DNA of 37,794 bases from a virus: positions 1 to 37,794 of IMG/VR virus record IMGVR_UViG_3300049027_000104. The stretch is one strand, 5' to 3'. The translations under genes were made by a program, and so were the position numbers. Each line of letters begins with the position of its first letter. Within the stretch, counting starts at the first letter, position 1. This document shows, in pieces, positions 1 through 37,794 of this stretch. Under the pieces are notes generated by a model that was not told the origin of the DNA, did not search any database, and worked only from the letters and a program-made list of their open reading frames with translations.

Positions 1-134
1 CGCTTATAGGTCTCGATAACAAATTCTTGTCTGTTCATGCTGCTCAGGAATATCTTGCTCATAAGGTGGGCATAACTCGTGAGTATGTAAATAGAATACT
101 TTTGAAGTTTGAAGAAGTAGGACTCATTCGATCA
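1..134. repeat. Left copy of the terminal overlap
   Basis: These 134 bases are the same as 37661-37794 except at position 8 (A here, T at 37668). Both versions give an isoleucine codon (ATA or ATT) in the reading frame that crosses the join. The simplest reading is that the map is circular, or circularly permuted, and the assembly ends overlap. A true terminal repeat is less likely because it would lie inside a gene. Confidence 0.95.
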
Positions 135-1013
135 ATTTACCGACATATGAAATCTAATATTTATCGCATCGCGAACTTCTTTTATATTCCAAAAATTAGG
201 GCAAAACTTGCTCGCTTTTTTAGGGCTTGTAAGTGGATGCCGTGGAAGCATTTAGTGTTCCGAAATGGTGGTTGGCAAAAGCGCGATTCAGAGCTAAATG
301 TCACACAATATAAACAGAGTAATTTATATATATCTAATCTCTCTTCTAAGACTAGTGATATAAGAGTCACTGTATATAGAAAGAGGGACTTTGAGGAGTG
401 GCCGGTGGACCAAAATCCAATACGCCAGTCGATCCGCAATTTGAAGCAACTTAATCTCTCCCGACTTGGTCAAATTAATCTCATGCAATTCCCTGACGAC
501 GCGATCAACGCTGCCGCAAAACACTTGTCGATGCTCCAGCACATCAAAGACCCTTATGCCTGGTTCTTTGATCTCTGTCGCGACTACTGCACTCAGCAGG
601 GACTCCCTGTAAACGAATCTCTTTCACAAGAGCTTAAGAAGAAACACATTACTCGAGATATGCCAATGACATTACAACCGCTTTCAAGTTCTCAAGCAGC
701 ACATCTTGCAGCTAAAACTGTATCTCATGCTTTACGGGATCAACCAAGACAATACCCACAAAAGGTGGAAGAGGTTCAGCGCCAGGAGAAATATGCCGCC
801 TGGAAGAAATCTCCTGAGATACAAGATGCTCTCCAAAGAGACAAAGAGAAGCTTGGCCGCGTACAGCGCAATATCACAGCCATGTCCCTTTCTGAGCTCA
901 AACAGTTCTACAAGGGAATCAATCCTTCCATGCTCGAGTACCTCATGAAGATAGCTCCAGAAGAAGAGAAAGTGCGCTACGTCCAGGCTATGACCCTTAA
1001 CGAAGCATCCTAG
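1..1013 (+). CDS. Winged-helix replication initiator-like protein (3' part)
   Basis: This is the larger, C-terminal part of a protein of about 387 residues whose ATG is at 37510 across the circular join. The N-terminal third reads as a winged helix: a helix ending LLVLNSLIG, then SVHAAQEYLAHKVGITREYV, a recognition helix and a basic wing (RSIYRHMKSNIYRI). This resembles the DNA-binding domain of lambda-O-like or plasmid RepA-like initiators. The remainder is basic and helical, with a charged stretch near residues 315-345. It lies downstream of a Cro-like regulator and before RusA, the place of a replication gene in lambdoid phages. The initiator role rests on fold and position; a transcription regulator is the alternative. 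Confidence 0.55.
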   Translation, partial: LIGLDNKFLSVHAAQEYLAHKVGITREYVNRILLKFEEVGLIRSIYRHMKSNIYRIANFFYIPKIRAKLARFFRACKWMPWKHLVFRNGGWQKRDSELNVTQYKQSNLYISNLSSKTSDIRVTVYRKRDFEEWPVDQNPIRQSIRNLKQLNLSRLGQINLMQFPDDAINAAAKHLSMLQHIKDPYAWFFDLCRDYCTQQGLPVNESLSQELKKKHITRDMPMTLQPLSSSQAAHLAAKTVSHALRDQPRQYPQKVEEVQRQEKYAAWKKSPEIQDALQRDKEKLGRVQRNITAMSLSELKQFYKGINPSMLEYLMKIAPEEEKVRYVQAMTLNEAS

Positions 1014-1082
1014 TTTTGCTAGAGTGACTTACCTAGGCCCCACCGAGAACAGCAATAAAAATGGCCTCAGTTGAATTTTTCT

Positions 1083-1520
1083 ATGGTGGGCCGCATGGTA
1101 GACTCAAAAAAAGAAATAAGATCTCATAAAACAAGAAATTATATCATCGACGGCGATCCTGTAGCGTGGAGCCGCCCTGGCAAGAATGGTTTTAGGTCCT
1201 ACGACACCCAAAAGGCTCTCAAGTTGGCTCGAGGTATTCAGTTGCAAGAGCAATATGATGGCGAGCAGTTTAAAGGTCCTCTTCGCCTTGAGGTATGTTT
1301 TTACTTTTCTCCGCCGCCAAGCAAAAGGCCAGCAGATCGTAATTCACTTATTGGGCGTCCACATGTGTATCGTCCCGACTTAGATAATCTCGTTAAGTTT
1401 CTGAAGGACCTATCGGTAGATTGTGGATTACTCAAGGACGACTGTATTATACACTCGGTAATCGCAAAGAAATCGTATGATATACGAGCTCGTACAGAAT
1501 TTACCTTTATTGAGGAGTAA
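1083..1520 (+). CDS. rusA: RusA-family Holliday junction resolvase
   Basis: RusA enzymes cut four-way DNA junctions as dimers. The protein has the family pattern: an early strand with DGDPVAWSRPG, a central strand LRLEVCFYFSPPPSKR, and the acidic metal-binding segment RPDLDNLVKFLKD followed by GLLKDDCII, which supply the conserved aspartates. About 145 residues is normal for the family. It follows the initiator-like gene and would act with the ERF protein of the leftward operon to resolve recombination intermediates or trim DNA before packaging. The start is uncertain: ATG at 1083 or 1095, neither with a strong Shine-Dalgarno site. Confidence 0.88.
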   Translation: MVGRMVDSKKEIRSHKTRNYIIDGDPVAWSRPGKNGFRSYDTQKALKLARGIQLQEQYDGEQFKGPLRLEVCFYFSPPPSKRPADRNSLIGRPHVYRPDLDNLVKFLKDLSVDCGLLKDDCIIHSVIAKKSYDIRARTEFTFIEE

Positions 1521-1522
1521 GA

Positions 1523-1936
1523 ATGTTTGGATTCGGAATGGTTCCTCCCAAAGAAGTCGCACAAGCTGCTCTCCGGAAACCAGAAGTCGTTGAGAAGTAT
1601 TACTGGAAGAATGATCGCTGGAATCTCATAGAAGATGAAGAGAGACATATCCACAACGGAGCTACCTACTCTTTATGGAGTCATCAAGATACTGTCCTCT
1701 TCCAGATAACAACCATCAAGGGTGGAGTTGAATGTTTCGCTGCGCTTAACTTTCCCACCGGAAGATATTTTGCCAAGAGAGAGCATCTGATCAAGGTTTT
1801 GTCGCCAAACGAAGAGATGTATTATATTATATTGCCAAGACATATACTCTCAGATCACCAAGCTCAGCAATTGGTCAAGTTTTTGGAGAAGGGCGATAAT
1901 GACACCACATTATTTGAAGATAAAAAAAGCTGCTGA
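1523..1936 (+). CDS. Hypothetical protein, 137 residues
   Basis: The ATG lies three bases after the rusA stop, with GAGGAG overlapping the end of rusA, so the two are translationally linked. The protein is a mixed alpha/beta globular type with no motif I recognise. It is acidic at the C-terminus and lacks a signal peptide or membrane segment. Its last 38 bases overlap the next small helix-turn-helix gene in another frame. Confidence 0.7.
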   Translation: MFGFGMVPPKEVAQAALRKPEVVEKYYWKNDRWNLIEDEERHIHNGATYSLWSHQDTVLFQITTIKGGVECFAALNFPTGRYFAKREHLIKVLSPNEEMYYIILPRHILSDHQAQQLVKFLEKGDNDTTLFEDKKSC

Positions 1937-2078
1937 ATTTCTCGGGGTTCACCCTAATACGCTCCGCAATTGGGAGCGCAACAAGAAGATTACTACTCAT
2001 CGCAATCCCCTTAACCGCTACCGGTTATACAAAAAAGAAGATCTCGAAGCACTGCTTATCAATATAAAAACTATGTAG
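1899..2078 (+). CDS. Small MerR-like / excisionase-like helix-turn-helix protein
   Basis: This 59-residue frame starts MTPHYLKIKKAAEFLGVHPN and continues TLRNWERNKKI, the classic helix-turn-helix of MerR and helix_turn_helix_17 (excisionase-type) proteins. It ends with the wing motif RYRLYKKEDLEALL. GGAG at 1885-1888 gives a well-spaced ribosome-binding site inside the preceding gene. Such short proteins act as transcription regulators or as Xis-like DNA-bending factors. No integrase is visible, so a regulatory role is more likely. Confidence 0.85.
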   Translation: MTPHYLKIKKAAEFLGVHPNTLRNWERNKKITTHRNPLNRYRLYKKEDLEALLINIKTM

Positions 2079-2096
2079 TAGATGGTGAGGGCTAAG

Positions 2097-2612
2097 ATGA
2101 AAAAACCCCATAAGTGCGGCAAGCTTGAGAGTGAATTAAATACTCCTTCTCCTAAACCGATGACAAAGCCTCAATTAATTGAGCAAGGAATTGTTGAGAG
2201 ACACTCTGAGATTGCTTTCTATAGAGATATTAACAATCTACGAGAAGATCTTGTTTATTATCTTTTCAGGCCCAGTGACGTAACTTATTTTTACTCGCCC
2301 GACAACTGCGATCCCATGAAAGCCATTATAAGTTATGGCGAAGAAGAGATTTGGGTATTCGAGCACTCAATACACAAAACGGCTAGTTCAGAATATCCAT
2401 ACGCTGTTTACTCTAGGCAAGATTTTCATTACACAAAAAAGCAAAGTTATAAAGAATATCTAGCTCGCGCCGCATCTCATGGAGTTGTTCCTTGCCATGA
2501 TAAGAAGTGTCCGATTTGGCAGGCGTATAGGGATATAGAGCTCAAGGTGAGTGATATATTTAGAGAGTTTGAGAGTTTTAAATATAATGTGCGATCAGGG
2601 AGATGCTCTTGA
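2097..2612 (+). CDS. Hypothetical protein, about 171 residues
   Basis: I chose ATG 2097 because GTGAGG at 2085-2090 sits six bases upstream; ATG 2082 is an in-frame alternative. The protein is soluble and rich in aromatic residues. C156 and C162 (counting from 2082) sit in the motif PCHDKKCPIW. No family is recognised. Its end overlaps the putative small terminase start by ten bases, showing tight coupling. Confidence 0.65.
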   Translation: MKKPHKCGKLESELNTPSPKPMTKPQLIEQGIVERHSEIAFYRDINNLREDLVYYLFRPSDVTYFYSPDNCDPMKAIISYGEEEIWVFEHSIHKTASSEYPYAVYSRQDFHYTKKQSYKEYLARAASHGVVPCHDKKCPIWQAYRDIELKVSDIFREFESFKYNVRSGRCS

Positions 2613-3172
2613 TGAAAAAAACTAAAGAAACTACTAACCCAATCATCGCTCCAGATGGCACTAGGAAATACGCGCGGAGAATGAAAGATCGTAACCATCC
2701 CGATTATGACCGCAATGCTTCTGGTATTCCTGCTTCAGGATCTAAGTCTCATGGAAAGCCACCCTGGCTTCAAAAGATACCCCACGACGAGAAGACTCAG
2801 AATGCTCTTGCTGATGAAATGGTAGCTTGGTCCCAAGAAGAGACAGCTGAAGCCATAGAGCAATTCCCTCTTTCTAAGAAGTATCCTGTCTCTAAGTTCT
2901 ATGCGATCCAGAAGGATAATGAGTACTTTAAGGACGCTCTTGAAACAGCTCGCTATAACATAGGTATGCGTAGAGAGCGCAATGCTCGTAAGCGCAAAGA
3001 AGATGGCAATATCATCATGAAGCTCCACCCCCTCTATAACACAGAGTATCGTGACCTGCTTATGGAAAAAGTGAAAACGTATGGCGAATCGAGTGCCACC
3101 ACCATACAAGTAATTGAGACGCCTGTTCCAGGTTCGGACATGGTCCCGAGGCGGAAAGTGTCTGATAGTTAA
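2603..3172 (+). CDS. Putative terminase small subunit
   Basis: Small terminase subunits bind phage DNA and hand it to the packaging motor. The protein has a basic, proline-rich N-terminus, then a helical domain with an HTH-like arrangement: MVAWSQEETAEAIEQFPLSK, followed by PVSKFYAIQKDNEYFKDALE and ARYNIGMRRERNARKRK. The motif serine-x-x-phenylalanine/tyrosine-x-W/I followed by an 'xxEYFKDALE' helix is common in phage TerS proteins. It lies about 6 kb upstream of the large subunit, with an accessory island between them. The assignment is by pattern only; another DNA-binding protein is possible. Confidence 0.5.
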   Translation: MLLMKKTKETTNPIIAPDGTRKYARRMKDRNHPDYDRNASGIPASGSKSHGKPPWLQKIPHDEKTQNALADEMVAWSQEETAEAIEQFPLSKKYPVSKFYAIQKDNEYFKDALETARYNIGMRRERNARKRKEDGNIIMKLHPLYNTEYRDLLMEKVKTYGESSATTIQVIETPVPGSDMVPRRKVSDS

Positions 3173-3189
3173 TTATTTAGGGTTGTTTG

Positions 3190-3378
3190 ATGCGTATCAT
3201 ATATTCCATAGTGTGCCTCATTGTTATTTTTTATCTTATCCGTGGGTTTAGGAATTCTGCATTGTCATTTGCATATAGTTTGGAAAAAGAAGATGAGTTT
3301 GCTTCATTCGCTGGCGTAATTATCTTTGGACTACTACTTTGGTTTATGGCGCAGCATATTTACCAGCATTGCATTTGA
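3190..3378 (+). CDS. Small two-helix membrane protein
   Basis: This 62-residue protein has an N-terminal hydrophobic helix (IYSIVCLIVIFYLIRGF), a short charged loop, and a second helix (FAGVIIFGLLLWFMAQHIY). The ATG at 3190 is preferred over TTG 3187; AGGGTTG lies just upstream. Two short helices joined by a charged turn would suit a holin, but no lysis genes surround it, so this is only a possibility. Confidence 0.6.
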   Translation: MRIIYSIVCLIVIFYLIRGFRNSALSFAYSLEKEDEFASFAGVIIFGLLLWFMAQHIYQHCI

Positions 3379-3398
3379 TTAATTTATAAGGGTTTTTT

Positions 3399-3740
3399 AT
3401 GAGTCAGAACCTTGTAAAAAAAGATATTAGTGGTTGGACGCGATCTTATTCTAAATATTATTGGGCGCCCTTAGATTATCATGTCAAAAATAACGATATG
3501 TTTCTATTTGATTCTAGCGCGCCGGATGAAGGATCTAGGATTGTACTTAGGGTCGATGACGAGCCTGTTGTGGGTTGGGTTACTTTGTGGAGCTTGGTTG
3601 TCGGCAAGGATTGTAGCCCTAGTGACTTTAAGGGTCGTAAGGGTGCTTGGGTATATGATTCTAAATTTCCTCATTCAGATGATCAAACATACTACCTAGG
3701 ACATCGCTTTAAGCATGTTTCAGAACAGGAAGGCGCCTGA
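3399..3740 (+). CDS. Hypothetical protein, 113 residues
   Basis: A soluble protein, rich in tryptophan and tyrosine, probably beta-rich (GSRIVLRVDDEPVVGWVTLW). It follows the small membrane protein after 20 bases with a weak AAGGG ribosome-binding site. No family is recognised. It is the first of a run of small unknown genes in one direction. Confidence 0.65.
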   Translation: MSQNLVKKDISGWTRSYSKYYWAPLDYHVKNNDMFLFDSSAPDEGSRIVLRVDDEPVVGWVTLWSLVVGKDCSPSDFKGRKGAWVYDSKFPHSDDQTYYLGHRFKHVSEQEGA

Positions 3741-3763
3741 TAATTAAATAAGGAGATATCACT

Positions 3764-4177
3764 ATGTCTTACTATGTTCACCTTGGTGATATTAAGGGTA
3801 TTTACGCAAAACTTGGATCGACTGAAGTCTATCTCGCTATCACTGGCGAGTTTAGTAGATATGTAAAGCCGATTATGTATCTACCTATAAGTAAAACTTA
3901 TGTTGAAGATTGGGGGCCTGATCCTGTTTTTGACGTTAAAGATTATAACTGCCTTGAAGATCTTCCCGATGGTTGCATGGAAGTTGTTTTAGGTACTAAA
4001 AATAAGATGGCAATCGTTCGCTTTTTAGAGCTTCAATATATTGAGAAGCGGATCAGTGATGGATCATTAAAGAGAGAAGATGCTTACCCTCTTCCTGATA
4101 ATTGCTGGAATTATATAGGTCATGTAAGGAATAGGGAACTTAGAAAGTGTCCTTGTTTGGTTGAGGGACTAAGATGA
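3764..4177 (+). CDS. Hypothetical protein, 137 residues
   Basis: AAGGAG at 3750-3755 is a good ribosome-binding site. The protein is globular, with alternating strands, and ends in a cysteine-containing basic tail (RKCPCLVEGLR). Its stop overlaps the start of the next gene by four bases (ATGA). No known domain is recognised. Confidence 0.7.
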   Translation: MSYYVHLGDIKGIYAKLGSTEVYLAITGEFSRYVKPIMYLPISKTYVEDWGPDPVFDVKDYNCLEDLPDGCMEVVLGTKNKMAIVRFLELQYIEKRISDGSLKREDAYPLPDNCWNYIGHVRNRELRKCPCLVEGLR

Positions 4178-4386
4178 AACTATTCGGTGAAAAACATGAG
4201 TGTGGCGGATGTTTACTCAATCTTGACGAGGGATACAAGGTAGATTCTAAGTACGTTCCATCTACTTGGGGATTTATCCCTACAAATAATGATTGTTGTA
4301 AGTGGGTTGTATTTGGGGTCTGTGATAAAAGTAAAACAAGATTAATGATGCCTTGTGACCATTTGGCTGCAGTATTGAAGGATTAA
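4174..4386 (+). CDS. Small Cys-containing protein, 70 residues
   Basis: It overlaps the preceding gene by four bases. Seven cysteines (CGGC, CC, C, C) spread over 70 residues suggest metal binding or a zinc-ribbon-like fold. There is no signal peptide. The function is unknown. The next gene starts three bases after its stop. Confidence 0.65.
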   Translation: MKLFGEKHECGGCLLNLDEGYKVDSKYVPSTWGFIPTNNDCCKWVVFGVCDKSKTRLMMPCDHLAAVLKD

Positions 4387-4388
4387 AT

Positions 4389-5063
4389 ATGTGGATATCA
4401 GTTAAAGATCGTATGCCTCAACCAGGCGAGAATGTTGTTGTTTGTTGTGGAAATCAACTGGCGACCGCCTTCTTTGATGGGATACAATTTGGCAGTGATT
4501 TAAGTGATTTATGTAACGATGATGAGTCTGGTTGTAGGCCTATTCCGTCTCATTGGATGCCTATAGGTGATTTTACTTCGATTATCAGTTTTCCTGGCGC
4601 TGGTGAGCGTTTTGATAATTCTCGTGTTTCTTTAGCGTGGAAGTATAGGAGACTTTTTGCAAATTTGTTTTGCGAATTAGGTTTGTCTAACATTATTAAA
4701 GATATGAATGCTGTGGGCGAATTTTGGGGAATAGATATAGACGTTGACGGTGGTAAAAAAAGATACTACTTCACTCCGTGGACCTCTGATGAAAATATTT
4801 TGAGTAATGTTAAGTGGATTTATTGTCTCGTTAAGATCCGTGAGGATTTTGCTAAAGATTTTAATGAGAGATATGACGATCCTGAAAATCCTTTAACTAA
4901 AGAAGAGATGATTAAGTATGTTTTCTATGGAGATGAAGCTCTGTATGAGAAGTTTAATGCTTATGAGTATTATGGAGATCGCTGCGTTCAGTGTGTTAAG
5001 GGAGTTCCTAGGGGCCCTGGGCATGAGCACTGGAGTATAAGCATGAAGTCTACTGTGGAATGA
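4389..5063 (+). CDS. DUF551-domain protein, 224 residues
   Basis: The N-terminus (WISVKDRMPQPGENVVVCCG, then SHWMPIGDF around residue 55) matches the DUF551 pattern, a small domain of unknown function common in phages. After it comes an unrelated soluble region of about 150 residues with YYFTPWTSDENI and an acidic helix. Two short DUF551-like proteins sit downstream of terL (10976 and 11242). The role is unknown. Confidence 0.75.
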   Translation: MWISVKDRMPQPGENVVVCCGNQLATAFFDGIQFGSDLSDLCNDDESGCRPIPSHWMPIGDFTSIISFPGAGERFDNSRVSLAWKYRRLFANLFCELGLSNIIKDMNAVGEFWGIDIDVDGGKKRYYFTPWTSDENILSNVKWIYCLVKIREDFAKDFNERYDDPENPLTKEEMIKYVFYGDEALYEKFNAYEYYGDRCVQCVKGVPRGPGHEHWSISMKSTVE

Positions 5064-5075
5064 GGTTGGTAAATA

Positions 5076-5573
5076 ATGCACAAAAGAGAGAATCTCGCGC
5101 GAGATGTTAGAAGGATATTGAAGTACTGGGAAGCTCCGATTCAGAATTTTTGGATTGATAATGGAAGTGTGTGTTTTACAGTTAAAGAGCTTGGGAAGTT
5201 GTCTTTAGAAATAGAAATGACTTGTCCTTTGCTGGTTGCTCGAGAAGTTTTCTTCAAGGCCTCTCAGCGGAGATTTGGATTAAATCATTCTCATGCTCTC
5301 ATAAGTAAGTTCGGTCTCGATGATGATTTTAGAAATCACATTCTCTTTGAGGATAATTCTCAACAACAAAAAAGATATTCTAATCCGTTGCCGGAAAGCT
5401 TGGGAATAGATTGTGATAGTCGTTTTTGTGTTTCACATACACAAGAGATAAGAGCTATTTGTGAGAAGTCGAGAAAAGAAGCAAGAGAAGTGAAATTAGA
5501 TTTATCTAAATCGCAAGATTCAGTTGTAGTTTCAAAAAAGAGTGGTTGGTTTTGGCGATTAATTAAGGGTTAG
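5076..5573 (+). CDS. Hypothetical protein, 165 residues
   Basis: GAGG at 5063-5066 precedes the ATG. The protein begins with a basic helix (RENLARDVRRILKYWE) and a beta hairpin (SVCFTVKELGKLSLEIEM). It ends in a charged helix and a tryptophan-rich amphipathic tail (SGWFWRLIKG) that could touch a membrane. The RNA ligase gene starts five bases after its stop, so the two are probably expressed together. No family is recognised. Confidence 0.65.
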   Translation: MHKRENLARDVRRILKYWEAPIQNFWIDNGSVCFTVKELGKLSLEIEMTCPLLVAREVFFKASQRRFGLNHSHALISKFGLDDDFRNHILFEDNSQQQKRYSNPLPESLGIDCDSRFCVSHTQEIRAICEKSRKEAREVKLDLSKSQDSVVVSKKSGWFWRLIKG

Positions 5574-5577
5574 ATTT

Positions 5578-6180
5578 ATGAAAAAGATAATAACGTTATT
5601 TAAAAGAGACATGTCATCTCGTGATAAAAAGGTGATTAACGAGGTTAATCCTGGAGCTGAGTGGGTCATAGAAGGTAAGGGAATCGCCACAAGAAAGTGG
5701 GACGGAACTTGCTGTATGGTCCAGGATGGAAAGTTTTACAAACGATATGACGCCAAAGCTGGCAAAACTCCCCCTGTAGGATTTATTCCTGCGCAAGAAC
5801 CAGATAAGGTTACCGGCCATCATCCAGGATGGTTACTAGTTGATCAGAACGATCCTGCGGATAAATACCATATGGAGGCTTGGAATGCGCACTGTGAATT
5901 GGTTAAGTTGGGATACGAGAAACCACTGGAAGATGGTACCTATGAGCTCTGCGGACCTAAGATAAATGGTGGTAATGAGACTAGGTTTGGAGATCATGTC
6001 TTAATTAAGCATGGTGAGCACGTATACTCAAATGTTCCTACAGAGTTTGAGGCGTTAAAGCGATGGTTGGCCCCTAGGAATATTGAAGGAATAGTATGGC
6101 ACTCTCCTTCTGGCGAGATGGTGAAGATAAAGAAAAAAGATTTTAAAGATATAAACCCTAGTGGTGAAGTTTGGATGTAA
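5578..6180 (+). CDS. RLIG1-like (DUF5565) RNA ligase
   Basis: Ligases of this superfamily move AMP from ATP to a lysine and then to a 5' phosphate before sealing to a 3' OH. Motif I is RKWDGTCC with K40 as the expected nucleophile. E123 in YELCG fits motif III, EGIVWH (170-175) motif IV and VKIKKK (182-187) motif V. The surrounding words GFIPAQE, PGWLLV, KINGGNE and IKHG recall, from memory, the vertebrate C12orf29/RLIG1 protein, which is an ATP-dependent RNA ligase, rather than T4 Rnl1 or DNA ligases. At 200 residues it is a nearly bare catalytic core. A polynucleotide kinase partner is not visible. Its likely role is repair of cleaved host or phage RNA. Confidence 0.8.
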   Translation: MKKIITLFKRDMSSRDKKVINEVNPGAEWVIEGKGIATRKWDGTCCMVQDGKFYKRYDAKAGKTPPVGFIPAQEPDKVTGHHPGWLLVDQNDPADKYHMEAWNAHCELVKLGYEKPLEDGTYELCGPKINGGNETRFGDHVLIKHGEHVYSNVPTEFEALKRWLAPRNIEGIVWHSPSGEMVKIKKKDFKDINPSGEVWM

Positions 6181-6181
6181 T

Positions 6182-6574
6182 ATGAAAACTAAACTTTACT
6201 TTGAATTCCCTGAATGGATTGTTGGAGATTGGAAGGGTAATGAAGAGCGCGTCTTTAGGGAGTTTCTTAATGATTTCGTGAGGACATCTACCTGTCTGGA
6301 TCAGTATCCTTATCCTCGTGAGGCAAGTCCTGGTCCTGAATTTGTATTTGTTGCATGTAACATTGAGTCTTTTATCTATTGTCGTCGAACTATAGCTGAG
6401 AGTCTGAGTAAAAATATGAAAGACTTTATTCCTGTTGATAAATATCCTTCTCAGCTTAACGTTTTGGTTAATGAAGTAGGAGTAATTGGTCACTTTAGGG
6501 TAGTTATTCGAGATGATTTAGATGGTTTAAGTGGAGAGCTAGTGCACAATTTTACAAGGATAGGTAATGAATAA
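6182..6574 (+). CDS. Hypothetical protein, 130 residues
   Basis: The ATG at 6182 is one base after the ligase stop. The frame is open further upstream, but that part overlaps the ligase. The protein is alpha/beta and soluble (KLYFEFPEWIVGDWKGNEER near the start, then FVFVACNIESF). No motif is recognised. It overlaps the HU gene by eight bases, so ligase, this protein and HU form one translational unit. Confidence 0.65.
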   Translation: MKTKLYFEFPEWIVGDWKGNEERVFREFLNDFVRTSTCLDQYPYPREASPGPEFVFVACNIESFIYCRRTIAESLSKNMKDFIPVDKYPSQLNVLVNEVGVIGHFRVVIRDDLDGLSGELVHNFTRIGNE

Positions 6575-6845
6575 AAAGATGCTGATGGCCAGGATGTCTA
6601 AGTTAACAAAATTTACTCAGCAGGACTGTAAGAAGTCGATTGAGGCATTTATTGATTCGGTTATGTTTTATCTGAAGGCGGGCAAGAAAGTCATTCTTAC
6701 TGATTTTGGTGTGTTTAAAATCTTGAAGCGTAAAGAGCGTATCGGAGTAAACCCTCAGACAGGTAAAAAGATGAATATAAAGGGCAAGCGAGTAGTGAAG
6801 TTTGTTCCTGGAAAAGAGTTGCGCGAAGCTGTTGTGAGGAAGTGA
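6567..6845 (+). CDS. HU/IHF-family DNA-binding protein
   Basis: HU proteins are dimers that bend DNA. The family pattern is clear: two N-terminal helices (KLTKFTQQDCKKSIEAFIDS), VILTDFGVFKILKRKER, then the DNA-gripping arm with VNPQTGKKMNIKGKR and the closing VKFVPGKELREAV. The length of 92 residues is standard. A phage-borne HU may help form packaging or recombination complexes, or compact the genome. It is encoded in an accessory island beside the RNA ligase. Confidence 0.93.
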   Translation: MNKKMLMARMSKLTKFTQQDCKKSIEAFIDSVMFYLKAGKKVILTDFGVFKILKRKERIGVNPQTGKKMNIKGKRVVKFVPGKELREAVVRK

Positions 6846-6846
6846 T

Positions 6847-7728
6847 ATGAGTAAAAACTTTGAATGCTGTGGAAAATCTATTGTAGCTGGTGGCAGTAGA
6901 GATAATCTTCGGTCCATGTATGGTCACTTCAATAAGGTGTATGTGGTCAAAAAAGATGGTGCCTTTGGAGAAAATTGGCTTCTGGGTATGCCAAGTGGCG
7001 ATACCATAAAACTGCTGCCACTTAATTCTATTAAGGGATATTATGTATCTAGCAGAGAATTTGGGTATAAGCCTCTTCAGTACTTGGATATATCATGGGA
7101 CGATCAATCCTTGATGGATTTCAATTTTATATTCCCCTTGTCGGGAGTTCCAACTATAGTTCCTCTAAATAAAGCTTTGCCAGAGTATATTTTCTCTGTT
7201 AATGAAGGGGCTGAGAGAATATTTGATCATATTGAGTCTAATCATCCTAAAAAGATTGAAACCTGTGCTTGTAGGGCTAGTTTTAGTGATTTAGATAGAG
7301 AATTTGATGTATATAATATGATTTTCCAAGGAAGAGTTGAGTCGATGCTTAAAGCGCTTGGCCTTCAAGATTTTGAATTAAAGTTTAAGCTTGAAAGTCC
7401 TTTAAGAGCTAAGTTATCTGCGTTCTTGGGCAAATGGGGTTATGAAGTTTTCAATATTGAAAACTTTTCAAATCCACAAAGAGCGGCTATTGAAATATTT
7501 ATAGGTCTTACGATACAAAAGAATTCGTTGCCTGCATTGATGAGCGAATATCTCTTTTATGATGACCTAGTTAAGAAAGATGTATTTGATGGTGATGATA
7601 AGCTCTTTGATAGATATGTGGCCATTAAAAATAATCAACCATATATAGATAAGGTTGCTGCGGATGAGTTGAAAAAGAAGCGATCTGGTTTTAAGTTTAA
7701 GAATGGTAAAGTGCATTGGGTTGAGTGA
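6847..7728 (+). CDS. Hypothetical protein, 293 residues
   Basis: It starts one base after the HU stop. The N-terminal 120 residues look beta-rich and the C-terminal half mostly helical (FQGRVESMLKALGLQDFELK, YLFYDDLVKKDVFDGDDK), ending with a basic tail GFKFKNGKVHW. There is no signal peptide or membrane segment. It is the largest unknown protein of the accessory island. Confidence 0.7.
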   Translation: MSKNFECCGKSIVAGGSRDNLRSMYGHFNKVYVVKKDGAFGENWLLGMPSGDTIKLLPLNSIKGYYVSSREFGYKPLQYLDISWDDQSLMDFNFIFPLSGVPTIVPLNKALPEYIFSVNEGAERIFDHIESNHPKKIETCACRASFSDLDREFDVYNMIFQGRVESMLKALGLQDFELKFKLESPLRAKLSAFLGKWGYEVFNIENFSNPQRAAIEIFIGLTIQKNSLPALMSEYLFYDDLVKKDVFDGDDKLFDRYVAIKNNQPYIDKVAADELKKKRSGFKFKNGKVHWVE

Positions 7729-7767
7729 TGAATTTGATGACTCCAATCTTCTGATAAGGATGAAAAC

Positions 7768-8100
7768 ATGATGTTCTTACTTCTCTTCCTTTGTTTTAAT
7801 GCCTTCTCGGCGTCACAACAGCTTCCAAGGATCGCTAGCCCTGCTAATCAGAGATCTTCGCTTAAGATTGGGAATCAGACTGTCTCTATTGCTTCCGTAC
7901 GATCCCATAAAGTTCTTATAGAGGTATATGGCTCTGATCACAGCTTTTGGGGAATGACGCTCTTAGCTAAGCACTCTATTAGAGATGCCTATATAGAAAA
8001 AGGCCTCCTGAAGATTGTATGGCGATGTCCTAGCTTAGTGGGACATGTTTGTACTTGGTATAACTTGGATGATGAAAATATTTTGGGAAAGAAAAGTTAG
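7768..8100 (+). CDS. Small secreted or periplasmic protein
   Basis: The start MMFLLLFLCFNAFSA is a signal peptide with a plausible cut after the second alanine-containing triplet (FSA). The mature part, about 95 residues, is beta-rich with two cysteines (WRCPSL and HVCTWY) that could form a disulphide. AAGGA precedes the ATG. It is exported by the host, so a role at the cell surface, such as exclusion or lysis timing, is conceivable. It is not a recognisable lysozyme or spanin. Confidence 0.65.
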   Translation: MMFLLLFLCFNAFSASQQLPRIASPANQRSSLKIGNQTVSIASVRSHKVLIEVYGSDHSFWGMTLLAKHSIRDAYIEKGLLKIVWRCPSLVGHVCTWYNLDDENILGKKS

Positions 8101-8101
8101 A

Positions 8102-8131
8102 TTAAAAAAGGAAGTGGATTAATCCACTTCC
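8102..8131 (-). terminator. Rho-independent terminator for the leftward gene 8475-8119
   Basis: A perfect 22-base palindrome (8110-8131, GGAAGTGGATT and its complement) is followed on the minus strand by six T residues (8104-8109 complement). The stop codon of the leftward gene lies in the centre of the hairpin. On the plus strand there is no good T-run, so it mainly ends leftward transcripts. Confidence 0.85.
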
Positions 8132-8475
8132 TCTCCTTCTTCTCGGGTATCTATTGGTGATCTTGCTGCTGGTGGTAGCGGCGTTCTTGGGGCTCCTTCT
8201 GGTCTCATCAATGGAGAGTATCCAGGGGAAGATAACGGAGATTGTTGGGGTGTTTTATTAACACTTTGTCCTCCCGGCGGAGTATCCATTCGTTTATGAC
8301 CGCCTTTGTTTTTAGTTTTTCTTAAATGATGGGCTAGTATTCCTACTGCAGTAATAGCGCAGCAATAACAAAGCCTTCTTTTAAGCGTACAACCAGGGTT
8401 TATGGTTATAGATTTGGTTGATTTGCCTTGCACTTGACCACCAAGCATCAAGGCAGCCAAAAGTAACTTATTCAT
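8119..8475 (-). CDS. Membrane-anchored, proline-rich protein
   Basis: It starts with a signal-like segment (MNKLLLAALMLGGQVQG), then a second hydrophobic stretch (LCYCCAITAVGILAHHL), then a basic patch and a disordered tail rich in proline and serine (PPGGQSVNKTPQQSPLSSPG). GGAGG at 8482-8486 (read leftward) is a strong ribosome-binding site. The gene stands alone on the minus strand inside the rightward block, with its own candidate promoter, a tRNA-like leader and a terminator, as in a moron cassette. The function is unknown; interference with other phages at the envelope is one option. Confidence 0.6.
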   Translation of the reverse strand: MNKLLLAALMLGGQVQGKSTKSITINPGCTLKRRLCYCCAITAVGILAHHLRKTKNKGGHKRMDTPPGGQSVNKTPQQSPLSSPGYSPLMRPEGAPRTPLPPAARSPIDTREEGEEVD

Positions 8476-8498
8476 CTCAAGCCTCCTCTAACATAGTA

Positions 8499-8584
8499 CT
8501 ATCACGGGGGACTCGAACCCCCATCCCGCGCCGCGCACGGTGTTACCCTTAGGCGATATTCATTTTCGCTTACACCAGTGATAG
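8499..8584 (-). ncRNA. tRNA-like RNA without a usable anticodon arm
   Basis: Read leftward, 8584-8578 and 8505-8499 form a perfect 7-bp acceptor stem (CTATCAC with GTGATAG). T8 and a D-stem GTGT/ACAC follow, with the canonical loop bases A14 and GGGTA. The T-arm is perfect: GGGGG, TTCGAGT, CCCCC. However, the D-loop carries about 21 extra bases that fold into their own hairpin (GCGA/TCGC). Where the anticodon arm should be there are only 16 bases, forming a short GC hairpin with no 7-base loop and no U33. CCA is not encoded. It may be a decayed tRNA or a selected elbow/acceptor mimic. It lies in the leader of the 8475-8119 gene. Confidence 0.55.
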
Positions 8585-8592
8585 CTCTAACT

Positions 8593-8622
8593 AGGTTAGC
8601 AGTCCTTGCTGGCAAACTTCAA
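8593..8622 (-). promoter_or_regulatory. Candidate leftward promoter for the tRNA-like RNA and 8475 gene
   Basis: Read leftward: TTGAAG (8622-8617), an 18-base spacer, then TAACCT (8598-8593). Initiation about seven bases on would fall almost at the 5' end of the tRNA-like RNA. The boxes are imperfect, so this is a moderate candidate. Confidence 0.35.
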
Positions 8623-8630
8623 GTGCTTCA

Positions 8631-8658
8631 TTGAGATCGTAAAAAGATTCACTATACT
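8631..8658 (+). promoter_or_regulatory. Sigma-70-type promoter upstream of the terL operon
   Basis: TTGAGA at 8631-8636, a 16-base spacer and TATACT at 8653-8658 form a strong match to the -35/-10 consensus. It would drive the 20-residue peptide, the 83-residue protein and the large terminase. Confidence 0.7.
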
Positions 8659-8687
8659 TGTCACTCTATAAAATAATAAGGATAGAG

Positions 8688-8750
8688 ATGTATTTGATAA
8701 CGATTATTTTAGTCATCGCAGCACTCTGCATTTGTGGGTTTAGGAGATGA
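8688..8750 (+). CDS. 20-residue hydrophobic peptide
   Basis: ATG 8688 to TGA 8750 encodes a short hydrophobic peptide (MYLITIILVIAALCICGFRR), a single membrane helix with a basic end. AAGGATAG lies just upstream, and the next ATG follows the stop directly. It is the first frame after a good promoter. It may be a membrane micropeptide or only a coupling leader. Confidence 0.45.
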   Translation: MYLITIILVIAALCICGFRR

Positions 8751-9002
8751 ATGCTTAACCGATACGACCAAATGACCACGATAAATTATGTTTATAATGG
8801 GGTAGCGCGCAACTATATTTATTTTAAGAATTGCGACTTTCTTCTTGATAAAGCCTCTAACAAGATGATTAGTCCCAATGATAGAGCTGATGATGTTGTT
8901 GAAAAGGTAGCCTATTTGCGCAACAGTGATGGCTCAGATTGGACGAGTGTTATTGTTAAGCACCGAGTCGATGGTGAATATGCTGGATATGAAGTTCGTT
9001 GA
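8751..9002 (+). CDS. Hypothetical protein, 83 residues
   Basis: A soluble, beta-rich protein (YVYNGVARNYIYFKNCDFLL) translated directly after the 20-residue peptide; AGGAG lies inside that upstream frame. Its TGA shares a base with the ATG of the terminase large subunit (TGATG), so it is coupled to packaging. No family is recognised. Confidence 0.65.
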   Translation: MLNRYDQMTTINYVYNGVARNYIYFKNCDFLLDKASNKMISPNDRADDVVEKVAYLRNSDGSDWTSVIVKHRVDGEYAGYEVR

Positions 9003-10369
9003 TGGAAAATAAAGTAGTCGTTCGTCTTGATAAGTTTCAGCCTCGCCCTTACCAGATTCCGATGATGGACGCCCTTCTCAACAAGGGATACAAGCGTGTG
9101 ATCGCTATTCTTCCTCGTCGTGCTGGTAAAGACGTTACTGCATTCAATATCTGCATTCGTATGCTCTTGCGTAGGGTACAAACGATCTACTATATCTTCC
9201 CTACCTATTCTCAAGGCAGAAAGGTTCTCTGGGACGCTATCACTATTGATGGTATGCGAGTCTTAGACTTCATTCCTCCTGAGCTTATAGAGTCTAAGCG
9301 AGAGCAACAGATGCAGATCAGGCTCAAGAACGGATCCGTACTTCAAGTTATTGGTTCTGATAATTACGACAACTCGCTTATTGGGACCAATCCAGGTGGT
9401 CTCGTATTCTCAGAATATGCGCTCAGCGATCCTAATGCATTTAAATATGCAATTCCTATCTTACGTGCTAACGATGGATGGGCTCTTTTTGTGTCAACGC
9501 CACGTGGCAAAAATCACATGTGGGACTTGTGGAATATAGCTAAAGATTACCCTGATACTTGGTTCGCTTATAAGTTGACGGTAGATGAAACTAAGCATGT
9601 ATCTCCAGAAGAGATTCAAGAGGATATTAAGTCTGGTCAGATGTCAGAGGATATGGCACGACAAGAATATTGGTGTTCTTTTGATATGGGAGCAGAAGGT
9701 TCTTATTACATAAAGTATTTAGATAATCTTCGTCTGCGCTCTCAGATTGGGCAAGTTCCCTGGGATCCTTCGCTCAAGGTTCATACTGCTTGGGATATTG
9801 GGGTAGATGACGATACCGCCATCATATTTTTCCAGGTTCTTGGTCAATCCATTAGGATTATAGACTGCTATAATAAGAATAAAGAGGGCCTTGAGCATTA
9901 CATTAAGGTTCTTAACGCAAAACCATACCAATATGGGCGCCATATAGCTCCTCATGACCTTAGAGTTATGGAGTGGGGTGGTGGAATCACTCGAATTGAG
10001 AAGGCTCTTCAGCTTGGGGTTAGATTCGAGGTCGCTGATGGTAAAATAGGGCTCGAAGACGGCATAGAAGCTGTTCGATCAACCCTTCCTCGCTGCTTTA
10101 TAGATGAAAAAATGTGCGCTCCCTTCATCAAATCTTTGGAAAACTATCGTCAGGAGTGGGACCCTCGTCGTGAGAAGTATAAGTCACAACCTCTGCACGA
10201 CAAAAACTCTCACTATGCAGATGCTATGAGATATTTGTGTATATCTCTTCCTAAGACTCAGGACAGTATTTCCGCTAAAGATCTTGATAATCGTTACTTA
10301 GAGGCTATGTATGGCGGTCAATCGACACTGCCATTGCCATTTAGGGACAATAACAATCGCTGGCGGTAG
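9002..10369 (+). CDS. terL: Terminase large subunit (ATPase and nuclease)
   Basis: TerL drives DNA into the prohead and cuts the concatemer. The ATPase half has a Walker-A-like PRRAGKD (38-44, an arginine-rich variant), Walker B GLVFSEY (133-139, with E138 as the expected catalytic glutamate) and the coupling motif STPRG (165-169). The RNase-H-like nuclease half begins AWDIGVDDDTAI (D265) and ends with HYADAMRY, which provides the last metal-binding aspartate. At 455 residues it is a normal size. ATG 9002 overlaps the preceding stop; the TTG three bases earlier is not needed. Confidence 0.95.
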   Translation: MENKVVVRLDKFQPRPYQIPMMDALLNKGYKRVIAILPRRAGKDVTAFNICIRMLLRRVQTIYYIFPTYSQGRKVLWDAITIDGMRVLDFIPPELIESKREQQMQIRLKNGSVLQVIGSDNYDNSLIGTNPGGLVFSEYALSDPNAFKYAIPILRANDGWALFVSTPRGKNHMWDLWNIAKDYPDTWFAYKLTVDETKHVSPEEIQEDIKSGQMSEDMARQEYWCSFDMGAEGSYYIKYLDNLRLRSQIGQVPWDPSLKVHTAWDIGVDDDTAIIFFQVLGQSIRIIDCYNKNKEGLEHYIKVLNAKPYQYGRHIAPHDLRVMEWGGGITRIEKALQLGVRFEVADGKIGLEDGIEAVRSTLPRCFIDEKMCAPFIKSLENYRQEWDPRREKYKSQPLHDKNSHYADAMRYLCISLPKTQDSISAKDLDNRYLEAMYGGQSTLPLPFRDNNNRWR

Positions 10370-10374
10370 TTGAG

Positions 10375-10644
10375 TTAGCTTAATATTCTTCCAGGTTCAG
10401 CATCTGCAAGAAATATTGCAGATTTTGTTGATGATTCTAGCTCTCTGCGAACTACTGATCGTATTTGGTGATAAAGAATTATCTTCTTAATTTCACTACT
10501 TGCCTGCACGAAAGCTATTACTGGGGTCATTATCATAATAGTTATGCAGCCAGCATAGAGTCTTCCAATATTTGTCTGAGTAGATAAAAAAGTAACAAGA
10601 GATGCCGCTCCTGCGCCTAGAGATACAATCGAGATTAGATCCAT
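10375..10644 (-). CDS. Leftward small membrane protein (holin-like topology)
   Basis: Two hydrophobic helices (ISIVSLGAGAASLVTFLS and LYAGCITIMIMTPVIAFVQA) are followed by a charged tail. I prefer the second ATG (10644), since GGAG would lie too close to the ATG at 10650. The gene has its own strong leftward promoter and faces the terminase end. Two helices and a charged C-terminus fit a holin or antiholin, but moron-type membrane proteins look alike. No endolysin is next to it. Confidence 0.6.
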   Translation of the reverse strand: MDLISIVSLGAGAASLVTFLSTQTNIGRLYAGCITIMIMTPVIAFVQASSEIKKIILYHQIRSVVRRELESSTKSAIFLADAEPGRILS

Positions 10645-10666
10645 ATACATTACTCCTATTTTCTGT

Positions 10667-10695
10667 AGTATAAATTATTGATATCAAGATATCAA
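10667..10695 (-). promoter_or_regulatory. Strong leftward promoter for the 10644 gene
   Basis: Read leftward: TTGATA (10695-10690), a 17-base spacer and TATACT (10672-10667), close to the ideal sigma-70 pattern. The inverted repeat 10678-10695 covers the -35 box. Confidence 0.8.
10678..10695. promoter_or_regulatory. Inverted-repeat operator candidate
   Basis: TTGATATC, two bases, then GATATCAA: two perfect 8-base half sites covering the -35 box and spacer of the leftward promoter. The neighbouring rightward gene (10710) encodes a ribbon-helix-helix-like protein that could bind here, so repression of the membrane protein by its neighbour is plausible. Confidence 0.5.
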
Positions 10696-10709
10696 AGTTG
10701 GGGAGAATG

Positions 10710-10979
10710 ATGGGGAAGAGTATTAAGAAGCATAACTTCTTTGTGAGGGTAAGCGAGCGATGCTTAGAGCAGCTCAATGAGATGTATGCCAAGAGAATAA
10801 GTTATAAGCATCCTCGTCCTCATAAGGGAGATATTGTAATAGAAGCCATAGAAGATCTTTATAACAAAGACCTTGGGCAGATATGTAAGAGATGTGGTGA
10901 GTTCTTGGTGCCAAGCAAGGCATTTTATGGTGGGTTTGTGTGTAAAAATAGGTGCGATAAGAGAAAGGGCGCGATATGA
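10710..10979 (+). CDS. Ribbon-helix-helix-like protein with a Cys4 knuckle
   Basis: The N-terminal half (KKHNFFVRVSERCLEQLNEM, then GDIVIEAIEDLY) has the strand-helix-helix pattern of Arc/MetJ-type DNA-binding proteins. The C-terminal half holds CKRC and CKNRC about 20 residues apart, a likely zinc ribbon. ATG 10710 is preferred because GGGGAG at 10700-10705 is well spaced for it. It may regulate the divergent promoter at 10667-10695. It overlaps the next gene by four bases. Confidence 0.6.
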   Translation: MGKSIKKHNFFVRVSERCLEQLNEMYAKRISYKHPRPHKGDIVIEAIEDLYNKDLGQICKRCGEFLVPSKAFYGGFVCKNRCDKRKGAI

Positions 10980-11224
10980 AATGGAAAAAAATTAAAGAAA
11001 CCCCCATCCCTTACATGGGAGAATTTATATTTGTGTGTGACTCAAAAACAAATACTATATATTCTGCAAAATGTAGCGGCGGTCTTAGAGTTTTTTCTCC
11101 GATAGATACGATAATTCCTTATTTTAAATATTACAATCTTCAGGGAGAGATGGTAGATGGTATTCCTGATTATGACCATTGGATTTTTGCTGAAGAAATA
11201 GCTCATCTTATTTCAAAAGATTAA
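10976..11224 (+). CDS. DUF551-like small protein
   Basis: The start MKWKKIKETPIPYMGEFIFV and the tryptophan near residue 70 (DHWIFAEE) match the DUF551 plan (W-x-x-x-x-x-x-P-x-x-G ... HW). It overlaps the zinc-ribbon gene by four bases (ATGA). The function of the family is unknown. Confidence 0.6.
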   Translation: MKWKKIKETPIPYMGEFIFVCDSKTNTIYSAKCSGGLRVFSPIDTIIPYFKYYNLQGEMVDGIPDYDHWIFAEEIAHLISKD

Positions 11225-11241
11225 ACGTATGGGAGTTAGAT

Positions 11242-11484
11242 ATGAAATGGATTAACGTTGATGTGGGGGTTCCTAATGATGGTCAGTTAATCCTGGTTAC
11301 TGATGGTAGGTTGGTGGTCTTGGGAGTTTATAAAGATGACAGCTCTAGTCCAATTCGATGTGAAAACAGTGAGCTTTCGAGTGGCTTTGTAGATATTCGA
11401 TGTTATGAATGTGATGATGATTTAGGACCTATTATCTTTTGGATGCCCCTAATTCTTCCTAAGGATAAGGATGTGGTATTATGA
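11242..11484 (+). CDS. DUF551-like small protein, second copy
   Basis: MKWINVDVGVPNDGQLILVT at the start and FWMPLILP near the end match the DUF551 pattern better than its neighbour does. GGGAG precedes the ATG. Together with the 10976 and 4389 proteins, this gives three DUF551-like genes on the two sides of terL. Confidence 0.65.
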   Translation: MKWINVDVGVPNDGQLILVTDGRLVVLGVYKDDSSSPIRCENSELSSGFVDIRCYECDDDLGPIIFWMPLILPKDKDVVL

Positions 11485-12128
11485 AAAGTTTTAGAGAATT
11501 TGCAAAACAAAGGCTTATGAAGGTTGTTGATAGCTCTATTATTGATCTAGATGATCTAAGCAAGAGTTTCTTCGCGCTCCTATTTAGTTATGGAGGCGCA
11601 ATATTAAGCATTTACATCGATCAAGATGCTCAACATGTTTTAATAATTCAGAGAAGCAGAGCAGACAATTTTTATATTCTTTTTAAAGCCACTCAAGAAT
11701 GTTGTAGTCATTCATTTATAACTCAAATTACCAATATGCCAGATTCTTCTGAATGGGAAGGGTATAAAATTCCCTATATTAAAGACATTAGCCTAGTTCG
11801 ATGCCTAAATAATTTTTATGGTAAGGATAATGAAGGTGATGAATTTGATTCGGATGAGTTTAGGTTTAAGGATTATCAAGTAGATCTATCGTTAAGTTGT
11901 GGAAAGATGAGTATTGAGATGAGAAACGAGAGCAATGGATATTACGGTGGCGATTTAATAATAGTAGACGATCCTTCTCAAGAAGATGATTATGGAAGTA
12001 TCCGAAATCCTTTATTTTGTGAAATAACAGGAGATTCTCATTTTCCGGTAATCGATAAGGATTATGTTTATACCAAAACATTTAAAGAGATTATTGAGTC
12101 GCCGAGGTATAAGCGTGATGCGATTTGA
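11481..12128 (+). CDS. Hypothetical protein, 215 residues
   Basis: It overlaps the DUF551-like gene by four bases. An acidic, soluble protein with alternating strands and a polar acidic middle (GKDNEGDEFDSDEFRFKDYQ). No motif is recognised. Its end overlaps the start of a 30-residue membrane peptide by 11 bases. Confidence 0.65.
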   Translation: MKSFREFAKQRLMKVVDSSIIDLDDLSKSFFALLFSYGGAILSIYIDQDAQHVLIIQRSRADNFYILFKATQECCSHSFITQITNMPDSSEWEGYKIPYIKDISLVRCLNNFYGKDNEGDEFDSDEFRFKDYQVDLSLSCGKMSIEMRNESNGYYGGDLIIVDDPSQEDDYGSIRNPLFCEITGDSHFPVIDKDYVYTKTFKEIIESPRYKRDAI

Positions 12129-12210
12129 ATTTGGATTAATTGCTTATGCGGCGGTTATTTTTTTAGTTATTGTTTTTTCTCTGTGCTTGCTTGAGCATTT
12201 TATTAAATAA
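12118..12210 (+). CDS. 30-residue single-helix membrane peptide
   Basis: ATG 12118 to TAA 12210 encodes one strong membrane helix (LIAYAAVIFLVIVFSLCLLE) with short charged ends. It overlaps the preceding gene, as is usual for this genome. Similar micropeptides occur at 8688 and 22281. Confidence 0.5.
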   Translation: MRFEFGLIAYAAVIFLVIVFSLCLLEHFIK

Positions 12211-12232
12211 ATTTTGCATCTCAACACTTTTC

Positions 12233-12283
12233 CAGGTAGGATCCTTGCGCAGCTAATTTTCTGTGCTCATAAGGACCTACCTG
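12233..12283 (+). promoter_or_regulatory. Hairpin covering the portal ribosome-binding site
   Basis: CAGGTAGG (12233-12240) pairs with CCTACCTG (12276-12283), TCCTT (12242-12246) with AAGGA (12271-12275), and GCGCAG (12247-12252) with CTGTGC (12261-12266, one G-U). The AAGGA in the stem is the Shine-Dalgarno site of the portal gene, and the stem ends directly before its ATG. The fold would block translation initiation unless opened. Confidence 0.7.
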
Positions 12284-14293
12284 ATGGCCATTCCAGATCT
12301 TGGACAAAAATCTTACAATGAAAACAACAGGGATATAAAGTCCCAAGTTGAATCTTCTTACACCCAAGCAATTACGATCAATATGTCGTATTGGGGTGAA
12401 GCAGACACGGACGCCCGATTTGAGGCTGGTGATCAGGATGTAGTTAATAACTACTATGGCAACGTTCCAGCAACTCTACGAAGGTCATTAAGATTTAATC
12501 TTATTCGTCCTATTGTTAACGTTATCGACGGTTACCAGATAAGGAATAGGAAATCCATTGTAGCCATTCCAGTTGAGAATGGTGATGAGCATACCTCTGA
12601 TCAACTCACTAAGATTCTGATGGATATTAGTAGGAGAGAGGGAATTCTCGAGACGATCTCGGATGCTTTCCGTGGAGCTCTTATTACTGGAATGAACTTC
12701 CTACACATCTGGGTCGATTACAGAAACGATCCTATTTCTGGGGATATAAGGGTCGACAACTGTCCGTATAATACCTTTGTCATGGATCCGTACTTTAGGA
12801 AACCAGACCTCTCTGATTGCAACTTTATGTGGCGTCGGTCGTATATGACCAAGAAATCTATTATTTCTCTGTTACCAGACAAAGAAGAAGAGATACTTTC
12901 CTTGCAGAGCAACGGAGACTCTTCGGGTCGTGACGGTAAATTCCAGTTTATGCCAGAAACCTATAATACTGGGATGAAGAATCTGTTGAGCTACGATGAA
13001 TACTATTATCGAGAATATCGAACACAAATTATGCTCGTTGATACCCAGACTGGAGAATCTACTGAGTGGATGGGTCGAGATAAAGAACAACTTGAAGAAT
13101 ATCTAGCACAGTATCCAACAGTAAAATCAGTTGAGCAGGAGATACCGACTGTACGTCTTGCGATATTGGTTGAAGGTAGAGTTATGTATGACGGTCCTCA
13201 ACCTAGTGGACTTGATGTCTATCCCTTTGTTCCTGTGTTCGCCTATTATAATCCACAACTTCCTTATTTTGACTCTAGGATTCAAGGCGTCGTCCGTGGT
13301 CTGCGGGATGCCCAATTCTTGTATAACCGCCGCAAGATCATCGAACTTGATATTCTAGAGTCTCAGATGAACTCGGGTTGGATCTACAAAGAAAATGCTC
13401 TTGTTAATCCAGCAGATGTCTTTTTGAGCGGTCAGGGAAAAGGTCTCGCGCTCAAGCAAGAAGCAAGTATGGCAGACGTTCAGCAGATTGTTGCTCCACA
13501 GATACCACCTTCTATGTTCCAGCTTTCTGAGATCCTTGATGGACTTATTCAGAAGATCTCAGGAGTCAATGAAGAGCTACTTGGATCTGCTGTTGATGAT
13601 AAGGCAGGAATTCTCTCTATGCTTCGCCAGGGTGCTGGCCTCACATCACTCCAGCGACTCTTTGATAATCTTGATCATGCTCAAAAATTACTTGGGACCA
13701 TTATGATCAGCCTTATCCAGAAGAACTATACTCCTGGTAAAGTACAAAAGATTCTTAACGGCGATAAGCCTGCTCCTCTCTTCTATAACAAGGCATGGGG
13801 CAAATATGGAGTCGCTGTAGAAGAAGGACTCAATACGACCACTCAGCGTCAGATGCAGTTCGCCCAGATGCTTGAGCTTCGCGCTGCAGGAGTTCCTATT
13901 ACTGATCAAGACTTACTTGAGGCTTCTACGCTCCAGAATAAAAATAAAATCATTGAAAATGCAATGCGTTCACAACAGCAAGCACAGCAGGTTCAACAGG
14001 CGCAAATGCAAAGTGAGCTGCAAGAACAAGCTGCTCGAATTAATCTGGCGAATGCTCGTGCTGCGGCGGATCAGGGGCTCGGTATTGAAAGACTTAGTCG
14101 CGTCGATGAAAATGAGGCTCTGGCCACTGAGCGCAGATCTCAAAGTGTTCTTGATATGGCTAAGGCGCTTAATGAGCTTGAAGGTATTAATGTAGATCAG
14201 ATTCAGAAATTAGTGAGCATTATTCAGACACTAAAACAATCTGAGCAGAATGCTGAACAAAGAATCCCTCGGCAGAATGAAATGCAGGGGTAG
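12284..14293 (+). CDS. Portal protein, P22-like
   Basis: The portal is the 12-subunit ring through which DNA enters and leaves the head. The protein shows typical features: MSYWGEADTDARFEAGDQ and PIVNVIDGYQIRNRKSI near the start, a central region with LSGQGKGLALKQ and VNEELLGSAVDDKAG, and a long Gln/Ala-rich helical C-terminus (about 560-669) like the barrel of P22-type portals. At 669 residues it is within the podovirus range. The ATG at 12284 abuts the regulatory hairpin. The frame opens 21 bases upstream, but that start lies inside the hairpin. Confidence 0.88.
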   Translation: MAIPDLGQKSYNENNRDIKSQVESSYTQAITINMSYWGEADTDARFEAGDQDVVNNYYGNVPATLRRSLRFNLIRPIVNVIDGYQIRNRKSIVAIPVENGDEHTSDQLTKILMDISRREGILETISDAFRGALITGMNFLHIWVDYRNDPISGDIRVDNCPYNTFVMDPYFRKPDLSDCNFMWRRSYMTKKSIISLLPDKEEEILSLQSNGDSSGRDGKFQFMPETYNTGMKNLLSYDEYYYREYRTQIMLVDTQTGESTEWMGRDKEQLEEYLAQYPTVKSVEQEIPTVRLAILVEGRVMYDGPQPSGLDVYPFVPVFAYYNPQLPYFDSRIQGVVRGLRDAQFLYNRRKIIELDILESQMNSGWIYKENALVNPADVFLSGQGKGLALKQEASMADVQQIVAPQIPPSMFQLSEILDGLIQKISGVNEELLGSAVDDKAGILSMLRQGAGLTSLQRLFDNLDHAQKLLGTIMISLIQKNYTPGKVQKILNGDKPAPLFYNKAWGKYGVAVEEGLNTTTQRQMQFAQMLELRAAGVPITDQDLLEASTLQNKNKIIENAMRSQQQAQQVQQAQMQSELQEQAARINLANARAAADQGLGIERLSRVDENEALATERRSQSVLDMAKALNELEGINVDQIQKLVSIIQTLKQSEQNAEQRIPRQNEMQG

Positions 14294-14354
14294 TTAGACG
14301 TAAAACGTTGCGGGAAGCATAGCGCTTCGTCTGCAGTAACTAAAAGGAGCCATC

Positions 14355-14612
14355 ATGGCTGCAAAAAGACATTACGGATCAGAATTTTATACAAGCGTAG
14401 ACTCTAAGCGACGGCTTGAGGCTATGGACGCTGGAATGATCCACGAAGATCCAAATGCTATCGCTAACCTTCCTCAAAATTGGATGGTGAAGCCTTACCC
14501 TAAAACTCAAAGCTTGAGCGCTCCACTTGATGATACTATTCGTGGTATCGATCGACAAATGGGCATCGATGTAAGTAAAGCTCGCAAGCAACTTCGTCCT
14601 CAAAAGTCGTAA
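14355..14612 (+). CDS. Small conserved-looking phage protein, 85 residues
   Basis: AAGGAG precedes the ATG. The protein is basic, without membrane segments, and has a modular look: KRHYGSEFYTSVDSKRRLEA, GMIHEDPNAIANLPQNWMVK, and DDTIRGIDRQMG. From memory, similar short proteins accompany portal genes in environmental phages; their function is not known to me. It may be a minor head protein. Confidence 0.65.
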   Translation: MAAKRHYGSEFYTSVDSKRRLEAMDAGMIHEDPNAIANLPQNWMVKPYPKTQSLSAPLDDTIRGIDRQMGIDVSKARKQLRPQKS

Positions 14613-14613
14613 T

Positions 14614-14763
14614 ATGCCAGCGGCACCACGACCTAAAGGCAAGGCAACTAAGATCTTCTATAAATTGATGGGTAAGCCACAAAATATGGTCGATGTTACG
14701 AGCCCTAAGAAGAAAGATGCGAGAAGAAGGCTTATTAAGTATGACACTCGCTTTAGGCCATAA
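14614..14763 (+). CDS. Small basic protein, 49 residues
   Basis: ATG 14614 follows the preceding stop by one base. The peptide is very basic (APRPKGKATKIFYKLMGK, then SPKKKDARRRLIKY) and may bind nucleic acid or be packaged in the head. It lies between portal and DUF6496 genes. Confidence 0.55.
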   Translation: MPAAPRPKGKATKIFYKLMGKPQNMVDVTSPKKKDARRRLIKYDTRFRP

Positions 14764-14772
14764 GGAAATCTT

Positions 14773-14949
14773 ATGAAAAGTAGCAAATGCTCTAAGTGCT
14801 CTAAGAAGAAAAAGAAGATAGTTAAGGTTATGGATGAGTACAAAGAAGGAAAACTCCATAGCGGATCTAAAAAGGGTCCTATCGTGAAGAAACGAGACCA
14901 AGCTATCGCTATTGCTTTGACGGAAGCTCGTAAAAAAAAGAAGAAGTAA
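14773..14949 (+). CDS. DUF6496-like small basic protein
   Basis: The core VMDEYKEGKLHSGSKKGPIV followed by KKRDQAIAIALTEARKKKKK is the DUF6496 signature (…GKLHSGS-KGP-V-RQAIAIAL-EA…) as I recall it. A Cys pair sits near the start (SKCSKCSKKKKK). It has 58 residues. Its function is unknown; it is found near phage packaging and head genes. It is the last gene before the terminator at 14994. Confidence 0.75.
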   Translation: MKSSKCSKCSKKKKKIVKVMDEYKEGKLHSGSKKGPIVKKRDQAIAIALTEARKKKKK

Positions 14950-14993
14950 CACAACAGTGTTTCATGTACGTCTCACCCTACGTACGTCCTTCC

Positions 14994-15029
14994 CCATCCC
15001 CACTGCCCACACTCGGTGGGGATGGTTTT
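14994..15029 (+). terminator. Rho-independent terminator after the portal cluster
   Basis: CCATCCCCAC (14994-15003) pairs with GTGGGGATGG (15016-15025), with a 12-base loop and TTTT after it. It separates the portal cluster from the tRNA-Pro and scaffold transcripts. Confidence 0.85.
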
Positions 15030-15077
15030 CCCTAGAATATGAGCGTTTTTTTTGATACTCTATGCGCACGATAAAGT

Positions 15078-15153
15078 CAGAGTGTGGCGCAGCTGGTAGC
15101 GCGCTTGCTTTGGGCGCAAGAGGTCGTACGTTCAAATCGTACCACTCTGACCA
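15078..15153 (+). tRNA. tRNA-Pro (anticodon TGG)
   Basis: A full cloverleaf: acceptor CAGAGTG/CACTCTG, D-arm GCGC with loop AGCTGGTA, anticodon stem CTTGC/GCAAG with loop TTTGGGC (anticodon TGG), a 5-base variable loop, T-arm GTACG/CGTAC with loop TTCAAAT, and an encoded ACCA end. All stems are paired. It reads CCA and probably all proline codons. It lies 12 bases before the next gene, so its 3' end must be processed from a longer transcript. Confidence 0.97.
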
Positions 15154-15164
15154 TGTGAGGTTTG

Positions 15165-15704
15165 ATGGCTAAAAAGAATAAAAAACAAACTATCGGCGCT
15201 ACACTGTACCAGCAGGCAGAGAAGTCTACTGGTGCTTTAGACTCGGTAAAGGCTCTTGATCTAGCTAATTATGTCGCTTCTCGGGTATTTGAAGACATAA
15301 AAAAGGCAGTCGAGCAAGGAGAGAAGGATTTTCCTGGCCAAGACTTCTTTGTGGTCTGTGTCAGTAAGTCACACAAGGTTCTTTCTCCTTTCGGTGTTCC
15401 TCCTATAGATTGTAAGACTGTCCATCGAAGGACGTGCCCTACTCCCAACTATGATCAATCGGTTTATAAATTTCATCATGAATCAGGTAATTTAGAATTT
15501 ATCTGGAGTCTTCCCGATAGAGATACCTGTATTATGTTTTTAGAGAATAGTCGTATCATTGCTCCCGATGAGCAGGTTCTTCTTTCCAACATTATTAAGT
15601 TTTCTTCTGGTGAATTACTTCTTTTGTGTAACGATCTTAATGGTGAAAAGCGTGGAAGTATGATTGGAGAACTTAATAAGTCAGAGGAAATGCATGTCAT
15701 TTGA
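15165..15704 (+). CDS. Hypothetical protein, 179 residues
   Basis: ATG 15165 with GTGAGG at 15155-15160; the TTG three bases earlier is not needed. The protein is soluble, with an alpha/beta character and a helix near residues 30-50. No family is recognised. It lies between portal and scaffold genes and overlaps the scaffold start, so it may be a minor virion or assembly factor. Confidence 0.65.
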   Translation: MAKKNKKQTIGATLYQQAEKSTGALDSVKALDLANYVASRVFEDIKKAVEQGEKDFPGQDFFVVCVSKSHKVLSPFGVPPIDCKTVHRRTCPTPNYDQSVYKFHHESGNLEFIWSLPDRDTCIMFLENSRIIAPDEQVLLSNIIKFSSGELLLLCNDLNGEKRGSMIGELNKSEEMHVI

Positions 15705-16641
15705 GATTAAATATGATGCCCGCGGAGTGCCTATGAAAGATGAGGCGTATGAAGCTCAATTAGAAGCGCAAAAGAAAGAATTGCTAGCAAAACAAGCTGA
15801 AGAAGATCAACAACAAGAACAATTCGAAGAAAATAAGCCTTCTGGGCTGGAAATTCTCTCTGCAGGCACATCTGAAGCGGAAGATGGTACGCAAAGACCG
15901 GTTGTTCAAAATGGGTCTGCAGAGAGCGAAGTAGAAGAGGTTGTAGAAAAAAGAGCAAAAAAGCCAAAGCTCGAGGTAAACCTAAGAAGTCTTCGCTTAA
16001 GAATAGAGGCCGCAGAGGCAGAAAGAGAAAGATTGGCCCAAGAGAGAGATGCCGCTCTGCGTCGTGCTCAAGAATTAGAGTCCTTGCGAACTTCTACTCA
16101 TACGCATAGTCCATCTTATGAACCCGAAGAGAATATTGATCTCAATATAAGTGATGACGACCTTGTTGAGGGCAAGCATATTAAGCAATATATAGCTGCG
16201 ATCGATAAGAAATATGAGCGAAAATTCAGAAATTATGAGCAGCAGACATCACAAGTCGCTGCGCGAGCCCAGGAAGCCGCTGTTGAAGCTCGTTTAAAGT
16301 CTCAATATCCTGACTTTGATCAAATAGTTACTCAGGATAATCTAAAAGATCTTGCGGCAGCATACCCTGAACTGGCAGCTACTTTGGGATCGTCGACAGA
16401 CTTATATTCTAAGGCTGTTTCTGCGTATACTCTTATTACAAATCTCGGGATATCCCAAAAAGAGTCTGCTGCACTAGAGAGTGAAATTATTAAGAAGAAT
16501 GTCGCAAAGCCAAAGCCAAGCTCTACTGCTATTAACAGAGAGAGTCCACTTTCTAAGGCGGCTTTTTATGATATGGAGTTAACTCCGTCATTAAGACAAC
16601 AGATTTATAATGACACTCTTAAAAGAGCTGGTCGCCGTTAA
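15694..16641 (+). CDS. Putative scaffolding protein
   Basis: Scaffolds guide capsid assembly and leave before maturation. The protein (315 residues from ATG 15694, GAGG at 15684-15687) is very acidic and rich in Glu/Gln at the N-terminus. It has a long coiled coil near 90-135 (RIEAAEAERERLAQERDAAL) and ends in a basic helix (DTLKRAGRR), the usual coat-binding element of scaffolds. Position directly before the capsid gene supports the call. The first 10 residues read in the upstream gene are not part of it. Confidence 0.75.
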   Translation: MSFEIKYDARGVPMKDEAYEAQLEAQKKELLAKQAEEDQQQEQFEENKPSGLEILSAGTSEAEDGTQRPVVQNGSAESEVEEVVEKRAKKPKLEVNLRSLRLRIEAAEAERERLAQERDAALRRAQELESLRTSTHTHSPSYEPEENIDLNISDDDLVEGKHIKQYIAAIDKKYERKFRNYEQQTSQVAARAQEAAVEARLKSQYPDFDQIVTQDNLKDLAAAYPELAATLGSSTDLYSKAVSAYTLITNLGISQKESAALESEIIKKNVAKPKPSSTAINRESPLSKAAFYDMELTPSLRQQIYNDTLKRAGRR

Positions 16642-16655
16642 CAATCTTCTGCTTC

Positions 16656-16710
16656 AGAGGAGCTAAGAATGAATATGTCTGCTTACATTTTTTTTCTTAG
16701 CTCCTTTTTT
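16656..16710 (+). terminator. Terminator-like hairpin between scaffold and capsid genes
   Basis: AGGAGCTAAGAA (16658-16669) is perfectly complementary to TTCTTAGCTCCT (16694-16705). The loop is 24 bases and six T residues end it (16705-16710). It has the form of an intrinsic terminator. It also buries the AGGAG ribosome-binding site and first base of the start codon of the 16669 gene. A partial stop here would lower capsid-side mRNA relative to scaffold unless another promoter acts. Confidence 0.65.
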
Positions 16711-17187
16711 ATATCACTATCAATTATTCCAGGAAATTCTCCATCTAGTGGAACCAAAGTATATTCTATTGAGAAGCGCTATTCTGTTAGTGCTGCTGTT
16801 GTTCGCGATCAAAAAGAAGCTGCAGATAGATATCGCCAAGAAAGATCGCAACAAATAGAATCAGTTGTTTCTTCAATAGCTCTTCCTCGAATATTAATTC
16901 TTCACTTTAGGTCTCATACTGAAGACTTCTCTAAGTTTGATATTGATCCCGAGGAACAAAAGATATTCCAAGATGCCGTCGCTCGTCGCTATGAGCTTAA
17001 TAAAGAAACAATTAAGGCCATGCTCGTAAAATCCATGGAAGATGGTGAGCGATCTTCTTCAAGAAGTAGCTCTTCTTCGGGATGCCATAAGCAAAAAAGA
17101 ATGGCTTGGGGCAAAGAAAACGAACTTCTTGGTGTTTTTGTTTCCACGTACAAAAAAGAACCAACAGAAAAAATTTCTCAGAGTTGA
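16669..17187 (+). CDS. Hypothetical protein with N-terminal hydrophobic segment
   Basis: The frame of 172 residues starts MNMSAYIFFLSSFFISLSII, which looks like a signal peptide, but these codons are built by the T-rich loop and tail of the hairpin at 16656-16710. The rest is charged and helical (VRDQKEAADRYRQERSQQIE), with a Ser-rich stretch near 130-140. No family is recognised. It may be a real exported or virion protein, or start further downstream with the hairpin as a plain terminator. Confidence 0.5.
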   Translation: MNMSAYIFFLSSFFISLSIIPGNSPSSGTKVYSIEKRYSVSAAVVRDQKEAADRYRQERSQQIESVVSSIALPRILILHFRSHTEDFSKFDIDPEEQKIFQDAVARRYELNKETIKAMLVKSMEDGERSSSRSSSSSGCHKQKRMAWGKENELLGVFVSTYKKEPTEKISQS

Positions 17188-17371
17188 CTCTCAACACTTA
17201 TCTGACTACCCTTCTCCATAGCTGTATGGTACTTCGCTCGTCCGACCCTATCGAGTCTATCGATAAGGCTGTAAAGAGATCTCGCCAATCCCTGACGTAC
17301 TCATTAGGACTCGTCAACCTAAGAACATCTTGCTCGTAAGGGCAACACAGTTTTTAGAAAGTTTCTTATTC
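17188..17371 (+). other. Non-coding leader before the capsid gene
   Basis: There is no convincing gene in these 184 bases. They contain a hairpin at 17247-17268 (CCTATCGA with TCGATAAGG, one bulge, five-base loop) and look structured. TTGACT at 17184-17189 resembles a -35 box, but I see no matching -10. A structured 5' leader for the most expressed late mRNA is plausible. Confidence 0.4.
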
Positions 17372-18322
17372 ATGGCTATTACTACTACCTCGACGCTGCC
17401 AGCACCAGTGCTGCAATCGTTTGCGTATCGTCTTTTGTCGGTTCCAGTTCCCAATATGATTCACGGTGTAGCAGCGGATAGATACCGTATGCCTGCTAAT
17501 GGTGGGAAAACACTCAGGATGCGTCGCTATAATCCGTTGAATACCGCAATGGTTCCACTAGGAAATACAGGTATTACTCCTCCAGCGCAGAACTTAACTG
17601 CTGTTGATATCGATGCAACAATATCGTTTTATGGTACCTATATCATCTTAAATGAGCAGGTAACTCTTCAAAACCAGGACGAAGTATTAAACGAAGCGGC
17701 TCTTCGACTCGGAGTTTCTCTGCGCCAAACAGAAGACCAGCTTATTGCTTCTATGTTGGCGACAACTGCTGCGTTCATCAACTGCGTTGGTGGAACAAAC
17801 GGTGACAACCCAACTAACTTGAGTGCAAGCGACATTAATAACGTTGTTGCTACTCTCTTAAATAACAACGCTAATACCATTACCGATGGTATCGCTGGTC
17901 AAGATCGTTTCGGTACAGCTCCGGTTCGCAATGCGTATTTTGCTCTGTGTAACACGCAGCTTACAAGAAACTTACAGGACGTTCCTGGATTTATTCAGAA
18001 GAACAACTATCCATCTCCTATGAACGCTCTTGAATCAGAGTGGGGCGCGATTGGTAACCTACGGTTCTTGGTTTCTTCTATTGGTTCGCTTACCCAAAAT
18101 GCTTCTAACCTCGGCGCGAATGTGTACAACATTTTCTGCACAGGTCTCGAAGCGTACGCAACCATCGAGCAAGATCGTTATAGCGCGAGCTTTATCTATA
18201 ATCCACCAGCAACTGCAGGCGGTCCATTACAACTTAACGCTACTGTTGGTTGGAAAATGGCAATGTGCCCTCGCATCTTGAATGACCTTTGGATTATTAA
18301 CCTTCGCGCAACAGTTCTCTAA
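17372..18322 (+). CDS. Major capsid protein, N4-gp56 family
   Basis: The protein (316 residues) follows the N4-gp56-family plan: a short N-terminal arm, NGGKTLRMRRYNPLNTAMVP (as KTL.MRRYNPL), TPPAQNLTAVDIDATISFYG with YIILNEQVTLQN, then a helix with TEDQLIASMLATTAAFIN. Asn/Gly-rich loops and a C-terminal strand follow. Many copies form the icosahedral head. The start ATG 17372 has only a weak AGAAAG site; the frame continues upstream without a better start. Position after the scaffold supports it. Confidence 0.88.
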   Translation: MAITTTSTLPAPVLQSFAYRLLSVPVPNMIHGVAADRYRMPANGGKTLRMRRYNPLNTAMVPLGNTGITPPAQNLTAVDIDATISFYGTYIILNEQVTLQNQDEVLNEAALRLGVSLRQTEDQLIASMLATTAAFINCVGGTNGDNPTNLSASDINNVVATLLNNNANTITDGIAGQDRFGTAPVRNAYFALCNTQLTRNLQDVPGFIQKNNYPSPMNALESEWGAIGNLRFLVSSIGSLTQNASNLGANVYNIFCTGLEAYATIEQDRYSASFIYNPPATAGGPLQLNATVGWKMAMCPRILNDLWIINLRATVL

Positions 18323-18331
18323 GGAGTCATT

Positions 18332-19312
18332 ATGTTCGGAAATATTGTTCAACAAGGTTCATTTGTCTCTACGGGAAGCAACGTTACTCTTAACCTTGTT
18401 TCTGGTGCAGACTATATAGAAACCATTAACTACACACAGATTGCCGCTAACGCTGCAAGTACCGGTTATGCGTTCTTTGCGCTTACAGGAACTACAGGAG
18501 TTGCGGGCGGTCTTGCTAATGGATCAGCAATTGAGATCCAAAGTAACGCAGGAGCTACTGCGGTAGATTACCGAGTTACCACAACCGGTTTCTTGCTGGG
18601 TGTAAACTCTGCAACTGCGACACCAGGTAATCCTGTTGCTCTTACTGCAATTAGTAACGCAGCAGTGCCAATTGTTTCTACAGCAACAACCACAGGGCTT
18701 GCTTCGGGATCAGTTGTCGAGCTTATCAACGTAACTGGCGGTCAGCAATTTGGTGGTATGACATTTACTGTTGATACTATCGTTGCAAGCACATCCTTTA
18801 GGTTGAAATATGCTCCTCAAATTGCTGCTGCAACTACAGGTACCTATCGAATTATTCCTTTCGACCCAATCTTCTATCCTCGTCGTCGTTTCATTACGGC
18901 TATTACAACGGGTACTACAACGGTTGTGAAGATGAGTGTTGATCATACATTCACCGTTGGTCAGTTGGTTCGACTTAATGTTCCTACTGCTTATGGAAGC
19001 ATAAGTACGAATATTGATGGTCTAACGGGAACGATTATCGCAATCGACACCGTTAACAACACAATCACCTTAAATCTTGATTCTACTGGATTTGGCACAT
19101 TCGTATTCCCACTGACTACGGCTGTTCCGTTTACACAGGCTCAAGTGGTTCCTGTTGGTTCTGGTGTTCTTAACGAAGAGACCACCTTGGATGACGCTAC
19201 CGAAAACCGAGCAATAACCGGAGTTGTGTTGGCTGGCGGAACTGCAGATAGTCCTGCAGGGGTTGCCAACGACGTAATCTACTGGAGAGCTTATAAATCG
19301 TATAGCTCATAG
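18332..19312 (+). CDS. Capsid-associated beta protein A (paralogue 1)
   Basis: A Gly/Thr/Ala-rich, beta-sheet protein of 326 residues with no signal peptide. It begins GNIVQQGSFVSTGSNVTLNL and shares this start, the word YAPQIAAATTG, the segment FYPRRRFIT and the ending DVIYWRAYKS with the next gene product. It follows the capsid gene after nine bases with AAGGAG. Such proteins next to capsid genes are often decoration or head-tail proteins; that role is inference. Confidence 0.7.
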   Translation: MFGNIVQQGSFVSTGSNVTLNLVSGADYIETINYTQIAANAASTGYAFFALTGTTGVAGGLANGSAIEIQSNAGATAVDYRVTTTGFLLGVNSATATPGNPVALTAISNAAVPIVSTATTTGLASGSVVELINVTGGQQFGGMTFTVDTIVASTSFRLKYAPQIAAATTGTYRIIPFDPIFYPRRRFITAITTGTTTVVKMSVDHTFTVGQLVRLNVPTAYGSISTNIDGLTGTIIAIDTVNNTITLNLDSTGFGTFVFPLTTAVPFTQAQVVPVGSGVLNEETTLDDATENRAITGVVLAGGTADSPAGVANDVIYWRAYKSYSS

Positions 19313-19324
19313 ACATTGTATCGA

Positions 19325-19346
19325 GGAGGGGGGAATTCCCCCCTCC
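19325..19346. repeat. Perfect 22-base palindrome between paralogues
   Basis: GGAGGGGGGAA followed by its exact complement TTCCCCCCTCC, with an EcoRI-type centre. It lies between the two beta-protein genes, 15 bases before the second ATG, and could form a very stable hairpin in mRNA. No T-run follows, so it is not a typical terminator; a role in mRNA processing or stability is possible. Confidence 0.85.
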
Positions 19347-19360
19347 ATCTAAGGAGAATT

Positions 19361-20371
19361 ATGGTAGGCACCATCACTCAACAGGGTTCATTTGTATCTA
19401 CGGGTACGACTAAAGATATTCAGATAGTTTCTGGTTTTGACTGGATTTACGCATATAATTACACAAAAATTGCTTCGGGTGACGCTGATACGGGGATTGC
19501 TTTTTATTGGCAGCGTGGATCTCCCAATATGGTCGGCGGCCTTCCTGTGGGATATGCGTTTGAGGTTAAAACTAATGGTGATGGCTCTGCTGTTCATATG
19601 AGAATAGCTGACGATGCCTTCTTCTTTGAAGATTCTACCGTACGGCCACCACAAGGAACTGGTTTCCCAACTCCTCCTGTTGCTATTACCGCAATTAGTA
19701 ACGACGATCCTCCAATCGTAAGTTGTCCTGATACATTTGAGCTCTTTGATGGCGCTATTGTGAGCTTAGAGCGTGTTAATGGAGCGGCTCAGTTGGGTGG
19801 CATTCTATTTAGTGTAGATGACGTAGTGACTGATACTTCATTTAGATTGCCGTATGCTCCCCAAATTGCTGCTGCAACTACAGGTTATTTCCGCCGAATA
19901 GACAATGACCAAGTTTATTTCCCAAGAAGAAGATTTATCACCAACGTTATCACGGGGAAGACTACACGAGTTACTGTTTCTGTTCGTGTAAGCACTCCTC
20001 AGCGCGGTGGCCTTCAGATGCGTCTGATTATCCCGCCAGCATGTGGCACTATCAGTGAAAAGCTTAACGGTGTTGTAGGAAATATCTTGGGGGTGGATGG
20101 AACAACCAACTCGCTTATTTTCGATATAAATTCTGAAGGATTCCCTGAATTCCAATTCCCCCTAGATGGCGACTACCCATTTACCGAGCCACAACTTGTG
20201 CCAATAGGTGGAGGAAACTTTGAGGGTGGACGAGCAACCTATGTATTTGGAACTCAGAACCAGGCTCACTATGGTGTGCAGCTTGATCCAGGAGTTGATG
20301 GACCTGCTGGTGAAGCTGGTGATGTTATCTACTGGTATGCGGGTAAAAGTGTTACTGATCAACCGTCTTAA
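19361..20371 (+). CDS. Capsid-associated beta protein B (paralogue 2)
   Basis: At 336 residues it is clearly related to the preceding protein: TITQQGSFVSTGTTKDIQIV at the start, YAPQIAAATTGYFRR and YFPRRRFIT in the centre, and DVIYWYAGKS at the end. The middle parts have diverged strongly. AAGGAG (19351-19356) sets the start at ATG 19361; the upstream extension would run through the palindrome. It is probably a minor head or decoration protein. Confidence 0.7.
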   Translation: MVGTITQQGSFVSTGTTKDIQIVSGFDWIYAYNYTKIASGDADTGIAFYWQRGSPNMVGGLPVGYAFEVKTNGDGSAVHMRIADDAFFFEDSTVRPPQGTGFPTPPVAITAISNDDPPIVSCPDTFELFDGAIVSLERVNGAAQLGGILFSVDDVVTDTSFRLPYAPQIAAATTGYFRRIDNDQVYFPRRRFITNVITGKTTRVTVSVRVSTPQRGGLQMRLIIPPACGTISEKLNGVVGNILGVDGTTNSLIFDINSEGFPEFQFPLDGDYPFTEPQLVPIGGGNFEGGRATYVFGTQNQAHYGVQLDPGVDGPAGEAGDVIYWYAGKSVTDQPS

Positions 20372-20387
20372 TTGAAGGAATAAGACA

Positions 20388-20807
20388 ATGGTACAAACGA
20401 GTAAAGCTAAATTAACTCCTAAAGAAATGAAGATCCAGTCTCAAAAAGAGGCTCAACTTGTTAAGGGTAAGTTTGTAAATCTAGAAACTCCCGGCGGAAA
20501 GCTCGAGTTTCCTTATGGCCCTAAATACTTTAAGGAAGAGGGAACTAAGGTTTACTCTCTCGAGGATGGTCATGTTTACGATCTTCCATTGGGAGTGGCT
20601 CATCACTTAAATAACAATTGTTATCACATTGAGTATGAGCATATCAAGGGCGAATCATTTGGTGATAATTCTCCCTTTGCTGTACAGGGCGTTGGCACCG
20701 GTGTTCGAGTGAAGAAAAAGGTACATAGATTCCAATTCTTGCCACTCGATTACTTTAACCCTGAGCTCTCTGAGTTAACTCAATCTAATTTGGTAACTGT
20801 AGAGTAA
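20388..20807 (+). CDS. Hypothetical structural-region protein, 139 residues
   Basis: GAAGGAAT precedes the ATG. The N-terminus is basic and helical (KLTPKEMKIQSQKEAQLVKG). The rest is a beta-rich domain with FPYGPKYFKEEGTKVYSLED and LGVAHHLNNNCYHIEYEHIK. Proteins of this look occur between capsid and adaptor genes in other phages, but I cannot name the family. Confidence 0.65.
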   Translation: MVQTSKAKLTPKEMKIQSQKEAQLVKGKFVNLETPGGKLEFPYGPKYFKEEGTKVYSLEDGHVYDLPLGVAHHLNNNCYHIEYEHIKGESFGDNSPFAVQGVGTGVRVKKKVHRFQFLPLDYFNPELSELTQSNLVTVE

Positions 20808-20819
20808 TAAAAGGTAAGA

Positions 20820-21185
20820 ATGCCCCAGTTCTATGCAAGTCTTCGACCAATATATAAGCCAGCGATGCGATTAGTAGCGTCGATCACTCAGGCGTTCCCT
20901 GCAGTTGTTACGACTACGTTCGCTCATGGATATATTGCTGGCACGATTGTGCGTCTCAATATCCCTCCGTATATCGGGATGTGGCAAGCGAATCAGGCGG
21001 TCGTGACTATTACAGAAGTGCTGGGGCAGACTTCATTTGCTATAGATCTGGATACCTCAACGTATGAACCCTTTGCAATACCAGATCCAATTCCTCCACT
21101 CGAAGATTCTACTGCTCAGGTTGTCCCAGTGGGAGGAATCAATGGAAATTTAAGGGCCGCAACACAAAACGTATTGCCATATTAG
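20820..21185 (+). CDS. Short paralogue of the C-terminal domain of proteins A and B
   Basis: The 121 residues align by eye with the C-terminal third of the 18332 protein: a start like YKPAMRLVASIT, a strand pair TIVRLNIPPYIG (compare QLVRLNVPTAYG), FAIDLDTSTYEPFAIP (compare ITLNLDSTGFGTFVFP) and AQVVPVGG. It is thus a third copy of this domain, free-standing. It may fill related positions on the head or head-tail joint. Confidence 0.65.
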   Translation: MPQFYASLRPIYKPAMRLVASITQAFPAVVTTTFAHGYIAGTIVRLNIPPYIGMWQANQAVVTITEVLGQTSFAIDLDTSTYEPFAIPDPIPPLEDSTAQVVPVGGINGNLRAATQNVLPY

Positions 21186-21192
21186 GTGATGT

Positions 21193-22281
21193 ATGCCAGA
21201 ACCAACAACGACACTTACAGCTATAGAGACTAAGGTAAGAAGACTTACTCGATCTCCTTCTTTAGCTCAATTGAGTAAGGAAGAACTGGATAACTATATT
21301 AATACCTTTGTGGTATATGACTTTCCTGAGCATCTAAGAACATTCAATCTTAGAAAGCAGTTCACTTTCATCTGCAATCCCTTTCAGGACACGTATAGAA
21401 CAGATGCTCTGCTTCCAACGGCTAACCAGCTGTATGATTTCCAGAATAAATATCTTACGGTGCATCCACCGGTATATGTAGCCGGATTCCAGATTCTCTA
21501 TACCCAGTCTCGGCAAGAGTTATTTGGTATTTATCCGCAGATTAACAGCATTGCGGGAATTAATGCTACCGGCGATGGGGTCACTACTCAATATACGGGG
21601 GTAGTTAACGCTGCTCAATCAAATACAACAGGAATAACTGGACAAGCTATTACCCTTATACAAAACCAGGTTCTCTTTAGCTCGGTTGATAGTAATGGCA
21701 ATGGTATAGCGATGGTAGACGTTCCTGTTATTGATGGAGCCACCGGCAATCCAACGATCAACGGAAACTTATATCCTGCGGGCCAGACTCCAGCAACGTC
21801 TCCTACTGTTATAGATCCTACTAACACTATAAACTATTATACGGGGGCCTATACGGTCACCTTCCCCGTCGCTCCTGGTTCTGGCGTGGCCATTAACAGC
21901 CAAACTGTTCCAACGCAATGTGCTCGACCTCAGGCGCTATTATTTTATGAAAACAAGTTTACCCTTCGACCGGTCCCTGATCAGCCTTACAGAATAAATT
22001 TCGAGGTTTTTGCAAGGCCAACGGCTCTCTTGCAGGACAGTCAAAGCCCAGAACTTAATGAATGGTGGCAATACATAGCCTATGGCGCCGCTAAGAAGAT
22101 ATTTGAAGACCGAATGGATACTGAGAGCGTTCAGCAAATTATGCCTGAGTTTAAGAACCAGGAAGCATTGTGCTTAAGAAGAACTATTGTTCAGAATACC
22201 AATAATAGAACTTCAACTATCTATACTGACCAATTAAACCGAGGATATAACGGTAGTTGGTGGTGGGGAGGATACTTCTAA
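21193..22281 (+). CDS. Putative head-tail adaptor / virion structural protein
   Basis: At 362 residues, it begins with helices (AIETKVRRLTRSPSLAQLSK, then EELDNYINTFVVYDFPEHLR), continues into a long beta-rich insertion (about 115-245) and closes with helices (ELNEWWQYIAYGAAKKIFED) and an aromatic tail. The order after capsid and before the nozzle-like protein suggests the connector or adaptor below the portal. The insertion is Gly/Thr/Asn rich, as in domains exposed on virions. The assignment is by position and shape. Confidence 0.55.
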   Translation: MPEPTTTLTAIETKVRRLTRSPSLAQLSKEELDNYINTFVVYDFPEHLRTFNLRKQFTFICNPFQDTYRTDALLPTANQLYDFQNKYLTVHPPVYVAGFQILYTQSRQELFGIYPQINSIAGINATGDGVTTQYTGVVNAAQSNTTGITGQAITLIQNQVLFSSVDSNGNGIAMVDVPVIDGATGNPTINGNLYPAGQTPATSPTVIDPTNTINYYTGAYTVTFPVAPGSGVAINSQTVPTQCARPQALLFYENKFTLRPVPDQPYRINFEVFARPTALLQDSQSPELNEWWQYIAYGAAKKIFEDRMDTESVQQIMPEFKNQEALCLRRTIVQNTNNRTSTIYTDQLNRGYNGSWWWGGYF

Positions 22282-22409
22282 TGAATACTATTGCACCATG
22301 TCCTTTTGAAGCAGCAATGGCATTTCTAGATTTCATGCTTTACGGTATGGGAATCGCACTTGGAATACTGTTTATTTCCTATATTTATTCTCGCATTACC
22401 GGGAGATAG
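22281..22409 (+). CDS. 42-residue membrane peptide
   Basis: The ATG shares one base with the preceding stop (TAATG). The peptide contains one membrane helix (YGMGIALGILFISYIYS) preceded by a polar segment with a cysteine and ends in a basic tail. It lies between structural genes. A class-III-like holin or a membrane micropeptide is conceivable. Confidence 0.5.
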   Translation: MNTIAPCPFEAAMAFLDFMLYGMGIALGILFISYIYSRITGR

Positions 22410-22411
22410 TA

Positions 22412-23023
22412 ATGGCAGCGCAAGATTATAATAAGCTTATTCCGCTCGCTACGGACTTTCTTGATGTTTCTCAAGGTGATCTCTATTTAAATTTCGGAGC
22501 ATTATCAGATTGGGTAGAGGTTGACCATGTAACCTTTGCTTCTGCTGATGCGGGCAAACATGCAAAGACAACTTTCCCCGTACAAGGATCAGAGCCTTCG
22601 TTTTCTGCGGGAGAAATGGGTCTTTATAATTTTTTAAATACCGTCACTGGAGTAAATGAGCTGTATATAAATAGAAGGGGTGTTTCGACAACTCCATTTT
22701 CTGCTTCTCTATTGAGTACCAACCCAGCTCCTTCAAATAACAGCTCTGGCTGGACCTATCTTCCTTCGGGACTTCTAATTAAATGGGGAAATGGTTCTGC
22801 TAATGGTTCGGCTACGGTGAGCTTCCCTGTTGCTTCAACTATTCCTGTATTTACCCAGGTTTTTTCTGTTCAAATAACAAACTATGCCGCCGGAGCAACT
22901 GATACCGATACATTTACTCGCCTCACGTCATTCACCAATACTGGAGTAACTGTGTACGGATCTGCAAGGTCTACGACAGGAGCCACTGCGACTACTTTCC
23001 AATATCTGGCGATAGGCTACTAA
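22412..23023 (+). CDS. Tail fibre protein with gp53-like C-terminal domain
   Basis: The C-terminal half shows the gp53-like fibre-tip pattern: SGWTYLPSGLLIKWGNG, then FPVASTIPVFTQVFSVQ, and the typical end ATTFQYLAIGY. The N-terminal part (VEVDHVTFASADAGKHAKTT) resembles a base that links to the tail. At 203 residues it is short, so it may be a small spike. It lies directly before the nozzle-like gene. Confidence 0.7.
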   Translation: MAAQDYNKLIPLATDFLDVSQGDLYLNFGALSDWVEVDHVTFASADAGKHAKTTFPVQGSEPSFSAGEMGLYNFLNTVTGVNELYINRRGVSTTPFSASLLSTNPAPSNNSSGWTYLPSGLLIKWGNGSANGSATVSFPVASTIPVFTQVFSVQITNYAAGATDTDTFTRLTSFTNTGVTVYGSARSTTGATATTFQYLAIGY

Positions 23024-23024
23024 T

Positions 23025-25268
23025 ATGGCTTACGACCGTAGCATAATTGCGCCATTTAATAGCGGCTGGGAAACTGATCTTCCGCCATGGATGCTTCCTG
23101 AAGATGCCTTTAGGTTAATGGTCAACGCTTATGTCTGGCGAGGGGTCGCTAGGAAAAGATTCGGATCTCGCCTTATGGGCGGTGGTTCGGGAGTGACTGC
23201 GCAGCTACGATCTCGACTCTCGGTTGAATTAGGAATTACTGACGGGACTGGGGCGGCTACTGGAACCGTTCCGGGCAGTTATTTTGATGTTGGTCAGGCA
23301 TTCTCGATAGGCAATGAGATATTTACTGTAGCTACATTAGGTAACCCTACTGTGCTTTTGTCTACCACCGGAACTTCTACCACAAGGACCTATGATACCT
23401 CAAATGGAAACTATGTTTTTGCTGGTGCTGCTGCCGATACTCCTATTTACTTCTACCCGGCAACGCCCGTTATGGGACTTGCGCAATATCAAGTGGGCGC
23501 TACTAACAATCAGCCTTCTTTTGGTTTTGATACACAATTTGCTTACTACTTTGATTCCACCTTACTGAAGTGGGTTCGATCGCATACTGCAGGAGTTCCT
23601 CTCTTTCATGGAACTAATGCTCAGTTCTTTTGGACCTGTAATTGGCGAGGAATAACTCCGGATCAGAAGGTACTTTTTGTAACAAACTTCAATGCTACTG
23701 TGGGAACCCCCGGAGTTAATGATGATTCTATGTTTGGATACAATGGAACGACGTGGTTCGATTTCTCCGCCTATACTAAGTTCCTTACGGCCGGAGACTT
23801 TGTTAAAACTGCTCGCATCATTGTTCCCTTTAAGAATCGACTTCTTCTTCTGAATACCATTGAACAAAATTCTGGTGGCACTACTAACTCTCAGTATGTT
23901 AATAGATGCCGATTCTCTCACAATGGATCTCCATTCTCTAATAATGCATGGCTGGAGCCAAAGCAGACTAACGGAGGATCTGTAGCAGATGGAGCGGGAT
24001 TTATAGATGCCCCTACTGAAGAAGCTATTGTCACGGTAAAGTTTATTAAAGACCGATTGATCGTCTGGTTTGAAAGATCTACTTGGGAAATAGTGTACAC
24101 TGGCAACCAGCTATTACCGTTTGTTTGGCAGAAGATTAATACCGAACTTGGCGCTGTATCTACCTTTTCTTCTGTTCCGTTTGATAAGGCTGTTCTTGCA
24201 ATAGGATCTACTGGAGTACACGCTTGCAACGGTGCCAACGTTGAAAGAATAGACAACAAGATTCCCACGAGAATATGGGAAGTTCTACAGACTAATAATG
24301 GCACCGATAGAGTACATGGTATACGAGACTTTTATGGAGAGATGGTTTATTGGTCTTTCCCTGAGAGCAATCAGAAGACTACGCAGCCATTTCCCTCAAG
24401 AATATTAGTATATAATTACCAAAATTCTTCATGGTCTGTGAATGACGATACTATTACTTGCTTTGGTTATTTTGATCAGGGAGAAAGATCAACGTGGCAA
24501 AATTCTAACTTTAAATGGGAAGAGGCATCATTTTCTTGGGATTCTGGATCAACGGCATCTCGAGATCAGCAAATCTTAGCTGGTAACCAGCAAGGCTTTA
24601 TTTATGTTATTAATATAGATGTTGCTAGAAATGCCCCTTCTCGTCAGATAAGTAGGATATTGCAATTAGGTCCGAGTGTTCAGTTGACTATCAAGAATCA
24701 TATGTTTGTTGCGGGTGATATTGTTGCTCTGGAAAATATCCAGGGAGCAGTTTTTCCCGAAAGTTTTTATCAAGTTATATCGGCATCCGACGCCGATAAT
24801 ATCATCATAGGGCCGACAACATTTACGGGTAGCTATACAGGTGGAGGCACTGTTGCCAAAGTATCCAATATCTTTATGTACTCTAAGCAATGGAACCCCT
24901 ATGTAGACCAGGGAAGAAATGTTTACTTGGCTAAAATAAACTTCTGCGTAAAAGCTACTGCCAGCGGCCAAATTACCATGGATTATTTTACCAACTCTAC
25001 TAACTATCCTCTTATTTATCCTGGAAATGCAACAGGATCACAAGTAGGAACCAATGTTTTAGAGACGAGTCCCTATGAGAGTATTCCCTACGAGAGATTT
25101 CAAGAGAGATTGTGGCACCCGGTATACTTTCAGGCTGATGGAGAATTTGTACAGGTTGTTTTTTACATGAACCTTGATCAGATTCTTGATCCAAGTATTG
25201 CATGGCAGGACTTTCGGCTTGAGGGAATGATTTTATACACATCTCCAACTGCAAGTGATCTACGATAA
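23025..25268 (+). CDS. Large tail protein, nozzle/propeller-like
   Basis: With 747 residues it is the largest protein. Its start (FNSGWETDLPPWMLPEDAFR and NAYVWRGVARKRFGSRLMGG) recalls tail nozzle or stabilisation proteins, which begin 'FnGG… NvyvrrG.lrkR.G'. The central part has propeller-like repeats with tryptophans (LIVWFERSTWEIVYTGNQ and GEMVYWSFPESN). By size and place it would form the tail tube end beneath the adaptor. P22 gp10-like or gp12-like function is possible; I cannot choose between them. Confidence 0.6.
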   Translation: MAYDRSIIAPFNSGWETDLPPWMLPEDAFRLMVNAYVWRGVARKRFGSRLMGGGSGVTAQLRSRLSVELGITDGTGAATGTVPGSYFDVGQAFSIGNEIFTVATLGNPTVLLSTTGTSTTRTYDTSNGNYVFAGAAADTPIYFYPATPVMGLAQYQVGATNNQPSFGFDTQFAYYFDSTLLKWVRSHTAGVPLFHGTNAQFFWTCNWRGITPDQKVLFVTNFNATVGTPGVNDDSMFGYNGTTWFDFSAYTKFLTAGDFVKTARIIVPFKNRLLLLNTIEQNSGGTTNSQYVNRCRFSHNGSPFSNNAWLEPKQTNGGSVADGAGFIDAPTEEAIVTVKFIKDRLIVWFERSTWEIVYTGNQLLPFVWQKINTELGAVSTFSSVPFDKAVLAIGSTGVHACNGANVERIDNKIPTRIWEVLQTNNGTDRVHGIRDFYGEMVYWSFPESNQKTTQPFPSRILVYNYQNSSWSVNDDTITCFGYFDQGERSTWQNSNFKWEEASFSWDSGSTASRDQQILAGNQQGFIYVINIDVARNAPSRQISRILQLGPSVQLTIKNHMFVAGDIVALENIQGAVFPESFYQVISASDADNIIIGPTTFTGSYTGGGTVAKVSNIFMYSKQWNPYVDQGRNVYLAKINFCVKATASGQITMDYFTNSTNYPLIYPGNATGSQVGTNVLETSPYESIPYERFQERLWHPVYFQADGEFVQVVFYMNLDQILDPSIAWQDFRLEGMILYTSPTASDLR

Positions 25269-25810
25269 TGGCAGATAACCTCAGTAATCTCATTGGTAAC
25301 TTTGTTCCAACGACTAACGTCTGGGATGTTGCACAATTACAACAAGTAGATGTAAGAAGTCCTGAGTTTAAAGAGCTTCTTGTGCGTCTTTATCAGAATA
25401 TTAACAGCATATCGCTCTCATTAAATTCCAGAGATTCTGGATTTTATGATCTTCAGGAATTTGTTAATGGGCAGCTGTTTTTCCCTAACCCATCACTTAC
25501 TTCTTCTTCTGATACTGTTCCTGAATATCGACAGGTTATACGCAAGGTCATAGATTTTGGTGCTTTGCCCAATGCAACAAGCAAGTCTGTTGCGCATGGG
25601 ATAACGATAGATTCTCAGGTTACTATAACCAGGATGTATGCATCAGCAACCAACCCTTCCACTCAGTTTATTCCCATACCTTATGCGTCACCAACTTTGG
25701 CAAATAATATTGAGTTGAGTATGGATACCACTAATGTTACGATAACGACCGGATCAAATAGGACAGCCTTTACGAGATGCGTCGTTATTCTCGAATATCT
25801 TGTTACTTAG
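25268..25810 (+). CDS. Virion structural protein, 180 residues
   Basis: The ATG overlaps the stop of the nozzle-like gene (ATAATGG). A helical N-terminus (SPEFKELLVRLYQNINSISL) is followed by a beta domain with KVIDFGALPNATSKSVAHGI, a phrase common in phage virion proteins. A tail-associated role is likely by context; details are unknown. Confidence 0.6.
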   Translation: MADNLSNLIGNFVPTTNVWDVAQLQQVDVRSPEFKELLVRLYQNINSISLSLNSRDSGFYDLQEFVNGQLFFPNPSLTSSSDTVPEYRQVIRKVIDFGALPNATSKSVAHGITIDSQVTITRMYASATNPSTQFIPIPYASPTLANNIELSMDTTNVTITTGSNRTAFTRCVVILEYLVT

Positions 25811-25819
25811 GAAAATAAT

Positions 25820-26362
25820 ATGGCATGTAGTGCAGGAGTCTGCGGAAGGAATAATATGGCTAAGCCTAAATCAAGTTTTTGGAGTGGAACTCCCGGTTAT
25901 AGCAGTAATATACCCCTGCAGTCTCCACAACAAGCACAACTAGCCAACCTACTGGGTCAATCTGCCCAAGGAGTTCTTAGTGGTGGTCTTAAGCCAAATT
26001 ATTCTGGTTTTGAACCGATAGCGAATCAAGCTCGATCTCAGTTTTATCAAGATATAGTTCCTACACTTGCGGAAAGATTTACCGCTATGGGTGGTGGTGC
26101 TCAGAGCTCAAGCGCATTTCCTGCCGCACTCAGCAGCGCTGGTTCAGAATTAAGTCAAGGACTTGCTGCCTTACAATCGCAATATGGAATGCAAAATCAG
26201 GATCAGCAGTTGAGATTACTACAGGTTTTATTGGGAGGAGCGATGCAGCCCCAATTCGAAAACCTATACACACCTGCACAGCCAGGATTTAAGCATATGA
26301 TTGGTCAAGGAATTGGTTCAGCAGCTCCATTATTACTGCGCGCTCTTTTAGGAGGATTCTAA
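25820..26362 (+). CDS. Putative internal virion / ejection protein 1
   Basis: Ala/Gly/Gln/Ser-rich, mainly helical: PIANQARSQFYQDIVPTLAE, MGGGAQSSSAFPAALSSAGS, then a Leu-rich end (APLLLRALLGG). Proteins with this composition next to the tail genes of podoviruses are commonly packed in the head and ejected with DNA. Two starts have good ribosome-binding sites: ATG 25820 (AGGA) and ATG 25856 (GGAAGG). The function is inferred from composition and order. Confidence 0.55.
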   Translation: MACSAGVCGRNNMAKPKSSFWSGTPGYSSNIPLQSPQQAQLANLLGQSAQGVLSGGLKPNYSGFEPIANQARSQFYQDIVPTLAERFTAMGGGAQSSSAFPAALSSAGSELSQGLAALQSQYGMQNQDQQLRLLQVLLGGAMQPQFENLYTPAQPGFKHMIGQGIGSAAPLLLRALLGGF

Positions 26363-26363
26363 T

Positions 26364-27581
26364 ATGAATAGGGCACAAATTGTACCAGGCCTTCCTGGAT
26401 TCGGGGCTTCATTTGGACAAGGTTTATCAACAGGCCTTCAGGCGCTTGCTGAACACAAGCTAGGACAAGTTCTTGAGCGACAAAATTTAAAAAGAGATAC
26501 TGATCTGCTGGTGCAGAATGGAATTCCACAACCAGTTGCGCAGCTCATTTCTTCGTATCCTCAAAATCAACGACTACAGGCATTACAACTTTTTGGAAGT
26601 ATGGGCGCATTGCAATCGCCTTCTCCTATACAAGAAGCCCAAAGGCAAGCGCTTACGCCAGCTCAACAGCAAGAGGCCGGCCTTTCTGATGTTCTTTCAT
26701 CGTTGAATCAACAAGGATCTCAGAGTGCTGCCAATAGAGAGCTATCTCGACTGAGTCAGGGAAGAAATCCATTTGAGAGTGCTCTAGGAAGACTTTCTGA
26801 TATAAATCTCCCACAACAAAGAACTCCTTCTATTGCATCGCCTACTGCGCCCACTATACCTACTACTAAGCCTCAACCCGCTCAGCCTAGAAATTTAGCA
26901 GAGTCTCTTTCTCGACAACCAGAACCAAGAAGATCTGATGTTGCTGAAAAAGAAGAACTTAAATTAGCTTCTAAAGCGCGAGAAAGCTTTATCAAAGACT
27001 ATAAGGCGGCCCGAGAAAGCAATATGCGCCTTGATAGGATGGAGGATCTGCTTAATAAAGGTGTCGCTGGTCCAATTAAGGCGAGCGTTGCCCGTAAGTT
27101 AGGACTTGAGGGATGGCTTGACCCTAACTCCCAAGAGTTTATTAAATTAACAACAGATTTCGCTCGAGACGCAAAGAATGTGTTCGGTAGTAGATTGGCT
27201 GCAAGAGAGGTAGATTTGTTGCTCAAAACAGTTCCTTCTCTCTTTGATCAAGATGACGCTGGAAGAAGAGCGGTTATAAATCTTAGGAAGCTTGTTAATG
27301 ATGCTGCTAAGGTTCGCTATGATACTATGCGATCAATAATCAAGGCTAATGGAGGGAATACTCCAGCAAATTTAGAAGAAATTGTGGAAGAGTCTGCAGC
27401 TCCTCAGTTAGACGCTATTTCAGAACGATTCAAAAGAGGTCTTGATTCCGCGCAAGGCTCCGATGATGGAATGAATGATCTACCTGATCCATCTTCTGTT
27501 TCTCCTGATACGCAATTCAGAGACAATGAAACAGGCAAGCTTTGGGGAATAGTTAATGGCCAATGGCAGGAGATAAGCTAA
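26364..27581 (+). CDS. Putative internal virion / ejection protein 2
   Basis: 405 residues. The N-terminal third is Gln- and Leu-rich and helical (ASFGQGLSTGLQALAEHKLG). A Pro-rich linker (about 155-190) leads to a charged helical domain (RLDRMEDLLNKGVAGPIKAS) and a small C-terminal beta motif (TGKLWGIVNGQWQEI). It overlaps the next gene by one base (TAATG). Order and composition suggest a DNA-ejection protein. No enzymatic motif for cell-wall cleavage is seen. Confidence 0.55.
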   Translation: MNRAQIVPGLPGFGASFGQGLSTGLQALAEHKLGQVLERQNLKRDTDLLVQNGIPQPVAQLISSYPQNQRLQALQLFGSMGALQSPSPIQEAQRQALTPAQQQEAGLSDVLSSLNQQGSQSAANRELSRLSQGRNPFESALGRLSDINLPQQRTPSIASPTAPTIPTTKPQPAQPRNLAESLSRQPEPRRSDVAEKEELKLASKARESFIKDYKAARESNMRLDRMEDLLNKGVAGPIKASVARKLGLEGWLDPNSQEFIKLTTDFARDAKNVFGSRLAAREVDLLLKTVPSLFDQDDAGRRAVINLRKLVNDAAKVRYDTMRSIIKANGGNTPANLEEIVEESAAPQLDAISERFKRGLDSAQGSDDGMNDLPDPSSVSPDTQFRDNETGKLWGIVNGQWQEIS

Positions 27582-28771
27582 TGGCACGATTTACTCAAGT
27601 TTCTGGAAATAAAGATGTTGGCTTTTTAAGGAGAACTCTCGGGGGAGCTGCCCAGAGGGCAATTGAAGGCCTTGAGTATATTACGGGTCAAAAAGCCCTT
27701 CAAGATTTAGCTAGAAGAGAGATAGAAGCTGCTCCTGAAGGATCTCCTAAGAAAAATATTAAAGTGGGAAGCTTTTCAGAGTCCATAGGTGGTCTTTTTG
27801 GAACTCCCGAACAATTAAAGCCTCAAGGATTTGCCGAAGAGGCGCTCCAGTTAGGCCTCTCTCAGGCTCCACTTGCAGCAGCGGGTGGTTTCGCGGGAGC
27901 AGGCGCTAAGGGAGCAGCATCTGCTATTGGTAGAACTCTCCTGGGCGCCACTGCCGCAACTACAGCTAAAGCCGCCGGTCTTCCTGAATGGGCACAAACT
28001 GCGGCTCAAATTGGTACAGAGTTGGGAGCATCAGCCATTGGAAATTCTATGGGAGGCCTTAATAAATACAAATCATCTCTGTATGAAGAGGCTCGTCAAT
28101 CATTGCGACCATCAGAAACTGGTGCTTCTGGTCCTATAAAAACGGTTCTTAAGGATATTGATAAGCTTCACAAGATTGAGGTGAACGATAAGGTTCGAGC
28201 TGCCATTTATGATATCGGCAATGTTATTGAGAATAATATAGATAAGTACGGAAAGATCGATATTCGTAATGCCTGGGACATAAGGTCATCGATCTATGAT
28301 CTCATGAAAGAAGGTACTATTCCGAGGGCATCCAAGAAATATCTTAATTCTATTACTAAGGGCATCAATGAAGTTCTACAGGAACACGGGAATCTTAATC
28401 CTAGGTTCTGGAATTCATTAAGCTCAGCAGATCAGATTCATACTGCTCAAAACATGAAGTCTGTTGTTAGTAAGTTTATAGACAAGACTGTACCAAAAAC
28501 TGGGTTTGGCAAGATAGATTCCTTAGTAAGAAAATCATTCCCTCTTGCTGCTATTGTTAAACCAAATCCGGCAACCATATTGCCTATCATAGCTCATGCT
28601 TCAGAGAGGGCAATTCAATATCTCTCTAAGCCAGCGGTGAGAAATTACTTTGGCAAGGTTGCTATGGCGGCAGCAGAAGAAAATTTACCGCAGCTCATAA
28701 AATATGGCGGCAAACTCAATGATGTTGTCTCAAAAGAGAAACCAAAATCGAGATTTACCAAAGTATCTTAA
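27581..28771 (+). CDS. Putative internal virion / ejection protein 3
   Basis: 396 residues from ATG 27581 (GCAGGAGATAAG gives a ribosome-binding site). The segment GGFAGAGAKGAASAIGRTLL and the following Ala-rich helices are hydrophobic enough to enter a membrane, as ejection proteins do. The C-terminal half is charged and helical. The stop overlaps a convergent leftward gene by four bases, with no terminator visible between. Confidence 0.55.
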   Translation: MARFTQVSGNKDVGFLRRTLGGAAQRAIEGLEYITGQKALQDLARREIEAAPEGSPKKNIKVGSFSESIGGLFGTPEQLKPQGFAEEALQLGLSQAPLAAAGGFAGAGAKGAASAIGRTLLGATAATTAKAAGLPEWAQTAAQIGTELGASAIGNSMGGLNKYKSSLYEEARQSLRPSETGASGPIKTVLKDIDKLHKIEVNDKVRAAIYDIGNVIENNIDKYGKIDIRNAWDIRSSIYDLMKEGTIPRASKKYLNSITKGINEVLQEHGNLNPRFWNSLSSADQIHTAQNMKSVVSKFIDKTVPKTGFGKIDSLVRKSFPLAAIVKPNPATILPIIAHASERAIQYLSKPAVRNYFGKVAMAAAEENLPQLIKYGGKLNDVVSKEKPKSRFTKVS

Positions 28772-28974
28772 AGATGGTCGTTAAGTGCGATATTTTCTTT
28801 AAGATTTTTATAAATCTGACCCGATATAATTCCACTGATGATTCTTGAAATCATAATAAAAACCACAAGACATAATATTGTCATATATGTTTTCTCGAAT
28901 ATATCTGGCCAATCCCTATGTTTTTTCCTTGGAGTATACTCCATCGGATTGCCGTTGTAGCTCGTTTTCTTCAT
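28768..28974 (-). CDS. Leftward small membrane protein
   Basis: 68 residues: a polar, basic N-terminus, one long hydrophobic helix (YMTILCLVVFIMISRIISGI) and a charged tail. AGGGG lies seven bases before its ATG inside the upstream gene, which it overlaps by 59 bases. It forms a two-gene cassette with the ribbon-helix-helix gene, embedded against the late operon. Confidence 0.6.
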   Translation of the reverse strand: MKKTSYNGNPMEYTPRKKHRDWPDIFEKTYMTILCLVVFIMISRIISGIISGQIYKNLKENIALNDHL

Positions 28975-29101
28975 AGTCGCCCCTAAGTTTCTCTAAGACT
29001 GCACTAATAACATATGCTTGCATGGTCATTCCATGGGAAGCCGATTGCATCTTTACCCTAGTATGAATTTCGTTTGCCATAACAAGATGAAAACCCTTCA
29101 T
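28916..29101 (-). CDS. Leftward ribbon-helix-helix regulator, 61 residues
   Basis: The pattern is that of Arc/CopG-type proteins: a DNA-contacting strand (NEIHTRVKMQ), then helix-turn-helix (SASHGMTMQAYVISAVLEKL). GGGAG precedes the ATG at a good distance. It is followed by a membrane protein gene. The cassette resembles a small regulator with its target, or a moron with its own control. Toxin-antitoxin pairs look similar, but the membrane protein is larger than typical type I toxins. Confidence 0.7.
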   Translation of the reverse strand: MKGFHLVMANEIHTRVKMQSASHGMTMQAYVISAVLEKLRGDYEENELQRQSDGVYSKEKT

Positions 29102-29176
29102 TGGCTCTCCCTGAATTATTTAGATCATGATCATTAATAGTTTTATCATAAAAATATTTAAATATCAAAATATGTG

Positions 29177-29205
29177 TTGAATGTGAACACTTTATCAGAT
29201 AGGGT
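29177..29205 (+). promoter_or_regulatory. Candidate rightward promoter for the tail-fibre genes
   Basis: TTGAAT (29177-29182), a 17-base spacer and TAGGGT (29200-29205), about 30 bases before the 29237 gene. The AT-rich interval 29102-29236 must also hold the leftward promoter of the 29101 gene; TTGATA can be read leftward there, but its -10 is unclear. A palindrome GATCATGATC lies at 29123-29132. Confidence 0.35.
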
Positions 29206-29236
29206 AGTGGCGGTTTTACTATTTTAAGGAGAGATA

Positions 29237-29890
29237 ATGGCTGTAGATTTTATTCCAGCGCAACTTGCGTATGGACTTTCCCAACCAACAATTCCTGTCA
29301 TGCCTATGGTGCAAAGAATCCCCACGGCGCCGACGGGATCAACAAGAGGTGTTTTGGGGCAGATTGTTATAGCTCAAGATACCGAGGCTGTTTACATGTT
29401 GACTTCAGTGTCGGCCGGAAACTCTACATGGAGCGGATTGACAGGATCGAGTGGGATTTTCACTAGTCTTTTAGTTACAGGTATTTCGAATTTTGAAGGA
29501 GTTGCAACCTTCAATGATAACGTTGTTATTCCAACAGGAAACCTTACTGTAACGGCAGGCGCTCTCAACGTAGGAGGCGTTGCGACGATTGAAAATGGAC
29601 TGGTAGTAAATGCTGGTGGCATTGACGTTACGGCTGGCATAGTCACGGCTCCTGCATTTGTTGGTAGCGATGGAGTGTATTCTTCGGCAAATCTATTTGC
29701 TGGTGGCGACGATGGGGTTGGTCTTGTGGCCAATACATCATTTACAAACGCTACCAATACAACGCAGGGTGCTGGAAATCTTACCATTCTGTCCACGAAT
29801 GGAAATTCGGGCGACAATACTGGCTTTATTAAAATATATGTCGGAACAACTGAGGCTTGGGTTCCTTACTTTACTGATATTGCCCCATAA
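29237..29890 (+). CDS. Tail-fibre-like protein, 217 residues
   Basis: AAGGAG precedes the ATG. The Pro-rich start is followed by a region of short beta repeats (GNLTVTAGALNVGGVATIEN, GLVVNAGGIDVTAGIVT) typical of beta-helical trimeric fibres, and a compact end (FIKIYVGTTEAWVPYFTDI). It opens the fibre module after the leftward cassette. A receptor-binding or fibre-shaft role is likely. Confidence 0.65.
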   Translation: MAVDFIPAQLAYGLSQPTIPVMPMVQRIPTAPTGSTRGVLGQIVIAQDTEAVYMLTSVSAGNSTWSGLTGSSGIFTSLLVTGISNFEGVATFNDNVVIPTGNLTVTAGALNVGGVATIENGLVVNAGGIDVTAGIVTAPAFVGSDGVYSSANLFAGGDDGVGLVANTSFTNATNTTQGAGNLTILSTNGNSGDNTGFIKIYVGTTEAWVPYFTDIAP

Positions 29891-29901
29891 TTGAAGGATG
29901 T

Positions 29902-30096
29902 ATGATGGATGCGCGATTAATGATCAACATGAAGCTAGAGATCGATGGCCATATATATATGCTGTCGCTTCCTCAAGTAGCTCCTGCTCGCTTAGCGTAT
30001 GAAGCATTGAGTCAGTTTCAGAAACAGATTTGTGAGTTTCAGAAGTTGGAAGAAGAGAGAGTATCTAAGCTTAAAGAAGCCCAAAAAGATAAGTAA
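29902..30096 (+). CDS. Small protein, 64 residues
   Basis: GAAGGA precedes the ATG. A short beta start (MKLEIDGHIYMLSLPQV) leads into a charged helix (ALSQFQKQICEFQKLEEERV) that probably forms a coiled coil. It lies between fibre genes and may be a fibre chaperone or linker. The family is unknown. Confidence 0.6.
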   Translation: MMDARLMINMKLEIDGHIYMLSLPQVAPARLAYEALSQFQKQICEFQKLEEERVSKLKEAQKDK

Positions 30097-30110
30097 TAAA
30101 AGGAGTAGTA

Positions 30111-30458
30111 ATGAGTAGCCAGCAGTCAGCAATACGTTTTGAGTGGGAAGAGCTTCGGTCGGTCGCCTTTGGGGCCATAGGTGCAAACTATACGGCAATA
30201 ACGCCCGCATTTCAGAATGAGGGTCGTATTATGATTATTAAGAACTTAACTGACCAGGCGGTACTTATCTCAGGTAATGGTGTAAATAATGGAACCATCA
30301 TACCTGCGGGGTCAGCGGAGTCATATGATCTAACGACCAATAGATCAGAAGCTGGCGGAACCTATGTTTTCAGCGCTAATTCATACCTGTATGTAAAGCA
30401 TAACGGAGTTGCTCCGACTACAGGATCGCTGTATATCACCTACTGCTTTGCTGATTAA
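30111..30458 (+). CDS. Beta-rich virion protein, 115 residues
   Basis: A single beta-sandwich-like domain with GRIMIIKNLTDQAVLISGNG and SYLYVKHNGVAPTTGSLYIT. AGGAG precedes the start. Size, composition and place suggest a tail-fibre accessory or capping protein. No named family is recognised. Confidence 0.6.
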   Translation: MSSQQSAIRFEWEELRSVAFGAIGANYTAITPAFQNEGRIMIIKNLTDQAVLISGNGVNNGTIIPAGSAESYDLTTNRSEAGGTYVFSANSYLYVKHNGVAPTTGSLYITYCFAD

Positions 30459-30467
30459 GGAGTTTTT

Positions 30468-31796
30468 ATGAGTGGAGTAACACAATTCGGTGCCGTTAAC
30501 ACCATTACAACTGATTCTGGAACAGGAACTCCTCTATTGGGGAATATAAACCTCGTTGGGTCTGGAAGTATAACAGTCAGCGCTTCTGGCGATACTGTTA
30601 CTGTATCTGGATCGGGCGGAGGAAGTGGCATTTCCCAGATTGATGGAGATACTGGTAGCGCTACTGATTCTACGATAACTATTACGGGCGGTACTTCTGG
30701 TGCAGCCTTTACCGCCACCTCTAGCGATATAACCCTTTCTTTTAATTCTCTTGCCCTGCCAACTTCTACTTCATCTTCTACCGGGGTTATAACTCTGGGA
30801 GCGAGTAGATTTATGCATAATTATGGCGCTCTAAATGATAACAACACCTTTGTAGGTAAAGATTCTGGAACCTTTTCTTTAACATCAGGATCTTCAACTA
30901 ACAATACCAGTTTGGGAGCAAATACATTAAATGACCTCACTACGGGCGATTTCAATACATGTTTGGGCTCTGGAAGCGGCAGCGGATTCACTGTTTCATC
31001 TAATAACGTCGCGGTAGGCTATAATTCTCTACCTAGTTGCACTGGAGAAGAAAATATAGCAATAGGATCCAATGCTGGTAGCCCCTTAGGCGAGGCGAGT
31101 TTTAACGTGCTTATTGGGCACAATGCGGGAACTGCTCTTGGGGGATCGGCTGGGTCTAATATCCTTATCGGCCATGGCGTCACTGGAGAATCTGGTGACT
31201 TTAACACGATAAGAATTGGCCGCGAGGGCGACGGAGGCCAAGACTATTGCTACTTAGCTGGAGTATATAACCAGGCTGCCAACCTAGACAACACACAAGG
31301 CGTTGTCCTTATGGATGATGCAACGCTCATGGGAAGTCTAAATCCATCTTCAAATGGCCAGCTGCTTATAGCTGCCGCAGGAGCTCCGCTTGCTTGGTCG
31401 ACATTAACTCCTGGTTCGGGAATTAATATAACTAATGCGGCCAACTCGGTTACTATTGCTGTTGCTCAAGATGGCATGCCGGTTGTTGAAGTTACGAGTG
31501 GACCATTTGATATGAGTAATAATACCACCTATCTCGCAAATTTTAGCTCGTTAGACCAATTTAATATGCCAACTACTGCAGCAGTTGGAGATGTTATTCG
31601 GGTCACTCAGAAAAACAATTCGGTTGGTTTTGATATTGTAGCAGGCCCTTCGCAGATAATACACGTTGGCAACAACTCTACATCTCCTGGTGGGGGAATG
31701 CTAACGGCTGGCAACTGGGCATCGGTGACAATGAGATGTGTAGTGGCTGACACCGAATGGGTAGCGGAAAGCTTTATTAATATGACTGCATCTTAA
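30468..31796 (+). CDS. Tail fibre with beta-roll repeats
   Basis: 442 residues. After a short attachment region comes ISQIDGDTGSATDSTITITG, then head-like repeats (about 118-255) with the pattern N-x-x-hydrophobic-G-x-x-A/S-L, for example NNVAVGYNSLPSCTGEENIA. Such repeats build trimeric beta-rolls in YadA-type adhesins and phage fibres. The C-terminal part (PVVEVTSGPFDMSNNTTYLA) is a separate beta domain, probably the tip. It is a paralogue of the next gene product. Confidence 0.75.
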   Translation: MSGVTQFGAVNTITTDSGTGTPLLGNINLVGSGSITVSASGDTVTVSGSGGGSGISQIDGDTGSATDSTITITGGTSGAAFTATSSDITLSFNSLALPTSTSSSTGVITLGASRFMHNYGALNDNNTFVGKDSGTFSLTSGSSTNNTSLGANTLNDLTTGDFNTCLGSGSGSGFTVSSNNVAVGYNSLPSCTGEENIAIGSNAGSPLGEASFNVLIGHNAGTALGGSAGSNILIGHGVTGESGDFNTIRIGREGDGGQDYCYLAGVYNQAANLDNTQGVVLMDDATLMGSLNPSSNGQLLIAAAGAPLAWSTLTPGSGINITNAANSVTIAVAQDGMPVVEVTSGPFDMSNNTTYLANFSSLDQFNMPTTAAVGDVIRVTQKNNSVGFDIVAGPSQIIHVGNNSTSPGGGMLTAGNWASVTMRCVVADTEWVAESFINMTAS

Positions 31797-31808
31797 TGAG
31801 GTATTTTC

Positions 31809-33392
31809 ATGAGCCAAGCACAACGACTTAGTGGTAATAACCCCCTAGCCTATATGGGGGTTGACCCTGTATCTCCTCCCCAATTTGTCATAGAGCAGCG
31901 AGCTCCAGAGACGCATGACTCTCAGAATTACACCTTAGGGGCATGGTGGCTCTGGCAACCAGAGCAGAGGCTCTATTATCTCGTCTCATTATCGGGAAGA
32001 GAGGCTACTTGGGTAGAGTTTGTTGCGGGATCAGCTAACCAATATGTCACCGACAATGGAACAGCTATTCCTGTTGATGGCATATTAAATGTGCTTGGCG
32101 ATGGTAATTATCTGACCACATCAGCTACAGGCAATACGATTACTATTGAGCCAGGAGCCGAACTCTTAACTCAGATTGATGGTGATACTGGCTCGGCAAC
32201 TCCCGAAAATGGAGTTATCTATATCCTTGGTGGCGATAATATTAACACCACGGGAGATGATGCCAGCACTCTATTTATTGCTCTCAGTACCTCTATTACA
32301 CAGCCTAATACTAACCTGACGGGATCTGAAGGAATGTATTCTCTTGGCGGCAATAGGTTTATGCATAACTTTGGGACCAATAATACGTTTCTTGGAACTG
32401 CTGCAGGAAATCTTTCTATCAGTGGTGAAAATAGTGTTGGTATAGGGACTAATGCGCTCCTAAGCCTAACTTCAGGGAATTATAACACTGCCATTGGTAC
32501 ACAATCTCAGGCAAATGCAACTACTGGAACAGAAAATACTTCTTTAGGAGCTTTGTCATTAGCCTCATGCACAACTGGCGGAGAGAACGTTGCTATTGGA
32601 TCTGCCGCCCTACAATCTCTTTCCAGCGGAAGTCAGAATGTCGTTGTTGGAGCAAATGCTGGGCTAGTATTATTTGACGGCAGTGAAAATACATTAATTG
32701 GCGATCAAGCAGGATCTAACTACACCACCAATGAGAGTAGTAATATTCTTATTGGTAATGCTGGTACGATGGGAGAGAGCAATGTTCTTCGCATAGGAGC
32801 TGAGTTCTCGGCTGGTAGTGGTATAGACTCTGCTTACGTAGCAGGTATCTATGGAAGGGCTGTTGGTAATACTAACTCAGCAGTTATTATCGACAGCACT
32901 GGAAAGTTGGGAACTTCTAACGAGAGAAAGTCAGCATTTTCTGCTTACCTAAATCCAGGAGTTAATAACGTAACTGGAGATGGTACGGCTTATACGATTC
33001 TTTTTGATAATGAGGACTTTGATATTCTTGGAGATTATGATCCAACTACCGGAATGTTCACTGCTCCTGTTGATGGCAAATACCAGTTTTATGCTGTTGT
33101 TAATTACACAGTTCCTGGCGGCAGTGGAACTACTGACGCAGCACTTGAGATAGTAACTACTACTCGAACATTCTTTGGTGATACACTGCCTACAAGAAAC
33201 CAATGTACAGGATTTTTCGCGGTCAATAATGGTCTCCATATGCAAGTTTCTTGTTTCCACCAGATGTCTGCGGGGGATACAGCGCACGTTGTTTTTGCTG
33301 CACAAGGAGGAACTAGGACCACGAGCCTCATATCTCCACCTATGGGTGGCGGAGAAAACTGCTGGTTCTACGGCATGTTGATGTTTGATTAA
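31809..33392 (+). CDS. Tail fibre with beta-roll repeats and C1q-like tip
   Basis: 527 residues. The N-terminal 75 residues carry a Trp-rich module (GAWWLWQPEQRLYYLVSLSG). The QIDGDTGSATPENG segment and the repeats (about 190-330, for example GENSVGIGTNALLSLTSGNY) match its paralogue upstream. The C-terminal 140 residues contain YDPTTGMFTAPVDGKYQFYA and end GGGENCWFYGMLMF, the pattern of C1q/TNF-like jelly rolls, a common carbohydrate or protein-binding trimer. It is the probable receptor-binding protein and the last late gene. Confidence 0.78.
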   Translation: MSQAQRLSGNNPLAYMGVDPVSPPQFVIEQRAPETHDSQNYTLGAWWLWQPEQRLYYLVSLSGREATWVEFVAGSANQYVTDNGTAIPVDGILNVLGDGNYLTTSATGNTITIEPGAELLTQIDGDTGSATPENGVIYILGGDNINTTGDDASTLFIALSTSITQPNTNLTGSEGMYSLGGNRFMHNFGTNNTFLGTAAGNLSISGENSVGIGTNALLSLTSGNYNTAIGTQSQANATTGTENTSLGALSLASCTTGGENVAIGSAALQSLSSGSQNVVVGANAGLVLFDGSENTLIGDQAGSNYTTNESSNILIGNAGTMGESNVLRIGAEFSAGSGIDSAYVAGIYGRAVGNTNSAVIIDSTGKLGTSNERKSAFSAYLNPGVNNVTGDGTAYTILFDNEDFDILGDYDPTTGMFTAPVDGKYQFYAVVNYTVPGGSGTTDAALEIVTTTRTFFGDTLPTRNQCTGFFAVNNGLHMQVSCFHQMSAGDTAHVVFAAQGGTRTTSLISPPMGGGENCWFYGMLMFD

Positions 33393-33431
33393 CAAGTATT
33401 CATCTGATAAAATTCTTATCGTTTCATTACG

Positions 33432-33470
33432 TACTCTTGGGCGTGTTTCTGCTTGACATGCCCGAGGGTA
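33432..33470 (+). terminator. Long hairpin after the last fibre gene
   Basis: Bases 33432-33446 pair with 33456-33470 over 15 positions, three of them G-U in plus-strand RNA, with a nine-base loop; TATTTTATGG follows. The G-U pairs become mismatches on the other strand, so it acts on rightward RNA. It is a likely first terminator or processing site. Confidence 0.65.
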
Positions 33471-33528
33471 TATTTTATGGAATGTTACTGTATAATTAGA
33501 GAGAACATTCAACGCCTGTAAGGTGATT

Positions 33529-33559
33529 CCCAGGGTTTTTGCATGGCCCTGGGTTTTTT
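33529..33559 (+). terminator. Rho-independent terminator ending the late operon
   Basis: CCCAGGG (33529-33535) pairs with CCCTGGG (33547-33553), an 11-base loop between, followed by six T residues. Its T-run overlaps the end of a leftward small gene (33558). It follows the hairpin at 33432, giving a tandem stop. Confidence 0.92.
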
Positions 33560-33695
33560 ATTTTATAGCGATAAAGCGGTGTCGCTTCATATACCACTTC
33601 CTTGTGTCGTTATTTCTTTGGCGACAATAGGCTATAAAGTAATTTTCTGAGTTTGGTAAGAATAGTATTGATATGGCGATACTTAGTGTGTTCAT
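33558..33695 (-). CDS. Leftward small basic protein, 45 residues
   Basis: The ATG overlaps the preceding stop by one base (TAATG). The peptide begins with a mildly hydrophobic stretch (LSIAISILFLPN) and ends very basic (RKWYMKRHRFIAIK). It would be the last gene of the leftward operon. Evidence is limited to the overlap and position. Confidence 0.4.
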   Translation of the reverse strand: MNTLSIAISILFLPNSENYFIAYCRQRNNDTRKWYMKRHRFIAIK

Positions 33696-33847
33696 TAACT
33701 CGATTCTTTCTTTTCTAACAGATCTATTATTCGCTCCATTCTTTTGATGATAACAAAGTTGTCCTCTTGTAGATTGTCATTAAGTTTTTTTATGGACTCT
33801 TTAATCTCATTCATCTTCCAGATTATTTCTAGCTTATCTAAGGACAT
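33695..33847 (-). CDS. Leftward coiled-coil peptide, 50 residues
   Basis: GAGG lies just before the ATG. The peptide is nearly all helix with heptad hydrophobics (KLEIIWKMNEIKESIKKLND, then IIKRMERIIDLLEKK). It starts three bases after the stop of the MetRS-like gene. Its N-terminal coiled coil could pair with the similar coiled coil that opens the MetRS-like protein. Confidence 0.6.
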   Translation of the reverse strand: MSLDKLEIIWKMNEIKESIKKLNDNLQEDNFVIIKRMERIIDLLEKKESS

Positions 33848-33850
33848 TTA

Positions 33851-34318
33851 TTACCTCACTAAAGTATCTGGCGCGTTGCCACATATTTTGTCTATCATTT
33901 CTTGGACATGATCTCTTCCCACTTCATATTTTATGGACTCTAGTCCAATTTGACGGCGCATCTCATCACTTGTTTGAGGCATAACGGGCTGTATAAGTAC
34001 AGAGATTGCCTCAAGACATTCGCAGGTAACAAATATAACCCCCTCAGCCTCTTCTCTGTTTGTTTTAATAAGCTTCCATGGCTCACTAAAGCTCCAGAAT
34101 TGATTTACCCTATGAACATACTCCCACAGCTTCTCTAATGCTTTGTTATATCTGCATTGATCCATCTGTTCTTTAAAGAATATTACAGTGTCATAGAGCT
34201 CTAGCTTAAGCATCTCATGAGTTATAATCTTATTCTTTATCGAATCTTCTCTTAGATCATCTTTAATTTCTTTGAGACTATCAGAGATGAGCTTTAGTCT
34301 TTGCTCAAGATCATCCAT
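33851..34318 (-). CDS. Orphan methionyl-tRNA-synthetase anticodon-binding domain
   Basis: Residues 58-126 follow the helical anticodon-binding domain of MetRS: KALEKLWEYVHRVNQF, SEPWKLIKTNREE, a helix with LEAISVLIQPVMPQTSDEMR, and QIGLE. W81 in EPWKLIK aligns with the tryptophan (W461 in the E. coli enzyme) that stacks on the anticodon. There is no catalytic Rossmann domain, HIGH or KMSKS motif, so it cannot charge tRNA. The N-terminal 45 residues form a coiled coil instead of the first helix of the native domain, which carries further anticodon contacts. It is translated from an overlap with the upstream gene (TAATG). Binding of tRNA-Met or initiator tRNA is inferred. Confidence 0.75.
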   Translation of the reverse strand: MDDLEQRLKLISDSLKEIKDDLREDSIKNKIITHEMLKLELYDTVIFFKEQMDQCRYNKALEKLWEYVHRVNQFWSFSEPWKLIKTNREEAEGVIFVTCECLEAISVLIQPVMPQTSDEMRRQIGLESIKYEVGRDHVQEMIDKICGNAPDTLVR

Positions 34319-34695
34319 TATTTTTGATCCTGTGATTTTAGTTCATCTATCTTTCTTTCTATCTCTCGCAAGTCTGCTTTAACCCATGTCATATGCCTGC
34401 TGAGCTCGTCATTAATTTTATATACTGATTTTTCTATCTCGCCCTGATCTTCCCTTACCATAAACAAGAGTCTTAAGTGCTGAATAAAATCACCATACAT
34501 GTTGCCGAATAGCCAATGCACATGCGAAATTATAATCATAATCGCACAACATATGGTGTTATTGATTGTGTTATAGCTAGGGCCATACAATGCGGCATAA
34601 GCGGAATTTAAAATTAATAAAATTCCAGAGAATTGCATTAATCGTTTACTAAATTTTTGCATGCTTATTCTTTGTTTTTGATTTTGAAGAGCCAT
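34318..34695 (-). CDS. Leftward membrane protein with coiled-coil tail
   Basis: 125 residues: a basic N-terminus, two hydrophobic helices (FSGILLILNSAYAALYG and TICCAIMIIISHVHWLFG) and a cytoplasmic coiled coil (VREDQGEIEKSVYKINDELS, EIERKIDELK). It overlaps both neighbours: 47 bases with the upstream gene and one base with the MetRS-like gene. The shared coiled coils of these leftward proteins suggest they form a membrane-linked complex. Confidence 0.65.
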   Translation of the reverse strand: MALQNQKQRISMQKFSKRLMQFSGILLILNSAYAALYGPSYNTINNTICCAIMIIISHVHWLFGNMYGDFIQHLRLLFMVREDQGEIEKSVYKINDELSRHMTWVKADLREIERKIDELKSQDQK

Positions 34696-34852
34696 TGGTA
34701 AGAACTATATATCCCCTCGATTTATCCTCTTCTACTTTTTGTTCGAGAGCTGCTATGTTTCGATGAATTTGCTTTAATTCTCGTATCATAAATCCGGAGT
34801 TGATAAGGCTTGAGCATGTGTGAGAAAGGATTATTAGGAAAAAGTGTTCCAT
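34649..34852 (-). CDS. Leftward small membrane / coiled-coil protein
   Basis: 67 residues: one N-terminal hydrophobic helix (MEHFFLIILSHTCSSLI), a coiled coil (IRELKQIHRNIAALEQKVEE) and a basic tail. AGGA lies before the ATG. Its 3' end overlaps the next gene, which has a weak ribosome-binding site of its own, so the two are coupled. Confidence 0.6.
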   Translation of the reverse strand: MEHFFLIILSHTCSSLINSGFMIRELKQIHRNIAALEQKVEEDKSRGYIVLTNGSSKSKTKNKHAKI

Positions 34853-34886
34853 TGATGCGCGTCCTAGTTGTTGTCACTAAAATATA

Positions 34887-35495
34887 TTACTTACTTTGTT
34901 GCTTTGATATTACCCATCTCATAACAGAATCAAACTTAGATGAAGGCAATTCTGCCAGAGATGCTATCTTTAGGTTTTGTATAAGTTGTGGCTTGAGATC
35001 CGAGTTGCCTAATAAAGATTCAAGCTCTTTGTGCTGTTGTACACTTATCCTTTCCTCTCCCTGGTAAGGCCTTTGGTAGCCATTCTTACGAGCTTCGCTC
35101 ATCTGAGACTCCCCATCGTCGTCTTCCCCTGAAGCCACAAGGCCCACAATTGCCGCATACGTGTATCTTCTGAGGTAAGTAATGCATCCTCCAAGGGATT
35201 GTAGATCTTGTTTGGCTGGGTTGATTTTTATTTGTGTTTCAATGAACTGTCCTGATGAGTGAGCAAGTATAGTATGCATATACTGACCATCTTCATGGGG
35301 CAGCACTTGATGAATCACGCTCAGATTATTTTTCGTCAGAGCCGGTCTACTAGCCCTTACAACTTCAGCGAGGTCTGCATATTTGGTCTTAAAGAATGGA
35401 TTGTCTGACGCCATGCCAGCTACTGCCATTTCTGACTGTGCTTTTGCAAGTGCTGCAAATAGTTCGTTGAGTTGTTCTGATCTATTGTTGGCCAT
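34887..35495 (-). CDS. erf: ERF-family single-strand annealing protein
   Basis: ERF proteins are ring-forming recombinases that anneal complementary single strands; in P22, Erf circularises the injected genome. The pattern is clear: an N-terminal helix (LNELFAALAKAQSEMAVAGM), NPFFKTKYADLAEVVRASRP, HTILAHSSGQFIETQIKI, and the core LGGCITYLRRYTYAAIVGLV with the acidic run GEDDDGE. The C-terminal part is variable, as usual. At 202 residues it is a typical length. In a circularly permuted phage it would both circularise DNA and make concatemers for packaging. Confidence 0.92.
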   Translation of the reverse strand: MANNRSEQLNELFAALAKAQSEMAVAGMASDNPFFKTKYADLAEVVRASRPALTKNNLSVIHQVLPHEDGQYMHTILAHSSGQFIETQIKINPAKQDLQSLGGCITYLRRYTYAAIVGLVASGEDDDGESQMSEARKNGYQRPYQGEERISVQQHKELESLLGNSDLKPQLIQNLKIASLAELPSSKFDSVMRWVISKQQSK

Positions 35496-35931
35496 TTGAT
35501 TCTCTCATTTTATTCTCAATTTGATCTAGGTATCCCCCTAATTCTTTTTGGTAAATATCCAAGGCTTCCTGGGAAATTTCTTTATATTTATCAGGAAGCT
35601 CATATATAAACTCATCAATTTTGTTTATTGTTTCCTTTGATTTTTCGGTAACTTTGAATACATCATAATCTGATTTAAGAAGTTCCTGATTATCTATTTT
35701 TAGAATTTCATGAAGTCTTGGCAGTGTATGTTGCATCGTGGCAACCATTGCTTTTTGTTGCGCAATTTTAATGATTAATAACTTTAAAACTCTCATGTAG
35801 GAATTAGGATCTATAATCTTTCTTTTTGAATCGAGTATCTTTTCTTCTTCCACTGATTCTTTAACCAAAGTCTCTATTCTTTTGAGGAGCTCTTCAAATG
35901 AATAATCTTCTAGTTTTTTCCTGAATATCAT
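35482..35931 (-). CDS. Leftward helical protein, 149 residues
   Basis: Mostly coiled coil and charged. The start (FRKKLEDYSFEELLKRIETL) matches that of the 36458-36081 protein (FGKKLEDYKHMELVKELRRR), so the two are distant paralogues or share an N-terminal module. It overlaps the ERF gene by 14 bases and may act with it. No enzymatic motif is seen. Confidence 0.65.
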   Translation of the reverse strand: MIFRKKLEDYSFEELLKRIETLVKESVEEEKILDSKRKIIDPNSYMRVLKLLIIKIAQQKAMVATMQHTLPRLHEILKIDNQELLKSDYDVFKVTEKSKETINKIDEFIYELPDKYKEISQEALDIYQKELGGYLDQIENKMRESNGQQ

Positions 35932-35934
35932 TAC

Positions 35935-36084
35935 TTATACCCTATTCCTATCGCAATTGTGACAAATTCCCTGAGCGCATACACAGTTTTCAGAGCAAGA
36001 TATCTCTTTGCATGAGCAGTGATAACAGAGGCGCCAACCAGCTTCGGTTATGGAGTAGCATTTACATAATTTTTTTGAGTTCAT
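35935..36084 (-). CDS. Cys-rich microprotein, 49 residues
   Basis: ATG 36084 overlaps the preceding stop (ATGA). Ten cysteines in 49 residues (CKC, CYHCSC, CSENCVC, CHNC) fit a pair of zinc-binding or iron-sulphur-like knuckles. There is no signal peptide. The next gene starts three bases after its stop. The spacing of both overlaps argues strongly that it is expressed. Confidence 0.7.
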   Translation of the reverse strand: MNSKKLCKCYSITEAGWRLCYHCSCKEISCSENCVCAQGICHNCDRNRV

Positions 36085-36458
36085 TTAGTATTCTCTCTAG
36101 CTCTATCTGCTTCTGATTTAATACTCTCTAAATCAATGTTGTTGATGTTTTCTGTTGTATCCATCAATATTTGTTTTGTTGACTCAAGGGCCTTTTTCCA
36201 GTACTCAACTGACTCTTTGTCCTGTCTGCCATAAGAATCAAAAAGAAATGCTGGTAAGGCTATGCTGACGGCCGTTGATGAGTAGTCTAATAATGCGGAC
36301 ATTGCCCGTAGTAGGGCTATATCGCATTTACTTGTATCAAAATATGTAGAACTTGAGGAAGTCCTTTTCATGCCATCGAGGATTCCTTTTTCAAATCTTC
36401 TTCTTAATTCTTTTACAAGCTCCATATGCTTGTAATCTTCCAATTTCTTACCAAACAT
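36081..36458 (-). CDS. Leftward helical protein, 125 residues
   Basis: It shares the start motif KKLEDY-x-x-x-E-L with the 35931-35482 protein. A hydrophobic stretch (STAVSIALPAFLFDSYG) lies in the middle and a charged helix at the end (DLESIKSEADRARENTK). It is coupled to both Cys-rich microprotein genes by overlaps. The function is unknown. Confidence 0.65.
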   Translation of the reverse strand: MFGKKLEDYKHMELVKELRRRFEKGILDGMKRTSSSSTYFDTSKCDIALLRAMSALLDYSSTAVSIALPAFLFDSYGRQDKESVEYWKKALESTKQILMDTTENINNIDLESIKSEADRARENTK

Positions 36459-36664
36459 CAGTTCACCATTCCATCGTCGGATAATTCCAATATCTTCTTA
36501 CTCGTCTCATTAATCTGATTTACTAAACTTTGCTTGAAGTACTCATACTCCCAATCAACCTTCTCTGGATTGTGATGCCAGCAGTCTTTAAGTTGGCAGT
36601 CCAGTGGATGCTCTTCCTCTGTCCTACACTTTATACAATTTCCAAATCTACAAGGGCAGCTCAT
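36458..36664 (-). CDS. Cys-rich small protein, 68 residues
   Basis: I chose the ATG at 36664, preceded by GAGGTGG and overlapping the stop of the upstream peptide (ATGA); a longer frame from 36706 would overlap that peptide. The N-terminal half has six cysteines and histidines (CPCRFGNCIKC, CQLKDCWHH), suggesting zinc binding. The C-terminal half is a helix (WEYEYFKQSLVNQINETSKK). Confidence 0.65.
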   Translation of the reverse strand: MSCPCRFGNCIKCRTEEEHPLDCQLKDCWHHNPEKVDWEYEYFKQSLVNQINETSKKILELSDDGMVN

Positions 36665-36753
36665 TGGCCACCTCTGCAGTTGCACCAGCAGCAATTTGGC
36701 GTACAATCTCTAAAATTACCATAACATACACATGAACTAAGATGTTTATACAT
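36661..36753 (-). CDS. Cys-rich micropeptide, first gene of the leftward operon
   Basis: ATG 36753 is preceded by a GGGGGG tract at good spacing. The 30-residue peptide has seven cysteines (CVC, C, CCWCNC). It overlaps the next start by four bases. As the first frame after the leftward promoter it may be a regulatory leader peptide sensitive to cysteine or tryptophan supply, or a metal-binding microprotein. Confidence 0.55.
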   Translation of the reverse strand: MYKHLSSCVCYGNFRDCTPNCCWCNCRGGQ

Positions 36754-36768
36754 AATCCCCCCAGATTA

Positions 36769-36797
36769 TTGTGTTGTCCCCCGACTTCTGATATATT
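36769..36797 (+). promoter_or_regulatory. Rightward early promoter (PR-like)
   Basis: TTGTGT (36769-36774), a 17-base spacer and TATATT (36792-36797). It would start about 36804 and transcribe the Cro-like regulator and then the initiator-like gene. Its -10 overlaps that of the leftward promoter. Confidence 0.6.
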
Positions 36798-36822
36798 AAC
36801 AATAATAACAAGAATGCAACAA
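36793..36822 (-). promoter_or_regulatory. Leftward early promoter (PL-like)
   Basis: Read leftward: TTGTTG (36822-36817), an 18-base spacer and TAATAT (36798-36793). It would start near 36786 and serve the Cys-rich/ERF/MetRS-like operon. Both promoters use nearly the same -10 bases, so polymerase can occupy only one at a time. Confidence 0.5.
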
Positions 36823-36826
36823 TAAT
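36798..36826. promoter_or_regulatory. Two AACAATAAT direct repeats, operator candidates
   Basis: AACAATAAT occurs at 36798-36806 and 36818-36826, start to start 20 bases, about two helical turns. The second covers the -35 box of the leftward promoter; the first lies at the start of rightward transcription. A related AACAATAAC lies near 37269. The adjacent Cro-like protein is the likely ligand. Confidence 0.5.
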
Positions 36827-36840
36827 CAAGGATTTACTTA

Positions 36841-37077
36841 ATGAAGTATAAGTACGTTGAGCATCTAGAAGAGTCTGCTGGTATATCCCATGACAATCTT
36901 CGTATTTTGTTGATTGATTATCTTTATTCGGATGGAGTGGGCTCTGTTAAGGCTGCTCAGGAGATAGGGGTAAATGTGCGCGTTATCTACAATTTTCTTC
37001 AGGGTAGGAGAATTGCCTCTAAGTCTTTTTATAAGTTGGTTAATTTCTTTATCAAGGATAAGAGGCTTTTCAATTGA
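36841..37077 (+). CDS. Small Cro-like helix-turn-helix regulator
   Basis: 78 residues with a central helix-turn-helix: GSVKAAQEIGVNVRVIYNFL followed by QGRRIASKSFYKLVNF, like Cro/C1-type domains in which the second helix contacts DNA. AAGGA lies before the ATG. It is the first rightward gene, at the place of cro in lambdoid phages, and probably binds the repeats at 36798-36826. No CI-like partner is present. Confidence 0.75.
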   Translation: MKYKYVEHLEESAGISHDNLRILLIDYLYSDGVGSVKAAQEIGVNVRVIYNFLQGRRIASKSFYKLVNFFIKDKRLFN

Positions 37078-37154
37078 TGGAGCGGATGTTACACTATCGA
37101 GGCACCAGGGATTTTACTCAAGCAGTGTAAAGTTCAAAGTTTTCGAACCAGTAA

Positions 37155-37507
37155 TGTCATCTAGCAAACCGTTATCTGTTATACAGGCTATTTTTCGCTA
37201 TAAACAAATAAGACCAGCTCTTACACTGGTCCTATTTGCGTTAACCGCGCACTGCAGCGTCCACGGTAACAATAACAAAACAACTCAGAATCTTAGCGTT
37301 ACTATCATCGAATGCTTCAACAAAGTTGGTAGTAACCAAACAAACAAGAAATTTAATGATGCTTGCCTTGCGGTAAGGAACTGCTTGGCTCACTCCATTA
37401 ATCCCACAGGTACTTCTGTTAGCCTCATATTTCATTTACCAAGATGTTTCTTCGGCTTTCAGAATGAATCCAACCCCAAAGGGGAAGGCAGGAGGTATTT
37501 CTGTTAG
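37155..37507 (+). CDS. Doubtful secreted protein, 117 residues
   Basis: The frame begins with a basic stretch and a hydrophobic core (RPALTLVLFALTAHCSVHG), like a signal peptide or lipoprotein signal, then an Asn/Thr-rich part with five cysteines. It ends three bases before the initiator-like ATG. The lack of a Shine-Dalgarno site and the strong hairpin inside its signal region count against it. Confidence 0.3.
37205..37238 (-). terminator. Hairpin that pairs best in leftward RNA
   Basis: CAAATAAGACCAG (37205-37217) faces CTGGTCCTATTTG (37226-37238) across an eight-base loop. The single A-C mismatch in plus RNA becomes a G-U pair in minus RNA, giving a continuous 13-bp stem followed by TTTATAG. 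It may end or stabilise a leftward RNA antisense to the initiator leader. Confidence 0.5.
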
Positions 37508-37509
37508 TT

Positions 37510-37794
37510 ATGTTATCTAATGTTGTTTCTGTTAAAAACTATATAAGAACCCGAAGGACTTTTCAAGCTCGAGCGGGTGTTCCCCTTGAAAAGTCCATAA
37601 GTGATGACCCTGAGAGCTATTTCTCATCGCTTCCTGAATCACACCTGTTGGTACTCAACTCGCTTATTGGTCTCGATAACAAATTCTTGTCTGTTCATGC
37701 TGCTCAGGAATATCTTGCTCATAAGGTGGGCATAACTCGTGAGTATGTAAATAGAATACTTTTGAAGTTTGAAGAAGTAGGACTCATTCGATCA
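37510..37794 (+). CDS. Winged-helix replication initiator-like protein (5' part)
   Basis: The ATG at 37510 opens a frame beginning MLSNVVSVKNYIRTRRTF that reads through the join into window positions 3-1013. GGAGG at 37491-37495 is the likely ribosome-binding site, at a rather long spacing of 14 bases. The first 40 residues are basic and without a recognised motif; the winged helix starts around residue 44. A start at the TTG at window position 27 would cut off the first helix of that domain, so I prefer 37510. Confidence 0.6.
   Translation, partial: MLSNVVSVKNYIRTRRTFQARAGVPLEKSISDDPESYFSSLPESHLLVLNSLIGLDNKFLSVHAAQEYLAHKVGITREYVNRILLKFEEVGLIRS
37661..37794. repeat. Right copy of the terminal overlap
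   Basis: Repeats bases 1-134 with one substitution. Joining 37660 to 1 keeps the initiator-like gene that starts at 37510 in frame, so about 37,660 bp is the non-redundant genome length. Confidence 0.95.

Follow-up and report, generated by a model that had tools for sequence, protein, structure and literature searches.

A stand-alone phage protein related to the anticodon-binding bundle of MetRS

In the genome of a tailed phage, we identified a gene for a stand-alone protein of 155 aa, here called Q, that is, judged by its sequence, a relative of the MetRS anticodon-binding bundle without the catalytic domain, and we regard this assignment as firm. The window is the whole stretch of DNA analyzed, a virus record of 37,794 bases. 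Our best reading is that Q is an exapted core of the MetRS bundle that is without the specificity helix, with a predicted accessory role early in infection, either in RNA binding or as an adaptor. The gene and its parts are as follows.

33851..34318 (-), Q, 155 aa, stand-alone, with the core of the MetRS anticodon bundle (ORF call and profile matches)
33920..34216 (-), recognizable Anticodon_3 core, residues 35-133, MetRS bundle helices 2-5 (PF19303 match)
34076..34084 (-), EPW, residues 79-81, with Pro80/Trp81 equivalent to E. coli Pro460/Trp461 (alignment)
34217..34318 (-), charged coiled-coil-like N-terminus, residues 1-34, replacing MetRS alpha-1 (no NxxxR; low AF2 confidence)

Relationship of Q to MetRS

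Profile searches, named as a check in an earlier sequence-only reading of this DNA, returned significant MetRS matches. Pfam PF19303 (Anticodon_3) matched Q with an E value of 3.2e-9 and 37.3 bits, above the curated cut-off of 23.5 bits, and Anticodon_1 matched at 3.6e-7. The NCBIfam MetRS equivalogs gave 4.2e-18 (PRK12267, metG), 3.8e-15 (TIGR00398), and 6e-15 (one more), and the PDB MetRS chains 1woy/1a8h gave 2.1e-10. The hallmark words cited in the sequence-only reading (KALEKLWEYVHRVNQF, EPWKLIK, and PVMPQTSDEM) are all found in Q. As had also been claimed there, the protein is without a catalytic domain: HIGH/KMSKS is absent from the 155 aa and from the phage record, no synthetase was found among the other scanned ORFs of the phage, and PF19303 matches only one place, Q itself, in the whole record. 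Another class-Ia synthetase was rejected as the source because the NCBIfam matches to ValRS and LeuRS were much weaker than those to MetRS.

In an alignment of Q with 29 MetRS anticodon domains, all columns after helix 1 that are invariant among the 29 (N72, P80, and P111) are present in Q, which also retains the near-invariant W81 (97%), K85, P114, and A60. The P80-W81 pair matches the C34-stacking Pro-Trp of MetRS (E. coli 460/461), and the anticodon-reading Trp that had been proposed to survive in EPW does align with the MetRS Trp. The closest MetRS sequences share about 24-36% identity with Q. Since these MetRS-invariant positions are kept at an overall identity to MetRS of only about 20-36%, the pattern argues that the core has been under selection. 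In a tree of about 100 columns, in which several of the trimmed sequences were badly behaved, non-chlamydial MetRS surround Q, whose own branch is very long.

Replacement of helix 1 and anticodon reading

The first helix of the bundle had been said to be replaced by a coiled coil, and the analysis agrees. An alpha-1 profile run on residues 1-56 of Q scored at best -20.7 bits, which is at the level of shuffled sequences (p=0.29), versus at least 32 bits for real MetRS, and a charged coiled-coil-like stretch lies in its place. The helix-1 signature GN..R is found in 29/29 MetRS and not in Q, and an NxxxR motif was sought throughout Q without a match.

This helix matters for specificity. The CAU anticodon is read by three MetRS residues, Asn391, Arg395, and Trp461 (E. 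coli numbering), which are strictly conserved across domains (PMC10535265), and in simulations of the M. tuberculosis MetRS the prominent anticodon contacts were made by the Asn and the Arg (PMC12757634). Asn391 and Arg395 lie in alpha-1, hence in the part that is replaced, so that Q retains the Trp alone. CAU and tRNA-Met reading by Q is weakened accordingly: its sequence argues against full specificity, while general stacking on RNA may still be possible.

These residues bear on the proposal that Q is a free tRNA-Met reader that would recognize the CAU of initiator or elongator tRNA-Met and, once bound, shield this tRNA from VapC-type nucleases, sequester it, or brake initiation. The homology to a CAU-reading domain and the retained Trp are in its favor. 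In addition, hosts are known to deploy VapC-like anticodon nucleases that cleave initiator tRNA, and phages generally avoid carrying the targeted tRNA-fMet (PMC10264068). However, the equivalents of Asn391 and Arg395 are absent, and these two make the prominent contacts in the M. tuberculosis simulations; we consider such a reader improbable. The family relationship from which the sequence-only reading had derived CAU recognition stands, and two of the three recognizing residues are missing; shielding or sequestering of tRNA-Met is possible and is not the best prediction from the sequence.

Structure prediction

AF2, run with an alignment of five sequences (Q and four viral MetRS domains), gave an all-helical model with a mean pLDDT of 67.7 and a pTM of 0.52. 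The helical bundle is confident only over residues ~31-110 (pLDDT 74-88), and the N-terminal helix is poor. In Foldseek against the PDB, MetRS structures rank first with a probability of 1.0, yet with E values of at least 0.02; a viral structure library gave no meaningful match to the model. The single-sequence prediction reached a pLDDT of 39 and yielded no usable model. Because the alignment contained MetRS and the single-sequence model failed, the MetRS likeness of the AF2 model is partly built in. By the AlphaFold comparison that had been suggested, a MetRS-like bundle is a tentative fold assignment for Q.

Gene neighborhood of Q

An ERF annealing gene is followed downstream by a tight run of four small genes (67, 125, 155, and 50 aa), of which Q is the third. 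The neighboring genes are listed below.

34887..35495 (-), ERF-family single-strand annealing protein, upstream neighbor and one edge of the cargo slot
34649..34852 (-), 67-aa ORF, coiled-coil-like, overlapping the 125-aa ORF
34318..34695 (-), 125-aa ORF: two hydrophobic segments, then a coiled coil at the C-terminus; matches phrog_7686 (Rz-spanin-like) weakly (E=0.004)
33695..33847 (-), 50-aa coiled-coil ORF beginning 3 bases past Q, with weak likeness to the Q N-terminus
31809..33392 (+), fiber-like gene with a C1q domain, convergent, other edge of the cargo slot

The Q start codon is ATG; the sequence TAATG (34316-34320) joins the stop of the upstream 125-aa ORF to this start, and AGGA about 9 nt 5' of the ATG forms a Shine-Dalgarno-like site. 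The GAGG of the 50-aa ORF sits within the 3' end of the Q sequence. Upstream in the early region, the proteins encoded at 35482-35931 and 36081-36458 (-) are paralogues with a common FxKKLEDY...EL start.

The 50-aa neighbor resembles the Q N-terminus with p=0.007 against plain shuffles and p=0.02 against heptad-preserving shuffles, and the similarity of the 125-aa ORF to the Q coiled coil is near chance (p=0.33, heptad-preserving shuffles). A leader common to Q and the neighboring ORFs is thus only suggestive. No relatives of the 125-aa ORF were found in the viral contigs searched. Q is acidic, with a net charge of -8 (core, -4); with a typical non-specific RNA binder as the only yardstick, this charge is unlike what would be expected, and it counts against RNA docking.

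This neighborhood raises the alternative of a protein adaptor, in which RNA binding would be lost and the bundle would be a helical scaffold in a membrane-associated complex with the 125-aa and coiled-coil proteins, acting, for example, in superinfection exclusion or lysis timing. The replaced Asn/Arg helix and the acidic charge fit this alternative, as do the weakly alike coiled coils and an operon of small coiled-coil proteins, one of which has hydrophobic segments and a weak spanin-like match. On the other hand, a scaffold would not need the retained Pro-Trp and K85 unless they are structural, and the coiled coils of Q and the 125-aa protein are alike only at a near-chance level. We consider an adaptor somewhat doubtful, although as a mechanism it comes close behind RNA docking.

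RNA docking with loosened specificity is the mechanism that we tentatively put forward for Q. The match to MetRS and the retained invariant columns favor this mechanism, as does the use of anticodon nucleases by hosts, and the two missing CAU-reading residues count against it. The phage may have captured a synthetase gene fragment that was joined to a coiled coil resembling those of its neighbors, or re-grew with one, and the bundle core would then have been held under selection. The coiled coil would oligomerize Q, alone or with the small neighboring proteins, and the bundle would dock RNA, with the Trp stacking on an exposed base of the anticodon loop at a specificity looser than, or altered from, that of MetRS. 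Q could thus occupy tRNA anticodon arms in early infection and either shield host tRNAs from anticodon nucleases or alter host translation.

Occurrence of Q and the cargo slot

A single-protein search of viral contigs returned no relatives of Q. Neither Q nor Anticodon_3 was found in 50 related phage records (a positive control was included in one of the two scans), and both were likewise absent from 23 further virus records. Phage and plasmid collections contained no stand-alone copy, their matches having the appearance of full MetRS genes or unannotated fragments. Chlamydiota and Gammaproteobacteria genomes likewise held no stand-alone copy; the matches there belong to MetRS frames of great length, and the exceptions are fragments at contig edges, as in genome G399. 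Homologues by which the conservation of an RNA face could be gauged were therefore not found in the collections searched, which also counts against RNA docking. PADLOC gave no match.

In relatives of the phage, the interval between the ERF and fiber genes holds different, unrelated small genes, and in two of them (L017 and L021) the same slot holds apparent genes of the homing-endonuclease type. Because its content varies between related phages, the position of Q is a cargo slot, in the early region of the phage. Variable cargo and a single occurrence, with none in the 50 related records, are what would be seen if Q were a recently captured synthetase fragment that is functionless and heading for loss. 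Against such decay, the frame is intact, with a ribosome-binding site and a stop-start overlap, and the retention of MetRS-invariant positions at 20-36% identity is not expected of a neutral, diverged sequence. Decay is thus an unlikely explanation.

Possible RNA-level functions of the same phage

Apart from Q, two RNA genes were noted in the phage. One is an RNA ligase:

5578..6180 (+), ATP-dependent RNA ligase (RLIG1 / phrog_14301) with a KWDG motif (RLIG1, 8e-12; phrog_14301, 7e-72)

This RNA ligase was not found in the 50 related phage records. The other is a tRNA-Pro (TGG) at 15078-15153 (+); relatives have Glu, Ser, Leu, Lys, or His tRNAs, or none. The private RNA ligase and the tRNA-Pro make RNA-level accessory functions plausible. 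In T4-like phages, RNA ligases mend tRNA (PMC10264068), and the phage studied here is similar to such repair systems, in which RNA ligase counters anticodon nucleases, in that it has an RNA ligase and that Q could act on anticodon arms. It differs from them in that no polynucleotide kinase was recognizable among the scanned phage ORFs and that the link between ligase and Q is hypothetical. In a co-occurrence test, 12 other viruses with this RNA ligase had no Anticodon_3, so that a partnership of the ligase with Q is merely a hypothesis.

A more specific proposal is that Q, oligomerized by its coiled coil, grips host tRNAs (tRNA-Met possibly among them) by the anticodon arm and protects them from anticodon nucleases, perhaps passing cut tRNAs to the RNA ligase, or throttles translation initiation in the host. 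We consider this full scenario a long shot. If it is true, Q would be the first phage effector made from a MetRS anticodon bundle, and if Q binds tRNA at all, it would be a new type of player in the contest of phages with tRNA-cutting defenses.

Comparison with known proteins

Q is like the MetRS anticodon domain (PF19303; PRK12267/TIGR00398) in its helices 2-5, the Pro-Trp of EPW, the invariant Asn and Pro residues, and the predicted bundle. It differs from MetRS in having no Rossmann, connective-peptide, or KMSKS domain and no alpha-1 GN..R, and in being a stand-alone protein with an N-terminal coiled coil from a phage of ~38 kb. Full-length MetRS of phages, such as metG of Microcystis phage MaAM05 and the IMG/VR loci L157-L163, belong to the same protein family and are also viral; these are complete enzymes of ~460-520 aa from mostly large genomes, whereas Q is the anticodon bundle alone.

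Synthetase domains have been repeatedly reused in cells. Arc1p and Trbp111 are free-standing synthetase-derived proteins or paralogues that, like Q, represent a synthetase piece or paralogue outside the aminoacylation of its own tRNA; they derive from other synthetases or domains, and neither is a lone MetRS bundle or a phage gene. The same holds for HisZ and YadB (PMC7373986). A phage protein consisting of the MetRS anticodon bundle only is undescribed so far as we found: the earlier statement that no such protein was known agrees with our searches, in which neither a second example nor a description turned up. Because two of the three reading residues are gone and the stacking Trp stays, Q offers a natural experiment on a bundle without its specificity helix.

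Phage group and likely host

The phage is a tailed phage within a large group of uncultivated phages, and viral contigs contain 371 relatives of its major head protein. Among 234 Chlamydiota genomes, 8 also have relatives of the head protein, some of them on whole contigs of phage size; among 369 Gammaproteobacteria genomes, 4 do, and in three of these the relatives are distant. Based on this difference in occurrence, Chlamydiota are likely hosts, but the contigs are binned and the assignment is unproven; we treat the group as candidate tailed phages of Chlamydiota. Its head, portal, and terminase genes are present in Chlamydiota genomes G051, G124, G166, G180, G210, G240, G257, and G262.

Several loci of the group carry split genes. 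The head-protein gene is split in L118, L170/L178, L171/L177, L169/L175, and L172/L176, and the terminase gene is split in L010, L011, L018, and L023, in both cases by insertions of ~0.4-1.1 kb. Rfam introns had no match in the scanned loci, and an open frame runs through some of the insertions, which are possibly inteins or unrecognized introns.
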